In this document: positions 1 to 39,576 of the stretch, one piece after another
How positions within the stretch are numbered: position 1 is the stretch's first letter
Layout: each line of letters starts with the position of its first letter
DNA from: Verrucomicrobiota bacterium
Lineage (GTDB): Bacteria; Verrucomicrobiota; Verrucomicrobiia; Chthoniobacterales; JAFAMB01
Reading direction: 5' to 3'
Assembly: GCA_019237325.1 (NCBI GenBank)
Contig: JAFAHI010000726.1
Coordinates: 1-39,576 of the forward strand
Length of the DNA: 39,576 bases
Translations under genes and position numbers: made by a program
Notes under the pieces: model-generated
Databases searched by the model: none
What the model was told of the DNA's origin: nothing
The model's input: only the letters and a program-made list of their open reading frames with translations

Positions 1-2308
1 CGCCCAAACAGAACGTGGCGCTACGGATACCGCCTCCAGAGAGAGACAAACCAACCGGGTTAGGCGCTGGGGGCAGAGAATCGGCCGGGGACGTCTGCGC
101 TATAGCAGTTGCTACACCGCCAAAGGGCGCGAAGGCAACGTTCCTGCGGGCATGCACCGCCGCATTTTCCAGGTTCCTGAGCGATTCGGGGTAAGTCTCG
201 GTATCGGCCAGGATAGTGTCGGCCGCTTTCTCGCTAATCATAAAAACCGGCGTGACGATGAAATAACCGGGTATCTTGGGAAAAACCGAGGCATCGACGA
301 CTCGCAAATTCCGGACACCGTGCACTTTGAATTTGCTATCGAGCACGGCCTCCTTGTCGTTCAGCTTCCCAACATCTGCCTGCCACGGATCGGGACCGAT
401 GCGGCAGGTACCACAAGCGTGATGACCCCAAGCTTCATTCTGAATCCACTGGTCTAAGTCTGGGCTGCCATCACGCCGATTTGCACCCGGTTGGATCTCG
501 TTCTTGAATAAGAATTTCGAATTAGCGTTAATGTGACGCACGAATTGAACCGCGTTAACCAGTGCGGCCCGGTCTCGTTCCCAGCCCGGCGGACCTTCGG
601 CAAAAGAAGCAAAACAAATCTCGGGGGTTTCAAAAGGCGAGTTAGAAAGCAGGCGGACCCGCCCCCCGTTGTTCCGGGTATACGCTTTAAGAATGATCCA
701 ACTCCAGAGATTCCGCTGCTCTTGGGTTTCATCCGGCTTTTCGTGCAGCAGATCTTTCGACCAGCCCCAGTAATAGCCGGGAAACGACACCGGGGCGCCA
801 AAAATGAAAAGATCCGGCTCCGCTCGTTCGGCATCGACGCCAGAACATTTCAAAACGGCCACGGTTCCCCCGTTGGTCGTATAGAGGCCAGTATGCGACT
901 CCAACCAGTTAGCGCGAGCCGGGTCGTTCGCATCACCGGGAACGAAGCTAACGCCTTTAAGGGTAACAAAATCCTGATCTAACTGGCTGATGACGCTGAC
1001 TTCGTACCGATCCTGCAGGTTTAATCCCACGCCCGGCAAGTTGATCGCCGGATAAGCCGGTTTGCCGTCAATACCGGTCAGCTTCTCGATCTGATGCTCT
1101 TTCAGGTGTCGCTCATCCCCAATGCCGCTGAGCATTAACAATTGGGGAGTGTTGAATGAGCCGCCACAGATGATCACTTCATTCTTGGCAAAATAGCGTT
1201 TTACGGCGGCGGAACCCGATGCCTGGCCTGAGTACAGCGGGCTGGCCTGATAAAGGTGCTGGCCTTCCACAACCTCCACACCTCGAGCGCAGGGAGGGTC
1301 GCCATCCTTCTCCTGGCTGAACAGGATCTTAGTCGCATGAACGCCGGTCACAATAACGAGATTATCAGGATGCGCCTGCTGGGTCTCCAGCAACAGCTCG
1401 CGGACGCCCACTCGGCTGGCTCCATCTGTCCCAACGGGAATGAAGGCGAGTTCTTCCGGTTTATTACGCCGGTTGTTCGGGTCATTCGGATCGAGCGACA
1501 AAACTAACTGCAACTTCAGCGCTCGTCTCAGAGTCGCTAGTATTCCTTTCTTCCCGAGTACGGATTCAACCCCTCCCACCAGCACATCTCGGAAGGTAGT
1601 ATCACCTGCCTCGATCTTGGCGACCAAGTTAGGATCAATAAAACTGGTCGGTTGCCAACCTTTATACCCGTGGTTGCCCGGGTTCCAAACTGCGCGCGGG
1701 TTGACCCACGAGATAATCTGGAGCGCCCAGATATAGACAAGTCCGATGATCCTGCGGAAGAAATTGTCATAGACCTTGAAATAGAGATTCTTTTCCAGCC
1801 GGGTGAAGTAGCCGCGCATGTGTTCGCCCCGCCAGGAATCATCGCCGGTAAGATCGGCGATTTCATCCCAGTCGCGGTCATTCGGCGCGACGATGATCAT
1901 CGCATGATGGGCCGTGCAACCTCCGAGCGCAGAGCATCGCGGATAAAAGATACCGCCTTCACCCTTTCCTCCGCCGTCGCTTTGAGACGGATCATGCTGC
2001 CGCCGATACTTCGAGTCTTTTTTCTGTTGGTCCGTGTTGGCGTAATGTCGGACCGAAAAGCCCCAGCTAATTTCAGGGTGCTCGGTCGCCGCCGCGTGGT
2101 AACCCGGTACCTGCTGGACCTCTGGGGGATCAACGGTGGCTGCAGGTGGATTGCCGGCGGAGATAGCCTGATCGGTTCCTGCTTCGAGCAATAGAACCTT
2201 CCGGCCGGTCTTGGCCAGACGCGCCGCCAAAGGTCCTCCTCCCGCACCTGAGCCCACAATAATGTACTGGAACGGCGTGTTGTCGGGGCTAAGAGCCGCC
2301 TCTAGCAT
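1..2308 (-). CDS. GMC-family FAD oxidoreductase fused to patatin-like phospholipase domain (3' end outside window)
   Basis: An open frame with no stop runs from the ATG at 2308 to the left edge (769 codons). Residues 15-45 are an FAD-binding Rossmann start (IIVGSGAGGGPLAARLA, then VLLLEAG). Residues 629-636 read HHACGTCR, the GMC signature around the catalytic His, followed by the usual C-terminal VVDAS...SEKAAD block. After a roughly 50-residue linker the frame enters GLSLSGGGIRSATF, with the GGGIR oxyanion-hole signature of patatin lipases at residues 758-762; the Ser GxSxG and Asp motifs would lie beyond the edge. GMC enzymes oxidise alcohols, sterols or sugars; patatins hydrolyse acyl lipids. 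No signal peptide is seen; a hydrophobic stretch near residues 185-205 could touch a membrane. It lies 61 bp after the cytochrome gene and is probably cotranscribed. The fusion is read directly; the substrate is unknown. Confidence 0.88.
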   Translation of the reverse strand, partial: MLEAALSPDNTPFQYIIVGSGAGGGPLAARLAKTGRKVLLLEAGTDQAISAGNPPAATVDPPEVQQVPGYHAAATEHPEISWGFSVRHYANTDQQKKDSKYRRQHDPSQSDGGGKGEGGIFYPRCSALGGCTAHHAMIIVAPNDRDWDEIADLTGDDSWRGEHMRGYFTRLEKNLYFKVYDNFFRRIIGLVYIWALQIISWVNPRAVWNPGNHGYKGWQPTSFIDPNLVAKIEAGDTTFRDVLVGGVESVLGKKGILATLRRALKLQLVLSLDPNDPNNRRNKPEELAFIPVGTDGASRVGVRELLLETQQAHPDNLVIVTGVHATKILFSQEKDGDPPCARGVEVVEGQHLYQASPLYSGQASGSAAVKRYFAKNEVIICGGSFNTPQLLMLSGIGDERHLKEHQIEKLTGIDGKPAYPAINLPGVGLNLQDRYEVSVISQLDQDFVTLKGVSFVPGDANDPARANWLESHTGLYTTNGGTVAVLKCSGVDAERAEPDLFIFGAPVSFPGYYWGWSKDLLHEKPDETQEQRNLWSWIILKAYTRNNGGRVRLLSNSPFETPEICFASFAEGPPGWERDRAALVNAVQFVRHINANSKFLFKNEIQPGANRRDGSPDLDQWIQNEAWGHHACGTCRIGPDPWQADVGKLNDKEAVLDSKFKVHGVRNLRVVDASVFPKIPGYFIVTPVFMISEKAADTILADTETYPESLRNLENAAVHARRNVAFAPFGGVATAIAQTSPADSLPPAPNPVGLSLSGGGIRSATFCLG

Positions 2309-2369
2309 CGTATTCACCGTGGCAATTGATTTTTAAGGTTGATCCGCTTTGATGCGGAAATCCTGGCGT

Positions 2370-5300
2370 TTAAAGAGTTTTCAGGAACGCGATCAATTGA
2401 TGCTTTTCTTCGTCTGATAACGCCTCACCAAACCAGTGCCCGCGGTCCATCCAGAAATCGGGACATTTACTGGCTTTCAGCAGCGGCAGACCCGCCTCTT
2501 TTTCGAATGCTTGCAACGCTTCTTTGCCCTTAAGACCCCGAGCGCTTACCAGGAACGATCCGCGCAAGAGCGAGGCGCTAGCATCGATTAACAGGCCTGT
2601 AGGAGCTTCGGGATTCATATTCATGATCAAATTGACTGGGGTTCCTGCCGGGATCGGTCCCACGGACAATGGGCCAAGATCACCATTGACGAAGGCATTC
2701 AATTCGAGGCCGGTGATCAAGCTTAACGCCGCCAGAATGCCGAATACCCAGCGACCGACGATGGGGCGAGCATTGCCAAACCAGATCCAGAGCGCAAACG
2801 CGAGTAGAGCCGCAGGCACAAGCCAGAATGCCCCATAAACTTTATCGAAACGGGTTATCACGAGGATTGCCACCGATAACAGGGCCAGTAAGAGCACGAC
2901 AAAACCGGCCAAGCGCGGCACGCCCAGTAGCGCGAGCACCACAAACAAGACGACTAACAGAAGCCAAAGGTATAAGGAAAGAAATGAGGTCCAGAAATCT
3001 CCAATGATACCGGCAAACAATTCTCTGATGAACTTGGCCGGAATGATGATAGACGTGACTTCGGGAATCCTGTAAATGAAGCCGGGATCTCCCTGGCTTA
3101 ATTCCGCCTGATCCCAACGGAGATCACCCTGGTGATGATTAATGTCGGCAACGCGTTTCGCGTTCCAAAGCAACTTGGTGATACCATCGTTGAACGCGGT
3201 TAACCGTCCTTTCACCGACGGGTCGCCGTTGAAGAGGCCGAGCGAATTATCATGCAGATACGGCGCGGTCGCCCACAAACTCACCAAGGAAGCCGGCCGA
3301 TAATATCCGGGACCACCGCCTGGCGGATAATAAACGTCGTTCATCCCCATGCTATCCGGCAGCACACCGCTGTAAGGATTATAGAAGCGAACTGGACCAA
3401 CTGGCGGCAGATTCTTGTAGTCCTCAGAACTGAAGTTGTCCCACATCTGTCCCCGCATCCCATTGGTACCGACCGCCCGGCCAGAATTCGTGCCGGCTAA
3501 GGTCACCGGTACTCGAATATCGGTGGAGAGATAGTTGTCCTCGATGAATGCGTCAGCGCCATTCTCGGGCTGCCCGGCAAACGCCGTGATTCGCCGAACG
3601 TACTCCTGGTAAGCCGGTGTTTTCTTGAAAAGCTCCCAATCGGCATAAGCCGTGGGCAACGTGAGTTGCGGCGAGGCATCATTGGTCGAAGGGGCATTGC
3701 TAAATTTAGCCCAATCCGACGAAAAGCTTAGTTTGAAGCCATCCGGCTGCTTGCTTGAATGACAGATAGCGCAGTTCCGCAAAAAAACAGCACGGCCGGT
3801 CGCAGCCAACTCTTTGTCCTGTTCGATAATTGCTTTTCCGTCTGGCCCGGCAAAGGCCAGTTTCATCGGTGCGGTGCTGCAGTTCTCCACGGGAACGTCC
3901 GGAGAATTGTTAGTCGGTGAATCTGGCGCCGGAGATGGAGCGGGGTTGGCTTTCTGACTTCTTAAGGTGAAAAACGCTTTGAGATAGGGAACTCGATATT
4001 TCTTCGCGGTTCGCCAGAAGACCGAGTTCGCTTCACAGGTGGCAACGGAGAAAGGCTTCTGCGGTACAAAACCGATGAGCGGATTATGGCATCGTAACCA
4101 TTCCTCGGAGAAGGCTCCGATATTAAGGTAGACGCGAGCCAGCGCGCCAAAGACGCCGATACTATCCGCTCCGTCTAACAGCACTCTGGGAGTATGTCGC
4201 GGATTGGTGGCCGAGTTACTATCTTCGACACTCGGCAACAATAGGTTGGCCGCACCTTGTAATTCCGGCGGATTAGCCGCCGCAAGCTCTAACCGTGCCG
4301 GTACCTGGAAGATGGCATTAATCGTGTTAGCATTATTGATGTGATCCGTGCTAACCAGCGAGGTATCAATCGTCCCGGGTTGCTGGCTGGCCAGGAAATG
4401 ATGGATAAAATTGTTCGCTTTAGTCAGGTTAGCGAAAGCGGTTTTCGGGCTCCAATACTGGTTCCCGATAATAGAAGATAGATTCTCCCACTGAGGATTC
4501 TCTGGATCACTGGGCGGATTCAACGGATGCGGCCCGATATGGCAAAAAGCGCAGGACATGCTCGGCCGGAAAGGCCGGATCAATTGTGGATCTGCATAGA
4601 TGCTGTCTTGCGTATAGTAGGCATCCTTGGGCGCATCGATGACCCGCTCTTTCCAGTAAGCTCTGGCTTTCGCGGCTGCAGGAGTATCCCCGAAGAAATT
4701 CGGGTTCGGGATCAAGCGGAGTCCCATAACCCCACTGGGGTAACCGTAGATATCGTAGTCGACCCCATCTTTCGGCAGTTGCGCGATAACAGATTCGTAC
4801 AAAGCTTGATCGCCGGGTTTGAAGATGTATTTGGGATGCCCCGGTGGCGCTTGAGGCGGCCCTAAGATCGGTTTTCCGTTTTCATCGAAATCTCCGCCAG
4901 GCGGAGACTTGAGCGCGATCTTGTCTCCATCGGCTTGATCCAGATAAAGTCCTAGGATGCGCTTCGCAGGGTCGGTCTGTTTCGTCATCCCCGGCTGGTT
5001 AATAAGTCCAGCGTCCCGGAATCGATGCTCCCGCTGGCGTGAATCCAGCAAAATGAGAAAGTCGATCAACCCATAGCCGCGTTCCTGCAGCCAACCCCAA
5101 AAGGTCTCATTCCCTTCTCCCCAAAGGATCCAAGTATTCTGACCGCGGATGGCGTTTCGTTCTTCATCGCTAATTTTGCCATCGCCGTCGAGATCGTAGT
5201 TGATCGGCTGCAGCTTGCCTCCCGGGCCACTCGCGATTTGGTCGACCTGCCAAAAGAGATTCCGTGGCTCAGCCGGGAAACATTCCTCGATTCGCTTTTC

Positions 5301-5645
5301 TACTGGCGTGCCTTGGGCGGTTCGGCCGCCGTCCGGCTCGTCCTTTGCCCCGGTGGGATCGACCTTGGTAAGAAATTCCTGCCAACCCGGCTTAGAATCC
5401 GGCACATGGCTCGCGGCCGGGTAGTTATTTGGAGAAGGTGATGGGGCCGGGATCGCGATTTCGTTTGGAGTCGCTGACGGAGTCGGAGTTTGTGATTGTG
5501 CGAATGCCAAACCGGTCAGGCAGCTGAGTATCCCGATGAGAACAAAACAGAGCCAATGATTTTCGGGCAATCGACGTATTCGGCTCGCCGGATCGTTCAG
5601 ATTCACAGCCTGCCGGAATTCAGTGATGAATATGAAAATCTTCAT
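2370..5645 (-). CDS. RoxA-like di-heme c-type cytochrome with EF-hand and four-helix membrane insert
   Basis: A 1091-residue exported protein. A hydrophobic signal segment near residues 30-50 ends in LAFAQS and is followed by a Pro/Ser/Thr-rich linker. DLDGDGKISDEE at about 151-162 is a canonical EF-hand loop. Two c-heme motifs are present, CAFCH at 365-369 and CAICH at 625-629. The later segment SLWATAPYLHDNSL and the end KCPDFWMDRGHWFGEALS resemble the large di-heme cytochrome/peroxidase family that includes rubber oxygenase RoxA and MauG relatives. Four strongly hydrophobic helices at roughly 885-990 lie between those two conserved parts, which I do not know from RoxA. The start overlaps the end of the TPR gene by 26 bp, indicating coupling. 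A plausible role is periplasmic oxidation or electron acceptance for the downstream GMC enzyme (inference). Confidence 0.85.
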   Translation of the reverse strand: MKIFIFITEFRQAVNLNDPASRIRRLPENHWLCFVLIGILSCLTGLAFAQSQTPTPSATPNEIAIPAPSPSPNNYPAASHVPDSKPGWQEFLTKVDPTGAKDEPDGGRTAQGTPVEKRIEECFPAEPRNLFWQVDQIASGPGGKLQPINYDLDGDGKISDEERNAIRGQNTWILWGEGNETFWGWLQERGYGLIDFLILLDSRQREHRFRDAGLINQPGMTKQTDPAKRILGLYLDQADGDKIALKSPPGGDFDENGKPILGPPQAPPGHPKYIFKPGDQALYESVIAQLPKDGVDYDIYGYPSGVMGLRLIPNPNFFGDTPAAAKARAYWKERVIDAPKDAYYTQDSIYADPQLIRPFRPSMSCAFCHIGPHPLNPPSDPENPQWENLSSIIGNQYWSPKTAFANLTKANNFIHHFLASQQPGTIDTSLVSTDHINNANTINAIFQVPARLELAAANPPELQGAANLLLPSVEDSNSATNPRHTPRVLLDGADSIGVFGALARVYLNIGAFSEEWLRCHNPLIGFVPQKPFSVATCEANSVFWRTAKKYRVPYLKAFFTLRSQKANPAPSPAPDSPTNNSPDVPVENCSTAPMKLAFAGPDGKAIIEQDKELAATGRAVFLRNCAICHSSKQPDGFKLSFSSDWAKFSNAPSTNDASPQLTLPTAYADWELFKKTPAYQEYVRRITAFAGQPENGADAFIEDNYLSTDIRVPVTLAGTNSGRAVGTNGMRGQMWDNFSSEDYKNLPPVGPVRFYNPYSGVLPDSMGMNDVYYPPGGGPGYYRPASLVSLWATAPYLHDNSLGLFNGDPSVKGRLTAFNDGITKLLWNAKRVADINHHQGDLRWDQAELSQGDPGFIYRIPEVTSIIIPAKFIRELFAGIIGDFWTSFLSLYLWLLLVVLFVVLALLGVPRLAGFVVLLLALLSVAILVITRFDKVYGAFWLVPAALLAFALWIWFGNARPIVGRWVFGILAALSLITGLELNAFVNGDLGPLSVGPIPAGTPVNLIMNMNPEAPTGLLIDASASLLRGSFLVSARGLKGKEALQAFEKEAGLPLLKASKCPDFWMDRGHWFGEALSDEEKHQLIAFLKTL

Positions 5646-6855
5646 AGCGAGGGTTCAATTGGGCAGCGCGCTCGATCAGTTTTTCACCTTCTGCGGCACG
5701 ACCGGCAGCCAGAAAGATGGTCCCCGCTTGATAATATAGACGGGCGTCTTGCATACCGGAGGCTAATGCTAGATCGATCAAATCCACGGCCTCGTCTATC
5801 CGCTTATCTCGATACAACGCCCAGGCCAGGCCGGCCTGGCTGGAAAAATTTGGCCGCAGTCCTACGTCGCGCTGCGCCCAATCCACCCCGGTTTTAGGAT
5901 CATCGCGGACACAGCAATAAAAGTCGGTTAGATGATGGCAGTAGTGAACATCACCACACTCGACCGATTCAAGGTAGTCCTGCAGTGCTGATTCCAACCA
6001 TGGTTCCGCCCGCTCCGGTTGGCCCATCAATAGATAGAGTTCACCGATGGCCTGTTTCAGCTCAGGTTTAGTCGCTCGATCAACGATGCTTTGGAGGAGA
6101 ACAATGGCTGCTTGGTAATTACCTTCAGCGGCTAATAACTCGGCTACATGTTCGTCAACCAGCCAATATCCGGTATAGCTTAGGGCGGCCCGATTGTAAT
6201 GAACCCTCGTTTCCTGATAACGCCCGCGAGAGAAGTCCAACAGGCCTCGTTGCAGCTCGACCCAGGCAAAAGCGCGAGGTTCCTTAGCGGTGATCTCGTC
6301 CTCGGACTCGAGATATAACTGTTCCGCCAGCGCCTCATCTCCCATTTTCCAATGGAAATAGGCCAGGCGGGCAAGACTATCCCAACTCCGGTTCTCCTCG
6401 ACGGCATATTCCAGGCGTACCCTAGCCGCAGTGTATCTTCCCTCTTGGAAGTCAATGTCCGCTTGTAAGACTTCTCCGGAAGCAGAGCCAGCCAAACCGG
6501 GCGCGAGCTGCAGGGCTGCCTTGGCTTGCCCCAGTCGATGGAGCTTTAAGTCCAAGCTCGCTTTCAAAAAACAGATATCCGGACAAGGTCCTATTTTTCG
6601 AATAGCGCTCTCAATGGCGCGCTCCGCATTTTTAAAATCAACTTCCCGGTTGGTTAAGGAAGCCCGGCGAAAAAGTCCCTGAAGGAAACGCGTTGTCTTT
6701 TCGATGTTCAGTGGCCTGGTCTCCGCTTCCAAGGAACTAATCACCTCTTCGATGCGACCTAGTTCGTCAGCGAAATCGTTAACCCCAGGGGACGCGGAAT
6801 CAGTGGCCGGCCGGCCGGTCAACTTAGGCGTTATTGAGGCTAGGTTAGTCGACAT
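5620..6855 (-). CDS. tetratricopeptide-repeat protein
   Basis: A 411-residue, all-helical protein with repeated TPR-type pairs, such as the segments around AALQLAPGLAGSASGEVL, LAYFHWKMGDEALAEQLY, AVELLAAEGNYQAAIVLLQ, LYLLMGQPERAEPWLESAL and LYYQAGTIFLAAGRAAEGEKL. No signal peptide or membrane segment is visible, so it is probably cytoplasmic. TPR proteins act as scaffolds; the partner is unknown, but the position between DUF4331 and the cytochrome, with 70 bp to the former and a 26-bp overlap with the latter, argues for a shared function. TPR genes beside DUF4331 genes occur in other bacteria (recollection, not checked). The ATG at 6855 has only a weak Shine-Dalgarno match. Confidence 0.85.
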   Translation of the reverse strand: MSTNLASITPKLTGRPATDSASPGVNDFADELGRIEEVISSLEAETRPLNIEKTTRFLQGLFRRASLTNREVDFKNAERAIESAIRKIGPCPDICFLKASLDLKLHRLGQAKAALQLAPGLAGSASGEVLQADIDFQEGRYTAARVRLEYAVEENRSWDSLARLAYFHWKMGDEALAEQLYLESEDEITAKEPRAFAWVELQRGLLDFSRGRYQETRVHYNRAALSYTGYWLVDEHVAELLAAEGNYQAAIVLLQSIVDRATKPELKQAIGELYLLMGQPERAEPWLESALQDYLESVECGDVHYCHHLTDFYCCVRDDPKTGVDWAQRDVGLRPNFSSQAGLAWALYRDKRIDEAVDLIDLALASGMQDARLYYQAGTIFLAAGRAAEGEKLIERAAQLNPRYEDFHIHH

Positions 6856-6925
6856 AATAACTTGAGTTTCACCGAACGGTTAAACAGCGCCACTGGCATC
6901 GCCCGTCGCGACGATTTCAAAGTCG

Positions 6926-8491
6926 CTACCAGGGATCCGCTAAATAGGGAAACTGATTGAGGAACTCTTTGTCGTTCTTCAACGGATTTGGCGGTGTTTT
7001 CGGCACAATCGGCGCTTGATCCCATAACGATTGGTCGCCGAGGATTTCGACATGGTATTTTCGGCCTTTGAACTCGGCGCTCATATCCAGAAACATCGAT
7101 AGAAACCGGGTCGCAACCTGGTCCTCGAGCCGTCTTCCAAAAGGCCAGGTTCCGGTGGTGTCCATGTCAATGGCGCACACATTAGGAACGAAGATCTCGA
7201 AAGGCCGCCGCAAAGGAATATCCAGACCCTTCTTGTTCCATGTGTCGTCCGGCATATTCAGCTGTTGAAACAGCGTTTTCTTGACCCGAGGAAACGCTTC
7301 CAGTGCGGAATCGTAGGTTTTGTGGACGGAAACGGGTGAGTTATCGTGATCGAAAGAAGTAGCTAACCCGAGCGCTGTGATCGACGGACCGAACCCCCAG
7401 CCCAAATGAGCCAGACGCTTAACGAAATGAGGCGCTAACCAGAAGTTGTTGGCGCCGACCTGGCGGCTATCCTCGCGTTCGTTCAACGCCGCATCTGCGA
7501 ACGGCTGGCCGGTCGTATCCACTAACTTGTATTTCTGCAGTTCGTCGTCGAGCTCGAACACGTCCGGTACCACCCAAGGTTTCTCCGTCCATAGCGGGTG
7601 ATCTGGAATCGCTTCCACCTTGTGCGCAGCCTTCAGCACCCAGCTCTCGCCCCACACATTCACAATCCGGTTGCCAGCAGCGTCTTCGGTGAGCAAATCG
7701 ATCGGGATCTCCAGGATGACTGCATTCACGTTCCTGCCCGCCTGCGCATCTTGGCCGCTGTAAACGAATCGATAATTGCCGTCCGCGTCTTTCGCGAACC
7801 GGTTGCCTGTCCACACTAACGGACCCGATGGCAGATCCTTTTTGACGCCCCGGCCGAGTAACGGGTTTTTGGGGTCATAATTAAATAGATCGTTGCCTTC
7901 GAGTTCTAGGAGCGTCTTTGGAATTTTTAGTTCCCGGACCTCTGGCATCGTGTGCGGCACGTGATAGAACTGAGGCGCATAGTTGATCGAGCGGAAGAAC
8001 CCCGGTAAATCGTTGAAAAAGGCGTCGTCGCGACCGCCCACAAATACCTGGAGGCGCCGGCCGCCGGAGGTAGTGACGCTCACGGGCTCGTTCGTGGCCA
8101 CCGTGAACGAGAAATCGGCTTCCCGGAATCTCTTGAACTCGACCTTGGCTTTCTGGGTCTGATCCACGCTGACTCGAATCTCAGACGGATTCAATTCACC
8201 CAGGTATTTATCCTTTACCGCCTCAAAATATTTGGTCAGATCGTCCAAGGAAAAGTCGTTCCAGGCGGGTTGGACGACTCTTGGCCCGGCATGCAGTTGG
8301 ATCCGGTAGAGCATATCGGAATCGAACTCACCAGTCTTAGGCACGGAAGCGAAGGTGAGAGCAATAACGACCTTTTCCCCTCCCTCCGGGTGATCGGAAG
8401 GAAAGCCAAACAAGTCGTATAAGTCGGCGGCGCTAACGTCGACATCTGAAAAGATCGAATTGACGGCGTTGGGATCGTTATGATCAGCCAT
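6926..8491 (-). CDS. DUF4331 domain protein
   Basis: A 521-residue protein beginning MADHNDPNAV and followed by DVSAADLYDLFGFPSD, the typical N-terminus of the DUF4331 family (ADHxDxP...DIxDLYAF). Later stretches such as NVWGESWVLKA, NLFQQ-type loops and the end with HVEILGDQSLW are consistent with a full-length member. The family has no established biochemical role. I chose the ATG at 8491 because AAGAAAGGG lies just upstream; an ATG at 8554 in the same frame would add 21 residues that do not match the family start. No signal peptide is evident. It is first in the four-gene minus-strand run, with a palindromic site about 100 bp upstream. Confidence 0.85.
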   Translation of the reverse strand: MADHNDPNAVNSIFSDVDVSAADLYDLFGFPSDHPEGGEKVVIALTFASVPKTGEFDSDMLYRIQLHAGPRVVQPAWNDFSLDDLTKYFEAVKDKYLGELNPSEIRVSVDQTQKAKVEFKRFREADFSFTVATNEPVSVTTSGGRRLQVFVGGRDDAFFNDLPGFFRSINYAPQFYHVPHTMPEVRELKIPKTLLELEGNDLFNYDPKNPLLGRGVKKDLPSGPLVWTGNRFAKDADGNYRFVYSGQDAQAGRNVNAVILEIPIDLLTEDAAGNRIVNVWGESWVLKAAHKVEAIPDHPLWTEKPWVVPDVFELDDELQKYKLVDTTGQPFADAALNEREDSRQVGANNFWLAPHFVKRLAHLGWGFGPSITALGLATSFDHDNSPVSVHKTYDSALEAFPRVKKTLFQQLNMPDDTWNKKGLDIPLRRPFEIFVPNVCAIDMDTTGTWPFGRRLEDQVATRFLSMFLDMSAEFKGRKYHVEILGDQSLWDQAPIVPKTPPNPLKNDKEFLNQFPYLADPW

Positions 8492-8587
8492 TGAGACCCT
8501 TTCTTGAGTTTTGCGATCGTATTTGGGCCACCATCGGGCGGAAATGAGGCCCACATTCCTGTTCTAACGCAAAACCCTTGCCGCGGA

Positions 8588-8607
8588 AATACGTAGAATG
8601 ACGTACA
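8588..8607. promoter_or_regulatory. palindromic site 1 (TACGT-N6-ACGTA)
   Basis: AATACGT, the 6-base spacer AGAATG, then ACGTACA. The half-sites are inverted repeats. It lies about 97 bp upstream of the DUF4331 start at 8491. The same arrangement recurs at 8670 and 10950, and the spacer AGAATG is also shared with the 10950 copy. It is a probable operator or activator site; the regulator is unknown. Confidence 0.6.
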
Positions 8608-8669
8608 CATTTGCGCGGAATCCTTCTTGATCGCCTGGCCCGCTGGAGTCGGACCGGCATCGCTTAAAC

Positions 8670-8689
8670 AATACGTGAAACGACGTATT
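8670..8689. promoter_or_regulatory. palindromic site 2 (TACGT-N6-ACGTA)
   Basis: AATACGT, spacer GAAACG, then ACGTATT: a perfect 7-bp inverted repeat with a 6-base spacer. It lies about 105 bp upstream of the metallophosphoesterase start at 8794, inside the divergent region shared with DUF4331. Confidence 0.6.
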
Positions 8690-8793
8690 GGCCGGTGCGT
8701 TCAGACATGCTTTTTTTACCGCGGCTTCCCACCGGTCAGGTGTCAAACCGGTAAAACGACCATAAAAAAACAGCTAACAGAGAGGATTGAAGT

Positions 8794-9978
8794 ATGCCAT
8801 CCCGTATCAAAAAGCACGTCCCTCAACCGACCTGGCTGCAACCAGGAACTGTGAGTCCGCGACCCAGTGCGAAAGTTTCCCAGGCACATACAGGTGTCAG
8901 TCCGCTTAATGCAATCGGCCACCGCAACACCGGCTTCCAACCATTGCCGCGACCGCTCGGTTTACCTCCATATCACTATCCACTAACCGACCATTTCCCG
9001 ACGATCGGAACCAATATTCAGACTGCCGGTAAAATGGTTTTCCATGTCTTAGGAGATTCAGGCGGTGTTCAAGACGGCGAATTCCAGAGCAATGTTGCTG
9101 AACAAATGGTTGCCGAGTTGTCGAACGATGCGACCTCGCCCCAATTTTGCTATCATATCGGTGACGTCGTCTATTTCACAGGATTACATGACGACTACTA
9201 CGCCCAATTCTACGAGCCCTACGCGCATTACACACCGCCGATCTTTTCAATCCCAGGCAATCATGACGGCGAGGTGGACGATCCTAGTATCCAGACTTCT
9301 TTGGACGGATGGGTCGATTATTTCATGCAATCTAACCTGGATGTTGATCCAATATCAAAAGACGCGCCCCGGGTCGGCCTAAGTCTTCCGAATGTTTATT
9401 GGACCTTACTAACTCCGGTCGCCACGTTCGTCGGCCTATATACGAACGTACCGGAAGGCGGTTCGATCGATTCGATACAACAGCAATGGGTGACTAACGA
9501 ATTCGCAACCGCATCCAGAGACTTACCGCTCATCTTTGCGCTGCATCATCCGATCTATTCGTTTGATGTCTTTCACAGCGGCAGTTCAAAAATGGCGGAT
9601 GTGCTGGAGAACGCGATTCGCGACACCGGCCGGGTACCGAACTTGGTGCTGTCCGGGCATGTCCATGATTATCAGCGGATTGAACAGAAAATCGCACCGG
9701 ACAAGCCGACCCCATTTATCGTTTGCGGCAACGGCGGCTACCATAACTTGCATAAGATCCATTCGGAGGCGGGCGATACCGCCCAGGACACGGGAGCGGT
9801 CTTAATGTATGCCCAGGACAAAAAATGGGGTTTCTTGACCCTCACCATCGACGACAAAACGATCAGCGGCGTATCAACCGAGATCGACAGAAGCGGAAAT
9901 ACTTCTCAGGGCGACACTTTCAGTTATCCCACCGCTGCGGTTGTGCTTGACGATCCCAAGAGCGTCCCCACCCTCTAA
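8794..9978 (+). CDS. calcineurin-like metallophosphoesterase
   Basis: 394 residues with the metallophosphoesterase motifs in order: GDSG (Asp88), GDVVYF (Asp124), GNHD (156-158), a His pair at 251-252 (ALHHP) and GHVHDYQR (289-291). This is the two-metal phosphoesterase fold, closest in feel to purple acid phosphatase or 3',5'-cyclic-nucleotide phosphodiesterase relatives. Residues 1-70 are a Pro-rich N-terminal extension without a signal peptide. GAGAGG sits just upstream of the ATG, which supports this start. It is divergent from the DUF4331 operon and carries the same palindromic site in its upstream region. The substrate cannot be inferred. Confidence 0.9.
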   Translation: MPSRIKKHVPQPTWLQPGTVSPRPSAKVSQAHTGVSPLNAIGHRNTGFQPLPRPLGLPPYHYPLTDHFPTIGTNIQTAGKMVFHVLGDSGGVQDGEFQSNVAEQMVAELSNDATSPQFCYHIGDVVYFTGLHDDYYAQFYEPYAHYTPPIFSIPGNHDGEVDDPSIQTSLDGWVDYFMQSNLDVDPISKDAPRVGLSLPNVYWTLLTPVATFVGLYTNVPEGGSIDSIQQQWVTNEFATASRDLPLIFALHHPIYSFDVFHSGSSKMADVLENAIRDTGRVPNLVLSGHVHDYQRIEQKIAPDKPTPFIVCGNGGYHNLHKIHSEAGDTAQDTGAVLMYAQDKKWGFLTLTIDDKTISGVSTEIDRSGNTSQGDTFSYPTAAVVLDDPKSVPTL

Positions 9979-9992
9979 ATAGTCCCGAAAGA

Positions 9993-10028
9993 GACCGCGA
10001 TCGCGTCCGCTTTCGCGGTCTTTTTTTT
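9993..10028 (+). terminator. intrinsic terminator after the phosphoesterase
   Basis: GACCGCGA at 9993-10000 pairs with TCGCGGTC at 10013-10020 and is followed directly by eight T residues at 10021-10028, 15 bp after the stop codon. This is a textbook rho-independent terminator. Confidence 0.93.
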
Positions 10029-10046
10029 CGAGCCTTATTTCAAGCG

Positions 10047-10250
10047 CTAAAGATATGCTAACGCTGCGTCCCGCGCTTTTCGAGCGACGGCTAAACCGGC
10101 GCTGAATCGCTGGGTAGCCAAAGTCTGAGCTTTTTGATCTTGGTGAGCTTCAACGAATGCGTCGAGCAGCACGTTATAAAGATTTTTTAAAGAATCCGCG
10201 TACGCTGCCAGTATGACATCTTGATCATTCATAGGGACATGTTTTTCCAT
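10047..10250 (-). CDS. small helical hypothetical protein
   Basis: A 67-residue frame from ATG 10250, or 61 residues from ATG 10232, which has GGAAAAA upstream. It reads as one long amphipathic helical region (AAYADSLKNLYNVLLDAFVEA ... ARKARDAALAYL), with no motif I recognise. It starts 49 bp after the L,D-transpeptidase stop on the same strand and is probably cotranscribed with it. The frame stays open further upstream, but that part overlaps the transpeptidase gene in another frame and was not included. Confidence 0.55.
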   Translation of the reverse strand: MEKHVPMNDQDVILAAYADSLKNLYNVLLDAFVEAHQDQKAQTLATQRFSAGLAVARKARDAALAYL

Positions 10251-10299
10251 TCTAAGCCGCCGTCGAACCGCGCTGGTTATACTCCGATGAAGAAGACTG

Positions 10300-10893
10300 T
10301 CAGGCTCCCATGACAATGACCCAAATATCAGTGATGCCCGCCCAATCGAATAGTTCTTCGGCGTGAGGTGCCGGGACATGGATGCATCCGTGTGACTGCA
10401 CATTAGGATCGCCCTGATGCAGTGCTTCGCCTTCATGATAGAACAACGAAAAATCCATGTTGTCTTTACCGGGGAACTCGCTGCTGCTATGTCGCCGCAG
10501 CCGGCGCTTTGTCATCTCGAACATGCCATCGGTCGACCGAAATCCGGGCCGGCCGCCGGCAATCGGACTGATATTCAGCGCCGGCGTGCCGTGGTCGTAG
10601 GCGGTCAGCTTCCGATTAAAAAGGTCTACCAGAATGCTCCTACCCTGCGGCGGAGCTGGTGGATCGTTTTGACCCGGCCCGGCCTGCGGCAGCTTAGCAC
10701 TCGTCTCAGGCCCGACTACACCATCCGGCGCGAGCTGGTTCAAGGATTGAAATTCCATCACCCGTCCAACGGTGAGCGCATCGAACTCGCCACTGATGGG
10801 GAGGCGCGGGAGGCGAGTTAACCCCCCTAGGTTAAGCGCGGTCTGGATCTGTTCGACGGCCGGGCCACTATCACGAAACTTCAGATTTTGCAT
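10300..10893 (-). CDS. L,D-transpeptidase (YkuD) with N-terminal peptidoglycan-binding domain
   Basis: 197 residues. Residues 1-70 form a PG_binding_1 domain (LKFRDSGPAVEQIQTAL ... FDALTVGRVMEFQSL ... DGVVGPET). After a Pro-rich linker at 71-84, a YkuD domain follows with the catalytic region His159...SHGCIHV, catalytic Cys170; the usual Arg after the Cys is replaced by His. Such enzymes form 3-3 cross-links or attach proteins to peptidoglycan. No signal peptide is visible from the ATG at 10893, which is unusual for this family, so export may use another route or another start. A palindromic site lies 57-76 bp upstream. Confidence 0.87.
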   Translation of the reverse strand: MQNLKFRDSGPAVEQIQTALNLGGLTRLPRLPISGEFDALTVGRVMEFQSLNQLAPDGVVGPETSAKLPQAGPGQNDPPAPPQGRSILVDLFNRKLTAYDHGTPALNISPIAGGRPGFRSTDGMFEMTKRRLRRHSSSEFPGKDNMDFSLFYHEGEALHQGDPNVQSHGCIHVPAPHAEELFDWAGITDIWVIVMGA

Positions 10894-10949
10894 AAAACTT
10901 CTAATGTCTTTGATACGGTGTCATTCTACCTAAGACAGAGCTGCGCCGA

Positions 10950-10969
10950 AATACGCAGAATGGCGTATA
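10950..10969. promoter_or_regulatory. palindromic site 3 (TACGC-N6-GCGTA)
   Basis: AATACGC, spacer AGAATG, then GCGTATA. The half-sites are inverted, with compensating changes against site 1 (T to C in one arm, A to G in the other). It lies 57-76 bp upstream of the L,D-transpeptidase start. A degenerate partner, GTAGAATGAC on the minus strand at about 10918-10927, is nearby. Confidence 0.6.
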
Positions 10970-10993
10970 ACCGCACCGCCATCGCGAAGGGGC

Positions 10994-11131
10994 AAAATAT
11001 CCGCAGATTACACAGATTTCGCAGATTTCGGTTAGGAGTATGGTGCAGCTTTTGAGATAAACAGATCTTCCCCGCACCTCGCAGTAGTGTCCGGCCTCAG
11101 AGTCGGAATCTGCGTAATCTGCAGATATTTT
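10994..11131. repeat. inverted pair of GCAGATTACGCAGATT-type repeats
   Basis: A 25-base arm at 10994-11018 and its near-perfect inverse at 11107-11131 (23 of 25 positions match) can fold into a long hairpin. The unit belongs to the GCAGATT(T)ACGCAGATT phrases scattered through other gaps, for example 17740-17762, 29620-29647 and 35935-35950. It lies between the divergent L,D-transpeptidase and peptidoglycan-binding genes. Confidence 0.8.
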
Positions 11132-11196
11132 GGTGTGCTCGCGCTTGATTCCAAAGCACTTAAAGCGGACGTTCTCTTCCGAACTTTTCTCTCATT

Positions 11197-11691
11197 ATGC
11201 CGAATCCAGGGCAACCTACCATAAAACCTGGTGACACCGGAGCCGTGGTACGACGTTTACAACGCGCTTTGCGACGTACACCGAATCTCGGTATCACTGT
11301 CAGCGGCGCATTCGACGCGCAGACTGAGACGGCAGTTAAAGAATTTCAACAGGGCGCTGGTCTAACTGTCGACGGGATCGTTGGACCGCTGACTTGGAAT
11401 GCGTTACCGGACGGAGCACCAATGCCCACCCTTCAGCTGGGTTCCTCCGGTGATGTCGTTCGCAGTCTGCAGACGGTTCTAACTAACGGCGCTGCAGGTC
11501 AATGGAACACAACACCTCAGGGGATCGATGGCGATTTCGGACCTAATACCGAGGCATCAGTAAAAGCATTCCAAATTTTCGGAGGTGTGACTGCAGACGG
11601 AATCGTTGGAGACCAAACATGGTCGGTTTCATTGCATGCAGCGAGTCGCACGTTAGAGACCGCCGTTGGCCTGAATTTCGTTATTGATTAG
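11197..11691 (+). CDS. protein of two peptidoglycan-binding (PG_binding_1) domains
   Basis: 164 residues made of two copies of the PG_binding_1 fold. The first spans about residues 8-70 (GDTGAVVRRLQRALRR ... FDAQTETAVKEFQ ... DGIVGPLTWNAL). The second spans about 78-150 (GSSGDVVRSLQTVL ... FGPNTEASVKAFQ ... DGIVGDQTW). No catalytic domain and no signal peptide are seen. Members usually target an attached enzyme to cell wall or act as wall-binding adaptors; here the partner could be the neighbouring L,D-transpeptidase (inference). No clear Shine-Dalgarno sequence precedes the ATG. Confidence 0.87.
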   Translation: MPNPGQPTIKPGDTGAVVRRLQRALRRTPNLGITVSGAFDAQTETAVKEFQQGAGLTVDGIVGPLTWNALPDGAPMPTLQLGSSGDVVRSLQTVLTNGAAGQWNTTPQGIDGDFGPNTEASVKAFQIFGGVTADGIVGDQTWSVSLHAASRTLETAVGLNFVID

Positions 11692-12001
11692 TTAGCTGGC
11701 AACACAAATACAGTCCGACACAGCAAGACCACAAAGACAGATTTTTTGCAGAGGGCTTCTGTGAAATTCATCTAGACGCGCCGAGCCGCGGCTCAACGTT
11801 ATGCAGCCACCTTGGCGGGGACTCGAGAAATGGTGACGTACATTAGTCCAACGGTGTGTTTGTCCGCGGCCGCACTGCAAACCCCGGCTCAGCGAGCTCT
11901 ACGGCCTAGCAAAATCTTGGGAATAAGCACATCAGCGGCTCATCGGCGAAAATCGCGATTGAGGTCGCCATACCTGTAAACCTTGTATAATAAACGTTCG
12001 C
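11692..12001. other. gene-free stretch with possible promoter
   Basis: About 310 bases without a credible frame. GACGTACA at 11835-11842 repeats one half of the palindromic sites above but without a dyad. A TATAAT hexamer at 11986-11991 lies only 10 bases before the GTG at 12002, so a transcript from it would be almost leaderless; no good -35 is found at normal spacing. Nothing else was recognised. Confidence 0.4.
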
Positions 12002-13546
12002 GTGAATATTCCGTTCCGCTGCTGTCTACCTTGCTTGTTATTAGTTTCGCTGTTTCCTGCCCTAACCCGTGGTCAATCGGTGGATTTTATCGGCAAAGGT
12101 AACAGCGCGGTATCATGGGGGGTAGTTGAAGTCCGGGACTTGGACCATAAGAATTCGGCTGAGGGCGAAATCGGTGATCGAATCTCGGTCGAGATCAAAA
12201 ATTTCGACGGTTGGATCATCGAACAGATCGCCGCCGGTAATTATCCAGAAACGCTGAAGCCCAGCGAAAAACTAGCCAAGCTTATTAATCTCGGCCTGTT
12301 TAAGGATGCAATTGATGCCAGAAACGACGCGGAGACACCCGGAGGTATCCGGGAAAGCTGGTTTAGGTCAGACACGGATCCTAACCTTCAACCTCAAGAT
12401 AAGGCGCCCGCCGACTTCACGACTAAATACGCGAGTCTCTTAAAGGAGCTACAAGCTGACTATCCAAAGAATCCTGGCCAAGGGGCTCGGGAAGCCGCGG
12501 CTTACATGCAGACGGTCTTCGACAGTCAAATCGCAGGTCTGCGTTTAAAGATCAATGACTACACCTTTAGCGATATCGCTCCGTTGAGCTCTCGAATTTC
12601 CGCCGAGGCGACAAAAGGAACCGATTCATATTATTCTGTCCCGTTTACTCTCGATCCGCGGCTGGATGATGATATCTGGCAAAAATTGCGTACACGGGTT
12701 TTTCCGTGGGGCACAGTGACATTGACGCTCGTGACCAAGCTCACCGATCGGGAACACAATTTCCCCACTGCGGTTTTTTCTTTAGACGATCCGCAGGCGA
12801 GCACGCTGAAAGGCAATCGATTCACCCTTGATACGGTTGATCCAGGCACATTATACGCCGCGATTATCGTAGTTCTTTTCCTATTGGCCCTCTTTATCTC
12901 TGTCGCTTTTCGAACCGATATTTTGCGGGATCCGACGAGAAAGCTGCGCAGCGATTTAAATTTTCCATTCAGTTTATCCCGCCTGCAAATGGCGTTCTGG
13001 TTATTCGTTGTGGTCTCGAGTTTCCTATTCCTTTTCGTTGCGACCCAAAAAGTCACCGTGCTGAACGTTACCTGCCTGTGGCTAATTGGGATCGGCTCAG
13101 GAACGGCTCTCGGTGCGGCCATCATTACTCCGGGAGATACGAACAATCAGATCGCCGCCAATAAAGCCATCCAAATAAAGGCAGAGGAAGACCGGAACCG
13201 GTTCCGCGTTCTGCGGCAAAAGAAGCGACGTGGGGAGACACTAGATCCGGGGCAGCAAGCCGAACTAGAAACTCTGGAAAAGGTTCCGAAATCTTATAGC
13301 GGCTTCGCATCGTTAAGACAGCTGCTGATGGATGTTATCAGTGACGACACTGAGGGTGTCGCCATCTATCGCTTTCAAATGCTGGCTTGGACCGTCGCCC
13401 TTGGTTTTGTTTTTATCTTTAAGGTAGCGGTAGATCGATCGATTCCTACTTTCGATGTAGCTACTCTTGGCCTTCTCGGAATCAGTTCGGGCACCTATCT
13501 CGGATTCAAGATGCAAAACGATCCCGCTAAAACAGCTAAGAACTGA
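12002..13546 (+). CDS. exported membrane protein with a duplicated transmembrane hairpin
   Basis: 514 residues from a GTG start; an in-frame stop at 11960 limits upstream extension, and the first 24 residues form a signal peptide ending LTRGQS. A soluble domain of about 250 residues with no motif I recognise follows. The C-terminal half has membrane segments near 283-302, 328-348, 353-376, 460-477 and 485-503. Two hairpins look like copies of each other: SRLQMAFWLF...GIGSGTALGA and YRFQMLAWTV...GISSGTYLGF, separated by a charged cytoplasmic loop with KKRRGE. The RxQ...W...GISxGTxLG pattern is common in uncharacterised bacterial membrane proteins. No function is proposed. No Shine-Dalgarno sequence is visible. 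Confidence 0.8.
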   Translation: MNIPFRCCLPCLLLVSLFPALTRGQSVDFIGKGNSAVSWGVVEVRDLDHKNSAEGEIGDRISVEIKNFDGWIIEQIAAGNYPETLKPSEKLAKLINLGLFKDAIDARNDAETPGGIRESWFRSDTDPNLQPQDKAPADFTTKYASLLKELQADYPKNPGQGAREAAAYMQTVFDSQIAGLRLKINDYTFSDIAPLSSRISAEATKGTDSYYSVPFTLDPRLDDDIWQKLRTRVFPWGTVTLTLVTKLTDREHNFPTAVFSLDDPQASTLKGNRFTLDTVDPGTLYAAIIVVLFLLALFISVAFRTDILRDPTRKLRSDLNFPFSLSRLQMAFWLFVVVSSFLFLFVATQKVTVLNVTCLWLIGIGSGTALGAAIITPGDTNNQIAANKAIQIKAEEDRNRFRVLRQKKRRGETLDPGQQAELETLEKVPKSYSGFASLRQLLMDVISDDTEGVAIYRFQMLAWTVALGFVFIFKVAVDRSIPTFDVATLGLLGISSGTYLGFKMQNDPAKTAKN

Positions 13547-13613
13547 AAGGCGAAGGGACAGCCGCAAAGGAAGGCTGGTGCGTTAGGGACGAGCTCCTGC
13601 TCGTCCGATGATT

Positions 13614-13784
13614 CGTGGAGCGTTGCCTCGCTTGCGAGGCCGACCGGGGTCGCCACACCGGGGCTGTGCGTTTTTGCGCCGACAACTGAAATGCGCACCA
13701 ACCCTAGTGCGGGTCGCCCATAGCTCAGACGCCTGTTCAGCATTCCCGAACTGTCGGCCTCGCGAGCGAGGCAGCGCTCCACGG
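13614..13784. repeat. paired ~30-base hairpin repeats in inverted orientation
   Basis: A copy of CGTGGAGCGTTGCCTCGCTT... at 13614-13643 faces its inverse at 13753-13784, enclosing about 110 bases. Each unit contains its own palindrome GCCTCGCTTGCGAGGC. This family recurs at about 16345, 16660, 17769 (partial), 24968, 25991, 26260, 29655, 29940, 31768, 31913, 33972, 35959 and 39501, always outside genes. The pair lies between the membrane-protein gene and the convergent chromate-transporter genes and could act in transcript ending. Confidence 0.9.
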
Positions 13785-13837
13785 ATGCCGACCCCACGTC
13801 TCACGTCTCACGTTTCACCTTTCACTTTTGACGCACT

Positions 13838-14362
13838 CTACCCCAGCCAGCCGAGAAACCCCACTAACCCTGCGATGGCCACCACGATCAAGGGATTGAC
13901 TTTGGTAAAGATAAATACGCCAGCGCAAATGGCGGTCAGGAGATACGATCTCCAATCATGCTCGGTCGAGCGCCCCAGGACATAAGCAGTCGCCAACACC
14001 AGACCAACGGTCAGCGGAGCGAATCCTTTCTCAATGGCGACCCGGATAGGAGACCGGGCAGCATGTTCCCAGAACCGACTGACCAAGTAAACCAAGGCGC
14101 CCGCTGGGATAATGACGGCAGCGGTGGCAAGAAACGCACCAACAACACCGGCAGCTTTATACCCGACCAGGGTAACAATTAAAATGCTCGGCCCGGGGGC
14201 AGCCTGAGAAATCGCAAAAACATCGGCAAACTGGGTATCCGTTAGCCAATGATAATCGTTAACCGAGCGTTGATGCATCTCGGGAAGCACGGAGTTCCCT
14301 CCCCCGATTGACAGCAGGGAAAGCGAGCCAAAGAGAATGAGAATTTGTAACCAGATCTTCAT
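13838..14362 (-). CDS. chrA: chromate transporter ChrA, second half-protein
   Basis: 174 residues, about half the length of classical ChrA, with five or six hydrophobic helices. The start is FGSLSLLSIGGGNSVLPEMHQ, the conserved GGG/lead motif of ChrA domains, followed by FADVFAISQAAPGPS, the APGP motif. The ATG at 14362 overlaps the stop of the preceding half (ATGA at 14359-14362), so the two are translationally coupled and probably form a heterodimer in the inner membrane. ChrA proteins export chromate in characterised cases; the substrate is not certain here. Confidence 0.87.
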   Translation of the reverse strand: MKIWLQILILFGSLSLLSIGGGNSVLPEMHQRSVNDYHWLTDTQFADVFAISQAAPGPSILIVTLVGYKAAGVVGAFLATAAVIIPAGALVYLVSRFWEHAARSPIRVAIEKGFAPLTVGLVLATAYVLGRSTEHDWRSYLLTAICAGVFIFTKVNPLIVVAIAGLVGFLGWLG

Positions 14363-14934
14363 TTGGTCGCAGGGCGCGGCCACGCCCAAATGAGGCTGAG
14401 CGGTCCCACGATCGCGAGCACCAACAGCAACGGCCATCGTAACACGCCGTTCATAACAAAGGTCGCGAGAAAAAGAAGCATCGGTATCGGACCATGCAGA
14501 CATTTCTTTCCAGTCTTAACCGCCATGGCCAGCGTCAACGCCACTGCGGCCGCAGCCGCGCCATGGAGTATCTTTTGCAACGAAGGCAGATGATGAAACT
14601 GGAAGTAGAGAACCGCTAACCCGAGCACGATCAGCACTGGAATGAGCGTCAGGCCAAAAACTGCGGCAACCGCTCCCGGAATCCCTTGAAACTTTGCCCC
14701 AATAAATACGGCTAAGTTAACCTGGTTAGCGCCCGGAAGGATCCGGCACATGGCCGAAGCGGTCAGAAATTCTTCCTCACCCATCCATTGTTTTTCAACC
14801 ACGATGACCTCGCGCGACCAGGCCGAAAGACCGCCGCCGAACGAAGCCAATGCAATCAGGTTAAATGTCCAGACCAGGTTCCATAACGAGGGCGTTATCC
14901 CTCGGCTTTGCACGAAACTGGCCTGTTCATTCAT
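14359..14934 (-). CDS. chrA: chromate transporter ChrA, first half-protein
   Basis: 191 residues. LIALASFGGGLSAWSREVIV near residues 25-45 and the MCRILPGANQVNLAVFIG block near 60-80 correspond to the FGG and PGP-type motifs of the ChrA domain; multiple membrane helices follow. The ATG at 14934 lies inside the last codons of the phospholipase D-like gene, and the stop overlaps the second half by four bases. This arrangement of two short ChrA genes is a known variant of the family. An upstream ATG in frame at 15003 would add residues encoded by the phospholipase gene and is not preferred. Confidence 0.87.
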   Translation of the reverse strand: MNEQASFVQSRGITPSLWNLVWTFNLIALASFGGGLSAWSREVIVVEKQWMGEEEFLTASAMCRILPGANQVNLAVFIGAKFQGIPGAVAAVFGLTLIPVLIVLGLAVLYFQFHHLPSLQKILHGAAAAAVALTLAMAVKTGKKCLHGPIPMLLFLATFVMNGVLRWPLLLVLAIVGPLSLIWAWPRPATK

Positions 14935-15916
14935 GCATGAGATCAGGGTCGTGCGGAAAATCCGTCTCGTGATGAGAGGCGGGATCGAGCGGATCCGGCG
15001 CATCGTAATGATGCGACTCGTCCCAATCGTGCGCGAATACGCGTTCCAGACGCGCCACGATTTTTGGATCTTCGATGAAGGTCCCTAGTTCGCGCCGTAA
15101 ATCGAACGCGCTTCGATCGATGTTCATTGAGCCCACCAGTGCAGCCTTACAATCAGCGATCAACAGTTTACCATGGAGCCGAAGATTTTTTTGCTTATGC
15201 ACTTTGATACCGAAACGATGAAGCACTCGCAGTGAGGAGAACGTGTCCAAGATATCCCAATCACTGATCCCGTGCCGCCCGCCGGACAGCACCCGAACAT
15301 GCACACCCCGCTCCGCTGCGGCAACCAACCGATCCAGGATGGTGGTGTCTACGAACTTCGGGTGCTGAAGATCGAGCGTCTTTTCTGCGCGATCGATGAA
15401 TCCGGACATCAACACACGCGAATTATGGTTACTCCAGACTAACCCGCTACCATCCGAAGGCGCCCAATCGGATTGTGTCCAGTCGGCTTCAAATCCTTCG
15501 GTGATCTCTTTAATTTGATCGGGATCAAAGACCAGAACGCCATAGTCCCTGGTTAACGTAAAATACTTTTCAACCAGGTTAAACGTGGCAATTAACGCGG
15601 CCCTGCCGTCCACAACGATCGACTTTTCGTGAGTGACATAAAACTTCGGGTTAGCCCAACGGATATCGACTCCTGCCGTCTTAAAAGTCTCAAAGGTACT
15701 ATCATTCGCGCGATCGCCACCAGACCGTTTCGCATTGAGCATTACTCGAGTAGCGACTCCCTGGTTTTTGCGATCAATCACCGCATCAATTAAGGAGGGT
15801 TCAGTGAATGTGAACTGTTTAATCAAGAGAGTGTGCTGGGCGGTACCGATCAATTGACGAACGGGAGTTACACCGTCATCCGGTTGTACGATCAGGTGCG
15901 GGATGTCGAGAGACAT
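14927..15916 (-). CDS. phospholipase D-like / cardiolipin synthase-like protein
   Basis: 329 residues with two HKD motifs: HEKSIVVD (His96, Lys98, Asp103), followed by TFN, and HGKLLIAD (His248, Lys250, Asp255), followed by GSMN. This is the complete duplicated active site of the phospholipase D superfamily, acting on phosphodiesters of lipids or nucleic acids. No membrane helices or signal peptide are seen, unlike typical cardiolipin synthases. The C-terminal tail after residue 300 is rich in Asp, His and Pro. The end overlaps the first chrA start by eight bases, indicating a three-gene operon; the link to chromate export is unexplained. Confidence 0.87.
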   Translation of the reverse strand: MSLDIPHLIVQPDDGVTPVRQLIGTAQHTLLIKQFTFTEPSLIDAVIDRKNQGVATRVMLNAKRSGGDRANDSTFETFKTAGVDIRWANPKFYVTHEKSIVVDGRAALIATFNLVEKYFTLTRDYGVLVFDPDQIKEITEGFEADWTQSDWAPSDGSGLVWSNHNSRVLMSGFIDRAEKTLDLQHPKFVDTTILDRLVAAAERGVHVRVLSGGRHGISDWDILDTFSSLRVLHRFGIKVHKQKNLRLHGKLLIADCKAALVGSMNIDRSAFDLRRELGTFIEDPKIVARLERVFAHDWDESHHYDAPDPLDPASHHETDFPHDPDLMHE

Positions 15917-16097
15917 TAAGGAAAGCAGAATAAAGCGACTAATTCGTACTCAGCTCGGGCCTCCAGCACAAGCAGATAAGTTCCAGATCCGCGCTCCACC
16001 GTTCACTCGTCACCTTTCACCCATTCGACTCGCTTTAAGCTTGCCTGTTTCGAGCTTGCCGAGAAGCTCAAGCCTTTCACCCTCTGTCCCTTCGCGG
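15917..16097. other. gene-free stretch of degenerate intergenic repeats
   Basis: Upstream of the phospholipase gene. It contains phrases of the CACTCGTCACCTTTCACC type and an AAGCTTGCC/GAGCTTGCC doublet. No credible gene was seen. Confidence 0.5.
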
Positions 16098-16209
16098 CTA
16101 TTCGGGTGGATGCCCGGTCTTTCGACGACGCCGCAGATTTAAAAGCTCGACCCCGACGGAAAAGGCCATCGCGAAATAGATATAGCCTTCGGGAATGTGT
16201 TGATGCAGT
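16098..16209 (-). pseudogene. 3' remnant of a TerC-family membrane protein gene
   Basis: The minus strand from 16208 to a TAG at 16098-16100 reads [19 protein letters not shown], then a [11 protein letters not shown] stretch, matching the conserved C-terminal end of TerC/YkoY-type membrane proteins ([14 protein letters not shown]...VE.LNLR). Only about 36 codons remain. The upstream part of the gene is missing and is replaced at about 16210 by a copy of the GGCAATTTATTGCC-type repeat element. Family assignment is from memory of the C-terminal motif. Confidence 0.65.
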
Positions 16210-16320
16210 CTGTCCCGGAGGGAACTTACTGATAGTAGCCTAGCAATTTATTGCCGGGGACCCTACGAAGAAAGGAACCCGTCTCATAGAGACGGTGTCT
16301 GATCAGATCGACTTTGCCAC
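16210..16320. repeat. partial copy of the GGCAATTTATTGCC-cored repeat element
   Basis: It begins GTCCCGGAGGGAAC, then CTAGCAATTTATTGCCGGGG and a GTCTCATAGAGAC hairpin. The same order (GTCCCGTAGGGAC, CCTGGCAATTTATTGCCAGG) occurs in the fuller copy at 36014-36274. Its left edge coincides with the point where the TerC remnant stops matching. Confidence 0.7.
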
Positions 16321-16347
16321 CGTCGATGGACGCGGATAGGAGAATCG

Positions 16348-16690
16348 TGGAGCGCTGCCTCGCTTGCGCGGCCGACGGAACCGCGTAGCGGTGAAATATT
16401 TGTAGCCCAGGGCGAGTCCGCGAGCCCTGGGTGTGCCAATTAAAAACGCGATTAGCGCTGAAGGCGCGGGAGAAATTGGCGACGCGTACGTAACGGGTGA
16501 CGCCGACGATTCGCGCTCGTTTCGTTACGCAATCGTTCTTCTTACGCGCCTTCAGTGCTAAACGCTCTTTTTATGATTTACCTAGGGCTCGCGGACTCAC
16601 CCTAGCAGCTACAACTATCTCACCCCCGAAATCCTCCGGGGTAAACGCTTCGCGGCTCCGTCGGCCTCGCAACCGAGGCAGCGCTCCACG
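16348..16690. repeat. long foldback repeat element, copy 1
   Basis: A concentric imperfect palindrome centred near 16515. The outer arms are the ~30-base hairpin repeat in opposite orientations (16348-16376 and 16660-16690). Next are CCGCGTAGCGG-type and GCCCAGGGCGAGTCCGCGAG/CTCGCGGACTCACCC arms, and inside are AGCGCTGAAGGCGCG and its inverse. It ends two bases before the stop of the cupredoxin-like gene. A TTTACCCCGAAAGCCTCCGG-like phrase is embedded near 16621. Confidence 0.88.
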
Positions 16691-16691
16691 A

Positions 16692-17129
16692 TCAATCGCT
16701 CTCCCTTGCGACCGCGGTAAGTTGAACGCTAAGATCATTTGTCGCACCGCCCACGGCGGGCGCTTCCACTGTATAGACACCGGGATCGAGATTAACGGTC
16801 ATCTTTTGACTGTCCCCTGGCAGCAATGGGTCAGTAAAATAGCGTTCCAGGCCCGGGCCTGAGATCTTAAATGCCCGTTTCTCAGTACCAACGTTAGTCA
16901 CCTTAAAAGTGATCTCCCCGGCATCAACGTTGGTGGGCATATCCATATGAGTCTTTCCCAGCGACACATCGACTTCGGGTTCCTGCCCTCTATCGTGCAC
17001 CGCGTCTCTGATCCCCTGGCCGATTCCCCGTATTACGTCTTCCGCTTTCTGCCCGGGACCGTCGGCACGGCCGATCGTGGGCACCAGAATCAGAGCGCCC
17101 ACGGCAAAAAACAACAAAATCTTCTTCAT
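16692..17129 (-). CDS. exported cupredoxin-fold-like protein
   Basis: 145 residues. MKKILLFFAVGALILVPTIGRADG is a clear signal peptide. A short charged segment follows, then a beta-rich domain (VDAGEITFKVTNVGTEKRAFKI ... LLPGDSQKMTVNLDPGVYTVEAP) with the strand pattern of cupredoxins. The copper-binding His/Cys/His/Met set is not visible, so metal binding is doubtful. The start at 17129 was chosen for the signal peptide; the frame remains open upstream. The stop lies almost flush against a foldback repeat. Expected location is the periplasm. Confidence 0.75.
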   Translation of the reverse strand: MKKILLFFAVGALILVPTIGRADGPGQKAEDVIRGIGQGIRDAVHDRGQEPEVDVSLGKTHMDMPTNVDAGEITFKVTNVGTEKRAFKISGPGLERYFTDPLLPGDSQKMTVNLDPGVYTVEAPAVGGATNDLSVQLTAVARESD

Positions 17130-17174
17130 TTTAAATCGTTCGAAATTGCAGCTGAGAACGGATCTGGACCGCGA

Positions 17175-17405
17175 ATGGACGCCGAAGATTTGCCGGTCGA
17201 GAAATTGACAGATGCTAACCGGGTTCATCTGGGACTTGGCGTTCTTCCTCTCGCTCAATATTTCGGCGTTCTGGCAGCCAAGAAATATAGCGGCTTCTTA
17301 TCCATCGAGATATTCCGGCCCGAGTATTGGCAACAGCCAGTGATCCAAGTGGTTAACGACGCGAAAACCTCGTGCGAAAAATTGTTAGCCACAATCGCAC
17401 AATGA
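17175..17405 (+). pseudogene. C-terminal fragment of a sugar phosphate isomerase/epimerase
   Basis: 76 codons starting MDAEDLPVEKLTDANRVHLG, then a LPLAQYFGVLAAKKYSGFLSIE stretch and FRPEYWQQP. This is the last third of an AP-endonuclease-2/xylose-isomerase-like TIM barrel (metal-site D near the start; SIE near the end). The first ~200 codons are absent; upstream sequence belongs to the divergent cupredoxin-like gene. The stop overlaps the ATG of the next fragment in an ATGA at 17402-17405, a relic of an operon. Confidence 0.75.
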
Positions 17406-17702
17406 AAATCGCTTTTTATACTTCTACCTTGGGAGATCAACCGGCGCAGGAGGTGATTCGCTGGGCAAAAACAGCCGGGTTCGACGGCATTGAACTCGAT
17501 GTTAACCGGCATCTCTCTGGCCAGAGGTAAACTAGATTGGAAACGGTTCCTCACCTGCGCTCAGACCAAGCTTGGCTTCGACGGTTATGTCAGCGTTGAG
17601 CATGAAGACCGGGAATACGCCTGGCCAAATGGCGACATAGAAACACGTAAAAAAGGATTGGCATACGGGCTAAGTCAGCTCCGCCAAGCTTTAGTCAGGT
17701 GA
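17402..17702 (+). pseudogene. sugar phosphate isomerase/epimerase with large internal deletion and frameshift
   Basis: The first 42 codons read MKIAFYTSTLGDQPAQEVIR, then WAKTAGFDGIELDVNRHL, a normal isomerase N-terminus, and stop at TAA 17528-17530. In another frame from about 17530, DWKRFLTCAQTKLGFDGYVS, then VEHEDREYAWPNGD and a GLAYGLSQLRQAL ending, is a normal C-terminus of the same family. Roughly 150-200 central codons are gone and the halves are out of frame, so no functional protein is possible. Confidence 0.8.
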
Positions 17703-17896
17703 GGAAAAAATCTCAGGCAAAGACGCAAGCGAAACGCAGATGAACGCAGATTTACGCAGATGCGGTAGCCGTGGAGCGCTGCCTTCCCGTTGCCACCAGA
17801 CGATGCCGAGGTAGCCGCGTCGCGTTTACCCCGAAAGCCTCCGGGGTAAACACTACGCGGCGCTACTAGGCCTTGCCTGAGATCTTGCGTCGTCTA
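17703..17896. repeat. mosaic of short dispersed repeats
   Basis: In order: GACGCAAGCGAAACGCAGAT-type phrases, GATTTACGCAGATG, a partial ~30-base hairpin repeat at about 17769, and TTTACCCCGAAAGCCTCCGG, which contains an ACCCCG/CGGGGT hairpin. The last also occurs near 16621 and 20262. No gene is visible. Confidence 0.7.
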
Positions 17897-18184
17897 CTAA
17901 CGAAACAGGATGACTTCGACGACGCCGAGATTGGCGTACACCCCGTACACCCCGCTCGTTGCTATCTCTTGCTCCCCGGTTTCGCGATGCTGGCGAAATT
18001 CGTCCTCTAAGCCGTGGTCCTCGAGATCCGCCGAAGTGAGCGTTACTTCGCCGGCGTTTAAACCGCCCGCAATCTCGGAGCGGATGAGCTCCATTGGCTG
18101 ATCGTCCCGGACGCAAGCAATTCCGGTTTGAACCGGATTATCGCCGGAGAAGCTGGTTTTATAGGTAAACTCGTAATACTTCAT
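17897..18184 (-). CDS. small hypothetical protein
   Basis: 95 residues, beginning MKYYEFTYKTSFSGDNPVQT and ending GVYGVYANLGVVEVILF. It is mixed alpha/beta, acidic and soluble, with no signal peptide. AGGAAA lies about 13 bases upstream of the ATG at 18184. Reading-frame length and composition look like a real gene, but I recognise no family. It stands alone among repeats. Confidence 0.6.
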   Translation of the reverse strand: MKYYEFTYKTSFSGDNPVQTGIACVRDDQPMELIRSEIAGGLNAGEVTLTSADLEDHGLEDEFRQHRETGEQEIATSGVYGVYANLGVVEVILFR

Positions 18185-18398
18185 AAGGCGCTCATTTCCT
18201 AGTTCGAGCTCCGTCTACTCAGCGGTCGCCAAAGCAGCGTAGAAAGGAGCATGGCGCAGGGGACACTAAGGAAGCAAAGGGGGAGACAGATCAACCGCGG
18301 CCTCGGAAATTCTCGGGGGTGAACGAACGCAGAAACTGTCAAGCCGTAGGCCTTGCGGAGGCGGATTTACGCAAATATTTCGCCGCTACGCGGCTCTA
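18185..18398. other. gene-free stretch with short repeat phrases
   Basis: About 214 bases with an AACGCAGAAACTG phrase, an AGGCCTTGCGGAGGCGGATT-type segment and CGCCGCTACGCGGC near 18382, all relatives of the dispersed repeats. No credible gene was seen. Confidence 0.5.
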
Positions 18399-18782
18399 CT
18401 AAAATGGTCCCCACACATTCCACCCTGAAGCGATCTCGGCGTTAAACTTCGCATCCTGCAAATCCTCCTCGGTCACATTCTTAGCCAGGCGCATATCCCG
18501 GTACCGATCATACGAGAATAGACCGCCGACATAGATCAGCTTCTGAGCAGGGTCGGCGTACACATAACGGTCTTTCCCGTTGCGCTGGATCCGCATCATT
18601 TTATAGGGCGGCAAATGCGCCAGATGTTTGAGCTGCTGTGGCGTTGTGGCAATGACCACATTGAACCCCGCCGCCGATAGCAGGTTTTCGGTTGACTGAT
18701 GATTATGGCCGGCGCAGCCCTGTAGGAGGGTCGTAACCAACAGAATGATCGTTAAAGGTAGTACGCCAAGAATCCGTTTCAT
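18399..18782 (-). CDS. small lipoprotein of unknown function
   Basis: 127 residues. MKRILGVLPLTIILLVTTLL followed by QGCAGH is a lipoprotein signal peptide with the lipobox LLQGC, modified Cys about residue 23. The mature part is about 105 residues with no recognised domain; it has a YVYADPAQKLIYVGG strand pair and ends NVWGPF. Expected to be anchored in the inner or outer membrane facing the periplasm. No neighbour suggests a role. Confidence 0.72.
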   Translation of the reverse strand: MKRILGVLPLTIILLVTTLLQGCAGHNHQSTENLLSAAGFNVVIATTPQQLKHLAHLPPYKMMRIQRNGKDRYVYADPAQKLIYVGGLFSYDRYRDMRLAKNVTEEDLQDAKFNAEIASGWNVWGPF

Positions 18783-19038
18783 CAGAGGGGCTTTATCTCA
18801 TGGAAAGCCGCAAAGACGCAAAGGCTAAGACGTGAAAGGTAGAAGAGTTGCGAAGCCCTGGTTTGTTTTTTCTTTGCGTTCCCTGCGTCCTGTCGCGGCT
18901 ATTCCGTATCCCTCTTCTTTTTGTGCTTTTTGTGCCCTTGGCCGACGTAATCCGGCGGCCGCCGGAGGGGAGATGGGGCGAAGTCTGCTTTTTGCGGGTA
19001 TTCCAGCTTCCCACCTTTCACTTCTCACCGGTCACCCG
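18783..19038. repeat. mosaic of GACGCAAAG- and CACCTTTCACTTCTCACC-type repeats
   Basis: GCAAAGACGCAAAGGC near 18810 faces inverse phrases CTTTGCGTTCCCTGCGTCC and TTTTTGTGCTTTTTGTGCCC near 18876-18940. These are followed by CCCACCTTTCACTTCTCACC phrases at 19010-19040 that run into the end of the next gene. No gene is visible. Confidence 0.7.
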
Positions 19039-19782
19039 TCACCGCTTCTCCCTTTCGTGTAAGATACCATTAATGGGAATCCCCGGTCCTTCGCTGACCT
19101 TTATGCTATTTAGACGGTGAACCAGATCTTCCACGAGCGTTCTGAGTAATCTTAGCTCTATATTAGAGGCATCCTTTTCTACCCAGTGTTGGAACCTGCT
19201 TGAGTTGAAGATGGCCTCAGCGAGTTTGATAGAAATACGACTTCCATACAGTAGTTTTCTGAAATCAAAATAGCTACGCTTAGCTTCATTGATCGGCGGG
19301 CGCCATAATTCTAATAAGAGGACCGCACGAAGCACATCGCTACCGGTCGGTGTTTTACCGACTGGCGCGAGGCCGCACGCCAGTTCCCAAGCGTAAACTC
19401 GTAAAAATCCTTGTTCTAATCGCAATAGAGGACGGCACTGGCTTTCCTTAAAGGGAAGGTGTGCACAATCCGCTTCGAGTAACTCCGAAACAATCGCGGC
19501 ACAATGAATCCGGCTTTCGGCCTGCCTCACTGAGATACTCAATTTCTCCCGGCAAAAATCGGCCCAGGTGGGATACTCGGTCCGATATAGCTCACGATCG
19601 CGAATCTCTCGCATGCTCTCACCAACCTCTATGAGGTGGAAGAGAGCCAGGTTTTGGCAGCGAACTAGATACCATTCGTAAGAGTCTTTTTCCGGCTCGT
19701 CCGGCCGCTTTTTCAGCACACCATGCCGTTTCTGTACCGAACCTTGGGAGCCTTGGGGGGATCGCCCGACAAAATTGGTCAT
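19039..19782 (-). CDS. putative DNA-associated protein of phage/plasmid type
   Basis: 247 residues. Residues ~50-100 (GESMREIRDRELYRTEYPTW, then FCREKLSISVRQAESRIHCA) match a helical segment I associate with phage, ICE and ParB-adjacent proteins (LREIRDxxLYRxEYxTFxxYCxERWGISRxxAY). The rest is helical with no recognised domain. By eye the gene is lower in G+C than its neighbours and uses different codons, suggesting transfer. The last residues, HEREKR and the stop, fall in an intergenic repeat phrase. No integrase or other mobile gene is adjacent. Confidence 0.6.
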   Translation of the reverse strand: MTNFVGRSPQGSQGSVQKRHGVLKKRPDEPEKDSYEWYLVRCQNLALFHLIEVGESMREIRDRELYRTEYPTWADFCREKLSISVRQAESRIHCAAIVSELLEADCAHLPFKESQCRPLLRLEQGFLRVYAWELACGLAPVGKTPTGSDVLRAVLLLELWRPPINEAKRSYFDFRKLLYGSRISIKLAEAIFNSSRFQHWVEKDASNIELRLLRTLVEDLVHRLNSIKVSEGPGIPINGILHEREKR

Positions 19783-20396
19783 TAATGGTTACCTACTGGC
19801 ACCCGGGCAGCTCAGCAACCACTCTTTTGGGGTTCTGGCCCGCAAAAATTCCTCATTTTAAGGAACTTATTGAATCTACGGCACTTTTATAGCCAGGAGC
19901 CGCGAAGCGGAGACATTATCTTAGCCTAGGGTGGAGCCCTAGATGGGTGTTCAAAAATGGCGATCAGCGCTGAAGGTGCGTTAGAAACGGTCTCGAATCC
20001 TGAATGACCGCATCCCCGAGATTGGGCCGTCGCTCCCGAGAGCGATAGTGTCGCGTTTACAGCGCTAAATGCGTTTTTTGAATACAATACCCAGGGCTCA
20101 CGGACTCGCCCTGGGCTACAAATATCACGCCGCTACGCGGCTCTCTCGGCCTCGCGCAAAGGGAAAACGGAGAACGGATTAATTCACAGCAAGGTCATCC
20201 GGCCGCGGCCGGACCACAAAGACAAAATTTCCATCGCCGCCGTGGGAGTACAAATATTTCGCCCCCGAAAGCCTCCGAGGTAAACGCAACGCGACTCTAT
20301 TAGGCTTCGCACCAATACTCCACCACTCCATTACTCCAATACTCCGCCCCCTTACATCTCACTTCTCACCTCTCTCGATCTTGATTACAATAGGCT
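19783..20396. other. 614-base gene-free stretch containing foldback repeat copy 2 (19900-20157)
   Basis: The element starts GCCGCGAAGCGGAGACATTA, has GCGATCAGCGCTGAAGGTGC and its inverse around 20060, and ends with CCCAGGGCTCACGGACTCGC, CCGCTACGCGG and a truncated hairpin repeat near 20146. The rest holds a copy of CCCCCGAAAGCCTCCGAGGT near 20263 and an octamer run (CCAATACTCC, ACCACTCCATTACTCC) at 20312-20347. No gene is visible. Confidence 0.8.
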
Positions 20397-21521
20397 ATGG
20401 TCGTGCCGGTTAATAAGAATTCTGACTTCATTTTTCATCAAGAAACCCCGCCGAATGGCGGGCCTCCGCTTGCGCGGCTAATTGAGAAGTTTGCCACGCC
20501 GGTCCAAAACTTCTTTCTTCGCACCCACGGCGATATTCCCGAAGTCAATCGTTCAACTTTCCGGTTAACAATCGCTGGATTGGTTAAACGTCCCTGCGAG
20601 TTTACGCTGGCAGAACTGGGTGAACGTTTTCCGGCCAAAGCGATCGTGGCCACACTGCAGTGTGCGGGCAACCGGCGTTCCAGCGCCTCTGCTATCAAGC
20701 CGGTTCCGAATGAAGTCCGTTGGGGGAATGAAGCGATCAGTAATGCTGGATGGAAAGGCTGCTCGTTAACGGATGTTCTCCAGTTTGCCGGGGTCGACGA
20801 TCAAGCGAAACATGTTGAATTTGTCGGCGCGGATCGTTGTTCTAAGGAAGGGACCGAGGTGTATTTCGGTGGATCGATCCCACTCGACCGGGCGCTCCAA
20901 CGCGATGTGCTCTTGGCCTGGGAAATGAATGACCGGCCCCTGGCCACCGAACACGGAGCTCCTTTGCGCGCGATCGTCCCCGGTTACATCGGGGCGCGCA
21001 GTGTGAAATGGTTGAAAGAAATTAATCTACTGATCGAGCCTTCCAAGAACCTGTACCACGCTCATGCCTATCGATTGTTCCCATCCGATACATCTTCAGC
21101 TAGCGCCGATTGGGAGCATGCTCTGGAACTTGGGGAACTTTCGGTTAATTCTTGCATCTGCGCGATCGAAGAGGTTCCTAATGGCGTTTTAGTTAAAGGG
21201 TACGCCACCGCCGGCGGGAATCGGCACGTAGTCCGAGTCGATATCGGATTCGGTGAACCCCTTAAATGGCGGGAAGCGTCTTTTCAAGATCCACCTGGAC
21301 CCGGTATTTGGCGAAGATGGGAAGTTCTTATCCCGAAGCTGCTCGTTGGTGAGATCATCTGTGCCCGAGCCTGGGATTCCGCGGCGAACACCCAGCCTGA
21401 AGACCCGGAAAGTGTTTGGAATTTTAAAGGGTACATGAATAACGCCTGGCACCGCGTCCGATTCGGTATGCCCTGGGAAGATGTTAAAGTGGCTAAGCCC
21501 GAGATCGATTACTACCTGTGA
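20397..21521 (+). CDS. sulfite oxidase-like molybdopterin enzyme
   Basis: 374 residues. Residues ~50-225 form the Moco domain: TLQCAGNRR, with Cys89 as the molybdenum ligand, GGSIPLDRAL, and HGAPLRAIVPGYIGARSVKW, all standard in sulfite oxidases. The remainder is the Ig-like dimerisation domain (GYATAGGNRHVVRVDIGFG ... WNFKGYMNNAWHRVRF). No heme domain and no signal peptide are present, so it is probably cytoplasmic or partnered with an external acceptor. It would oxidise sulfite to sulfate or a related substrate. TAGG precedes the ATG closely. It stands alone. Confidence 0.88.
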   Translation: MVVPVNKNSDFIFHQETPPNGGPPLARLIEKFATPVQNFFLRTHGDIPEVNRSTFRLTIAGLVKRPCEFTLAELGERFPAKAIVATLQCAGNRRSSASAIKPVPNEVRWGNEAISNAGWKGCSLTDVLQFAGVDDQAKHVEFVGADRCSKEGTEVYFGGSIPLDRALQRDVLLAWEMNDRPLATEHGAPLRAIVPGYIGARSVKWLKEINLLIEPSKNLYHAHAYRLFPSDTSSASADWEHALELGELSVNSCICAIEEVPNGVLVKGYATAGGNRHVVRVDIGFGEPLKWREASFQDPPGPGIWRRWEVLIPKLLVGEIICARAWDSAANTQPEDPESVWNFKGYMNNAWHRVRFGMPWEDVKVAKPEIDYYL

Positions 21522-21658
21522 CCGCGAATGAACGCGAACAGGGACCGCGAATAAACGCGAAGAGAATATCAACCGCAAGATAGACGCAGATACGCCACTT
21601 TTCACGTCTCACCTTTTCGCCGCTATGCGGCTCGACTAGGCTGCGCCTTTTTCACCTC
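21522..21658. repeat. dispersed repeat phrases
   Basis: GACCGCGAATGAACGCGAAC and a second GACCGCGAATAAACGCGAAG copy, an ACCGCAAGATAGACGCAGAT phrase, TTTTCACGTCTCACC and CGCCGCTATGCGGC. These lie between convergent genes and continue into the 3' end of the following minus-strand gene. Confidence 0.7.
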
Positions 21659-22348
21659 TCACTTATCACCGCTTTCCCCCTCTGCGTCCTTGGCGTCCTT
21701 TGCATCCTTCGCGTCAGACTTGTCCGCCTTCTTTGCTTTTCCCTCGTAATTTTCCATCAGCTTTTCCGATGCGCGATGGGCGGCGGCGCGGAGAAGCATT
21801 TCTTGCTCATCGGGATCAGTGCGGAGCTGCTCCGGTAAAATCGCGGGGAGATTCTTGTCGTCACTTTTGACGACCGCTTCGTGCGACCACAGAACCTTGT
21901 TGTCTGGCGTAACCAGTTCGGCGTAAAGCGTCATTAGCGGACGGACTTCGCGAGAGATTAGTTCGGCCATACCGAAGCCGTATTTACGCACAGCTAGACG
22001 AAACCGGTTATCGGTCGTGCTGTCGTCTTCAGGCGTAAATCCTTTTCCGCGGATTGCATCGGAGAATTCTTCGCGAACAAAGACCGCGAGAGGCGTCAAA
22101 TTTCGGCGTTGGGTGGTTGCGTCGTGGACATACCGTTTCACCTCGCCCCGGGTTACTGCTGACGCGGCGAGCCCCATCGAAGCAGCCAGCTCTAAGGATT
22201 GGGACAACCCGATGAACGTCATTTTCTCCGGGTACGGAATGGACGATTCGACCTGAACCGGTCCAGGAGAAAGAGCACTGGCGGAAACGGATCCCGAGGT
22301 GGCGGCCCAGAAAACAAAACACAACGCTAGTCGAATGGTACAACTCAT
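21659..22348 (-). CDS. exported hypothetical protein with repeat-derived C-terminus
   Basis: 229 residues. A signal peptide (LALCFVFWAATSGSVSASAL) is followed by a soluble domain of unknown type with a conserved-looking core (YGFGMAELISREVRPLMTLY). The C-terminal tail (KADKSDAKDAKDAKDAEGES) is encoded by in-frame copies of the intergenic GACGCAAAG phrase, and the stop lies in a GTGATAAGTGAGAGG phrase. Expected location is the periplasm. No function is proposed. Confidence 0.72.
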   Translation of the reverse strand: MSCTIRLALCFVFWAATSGSVSASALSPGPVQVESSIPYPEKMTFIGLSQSLELAASMGLAASAVTRGEVKRYVHDATTQRRNLTPLAVFVREEFSDAIRGKGFTPEDDSTTDNRFRLAVRKYGFGMAELISREVRPLMTLYAELVTPDNKVLWSHEAVVKSDDKNLPAILPEQLRTDPDEQEMLLRAAAHRASEKLMENYEGKAKKADKSDAKDAKDAKDAEGESGDK

Positions 22349-22504
22349 GAACGGGTCTCACACAAAGACACAAAGGCACAAAGTCAAGCAGCGCTTCGCC
22401 GGGGATTGGGAAAGGCCTGCCCTGAGCAAGCATCTAGCGCGTCGAATGGGTGAGAGGCCTCGATTGGAGGCTGCAATCCGCGCCAACGAGTGCAATCTTC
22501 TGCG

Positions 22505-23314
22505 ATGGATTTGCGCATTGCGTTCAGTACCTTAGCGTTCACGGACAGGAACCTGGAGGAAGCTATTTCGCTTGGTAGCTCTTTAGGCTATAACGGTGTC
22601 GAGCTGAGGGTGATCGACGGGAAACTGTTTGATTCTTCCTTATCAACCGCCGACCGCGCCCGAGTAAAGCAGAGCACTAATGCTGCTCGTTTGCCGATTG
22701 TGGCTGTCGGTAGCTCGGTCGTTCTCACCTCCGAAGAACCCGGTGCTGAGCTTCATCGGATGCTTGAGCTCACCAATGAATGGGAATCGCCATTTATGCG
22801 GGTCTACGGCGGCCAATTATCCGAAGACCCTGATAAACGCCGGAAACAGATGGAATCAGCGGCTAAGGTGGTGCAGGAAGCAATCCCGGTCGCTGAACGG
22901 CTAGGTGTCGTTATGCTGATCGAGACTCACGACGGCTTTTCTGCTTCTTCAGTAGCAGCGGAACTGCTGGCCAAAGTGCAATCAAAATCGTTCGGCGCCA
23001 TCTGGGATAGCCTTCACCCGCATCGAATGGGAGAAACCCCAGCTCAAGTCTTCAAGAATATCGGTGATCGGACCTACCATGTGCATATTAAAGATGGCCG
23101 GCGTTCAGCTGCACACAAAGGCGGTTGGCAACTAGTCCCGCTGGGTGAAGGAGAAGTACCCGTTGAAGAGGTGCTCAACCAGTTGGTCGCCGGCGGTTAC
23201 AAAGGATATCTCACGGTCGAATGGGAAAAATATTGGCACCCCGAGATCGAAGCTGCGGAGGTTGCGCTCCCACATGAACTGAAGGTCCTGCAGGGGTACG
23301 TGGCAAAGACGTAG
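22505..23314 (+). CDS. sugar phosphate isomerase/epimerase (TIM-barrel)
   Basis: 269 residues from ATG 22505 (MDLRIAFSTLAF); a GTG at 22490 is possible but adds nothing family-like. Metal-site residues of the AP-endonuclease-2/xylose-isomerase-like barrel appear in order: the Glu in LIETHDGF, Asp and His in IWDSLHPHRMGE, the His pair in YHVHIKDG, and the Glu in LTVEWEKYW. It probably acts on a ketose, inosose or related sugar. It is followed by a dehydrogenase and an SDR in the same direction, suggesting sugar or polyol catabolism. No clear ribosome site is seen. Confidence 0.87.
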   Translation: MDLRIAFSTLAFTDRNLEEAISLGSSLGYNGVELRVIDGKLFDSSLSTADRARVKQSTNAARLPIVAVGSSVVLTSEEPGAELHRMLELTNEWESPFMRVYGGQLSEDPDKRRKQMESAAKVVQEAIPVAERLGVVMLIETHDGFSASSVAAELLAKVQSKSFGAIWDSLHPHRMGETPAQVFKNIGDRTYHVHIKDGRRSAAHKGGWQLVPLGEGEVPVEEVLNQLVAGGYKGYLTVEWEKYWHPEIEAAEVALPHELKVLQGYVAKT

Positions 23315-23347
23315 CCGATAGCAAACGGGCGTTAAGAACACCGGGTC

Positions 23348-23637
23348 GGGCGTTGCATTCGGCTCGACCGGCCCAAGCGCAAGTCGACGCCTCAAGTTGT
23401 ATACGGATATTGCGTTCGGAAAGACGCGACGCCCTGAGGTCCATGGTGTGTTCGCGGTTTCGGTGCATGCGCGTCCAAATACGTCGCCAGTTCAGGAATG
23501 GAATGGATTTTTCCCTTTCACACGAAAACTGCTAACCAGGCCCCGTCCCGCGGGCGTCGCGTCTTTCCAAACCCTATACCTGCCACCATCAAAGGCGTCG
23601 ACACGCGGGCGAGCAAACAATGCGGAAGGCAACGCCC
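23348..23637. repeat. ~290 bp imperfect palindrome (foldback element of a different type)
   Basis: Three inverted pairs share one centre near 23493: GGGCGTTGC at 23348-23356 with 23629-23637; TCGACGCCT at 23384-23392 with 23593-23601; and the perfect 17-base pair GGAAAGACGCGACGCCC at 23418-23434 with 23552-23568. It fills the gap between the isomerase and dehydrogenase genes. It shares no sequence with the other foldback elements here. Confidence 0.88.
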
Positions 23638-23755
23638 CGATTACGCGCGTCGCCGCCAATCACCAATCACTTCTCACGCCCTCGCTTCCTCCCCTTGCGC
23701 TACGCCCAGAACCGTTGAACATGTCATGCGATACCCCCTGCTAATGAATAGGACG

Positions 23756-24808
23756 ATGCCCGCTGTTGTTAACTACGCGCCGGAACCTCACAGTGTGGAG
23801 CTGCGCGAAGTTCCGGTTCCGGAAGTCGGTGAAAACGAAGTATTACTGGCGGTTCAAGCGGTCGGGGTATGCGGCACCGATATCCATGTGGCTTATGAGA
23901 AGCATACGGGCGGCAGCATCAATTATCCGGTGATTTTGGGGCACGAGTTTGGCGGAGTCATCGTTCAAGCCGGCAAAAACGTTCGCGGTTTCAAGGAAGG
24001 AGATCGCGTGGTCAGTGAAACCGCGGCGGTTATCGACGAAACCTCTCCTTTTGTACACTCGGGCTTGTATAACCTGGACCCTGGACGGCGCGGGTTCGGG
24101 TTTGGTGTGGACGGCGCAATGACGCACTACACAAAAGTACCAGAACGTATCCTGCATCATATTCCCGACGGGTTAGCGTTTGAACTCGCTGCTCTGACCG
24201 AGCCTTGTTGTGTTGCTTACAACGCGACATGCGGTAATGCTCGCATTTTCCCGGGAGACGCAGTCGCCGTCATTGGACCGGGACCGATCGGACTCCTCTG
24301 CGCCTCGATGGCCAAACTCGCCGGCGCCAGCGAGATTGTTGTCATTGGTACCCCCGCGGACAAACGTCGATTGCAAATTGCAGAGGAGCTTGGTGCATCC
24401 GCGACCCTCGGTGCTAACGGTGAAGACGTTGTCGCGTGGACTCAATCGCTGAGAGATGGATACGGATTCGATGTCATAATCGATGCCGCCGGCGTCTCCG
24501 TCACACTAAGGCTCGCTATGGATATTGTCCGTCCTGCCGGCCAGATCAGTAAAGTCGGTTGGGGGCATCAACCTTTTAATTTTTCACTGGATCCAATCGT
24601 GAAGAAGGCGGTGACTTTGCAGGGCAGTTTTTCGCATAACTGGCCGATCTGGGAACGAATCATCCGGTTGCTGTCCTCAGGACAGCTGGATCTAGGGCCG
24701 GACTTTACCCGTATTTACGCGCTGGGAGATTGGCACGGCGCATTTGAATCCATGCATTCCGGCGAAATCGTGAAAGCGGTGCTCAAGCCCCAGCAAACCC
24801 CGGAGTGA
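23756..24808 (+). CDS. medium-chain (MDR) zinc-type alcohol/polyol dehydrogenase
   Basis: 350 residues from ATG 23756, chosen because TAGGA lies just upstream; the frame is open further upstream through repeat-derived sequence. VGVCGTD (Cys39), GHEFGG (His63, Glu64) and the Glu in LTEPC near 149 supply the catalytic zinc site; GPGPIGLLC near 174-182 binds NAD(P). The lobe that normally carries four structural-zinc Cys is present as a loop (SETAAVIDETSPFVHSGLYN) but has no Cys. Sorbitol, threonine and galactitol dehydrogenases belong here; the substrate is unknown. It lies between the sugar isomerase and an SDR. Confidence 0.87.
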   Translation: MPAVVNYAPEPHSVELREVPVPEVGENEVLLAVQAVGVCGTDIHVAYEKHTGGSINYPVILGHEFGGVIVQAGKNVRGFKEGDRVVSETAAVIDETSPFVHSGLYNLDPGRRGFGFGVDGAMTHYTKVPERILHHIPDGLAFELAALTEPCCVAYNATCGNARIFPGDAVAVIGPGPIGLLCASMAKLAGASEIVVIGTPADKRRLQIAEELGASATLGANGEDVVAWTQSLRDGYGFDVIIDAAGVSVTLRLAMDIVRPAGQISKVGWGHQPFNFSLDPIVKKAVTLQGSFSHNWPIWERIIRLLSSGQLDLGPDFTRIYALGDWHGAFESMHSGEIVKAVLKPQQTPE

Positions 24809-25064
24809 TGGAGCGTTGGAGTAACGGAGTATTGGTGGGGAACCGGAATAGCCACGCAAAAAACCGCGAATGAACGCGAAGAAAAATCTCACGCAAAGTC
24901 GCAAAGCCGCAAAGGGAAGACAGACAAACTGAAATGCACTCAGAATTACGCAGATGGGTTTGGCACCCGTGGAGCGTTGCCTCGCTTGCGAGGCCGAAAG
25001 GGGTCGCCACGCCTCAAACAAACCTGACGCTGTGTCGACGCGTTGGCAACGCCACTACCGCAAC
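24809..25064. repeat. mosaic of dispersed repeats
   Basis: A GGAGTGATGGAGCGTTGGAG octamer-type phrase (inverse orientation) at about 24804-24838, then AACCGCGAATGAACGCGAAG, CTCACGCAAAGTCGCAAAGC, ATTACGCAGATG and one ~30-base hairpin repeat at 24968-24999 followed by GGGGTCGCCACGCC. The last phrase also follows the copies at 13614 and 31768. Confidence 0.75.
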
Positions 25065-25160
25065 ACTCCATTACTCCGATACTCCATTACTCCGATACTC
25101 CAGTACTCCAACACTCCGCTACTCCATCGCTCCAACACTCCATTGGTCCGTCACTCCAGG
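25065..25160. repeat. tandem octamer array, 12 units of ACTCCNNN
   Basis: Twelve consecutive 8-base units fill 25065-25160 exactly: ACTCCATT, ACTCCGAT, ACTCCATT, ACTCCGAT, ACTCCAGT, ACTCCAAC and so on, with two units changed at the first bases. The array ends nine bases before the SDR start codon, so it forms the immediate 5' region of that gene. Confidence 0.9.
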
Positions 25161-25169
25161 TCCCTCGCT

Positions 25170-25955
25170 ATGGAAGTTCGCGTTGATAACAAAGTCCTAG
25201 TTGTAACCGGGGCAGCGCAGGGTTTGGGGCGAGCGATTGCACTTGAAGCTGCGCGTTCTGGCGCCGAGGCGATCATTCTCACGGATCATCCCAGTAAGCG
25301 CGGCGACGACGTTTTGGCTGAGCTATACAAACTGGGAACGAGTGCAACCTTTGTCCCGGCTGATCTCATGGATCGGGATACGCCGGCCAAACTTGTGGCT
25401 GCCGCCGTTGAAAAGTTTGGCAGATTAGACGGCTTGGTGAACGCCGCCGGGCTGAGCGATCGTGGATCTGTTGCTTCGGTTGATCCGGCACTGTTCGACC
25501 GTCTGTTCATCGTGAACACGCGAGCGCCAATGTTTCTGATGCAGGCTTTGATACGGCATCTGCAAGAACGTAAAGCGCCCGGAGTGATTGTGAATGTCTT
25601 GTCGTTCCAAGCCCATGGAGCCGCGGTTAATCTGGCGATTTACGGCGCCACTAAGGCTGCGCTTTCTCTTCTCACCAAGAATGCCGCTTTTGCACACAGA
25701 AAGGATCGCATCCGTATCTTCGGTATCAACCTTGGGTGGGCTGACACGGATGGAGAACGAGAGATGCAGGCCGTGAAACTAGGAAGAGGCGAGTCCTGGC
25801 TATCCGAGGCCGAGGCACGGATGTCCTGGGGCCGGCTTATCAAGCCGGAAGACGTCGCTTCCCTGACGTTGTTTCTGCTAAGCGATATTTCTATCCCCAT
25901 GAGCGGGGCATTGATCGACCAAGTACAAGATGCCGTCCTAGGCGTGAGAGACTAA
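25170..25955 (+). CDS. short-chain dehydrogenase/reductase
   Basis: 261 residues. TGAAQGLGRA at 14-23 is the cofactor-binding TGxxxGxG; NAAG near 92-95 follows; catalytic Ser is in NVLSFQ and Tyr/Lys in AIYGATKAA. The C-terminal part has the usual GWADTDGE and substrate-loop region. The start is ATG 25170, which immediately follows a tandem octamer array; the longer frame upstream encodes only repeat sequence. No Shine-Dalgarno sequence is evident. It probably oxidises or reduces a sugar, polyol or keto compound with the upstream MDR enzyme. Confidence 0.87.
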   Translation: MEVRVDNKVLVVTGAAQGLGRAIALEAARSGAEAIILTDHPSKRGDDVLAELYKLGTSATFVPADLMDRDTPAKLVAAAVEKFGRLDGLVNAAGLSDRGSVASVDPALFDRLFIVNTRAPMFLMQALIRHLQERKAPGVIVNVLSFQAHGAAVNLAIYGATKAALSLLTKNAAFAHRKDRIRIFGINLGWADTDGEREMQAVKLGRGESWLSEAEARMSWGRLIKPEDVASLTLFLLSDISIPMSGALIDQVQDAVLGVRD

Positions 25956-25990
25956 CGCGCGGAGCGCTACGCGAATCGCGCATAGGAATC

Positions 25991-26290
25991 TGTGGAGCGC
26001 TGCCTCGCTTGCGAGGCCGGCAGCGGCCGGCCACCGTGCCGTTACATTTCGGCAGCAGCTGGACGAGGCCCAGGTGTGCGGAAAAAACGCGTTCAGCGCT
26101 GAAGGCGCGACCGTGAACAGGATTCCATTGCGATCGTTTTGTAGGCGCACCGTCCACAACCTTTTCTTACGCCCCTTCAGGGCTGAATCTTCTTATATGA
26201 CGTACCCAGGGCTCGAGGACTCGCCCTGGGCTACAAATATTTCACCGCTACGCGGTTAGGTCGGCCTCGCAAGCGAGGCAGCGCTCAACG
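25991..26290. repeat. long foldback repeat element, copy 3
   Basis: The outer arms are hairpin repeats at 25991-26020 and 26260-26290, inverted. Inside are AACGCGTTCAGCGCTGAAGG near 26087 and its inverse CCCCTTCAGGGCTGAATC near 26173, then CCCAGGGCTCGAGGACTCGC and CCGCTACGCGG. The left CCAGGG arm is degenerate. It separates the SDR and the UPF0158-type gene, followed by CACCAATCACCAATCACC phrases at 26310-26330. Confidence 0.85.
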
Positions 26291-26378
26291 GGTGGCGGCC
26301 CCTTCCATTCACCAATCACCAATCACCAATCACGTCTCACTTCTCACGTTCCCCTCGTCTGTGTGATACACTGCGCGC

Positions 26379-27536
26379 ATGAGGACATTGCCTGTGCGCT
26401 TGCTCGATCTGGCAACGGCTTTAGAGGATCATGACCGGGAATCGACTACTTACTATTTCGATTCACAGTCCGGTGAGATTGTCTTCTTAACGGAGGATGG
26501 AAGAGGGTCCGATAAACGTTGGGATATTATTTCGAACAGTAGGGATCGGTTTATTGATATTGAACCCATGGATTCGCCGCAAAGACATCGAATCAGGGAA
26601 GACTTTGTGGCGACGTTACCGCCCACCCCTTTCCAAGAGAAATTGAGATGGTCGTTAGAAAACGCTAAACCGTTCCGGAGATTCCAGGATACAGTAGCTG
26701 AAGACCAGGCGCTTCGGAAACGTTGGTTCGAATTTCATCACGAAGCGATGCAAAAGGTCGCCTCGGAATGGTTAGCAGATCATCACATCGAGCCCATTCC
26801 GCCGGGATCACCGGCAGCACCATCTTTGTTAGATCAAGAGGCTGAGGCGCTTGCCGCCAACCAAGAGGAAGGAGACCACGAAGACGAGATGGACGCTGAT
26901 AACGATGACGAATTCGAAGAGTTCGACGAAGATGACGAGGGTGAACCCGTTGATTTCCTGTCGGAAGAAGAGGAAGCGCTGTTAACTGAATTTGTTGAAT
27001 TGTTGCCCGGCGCAAACTTCAATCTGGCAAAATTACACGGGCTCTGTTCGGCTTTTGCTGCCGGACCGATAACGATGACTTCTACAGATCTCCTGGGCGT
27101 GCTTACCGGGTTTGCCAAGGGTGGGAAAACTAACGACCTGGCTAGTTCCGCGCTTATCCTCGACTTATTAAGCCGGTTTTACGGCGGTATCGTTGAGGCG
27201 CTAGAATTCGAGTCTTTTGAGCCGCAGCTTGAGCAGACGGGTGTCATGGTGACCGAGCCGAGCGCCGCCATCATCTCCTGGTGCAATGGATTCATGCTAG
27301 GGGTCGACCATTATAAGGTAGCTTGGGAATCATGGTTCAAAGACGCCCGGCGCACGAATGCGATCTCGCTTATCCTGGGACTGTCAGACCCCGAGATTCT
27401 GCGCCAGACAGAATATGCACTCGAAGAGGAGACCGCCTGGGCAATGATCGCGAGGATAAGTGAACTGGTACCCGTGATCCACGCGTACTGGGCCTTCGAA
27501 TCTGCGCTTGATGGCTATCTAGCCGATCCGGAGTAA
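26379..27536 (+). CDS. UPF0158-UPF0149 (YecA/YgfB-like) fusion protein
   Basis: 385 residues. The N-terminal ~150 residues resemble UPF0158 (LDLATALEDHD ... TTYYFDSQSGEIVFLTED). An acidic linker of Glu/Asp occupies about 165-190. The rest resembles UPF0149/YecA (LLTEFVELLPG ... LHGLCSAFAAGPITMTSTDL ... ISWCNGFMLGVDHY), with the LHG...C.A...GP and W..GF signatures. Both families are of unknown biochemical role. No signal peptide or membrane segment; probably cytoplasmic. No clear ribosome site precedes the ATG. Family calls are from motif memory and are moderately sure. Confidence 0.72.
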   Translation: MRTLPVRLLDLATALEDHDRESTTYYFDSQSGEIVFLTEDGRGSDKRWDIISNSRDRFIDIEPMDSPQRHRIREDFVATLPPTPFQEKLRWSLENAKPFRRFQDTVAEDQALRKRWFEFHHEAMQKVASEWLADHHIEPIPPGSPAAPSLLDQEAEALAANQEEGDHEDEMDADNDDEFEEFDEDDEGEPVDFLSEEEEALLTEFVELLPGANFNLAKLHGLCSAFAAGPITMTSTDLLGVLTGFAKGGKTNDLASSALILDLLSRFYGGIVEALEFESFEPQLEQTGVMVTEPSAAIISWCNGFMLGVDHYKVAWESWFKDARRTNAISLILGLSDPEILRQTEYALEEETAWAMIARISELVPVIHAYWAFESALDGYLADPE

Positions 27537-27537
27537 G

Positions 27538-27650
27538 AAGGTGATTGGTGATTAGTGATTGGTGATTGGTGTAAACAGCGCAGCCAATCACCAATCACCA
27601 ATCACCTTTCACCAATCACCTTTCACTTTTCACCTCTCACCTCTCACCTC
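27538..27650. repeat. inverted heptamer arrays between convergent genes
   Basis: About four GTGATTG-type units at 27541-27571 face about three CCAATCA units at 27584-27607, giving a long hairpin. These are followed by CTTTCACCAATCACC and CTCTCACCTCTCACC phrases up to the stop of the convergent minus-strand gene. It may serve as a bidirectional terminator. Confidence 0.8.
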
Positions 27651-28757
27651 TCACTCCACCTCTGGAAAGGCGCGCACATATTGTACGGGTGGCTCCAGCG
27701 GGGCTTTAAGCACTTGGGCGGCGTGGAGAGGCCAGTAAGGATCGCGGAGCATTTGGCGAGCTAACAGTACCATATCGGCTTGGCCGGATCCGATGATCCG
27801 GTTTGCTTGATCCGGATCGGTGATGAGGCCAACGGCTCCGGTGAGTATTCCGGCTTCTCTTCGGATCCGTTCCGCGAAAGGCGCTTGATAAGCAGGGCCA
27901 AGAGCGATCTTCGCATCGGGAACTAAGCCGGCGGAAGAACAATCGATCAAGTCTGCCCCAATACCACGGAGGTGTTCAGCGAGTTTCACTGAATCGTCAA
28001 CTGTCCAACCGTTTTCTTTCCAGTCCGTGGACGAGATCCGGACAAATAATGGATTTTTGTCCGGCAAAATCCCCCGCACGGTCTTGGCCACTTCAAGGAT
28101 GAGCCGGATCCGCTTCTCGAAAGAACCACCGTACTCGTCCGTACGCCGGTTAGATAAGGGTGAATAGAATTCATGCAGCAGATAACCATGGGCGGCATGG
28201 ATCTCGATCACCTCGAAGCCGGCAGCTAACGCTCGGCCTGCAGCTGCGCCGAACTTCTCCACGACTTCACGGATTTCAGCGACGCTTAGTTCTTTAGGAA
28301 CGGGGTCAGTATTACGGAAAGGTACCGCGCTAGGTGCAACCGTCTGCCATCCGCCGTCGGCAGCCGGGATGGCAGCACCACCTTCCCACGGAACCCGGCA
28401 ACTCGCTTTTCTACCCGCATGAGCAAGCTGCATCCCAGGTATCGCACCCTGCTGCTTAATAAATGCGGTGATCTGCGCCAGTTTATCGATCTGTTCGTCC
28501 TTCCAGATGCCGAGATCGGCGGGCGAGATCCGGCCTCGCGCTTCCACCGCGGCGGCCTCAGTGAGAACCAAGGCCGCACCACCAACGGCGCGGCTTCCCA
28601 AGTGAACCAGATGCCAGTCATTTGTAAAGCCGTCCTGGCACGAGTACTCGCACATTGGAGAAACCGCGATCCGGTTCCGAAAATTCACCCCACGAATAGT
28701 TAAGGGTGTGAATAGCCCCGCCTCCGTCGACCCTTTTGCAGTATTCGAATGCTCCAT
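27651..28757 (-). CDS. Old Yellow Enzyme family NADH:flavin oxidoreductase (YqjM-like)
   Basis: 368 residues forming a complete FMN TIM barrel. AVSPMCEYS has the class II Cys (residue 36) that tunes the flavin; QLAHAGRKAS follows; IEIHAAHGYLLHEFYSPLSN contains the substrate-binding His pair and is followed by RTDEYGGS. The end has MVLLARQMLRDPYWP. These enzymes reduce activated C=C bonds using NAD(P)H. No signal peptide. It is divergent from the next gene, with a repeat-rich 5' region, and convergent with the UPF0158-type gene. Confidence 0.92.
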   Translation of the reverse strand: MEHSNTAKGSTEAGLFTPLTIRGVNFRNRIAVSPMCEYSCQDGFTNDWHLVHLGSRAVGGAALVLTEAAAVEARGRISPADLGIWKDEQIDKLAQITAFIKQQGAIPGMQLAHAGRKASCRVPWEGGAAIPAADGGWQTVAPSAVPFRNTDPVPKELSVAEIREVVEKFGAAAGRALAAGFEVIEIHAAHGYLLHEFYSPLSNRRTDEYGGSFEKRIRLILEVAKTVRGILPDKNPLFVRISSTDWKENGWTVDDSVKLAEHLRGIGADLIDCSSAGLVPDAKIALGPAYQAPFAERIRREAGILTGAVGLITDPDQANRIIGSGQADMVLLARQMLRDPYWPLHAAQVLKAPLEPPVQYVRAFPEVE

Positions 28758-28805
28758 AGTACGAAAATCTCACGCAAAGACGCGAAGACGCAAAGGGAAC
28801 CGCGA

Positions 28806-29582
28806 ATGAACGCGAAGACGCTAAACGACATACGCATTTCGCTTATTTACAGTTTTGGCAGCGCTCTGTTACAACTCATCGCTCCGCAACAAAAATTAAA
28901 AACATTCCTCGATCAAAAGACCGAGACAGCGATGAGTATTTTCGAAGATTGGTTTAGGCTAATCGACCCTGCCTTACCTGGCCCGGGGATGAAAGTGGAT
29001 TCCACGATTTACTTAAGCCTTTGGTCAGGGCAACGCGGGGAAAAGGAGCACGTTAAATGCATTGGTATTCGTGGCGAGCTGGCGCCGGACCATGTGCCTA
29101 TCCTGGGAATTTATGACGACGTGCTGATCCTGATGATCGGCGACGTTTGTACGGAATGGAAAGGCTCTACTAATCCAGGCAAACTTTATATTGATCATCC
29201 TACCAATCCAAAGGGTTGCGCCCAGCTGATTGAAGGCGTCCACATGTTCAAACCAGGCATCCACGGAGGCCAGTTTCCCGCGTTTGTACAAGCCGAAGAC
29301 TTTCCTGTTAACCGGCTAAACGAGAAAGGGCAGACTATCTCACACGAAGTCGGCCAATTCGGGATTCATCTCCATAGCGGCGGCCCGGGAGAAGACGTGA
29401 ACCAATACAGCGCGGGTTGCCAGATTGTCTGGTCACCCGAAGGCTACTTCGGAGCCACCTGGCATCGATTCTTTGATCCTGCCTCCAAGGCGATGCAGGA
29501 CAATAACCAGTCAATCCTCCCTTACATGTTGGTCGATGCGACGAATTTGCTTCCGAGTCAGGCGTTACGGATGGAACAATAG
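28806..29582 (+). CDS. hypothetical protein with cryptic His...SxGC motif (possible YkuD-like fold)
   Basis: 258 residues from ATG 28806; an ATG at 28749 lies within the divergent gene and encodes repeat sequence, and ATG 28932 is a shorter option. No signal peptide. The C-terminal half has GQFGIHLHSGGPGEDVNQYS followed by AGCQIVWSPEG. The spacing of His and SxGC resembles the catalytic site of L,D-transpeptidases and some small endolysin-associated domains, but the surrounding sequence is otherwise unfamiliar. Function is unproven. The gene is flanked by repeats on both sides. Confidence 0.62.
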   Translation: MNAKTLNDIRISLIYSFGSALLQLIAPQQKLKTFLDQKTETAMSIFEDWFRLIDPALPGPGMKVDSTIYLSLWSGQRGEKEHVKCIGIRGELAPDHVPILGIYDDVLILMIGDVCTEWKGSTNPGKLYIDHPTNPKGCAQLIEGVHMFKPGIHGGQFPAFVQAEDFPVNRLNEKGQTISHEVGQFGIHLHSGGPGEDVNQYSAGCQIVWSPEGYFGATWHRFFDPASKAMQDNNQSILPYMLVDATNLLPSQALRMEQ

Positions 29583-30095
29583 CCGCAAAAAGGCTCAAAA
29601 AAGCGCAAAAAAAGACGAACCGCAGATAGACGCAGATTTACGCAGACAACAGATCCGTGGAGCGCTGACTCGCTTGCGAGGCCGACTTAACCGCGGAGCG
29701 CTTCCAATTGCGTAGCCTAGTAGAACCGCGTAGCGGCGACATATTTGTAGCCTAGGTATAGCCCTAGGGATGCATTTTAAAAACGCCCGGAGCGCTGTAA
29801 GCGCGTTAGAAATTTGCGCTCATTTCATTGCGCGTTTGCCCTTATTACGCGCTTCCAGCGCTCAACGCTTTTTGGATTCGATCCCCAGGGCTCGCAGACT
29901 CGCCCTGGGCTATAAAGATTTCACCGCTACGCGGTTAGGTCGGCCTCGCAAGCGAGGCAACGCTCCAACACTCCAATACTCCAGCGCTCCACCACTCCAT
30001 TACTTCGCCCTCACCTGTGTTGTTCGGACCTGATTTGCGGCAGTCCGGACACGACCGGAACACTCTCAGGGCTTTTGCACTAACAGTGTCGATCT
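29583..30095. other. 513-base gene-free stretch containing foldback repeat copy 4 (29655-29970)
   Basis: It opens with AAAAAGCGCAAAAAAAGACG and ACGCAGATTTACGCAGAC phrases. The element has outer hairpin repeats at 29655-29686 and 29940-29967, a CCGCGTAGCGG/CCGCTACGCGG pair, GCCTAGGTATAGCCCTAGGG against CCCAGGGCTCGCAGACTCGC, and GAGCGCTGTAAGCGCG with its inverse inside. An octamer run (CAACACTCCAATACTCC) follows at 29968-30004. No gene is visible. Confidence 0.85.
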
Positions 30096-31115
30096 ATGAC
30101 CACGACCTCCGAGCCAACCGGCAAAGATTTCGAGCAGATGATGGGGTTTCTCATGGGCTTCTTTCAAACCCAGATCGCGAGTGCTATCGCTAGCTATTCT
30201 ATCGCGGATCATCTGGCAAAAGGACCCGCTACCGCGGATGAGATTGCGGCCTGGGAAGGGATCGATCCACAACCTACTTTCCGCCTACTGCGTGCTTGTG
30301 CTTCGCTCGGGCTGGTCACCTACGATGGAAACAGGTTTACGGCGACTCCCCTGCTTGGCACCCTGCGGAGCGATGTGCCCGGTTCATTGCGTAGCCTGGC
30401 CATCGCCTGGGCTGCACCGGGACATTGGCAACCTTGGGGCAGATTTACCAGTGCTTTAAAAACGGGTGAGCCTCAGACGTTTTCAACTCTTGGCGCCAGT
30501 GCATGGGACTATTACAAGCAGCAACCGGCCGAAGGCGCCGCCTTCACTCGGGCCATGCAGGGGTTCACTTCTGGTCTCGTCAACGATGTGGTTCAGGTGC
30601 TCGACACGTCAAACGTAAAACTGGCCGCCGATATCGGCGGAGGCAGCGGCATCTTGCTTCATGGCCTATTGGCGGCGAACCCACATCTTAAGGGCATCGT
30701 GGTCGATTTACCCGAAGTGGTCGGCAGCGCCGAAATCGCGGCTCGTGAGCTCGGGTTGAGCAACCGGAGCACCACTCTCCCGTCGAGCTTCTTCGAATAC
30801 GTCCCGCCGGCCGATCTTTATCTGCTCAAACACGTTCTCCACGATTGGAGTGACGACGAGTCGCTCTCAATTTTGAGCCGGTGCCGGGAATCAATCCGAG
30901 CCGGCGGCAAGATCGCTGTCGTCGAGATATTGCTTGGTGAAGTGGGTGGTGAACCCGCACTAGGACCACTGATGGATCTGAACATGATGACCTTGGTGAC
31001 CGGCCGGGAACGGACTCAGGACGAATACCGGCGATTGATTGAGAAGGCCGGGTTCCACGTCGTCAGCGTTAAACCAATCCGCCCGCCCATGGTCGTGATC
31101 GAAGCGACTGCCTGA
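30096..31115 (+). CDS. SAM-dependent O-methyltransferase (methyltransf_2 type)
   Basis: 339 residues. Residues ~15-90 form a winged-helix dimerisation domain (ASYSIADHLAKGPATADEIA ... RLLRACASLGLV). AADIGGGSGILLHGL near 178-190 is the SAM-binding glycine loop; VVDLPEVV follows; LLKHVLHDWSDDE holds His246/His249, one being the usual catalytic base. This is the plant COMT/polyketide O-methyltransferase architecture, methylating hydroxyls of aromatic or polyketide-like molecules. No biosynthetic cluster surrounds it. The ATG at 30096 has no clear ribosome site. Confidence 0.88.
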   Translation: MTTTSEPTGKDFEQMMGFLMGFFQTQIASAIASYSIADHLAKGPATADEIAAWEGIDPQPTFRLLRACASLGLVTYDGNRFTATPLLGTLRSDVPGSLRSLAIAWAAPGHWQPWGRFTSALKTGEPQTFSTLGASAWDYYKQQPAEGAAFTRAMQGFTSGLVNDVVQVLDTSNVKLAADIGGGSGILLHGLLAANPHLKGIVVDLPEVVGSAEIAARELGLSNRSTTLPSSFFEYVPPADLYLLKHVLHDWSDDESLSILSRCRESIRAGGKIAVVEILLGEVGGEPALGPLMDLNMMTLVTGRERTQDEYRRLIEKAGFHVVSVKPIRPPMVVIEATA

Positions 31116-31290
31116 CAAGGAGAAAACAGAAAGCGCGCAAAAAGACGGAAATATTCACAGCCAGGTAGCAAAGGCAGAATATGTAAATAGGAAGCTTCGA
31201 CCTTTGTGGCCTTGTTGTGTAAATTTTTCCGGCTTTTGTGCTCTTTGTGTCTTCGTGCCCCTGTGTGAGATTTGGAACTCCTTTCTACCT
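31116..31290. repeat. dispersed GACGCAAAG-type phrases in both orientations
   Basis: AAAGCGCGCAAAAAGACGG near 31131 and inverse phrases TTTGTGGCCTTGTTG and TTTGTGCTCTTTGTGTCTTC at 31203-31255, ending CCCTGTGTGAGA. They form the region between the methyltransferase and cupin genes. No gene is visible. Confidence 0.65.
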
Positions 31291-31749
31291 ATGAATTCTA
31301 GATTGAAGCTTTTGTTGATCTCTTTGAGTTTGGTTCCTTCGTTAGTTCCCTCGGTTGTAAACGCAAAGGAACCGCAGACAACTGAAGTCCAACAAGTTTT
31401 GCAAACGACTCAAGCCTGGGACGGCGCCACCTACCAAGGCTATCCTAAGGGGCAACCGCAGATCACCGTGCTCCGAATCAACATTCCACCACACACGGCA
31501 TTACATTGGCATTATCACCCGGTGATCAGCGCCGGCTATGTGATTTCCGGGGAGTTAACGGTAGAGAAACAGGGAACGGACGAGCATATCACCATTCGAG
31601 CAGGTCAGGCTTTATGCGAAACCGTCGGCACAATTCATCGCGGATTCACTACCGATCAGCCAGTCGAGCTCATCGTCTTCTACGCCGGCGAGGCTGGGAC
31701 TCCGATTACCGTTGATAAAGAGAAAACGACCGCGAGCGCACACGAATAG
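31291..31749 (+). CDS. secreted cupin-domain protein
   Basis: 152 residues. MNSRLKLLLISLSLVPSLVP plus SVVNAKE is a signal peptide, and this decides the ATG at 31291 over an upstream frame that encodes repeat sequence. The cupin barrel carries metal ligands in HWHYHPVISAGYVISGELTV and a second His in TIHRGFT. Cupins of this size bind a metal and often a small ligand. The last residues ASAHE and the stop come from a CGAATAGACGCGAA repeat phrase. Expected location is the periplasm. Confidence 0.83.
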   Translation: MNSRLKLLLISLSLVPSLVPSVVNAKEPQTTEVQQVLQTTQAWDGATYQGYPKGQPQITVLRINIPPHTALHWHYHPVISAGYVISGELTVEKQGTDEHITIRAGQALCETVGTIHRGFTTDQPVELIVFYAGEAGTPITVDKEKTTASAHE

Positions 31750-31767
31750 ACGCGAATAAGGACGATT

Positions 31768-31943
31768 CGTGGAGCGTTGCCTCGCTTGCGAGGCCGACAC
31801 GGGTCGCCACACCTGCGTCTTATCCGCAACATCGAGCGCGGATAAAAAATGGGGTCTTGTTAACACGGCCTTGGCCAACGGTAAACATTAAGGCACCACG
31901 GTGCCGACCGCTGTCGGCCTCGCGAGCGAGGCAGCGCTCCACG
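31768..31943. repeat. paired ~30-base hairpin repeats in inverted orientation
   Basis: Units at 31768-31798 and 31913-31943 face each other across about 115 bases, as at 13614-13784; both left units are followed by GGGTCGCCACACC. They separate the cupin gene from the convergent TetR gene. Confidence 0.88.
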
Positions 31944-31988
31944 AGGCAACCCTATCCGCGTAAATCTGCGTTCATCTGCGGTTCCCTT

Positions 31989-32615
31989 TTACCGTCTTTG
32001 CATCTTTGCGTGAGATTTTTCTTCTGTCCCTGTGATCTTCTCCGTTACCAACTGGGCCAACCGGAATTCGTCGCCGGTTAAGGCCTGGGAGCAAGCGATA
32101 CGCAGGCTGGCTAGTCCATGCAGGCTGGCCCAGAGCAGCTCGGCGAGCTCAACGGGTTTATTGCCTGATTTTTTTGAGCCGGTGTGGAGCTCGGTAAACG
32201 CGGTCACAATCAGCCTCAAGGCGGCTTCGCCGCCACCGGAATCGCGATGAGTGAAAACGGCTTTGGTGAGCTGCGGGTCCGCCATAAAGATAAGCCGATA
32301 GGTTTCGGGATCACTCTGGGAGTACTCGAGATAAGCCCGAGCATAACCGGATAGCCTGGCTGCCGGGTCTTTCGCGGTGACACTCTGAAGTCGCTCATAA
32401 AGCCGGCGCAGCCCGGCGAAACAGAGTTCCTGAGCGATTTGCTTCCGGTTTTGAAAATGCAAGTAAATCGCCGCGGGTGAATAATCAATAGCGTCCGCCA
32501 CCCGTCGCATGGTGAGCGCGGCGAATCCTTGGGAAAGCAAGATTTCGCGAGACACGTCTAAGATTTTTTGGCGAAGCAGCTCTTTACGTCGGGTACGCGG
32601 ATCGATGGTGGACAC
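31989..32615 (-). CDS. TetR-family transcriptional regulator
   Basis: 208 residues from a GTG at 32615; an ATG at 32666 in frame would place the operators inside the coding region, so GTG is preferred, though no Shine-Dalgarno sequence supports either. The N-terminal HTH (ILDVSREILLSQGFAALTMR, then RVADAIDYSPAAIYLHFQNR) is typical TetR; the C-terminal ligand domain has the AYLEYSQSDPETYRLIF and LWASLHGLASL segments of the WHG type. The tail TEEKSHAKMQRR is encoded by an intergenic GACGCAAAG repeat. It probably represses itself and the divergent epimerase gene. Confidence 0.87.
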   Translation of the reverse strand: MSTIDPRTRRKELLRQKILDVSREILLSQGFAALTMRRVADAIDYSPAAIYLHFQNRKQIAQELCFAGLRRLYERLQSVTAKDPAARLSGYARAYLEYSQSDPETYRLIFMADPQLTKAVFTHRDSGGGEAALRLIVTAFTELHTGSKKSGNKPVELAELLWASLHGLASLRIACSQALTGDEFRLAQLVTEKITGTEEKSHAKMQRR

Positions 32616-32657
32616 GTGACGATAAATTAGGGTTGACCGCGTCGAAATCCAGTGCAA

Positions 32658-32688
32658 ACTAAACATTGTTTAGTAAACATTGTTCAGT
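32658..32688. promoter_or_regulatory. tandem TetR-type operators
   Basis: ACTAAACATTGTTTAGT at 32658-32674 is a perfect 17-base palindrome; AGTAAACATTGTTCAGT at 32672-32688 is a second, slightly imperfect copy sharing three bases with it. They lie between the divergent TetR (start 32615) and epimerase (start 32723) genes. Confidence 0.82.
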
Positions 32689-32722
32689 ATTTGAATATGG
32701 TTCATCTGCGGGATTTTTGCTT

Positions 32723-33694
32723 ATGTCTACTCTGAATGATAAACCCTCGATTGCTTTGTTCGGCGGCTCCGGTACCCTCGGACAAGCCCTAGCTCCTCTG
32801 TTTGGCGCTCAACCTTTTCGGGTCGTCGGTCGCTCCTTAACCCAGCTCCGTTCCGCTTTCGACGCCTACCCAGCAGCAGATCTCGCCGTTTGGGATCCGG
32901 CAAAACCCGAGACGGCCGCTGCCGCCTTGGAGGGGATTCGCACCCTCGTCTATCTGGTTGGAGTCCCGTACACCGACTTCCGACTACATCCGGTGCTGTT
33001 TGAACAAGTGTTGACCGCAGCTGTCGAGCAGAGAGTCGAGCGTTGTGTGCTGGTAGGAACGGTTTATCCCTTTGGACTCGCTCAAACGCCTTTGGTCCGG
33101 GAAGATCATCCTCGGAACCCGCACACATTCAAAGGCCAGATGCGGAAACAGCAAGAAGATATCCTGCTGGCTGCCGATGCTGCGGGACGTATTCGCGGAA
33201 CGATTCTTCGGTTACCCGATTTCTATGGACCGAACGTTGACCGGAGCTATCTCTCCAGCCTCTTTCAGGCGGCTGCTCAACAGAAAACCGCGCAACTGAT
33301 CGGACCACTTAATACCCCGCATGAGTTTGTCTATATCCCCGATGCCGCGCGGATCTTATTCCGGCTGATCCAAGAAGATGGCGCCTACGGTCACACCTGG
33401 AATTTGGCCGGCTCCGGTAAAATAACGTTAGCTGAAGTGGTCAAGTTAGTCGAATCCATCACCGGCAAACCAGTGCGAAAATTTGTCGCCGGGAAACGCA
33501 TGCTGCAATTGGTAGGATTGTTCGATCCCCTTCTAAGAGAGGTCGCCGAGATGCATTATCTGATCACTCAACCGCTCTTCTTGGATGATAGCGCCTTAAC
33601 AAATCTACTGGGCCCGCTGAATAAGACGCCGTATGAGGAAGGTGTCCGCGCCTCGTTAGCTGCAGCGCAACAGAACGTGAAAAGTGACAAGTGA
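32723..33694 (+). CDS. NAD(P)-dependent epimerase/dehydratase-like protein
   Basis: 323 residues from ATG 32723; the upstream in-frame ATG at 32666 lies in the operator region. IALFGGSGTLGQAL is the GxxGxxG NAD(P) site of extended SDRs; VLVGTVYPFG, RLPDFYGPNVDRSY and the EFVYIPDAARILFRLI, TWNLAGSGKITLAEV blocks are typical. The classic YxxxK is not obvious (the region reads HTFKGQMRKQQ), so this may be an atypical member. It is probably controlled by the divergent TetR regulator. The end VKSDK and the stop are encoded by GTGAAAAGTGACAAGTGACA repeat sequence. Confidence 0.8.
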   Translation: MSTLNDKPSIALFGGSGTLGQALAPLFGAQPFRVVGRSLTQLRSAFDAYPAADLAVWDPAKPETAAAALEGIRTLVYLVGVPYTDFRLHPVLFEQVLTAAVEQRVERCVLVGTVYPFGLAQTPLVREDHPRNPHTFKGQMRKQQEDILLAADAAGRIRGTILRLPDFYGPNVDRSYLSSLFQAAAQQKTAQLIGPLNTPHEFVYIPDAARILFRLIQEDGAYGHTWNLAGSGKITLAEVVKLVESITGKPVRKFVAGKRMLQLVGLFDPLLREVAEMHYLITQPLFLDDSALTNLLGPLNKTPYEEGVRASLAAAQQNVKSDK

Positions 33695-33726
33695 CAGGTG
33701 ATTGGTGGAAAACGCGCAGCGTTAAA

Positions 33727-34001
33727 GCCGCGTAGCGGCGACATATTTGCAGCTCAGGGCGATTCTTCGAGCCCTGGGTATGGCGTTTCAGAAACGCGTT
33801 AGCGCTAAAGGCGCGCGAGAGTCGGGAATCGGATGCAATTCGCAATCGTTTTGTATGGCGCGCCTTTACAATCCTCTCTTACGCCCCTTCAGGGCTAAAA
33901 TCATTTCTATTAGCTACCCAGGGCTCGCAGACTCACCCTGGGCTATAAATATTTCACCGCTACGCGGTTAGGTCGGCCTCGCAAGCGAGGCAGCGCTCCA
34001 A
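33727..34001. repeat. long foldback repeat element, copy 5
   Basis: CCGCGTAGCGG at 33728-33738 and CCGCTACGCGG at 33957-33967 share a centre near 33848 with AGCGCTAAAGGCGCG at about 33801 and its inverse CCCCTTCAGGGCT at about 33884. GCCCTGGGT and CCCAGGGCTCGCAGACTC arms lie between. The right outer hairpin repeat is at 33972-34001; the left one is missing. Confidence 0.88.
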
Positions 34002-34012
34002 GGGTTGCGCCC

Positions 34013-34110
34013 CTCACGTCTCACGTCTCACCTCTCACCTCTCACCTCTCACGTCTCACCTCTCACCTCTCACGTCTCACCTCTCACGTCTCACCTCTCA
34101 CGTCTCACGC
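34013..34110. repeat. tandem heptamer array, 14 units of CTCACST
   Basis: Fourteen consecutive 7-base units, each CTCACGT or CTCACCT, in irregular order; the last lacks its final T. It lies between a foldback element and the hairpin downstream of the outer-membrane protein gene. The same unit is found in shorter runs elsewhere, for example 13796-13812 and 27630-27652. It is not a CRISPR array: there are no spacers. Confidence 0.93.
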
Positions 34111-34121
34111 GAAGCACAGCC

Positions 34122-34148
34122 AGGGAGAGCCCAGCTTGCGCTCTCCCT
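34122..34148 (-). terminator. hairpin downstream of the outer-membrane protein gene
   Basis: AGGGAGAGC at 34122-34130 pairs with GCTCTCCCT at 34140-34148, a 9-bp stem with a 9-base loop, 30 bp past the stop at 34179. No T-run follows on the minus strand, so it may be a transcript-end stabiliser rather than an intrinsic terminator. Confidence 0.5.
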
Positions 34149-34178
34149 GCAAGTGTTGTCTCTTAACTTCCTGGCCGG

Positions 34179-34805
34179 TTAGAACGCGAAGCGTGTGCCC
34201 CAGTTAATCTGGACCGCATTGTTATGCGAACCGTCGATCAGCTCGTAGCCGGCCTCGGTGAAGAGTCCAACCCGCGGGGTGAAACGGTACTCGAGTCCGC
34301 CACCGAAATTACCTAGAACCTTGCTGTCGGTTCGCAGGTTACCAGATCGATTTGTTCCGTCGAGCCCACCGAGTAGCCCACCTATTCCAGCGAATCCATA
34401 CGGCGCCAGGTGAAAGTTGGGGATCACTAAGTCTAACGGATATCGCAGAACCGCATCGTAAGTGACAATGCCGGCGGTTTGATCTGCGCGGCTAATATTA
34501 AGCGCTGATCCTTGGAATCTGAAGCCAGCATATAGCAAGGGGAAATAGGCGACATCGAGACCGCCTCCCCAGCCGTGTTCACCGATCCCCAGATTCGAGA
34601 CATCTCCTACCCCCTTGTCGTAGCTGGCGAATATGCCGATATCCAACTCGTTAGCCCGGAAGAACGAGGTTGGCGGCGGCGCAGCTGGCGGAACAACTTC
34701 TTTGGAGCTGGTTTCAGTTGGTCCGGCCAACGAGATCGCGGTTTGTCCAAATAACGCAATCACAGCCGAGACAATGAGGGTTTTACTTTTAACAGTCCTT
34801 ATCAT
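34179..34805 (-). CDS. outer-membrane beta-barrel protein
   Basis: 208 residues. The signal peptide (VKSKTLIVSAVIALFGQTAI, cleaved after SLAG) is followed by a Pro/Ser segment and then alternating amphipathic strands (ELDIGIFASYDKGVG, GGLDVAYFPLLYAGFRF, LAPYGFAGIGGLLGG, GGGLEYRFTPRVGLFTEAGY), ending WGTRFAF with the C-terminal Phe that marks barrel insertion. It resembles the small OmpA/OmpW-like barrels; the exact family is not known. AAGGAT lies 12 bases upstream of the ATG. Two hairpins lie in the upstream leader. Confidence 0.85.
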   Translation of the reverse strand: MIRTVKSKTLIVSAVIALFGQTAISLAGPTETSSKEVVPPAAPPPTSFFRANELDIGIFASYDKGVGDVSNLGIGEHGWGGGLDVAYFPLLYAGFRFQGSALNISRADQTAGIVTYDAVLRYPLDLVIPNFHLAPYGFAGIGGLLGGLDGTNRSGNLRTDSKVLGNFGGGLEYRFTPRVGLFTEAGYELIDGSHNNAVQINWGTRFAF

Positions 34806-34830
34806 TTGTACTTATCCTTAGTTAAAGCAA

Positions 34831-34888
34831 GGCTCAGAGCCGCGGGGGGGCGGTCTGAGCCTCGATTGGAACCGTTGCCGAGCAACGG
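34831..34888 (-). promoter_or_regulatory. two leader hairpins upstream of the outer-membrane protein gene
   Basis: GGCTCAGA at 34831-34838 pairs with TCTGAGCC at 34854-34861, extended by inner CCG/CGG pairs around a G-rich (C-rich on the transcript) loop. CCGTTGC at 34872-34878 pairs with GCAACGG at 34882-34888. They lie 26-83 bases before the ATG, just upstream of the AAGGAT ribosome site, so they could affect transcript stability or translation. Confidence 0.5.
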
Positions 34889-35086
34889 CCAAAGCGCAAG
34901 GATCTTTTATTCATGCGGCTCGGAAAGGCATAAGCACGGTTCTTATCGACGGCGAACGAACAGAGCGAAAACTCACACAAAGGCACAAAGACACAGAAAA
35001 AATCTCACGCAAAGACGCAAAGCCGCAAAGGTAAAACGAAGTACGGAATAGCCTCAAAAAACGCAAGGAACGCGAAGACTAGACGG
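34889..35086. repeat. dispersed repeat phrases
   Basis: CTCACACAAAGGCACAAAGA, then ATCTCACGCAAAGACGCAAA and AACGCAAGGAACGCGAAGAC at 34970-35078. The last runs up to the stop of the SDR gene. No gene is visible. Confidence 0.65.
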
Positions 35087-35857
35087 CTATTGAATCGTAT
35101 ATCCTCCGTCGATCACCAGGTTTTCGCCGTTGATCATGGCTGCGGCGCCGCTCGCCAAAAATAGAGCGCACCCGGCGATTTCTTCCGGGTAAGCGAAGCG
35201 GCCGTTCGGAATTTTCTTTTTCATAGCTTCTCCGACTTCACCGGCCCAGGCTTTGCGTCCGAGCTCAGTCAGAACCACGGTTGGCGAGATCGCGTTAGTT
35301 TGAATATTGTAACGGGCCCATTCCAACGCGAGTACTTTGGTCATGCTGATAATTGCTGCTTTCCCGGCACAATAGGCAGCATGTTTATCGAGCGCGATGA
35401 CTCCGGCTTGTGACGCCAGGTTAACAATTCTCCCTCCACCGGTTTTTACCATCTCACGAGCGACCCGTTGAGCCAGGAAGAACGGCGCCCGCAGGTTTAC
35501 CGCCATCGTCTTGTCCCAATATTCTTCAGATAACGTCAATGCATCATCCAGCAGGACGATGCCGGCGTTGTTAACCAGAATGTCGATTCGACCGAACCGG
35601 TTGATGGCAGCTTCTACTACTCGTTCCCGATCGGCCGTGCTTGTCAGATCGGCAGTAACGGTCTCAACTCGGCTCGCATCCGGACATATTTCCTGTGCGA
35701 TTTTTGCGATGGCTGGATTGAGATCCGCTAAGACCAGTTTTGCTCCTTTTTCGGCAAACAGAGTCGAAATTGCACGGCCGATCCCCGCCGCGCCGCCTGT
35801 GATCAAGCTTACTTTATCAGTTAAACCGAACGATTTGTCGTAACCGTTGAAGTCCAT
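35087..35857 (-). CDS. short-chain dehydrogenase/reductase
   Basis: 256 residues from ATG 35857 (MDFNGYDKSFGLTDKVSLIT). TGGAAGIGRA binds the cofactor, NNAG follows, catalytic Ser is in NLASQAG and Tyr/Lys in AAYCAGKAA; the C-terminus has GENLVIDGGYTIQ. This is a typical SDR of the sorbose-reductase/gluconate-dehydrogenase kind. An in-frame ATG at 35905 would add 16 hydrophobic residues; neither start has a clear ribosome site. It has the same direction as the MutS-like genes but is separated from them by about 400 bp of repeats. Confidence 0.87.
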   Translation of the reverse strand: MDFNGYDKSFGLTDKVSLITGGAAGIGRAISTLFAEKGAKLVLADLNPAIAKIAQEICPDASRVETVTADLTSTADRERVVEAAINRFGRIDILVNNAGIVLLDDALTLSEEYWDKTMAVNLRAPFFLAQRVAREMVKTGGGRIVNLASQAGVIALDKHAAYCAGKAAIISMTKVLALEWARYNIQTNAISPTVVLTELGRKAWAGEVGEAMKKKIPNGRFAYPEEIAGCALFLASGAAAMINGENLVIDGGYTIQ

Positions 35858-35905
35858 GAGGGGAAGTAAAGGGAGGAGTTCGACGAGATCAAGGAGGACG
35901 ACCAC

Positions 35906-36013
35906 GAATGGACGCGAAAAGGAACCGCGAATGGACGCAGATTTACGCGGATAGATTCCGTGGAGCGCTGCCTCGCTTGCGAGGCCGATCGGGCGAACCG
36001 GCGAAGGGGCGAG
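35906..36013. repeat. dispersed repeats and one hairpin repeat (35959-35988)
   Basis: GAATGGACGCGAAAAGGAAC and CGCAGATTTACGCGGAT phrases, one ~30-base hairpin repeat at 35959-35988, then CGGGCGAACCGGCGAAGGGG, whose relative on the minus strand encodes the end of the first MutS-like protein. Confidence 0.75.
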
Positions 36014-36274
36014 GTCCCGTAGGGACTAAATGAAGGCGGCCTGGCAATTTATTGCCAGGAATGGGCCAAGAAAAAGCGCGCGTCCCGTAGGGTACGGTGT
36101 GATTCGCGTCCCCGAATTCAACGACTACTCAAACGACGCACGCATGCACCGCGATCTTGTGCTGGTCAATCAGGATGCCAATCCATCATACCGTACCCTA
36201 ACGGGACGCGTCGCGTTGTGTGAATCTCTCAGGCAATAAATTGCCTGGCCACTTTCATTTAGCCCCTACGAGAC
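36014..36274. repeat. GGCAATTTATTGCC-cored foldback element
   Basis: The outer arms are GTCCCGTAGGGACTAAATGA at 36014 and its inverse TCATTTAGCCCCTACGAGAC ending at 36274. Next are the hairpin CCTGGCAATTTATTGCCAGG at 36040-36059 against CAGGCAATAAATTGCCTGGC near 36231, then CGTCCCGTAGGGTACGGT near 36083 with its inverse ACCGTACCCTAACGGGACG near 36190. It carries no transposase. Its right arm supplies the final four codons and stop of the MutS-like gene. Confidence 0.88.
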
Positions 36275-37839
36275 ATCGCCGTTTCGCCCACTCGCCCATT
36301 CGCCGTTTCGTCCCCATTCCGTTCCACCGCATTATCTGGGGCCGACGTTTCACTGAAAATTCGATTATAGAGATCTTCGCCGTAACTGGTGCGTAGAGGC
36401 TCGGCTTGGACCAGCTTAAAGGTACGAGTGCCGTCTTCTTTTCTTTCCGCTCGTAAGAAGGTGACATTGTCCCATTCGCGGCCGTGGAATCCCGAGGTGA
36501 ACGTATATTGGTGGGATACAAAAAAGAGCTTAATTCGTCTCTCCAATAGTGCGCACACGATCTGGCGGGCTATCTCAGAACCTTCGCGCTCGTTGGTGGC
36601 AGCAAATGATTCGTTGAATAACAACAGCGAGTTAGGCGACAAATGATCCACGACCTCGCTCATTCGCTGGAGCTCTTCATCGAATTTACCGCTCCGCATA
36701 GTTTCATCTTCTTCCCGGCGGTAATGCGTCAGTAAGTTCGGACAGATGTTAGCTGTGAATGACGTCGCTCCTACGAACATCCCGGATTGCATCATGAGTT
36801 GCCCGAGACCGATACTGCGCAGAAAAGTCGATTTACCTCCGCCGTTGGCTCCCGTGATAATAACTAGTTCCTTATATTCCGCCTTGAAATCGTTGCCGAT
36901 TACTTTAGGTCGGACGCTGAGCGCCAGACCGACATCGTATAGTTCATTAAAAGTATGCTCGCGTTCGTCGGCTTTAACCGGCACCGGAAAACAAACCGGT
37001 TCTTTCTTTTCGGTCAGGACTTGGTGCAGGTTCAAAGAACCGACATAGAACGCCAGCTCGGTCCGCAGCGTCTTAAAAAAGCTCAGGATATAGTCAGCAG
37101 ACTGACCAAGGACCGTGGCGGTTTGAGTAATCCCTTTTTCGTTGTATTCACCTAAGGCTTTAGCGCCACGTTGATCCCGAGGGTGCAACCGGAAGGTGAA
37201 CCCCGGCTGCTTGTCGAGACCGAACAATCGTTGGAACCGGGTCCGTTTAACAGGCGATTTCTGAAGGATATAATCGGTTCCCCGATTGCCCTCGCCTAAC
37301 TTAGCGGTAATCAAAGTGCCATCGACGAATCTCAAGTCCTTCAGATGGTTCTGCACATCGTGAAGATATTCATCGGTTAGCTCACGCTTAAGGCGGGCAA
37401 ACAAATTACGGAAACCATCAGAATCGAATCCCTGCGTCTGTTTTTCAGCCAAGTGCCGCAGTTTTCTGAGCACATCCACTAGCATGTTGATGAGCTCGAG
37501 TGACCGGTTCAGTAGGCCGGTAGGATATTTACCGAAGAAAGCCCAATACCCTTTGTTTTCGCATTCCACTCCTTTAACCGCAATAGCGTAAAGCTCTCGC
37601 ACGATGGCCGGATGTTTTAGACAATCCTTTAGTACGCTTTGCCGGTACAGAATGGTGTCGACATCCGTAGCTAGACTCGCTAACACGACATCCCGGATCG
37701 CCGAAAACAAAAATTTGTCCCGGTTCGCCATCACCCCGAAAACGGTGTCTAACCCCAGGTCTTGAGCTAGCGCTCGCTCATTCCAGGGTAATGGCGGCGT
37801 CACGAAATTGTTTTCCGGATGCAGAAGACAAACCTTCAT
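36259..37839 (-). CDS. MutS-like ATPase lacking mismatch-recognition domain (second of pair)
   Basis: 526 residues. ITGANGGGKSTFLRSIG with Walker A at 330-337, DEELQRMSEVVDHL, LLFNESFAATNEREG (Walker B Glu410) and FFVSHQYTF are MutS ABC-type ATPase motifs; the first ~300 residues are helical, like the MutS core/lever. The N-terminal mismatch-binding domain with its Phe-x-Glu is absent, so it is not canonical MutS. The start overlaps the partner gene (ATGA at 37836-37839). The last ~20 residues (RNGDETANGRVGETAMSRRG) are encoded by repeats. Cytoplasmic; role unknown. Confidence 0.87.
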   Translation of the reverse strand: MKVCLLHPENNFVTPPLPWNERALAQDLGLDTVFGVMANRDKFLFSAIRDVVLASLATDVDTILYRQSVLKDCLKHPAIVRELYAIAVKGVECENKGYWAFFGKYPTGLLNRSLELINMLVDVLRKLRHLAEKQTQGFDSDGFRNLFARLKRELTDEYLHDVQNHLKDLRFVDGTLITAKLGEGNRGTDYILQKSPVKRTRFQRLFGLDKQPGFTFRLHPRDQRGAKALGEYNEKGITQTATVLGQSADYILSFFKTLRTELAFYVGSLNLHQVLTEKKEPVCFPVPVKADEREHTFNELYDVGLALSVRPKVIGNDFKAEYKELVIITGANGGGKSTFLRSIGLGQLMMQSGMFVGATSFTANICPNLLTHYRREEDETMRSGKFDEELQRMSEVVDHLSPNSLLLFNESFAATNEREGSEIARQIVCALLERRIKLFFVSHQYTFTSGFHGREWDNVTFLRAERKEDGTRTFKLVQAEPLRTSYGEDLYNRIFSETSAPDNAVERNGDETANGRVGETAMSRRG

Positions 37840-39374
37840 AAACTCAGGCGTTCCTTTATTCGATCGTAGGTGAGCCGATACTTTTCGGCGATGGTCAGCG
37901 CGTAGGCAACCCCTTCCGCCGGCTTGCGAAACACTTTAAACGTCCGTACCGAGGGATTGTCCGGAACCACCGTACTGACCATGCTCACCACCGTCTTCGA
38001 GTACGACGCCAGTTCGTCGACAAAAGTTACCCAAACACACAATGCATCGAGCTCGATGATCCTTTCCATCACGCGCTTGCTGAGAAACAATGCATCCTGC
38101 AACGCGGTCGAACTAAAAATCTCGTTCAGAATGATGATGCTGTTGGGCGTGGCCTTTTCCAAAATCTCATGTATCCGGACCACATCGTCCTGGAGCTTGC
38201 CCTGCAGGTTCGTCATGTACTCGTCCCGTTCATAGTGAGTCATAATGTAGTCGAACAAATGAATCTGGGCCGCCCTTCCGGGCACGAGAAAACCCATACC
38301 GGCTAGATACTGCGCCTGACCAAATTGACGGGAAAATGTGGTCTTACCGCCTTGGTTGGGACCCGTCACCACAAAAATGCGCTCGGGGTCTTTGAAATAA
38401 AAATCGTTACAAACGACGGCGTGCCCTTCGGTCACCAGTCTATAGGCTAGCGCAATGTCGAACCCGCCATCGCAATAAATCTCTTTCGAACCAGTTGTGA
38501 TCTTCGGGTAACAGAACCTCAACCCGGTGCGCCTGAAATTCTCGATGTAGTCGAGATAGGAGATATAAAACTGGCTCTCGCGCTCAAAAATCTGGATCGG
38601 CTTTTCTTCGTAGTTGGCGTATCGCGCACAATATTCGGTGAGACTGGCGAAGATCTCGGGATACAGCTGAGTAACGAACTCGAGCACTTTAGCCTCGACG
38701 ACGTTGAGGTGAGGCAAGCTCGGGAACTTATACTCGTATGCCTTCGGGGCGCCTTGTTTAAATCTTTCGAAGGTGCGTTCAATTTCTGCGCTATAATTCA
38801 GGCCCTCCTTATACTTAGTCACTTTGAAAGTGCCGGAACCCAGGATGAGCGTAGAATAGCGAATCGAGTCTAAATCGGTTTGCAGCTTTCTGGTTTCCGA
38901 CTCTAGCTTTCTAAACGAGCTCGACCCAACGTAAGCCGACAAGTAATCCCGGAACGCCGATAAGGCAGCCGAATTGAGTTTGGCTAACGCGAGATCGTGG
39001 GCCAGCTGATCGGTGCCGGCGCAAAAAACACCGACCGCGTCCAAAAACCATCGTTGTTTCTGTCTATCGTCGGTAACCTTGCCCGCCTGCGTCAGATATT
39101 CGCGCATTTTGGTCATCTCTTGCGCGAACGATTTCAGATTCTTGAGAAGCTCCTCGTCCTCCAGATCTCGAAGTACTTCGTGCCGGTAAGCAATGACGTC
39201 AGTGTCGGGCACGCAAGTGTAGAAAAGCGGTTTTAGATTATAGATCTCCTTTCCTGCGGTGATCGCTTCGATCACCTGGTGGAGGTTCATGTCTTTAAAA
39301 AACTCCGGAGCTTCAGCGGCCTCTCTCGCCTGCGGATCTTCCGCTCCGGGAAACAAAATGCTGTAAAACGTCAT
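37836..39374 (-). CDS. MutS-like ATPase lacking mismatch-recognition domain (first of pair)
   Basis: 512 residues. VTGPNQGGKTTFSRQFG with Walker A at 338-345 (Gln replaces the usual Met of MutS), RDEYMTNLQGKLQDDVVRIH, SIIILNEIFSSTALQDA (Walker B Glu418) and CVWVTFVDELASYS are the MutS ATPase motifs. Helical N-terminal half; no mismatch-binding domain. The four-base overlap with the next gene indicates coupled translation and suggests a heterodimer, since the two differ throughout. The ATG at 39374 has only a weak GAGA ribosome site. Confidence 0.87.
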   Translation of the reverse strand: MTFYSILFPGAEDPQAREAAEAPEFFKDMNLHQVIEAITAGKEIYNLKPLFYTCVPDTDVIAYRHEVLRDLEDEELLKNLKSFAQEMTKMREYLTQAGKVTDDRQKQRWFLDAVGVFCAGTDQLAHDLALAKLNSAALSAFRDYLSAYVGSSSFRKLESETRKLQTDLDSIRYSTLILGSGTFKVTKYKEGLNYSAEIERTFERFKQGAPKAYEYKFPSLPHLNVVEAKVLEFVTQLYPEIFASLTEYCARYANYEEKPIQIFERESQFYISYLDYIENFRRTGLRFCYPKITTGSKEIYCDGGFDIALAYRLVTEGHAVVCNDFYFKDPERIFVVTGPNQGGKTTFSRQFGQAQYLAGMGFLVPGRAAQIHLFDYIMTHYERDEYMTNLQGKLQDDVVRIHEILEKATPNSIIILNEIFSSTALQDALFLSKRVMERIIELDALCVWVTFVDELASYSKTVVSMVSTVVPDNPSVRTFKVFRKPAEGVAYALTIAEKYRLTYDRIKERLSL

Positions 39375-39576
39375 TCTCAGGAATCTCTATTAGCCCACAA
39401 TAGGTTCTACGAGATGGGCAAAAATCAAAAAAAGAAGGTTTGGCGTTTCGCGTTTGGCGTTCGGGGTTCGGCGTTAGCGCATCGACGAATGCGCGAACCC
39501 TGGAGCGCTGCCTCGCTTGCGAGGCCGATGAGCGGTCGGCACGATGGAGGGGAGCCGCTTTTAACCGGACCCCGTT
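39375..39576. repeat. low-complexity GGCGTTTCGCGTTTGGCGTT run and one hairpin repeat (39501-39529)
   Basis: Right edge of the window, upstream of the MutS-like pair. A G/C/T-rich run of GGCGTT/GGGGTTC phrases at about 39440-39478 is followed by one copy of the ~30-base hairpin repeat. No gene is visible. Confidence 0.7.

What the first reader, a model, noticed from the sequence alone, without database searches (positions are those of the whole stretch)
1..2308. GMC oxidoreductase fused to a patatin lipase domain
One uninterrupted frame joins a complete GMC flavoprotein (FAD loop, HHACGTCR) to a patatin start with its GGGIR oxyanion-hole motif. Lipid hydrolysis coupled to oxidation of the released alcohol or acyl product in one polypeptide would be unusual. 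The patatin Ser/Asp lie outside the window, so activity is not shown.
Basis: partly seen in the sequence, partly recalled or inferred. Interest (0 to 1): 0.8.

Follow-up and report, generated by a model that had tools for sequence, protein, structure and literature searches.

The report
Flavoenzyme fused to membrane phospholipase
Soil bacteria of several phyla carry one protein that joins a flavin oxidoreductase to a membrane-embedded phospholipase, nearly always right behind a haem protein of a kind related to fatty-acid oxygenases, which points to a little-studied bacterial route for cutting and oxidising membrane lipids.

Summary
The window is a whole contig (G000:C408) of a Verrucomicrobiota genome, and its end cuts the gene 20 residues into the patatin domain. 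Another contig of the same assembly (C439) continues the frame through the catalytic Ser and Asp. It overlaps by 235 bases at about 86% identity, so it is a sibling allele and not an exact join. Neither 'would refute' condition is met.

Complete single-frame fusions (about 1540-1730 aa) occur in Verrucomicrobiota, Planctomycetota and Pseudomonadota, including isolates. The phospholipase dyad and oxyanion motif are conserved, with about 8 membrane helices between Ser and Asp. A di-haem (two CxxCH) RoxA-like cytochrome gene lies directly upstream of 36 of 37 fusions.

Unfused relatives of this GMC sit beside phospholipases of several kinds and beside other haem oxygenases: alpha-dioxygenase in Nostoc and Actinomycetota, RoxA/fatty-acid-dioxygenase-like pairs in Chromatiaceae. 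None of 13 other GMC paralogues does.

Best reading: a membrane lipid-oxidation (oxylipin-like) module in which the phospholipase frees acyl chains, the haem protein oxygenates them and the flavoprotein oxidises the product. The chemistry is inferred. One caution: the second GMC catalytic His/Asn is an invariant Phe. I found no paper describing the fusion.

The parts
2..2308 (-). GMC oxidoreductase-phospholipase fusion gene, cut by the contig end (769 aa visible of about 1550-1600)
   Evidence: full-length homologue L024 1595 aa, 63-64% identical
203..2308 (-). GMC flavoprotein domain; FAD motif GSGAGG at 2237-2254, HHACGTC at 404-424; AlphaFold2 model pLDDT 93.2, choline-oxidase fold
260..262 (-). 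codon of Phe683, in the place of the second GMC catalytic His/Asn; Phe in 72/72 homologues
2..61 (-). start of the phospholipase (patatin/cPLA2-like) domain with the GGGIR oxyanion-hole motif at 23-37; the rest lies beyond the contig (allele on G000:C439, L004:175-2580)
2370..5645 (-). Di-haem c-type cytochrome (CxxCH codons at 4539-4553 and 3759-3773), N-terminal hydrophobic signal/anchor, 3-4 C-terminal membrane helices; remote RoxA/di-haem peroxidase relative; 55 nt upstream of the fusion gene
5620..6855 (-). TPR-repeat protein, next gene upstream; linked to the same set in 8 loci
6926..8554 (-). DUF4331 protein, first gene of the same-strand run; linked to the same set in 6 loci

Best explanation
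This is a bifunctional membrane enzyme of a lipid-oxidation (oxylipin-like) module. The C-terminal cPLA2/patatin-like phospholipase has its Ser-Asp dyad split around about eight membrane helices and releases acyl chains from membrane glycerolipids. The di-haem RoxA-like cytochrome made by the gene directly upstream oxygenates the (unsaturated) chains. The N-terminal GMC flavoprotein oxidises the resulting hydroxy- or oxo-lipid, or its cleavage product. Fusion keeps hydrolysis and flavin chemistry together at the membrane. Shown here: the fusion, both sets of motifs, the membrane insert, the tight gene order and its recurrence across phyla. Inferred: substrate, reaction order, electron acceptor and physiological role.
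For: Single-frame fusions in 37 of 72 GMC rows, with L024 the window's sister. Phospholipase SGGGxR 51/51, Ser 51/51, DGG Asp 50/51. Confident AlphaFold2 models, GMC fold by Foldseek; cPLA2 is the best, weak, match of the phospholipase. Di-haem cytochrome gene upstream of 36/37 fusions, usually within about 60 nt or overlapping. Split relatives keep the same genes side by side, and in L028/L029 the GMC and phospholipase genes overlap. Unfused GMC relatives sit with phospholipases of other types and with fatty-acid alpha-dioxygenase-like haem proteins (E 1e-125 to 1e-126 to 4kvj) in Nostoc and Actinomycetota, or with tandem RoxA-like haem proteins and an Oxidored_FMN enzyme in Chromatiaceae. 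Of 72 rows, 59 have a phospholipase in the locus, 68 a haem oxygenase-type protein and 57 both; 13 control GMC paralogues have none. RoxA-type di-haem proteins PA2077/PA2078 of P. aeruginosa are proven oleate 10S-dioxygenase and diol synthase (PMC4496055).
Against: The second catalytic His/Asn of GMC oxidases is Phe in 72/72, so ordinary alcohol oxidation is uncertain. The cytochrome has an N-terminal signal/anchor while the fusion protein starts directly at the FAD domain, so the two active sites may lie on opposite sides of the membrane (inference). The cytochrome is only remotely related to RoxA (below Pfam and NCBIfam cut-offs; 44 columns by hhalign). The control set is small and comes from one bacterial order. 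No substrate is known.
Confidence: 0.5

Rival explanations
1. The GMC domain is an oxidase whose H2O2 feeds the neighbouring di-haem peroxidase-type cytochrome; the phospholipase domain remodels or repairs oxidised membrane lipid. The module deals with peroxidised lipids rather than making oxylipins.
For: The cytochrome weakly matches NCBIfam di-haem cytochrome c peroxidase; a DyP-type peroxidase gene lies near the one fusion without the cytochrome (L044); phospholipases can excise damaged acyl chains (general knowledge).
Against: Alpha-dioxygenase-type partners in Nostoc and Actinomycetota use O2 and fatty acid rather than H2O2 as substrate (general knowledge; identity). An H2O2 source on the cytosolic side would be an odd supply for a periplasmic peroxidase.
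Confidence: 0.2
2. The GMC domain no longer oxidises alcohols: it is a non-redox or lyase/isomerase-type flavoprotein that processes lipid hydroperoxides made by the haem partner.
For: Invariant Phe at the second catalytic position, while one His is kept (72/72). GMC relatives with non-oxidase chemistry exist (hydroxynitrile lyase and fatty acid photodecarboxylase are among the structural relatives). Partners make hydroperoxides.
Against: It is not a photodecarboxylase: the FAP positions for Cys432 and Arg451 are small or hydrophobic here (residue numbers from general knowledge). No positive evidence for a lyase.
Confidence: 0.2
3. The phospholipase is an effector (anti-phage or inter-bacterial) and the GMC part is a sensor.
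For: Patatin-type phospholipases are effectors in CBASS-type defence (general knowledge; AbCapV is a very weak Foldseek match).
Against: No PADLOC model matches any of the proteins. The neighbours are a cytochrome, TPR and DUF4331 proteins, with no nucleotide-cyclase partner among the genes identified. The long multi-helix phospholipase does not resemble those effectors.
Confidence: 0.03
4. The joined frame is an assembly artefact.
For: The window ends at a contig end of a fragmented 78%-complete genome.
Against: Independent isolates and MAGs of three phyla carry the same fusion at the same junction, including complete Rhizobium and Mesorhizobium plasmids.
Confidence: 0.01

Closest known systems
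GMC oxidoreductases (choline oxidase 2jbv, aryl-alcohol oxidase, fatty acid photodecarboxylase)
   Same: Fold, FAD motif, HxxGTC active-site His, Pfam N and C domains above cut-off
   Different: Second catalytic His/Asn is an invariant Phe; extra insertions; C-terminal phospholipase; FAP's Cys and Arg absent
Patatin / cytosolic PLA2 family
   Same: SGGGxR oxyanion motif, Ser nucleophile in (S/T)xSxG context, DGG catalytic Asp; Pfam Patatin above cut-off in L024
   Different: About 8 membrane helices between Ser and Asp; some members, among them the C439 allele, fall below Pfam detection; only a weak Foldseek match to cPLA2
RoxA rubber oxygenase and P. aeruginosa PA2077/PA2078 fatty-acid di-haem dioxygenases (FadCcp)
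   Same: The upstream cytochrome has two CxxCH motifs about 240-270 residues apart (245 and 235 in PA2077/PA2078) and a weak RoxA-like_Cyt-c match in homologues
   Different: Larger (about 1000-1200 aa when beside a fusion), C-terminal membrane helices, similarity below curated cut-offs
Nostoc linoleate 10S-dioxygenase with catalase-related hydroperoxide lyase (Brash 2014, cited in PMC9579011)
   Same: Nostoc relatives of this GMC lie next to a fatty-acid haem dioxygenase, a roughly 300-360-aa gene and a phospholipase
   Different: The Nostoc haem protein here is closest to alpha-dioxygenase and is not a di-haem cytochrome; nothing is fused; identity with the characterised pair was not tested

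Membership tests
GMC oxidoreductase superfamily | FAD-binding GxGxxG and both GMC Pfam domains above cut-off | tested here: met
GMC oxidoreductase superfamily | GMC fold | tested here: met
   AlphaFold2 pLDDT 93.2; Foldseek 2jbv E 1.6e-41, TM (target) 0.86
GMC alcohol oxidases/dehydrogenases | Second active-site base (His or Asn) near the C-terminus | tested here: not met
   Phe in 72/72, aligned with Asn of 9lq0 and His of 8rpf
Fatty acid photodecarboxylase | Cys432 and Arg451 equivalents | tested here: not met
Patatin/cPLA2-like phospholipase | GGGxR oxyanion motif | tested here: met
   window 23-37; 51/51 homologues
Patatin/cPLA2-like phospholipase | Ser-Asp dyad (xxSxG and DGG) | tested here: met
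   Outside the window; present in the C439 allele and in 51/51 and 50/51 homologues
Patatin/cPLA2-like phospholipase | Lipid hydrolysis | not testable with these tools
   needs an assay
RoxA / FadCcp di-haem oxygenases (upstream gene) | Two CxxCH haem motifs | tested here: met
   window and nearly every homologue with a complete sequence
RoxA / FadCcp di-haem oxygenases (upstream gene) | Scores above family cut-offs | tested here: not met
   RoxA-like_Cyt-c at most 21.8 against 26.7 in homologues and not reported for the window's own protein; NF040606 33 against 150
P. aeruginosa-type oleate diol synthase operon | Tandem FadCcp genes | tested here: not met
   None beside the window gene; tandem RoxA-like pairs beside GMC in Chromatiaceae (L073, L076, L087, L099) and in L069

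The most novel reading that the evidence does not exclude
An unrecognised bacterial oxylipin pathway, spread over at least six phyla, in which one GMC flavoprotein subfamily works with interchangeable phospholipases and interchangeable fatty-acid haem oxygenases (di-haem RoxA-like, alpha-dioxygenase-like). In Verrucomicrobiota, Planctomycetota and Pseudomonadota the phospholipase and the flavoprotein have become one membrane enzyme with a non-canonical GMC active site.
Probability: 0.4. Interest if true: 0.82.

Novelty: new variant of a known kind. Interest (0 to 1): 0.62.

Why it matters
Bacterial oxylipins are known from few organisms (P. aeruginosa signalling, cyanobacteria), and how free fatty acid is supplied and what happens after oxygenation is mostly open. 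A fused phospholipase-flavoenzyme behind a haem oxygenase gene would tie release and later oxidation to one protein. It occurs in cultured Paraburkholderia, Rhizobium and Verrucomicrobium, so the idea can be tested directly. It would also give a function to an unassigned GMC subfamily, to membrane cPLA2-like proteins and to a large family of di-haem cytochromes; one plasmid copy is now annotated simply 'GMC oxidoreductase' with a 'hypothetical protein' before it.

Tried and rejected
The exact contig join failed: C439 overlaps by 235 bases at about 86% identity, so it was used only as an allele. The first genome-contig scan with the window protein found nothing; the alignment-based scan found 430 relatives, of which 80 were kept. 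A fatty acid photodecarboxylase reading (top sequence hits) was rejected on key residues. A defence reading was rejected. Literature searches for GMC plus patatin, RoxA plus GMC, and alpha-dioxygenase plus patatin plus GMC found no description of the fusion or the module; the library lacks most subscription papers. The Nostoc 2014 paper was not held. Direct profile comparison of the cytochrome with RoxA-like proteins gave only the haem region. The 304-aa Nostoc partner had no Pfam, NCBIfam or PDB match, so I do not claim that it is the catalase-related lyase.

Full report
OBSERVATION. The minus-strand frame from 2308 to the window edge encodes 769 visible residues. Pfam calls GMC_oxred_N and GMC_oxred_C well above their cut-offs. 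The last 20 residues, NPVGLSLSGGGIRSATFCLG, are the start of a patatin-type domain. The window is the complete contig C408 of a 6.05-Mb, 78%-complete assembly.

BEYOND THE EDGE. In the same assembly, contig C439 starts inside the same gene. Its first 235 bases match the end of C408 at about 86% DNA identity, and its frame stays open for 860 codons. It contains SSVSGGGY, many hydrophobic helices and SDGGHFD, followed by a gene that clusters with the DUF4331-like genes found downstream of other fusions. This is most simply a sibling allele of the same locus split by the assembler.

RELATED SEQUENCES. Among 57 related genomes, complete single-frame fusions occur in G006 (1595 aa, 64% identical over the window part), G055, G035 and G037, with a contig-end copy in G010. 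In G003 and G007 the GMC and phospholipase are two overlapping genes. A scan of GTDB genomes with the alignment gave 80 loci. Of 72 GMC rows, 37 are fused, from Verrucomicrobiota, Planctomycetota and Pseudomonadota (Burkholderiales, Rhizobiaceae, Neisseriaceae, Pseudomonas). The tree puts the fusions in one 28-row group plus 9 rows of Planctomycetota/Verrucomicrobiota; split genes lie beside or among them, so splitting or repeated fusion has happened. Even so the fusion is rare: 2 of 289 Verrucomicrobiota genomes sampled at a strict cut-off match over both parts, one of them the window's own genome.

ANATOMY. GMC: GxGxxG and HHxxxT invariant or nearly so; AlphaFold2 pLDDT 93.2; Foldseek best match choline oxidase, E 1.6e-41. 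At the position that holds Asn or His in 9lq0 and 8rpf, all 72 sequences have Phe. FAP's Cys and Arg are also absent. Phospholipase: SGGGxR and Ser 51/51, DGG Asp 50/51, about eight predicted membrane helices between Ser and Asp; AlphaFold2 pLDDT 90.9; the best Foldseek match is cPLA2 (E 0.0026, probability 1.0, low TM), and the profile weakly matches bacterial patatin-type phospholipases. The fusion protein has no evident signal peptide (inspection).

SURROUNDINGS. The same-strand run in the window is DUF4331 (6926-8554), TPR (5620-6855), di-haem cytochrome (2370-5645), then the fusion. The cytochrome gene lies directly upstream of 36 of 37 fusions, mostly within about 60 nt or overlapping. 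It has two CxxCH motifs, an N-terminal hydrophobic segment and C-terminal membrane helices. Its relation to RoxA is remote: sub-threshold Pfam and NCBIfam matches in homologues, PDB 4b2n (identified as RoxA in PMC4496055) at E 0.001, and a haem-region-only profile match to clear RoxA relatives. RoxA-type proteins include the characterised oleate 10S-dioxygenase and diol synthase of P. aeruginosa (PMC4496055).

THE STRONGEST FUNCTIONAL HINT. Unfused members of the same GMC subfamily keep the same kind of company with different genes. In Nostoc it is an alpha-dioxygenase-like haem protein, a roughly 300-360-aa gene, GMC, and a different patatin. In Acidimicrobiaceae, Solirubrobacteraceae and Streptomyces an alpha-dioxygenase-like gene follows or overlaps GMC, with a canonical patatin in two of the three. 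In Chromatiaceae it is the cytochrome, GMC, an Oxidored_FMN enzyme in some, and a tandem pair of RoxA-like proteins. In Acidobacteriota and Gemmatimonadota it is the cytochrome, GMC and a separate phospholipase. In numbers: 59 of 72 loci have a phospholipase (60 with the window), 68 have a haem oxygenase-type protein and 57 have both. Thirteen other GMC paralogues from the window's order, searched with the same profiles, have none. Because partners of different families recur, the link is with lipid release and oxygenation, not with one particular neighbour gene.

MECHANISM. I commit to a membrane lipid-oxidation module: the phospholipase frees acyl chains, the haem protein oxygenates them, and the flavoprotein oxidises the product (confidence 0.5). 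The weak points are the missing second catalytic residue, the uncertain side of the membrane and the remote kinship of the cytochrome. Rivals are peroxide supply or lipid repair (0.2) and a non-redox hydroperoxide-processing flavoenzyme (0.2).

NOVELTY. Both domains are known families and automatic annotation already sees the GMC part (a plasmid copy is named 'GMC oxidoreductase'). I found no paper describing the fusion or the module, within the limits of an open-access library. I rate it a new variant of a known kind.

Noticed in passing
window 8794-9978 (+): Calcineurin-like metallophosphatase gene diverging from the DUF4331-TPR-cytochrome-GMC run; not found by homology in the other loci.
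   Followed up: partly
window 36259-39374 (-): Two adjacent genes, each with only a MutS domain V (526 and 512 aa), overlapping by a few bases; stand-alone tandem MutS_V proteins.
   Followed up: partly
window 27651-28757 (-): Oxidored_FMN (old yellow enzyme family) gene; a distant relative lies next to the GMC gene in Chromatiaceae loci L073 and L076. May be coincidence here.
   Followed up: partly
L044:3967-5652 (-): The only fusion locus with upstream flank but no di-haem cytochrome has a DyP-type peroxidase gene nearby on the other strand.
   Followed up: partly
L025:13276-16059 and similar genes just downstream of many fusions: Family of DUF4331-like secreted proteins, some fused to a second domain, directly downstream of the fusion gene; function unknown.
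   Followed up: partly
G000 C408 and C439: The two contigs end inside the same gene with an overlap at about 86% identity, which suggests two strains binned together in this assembly.
   Followed up: partly
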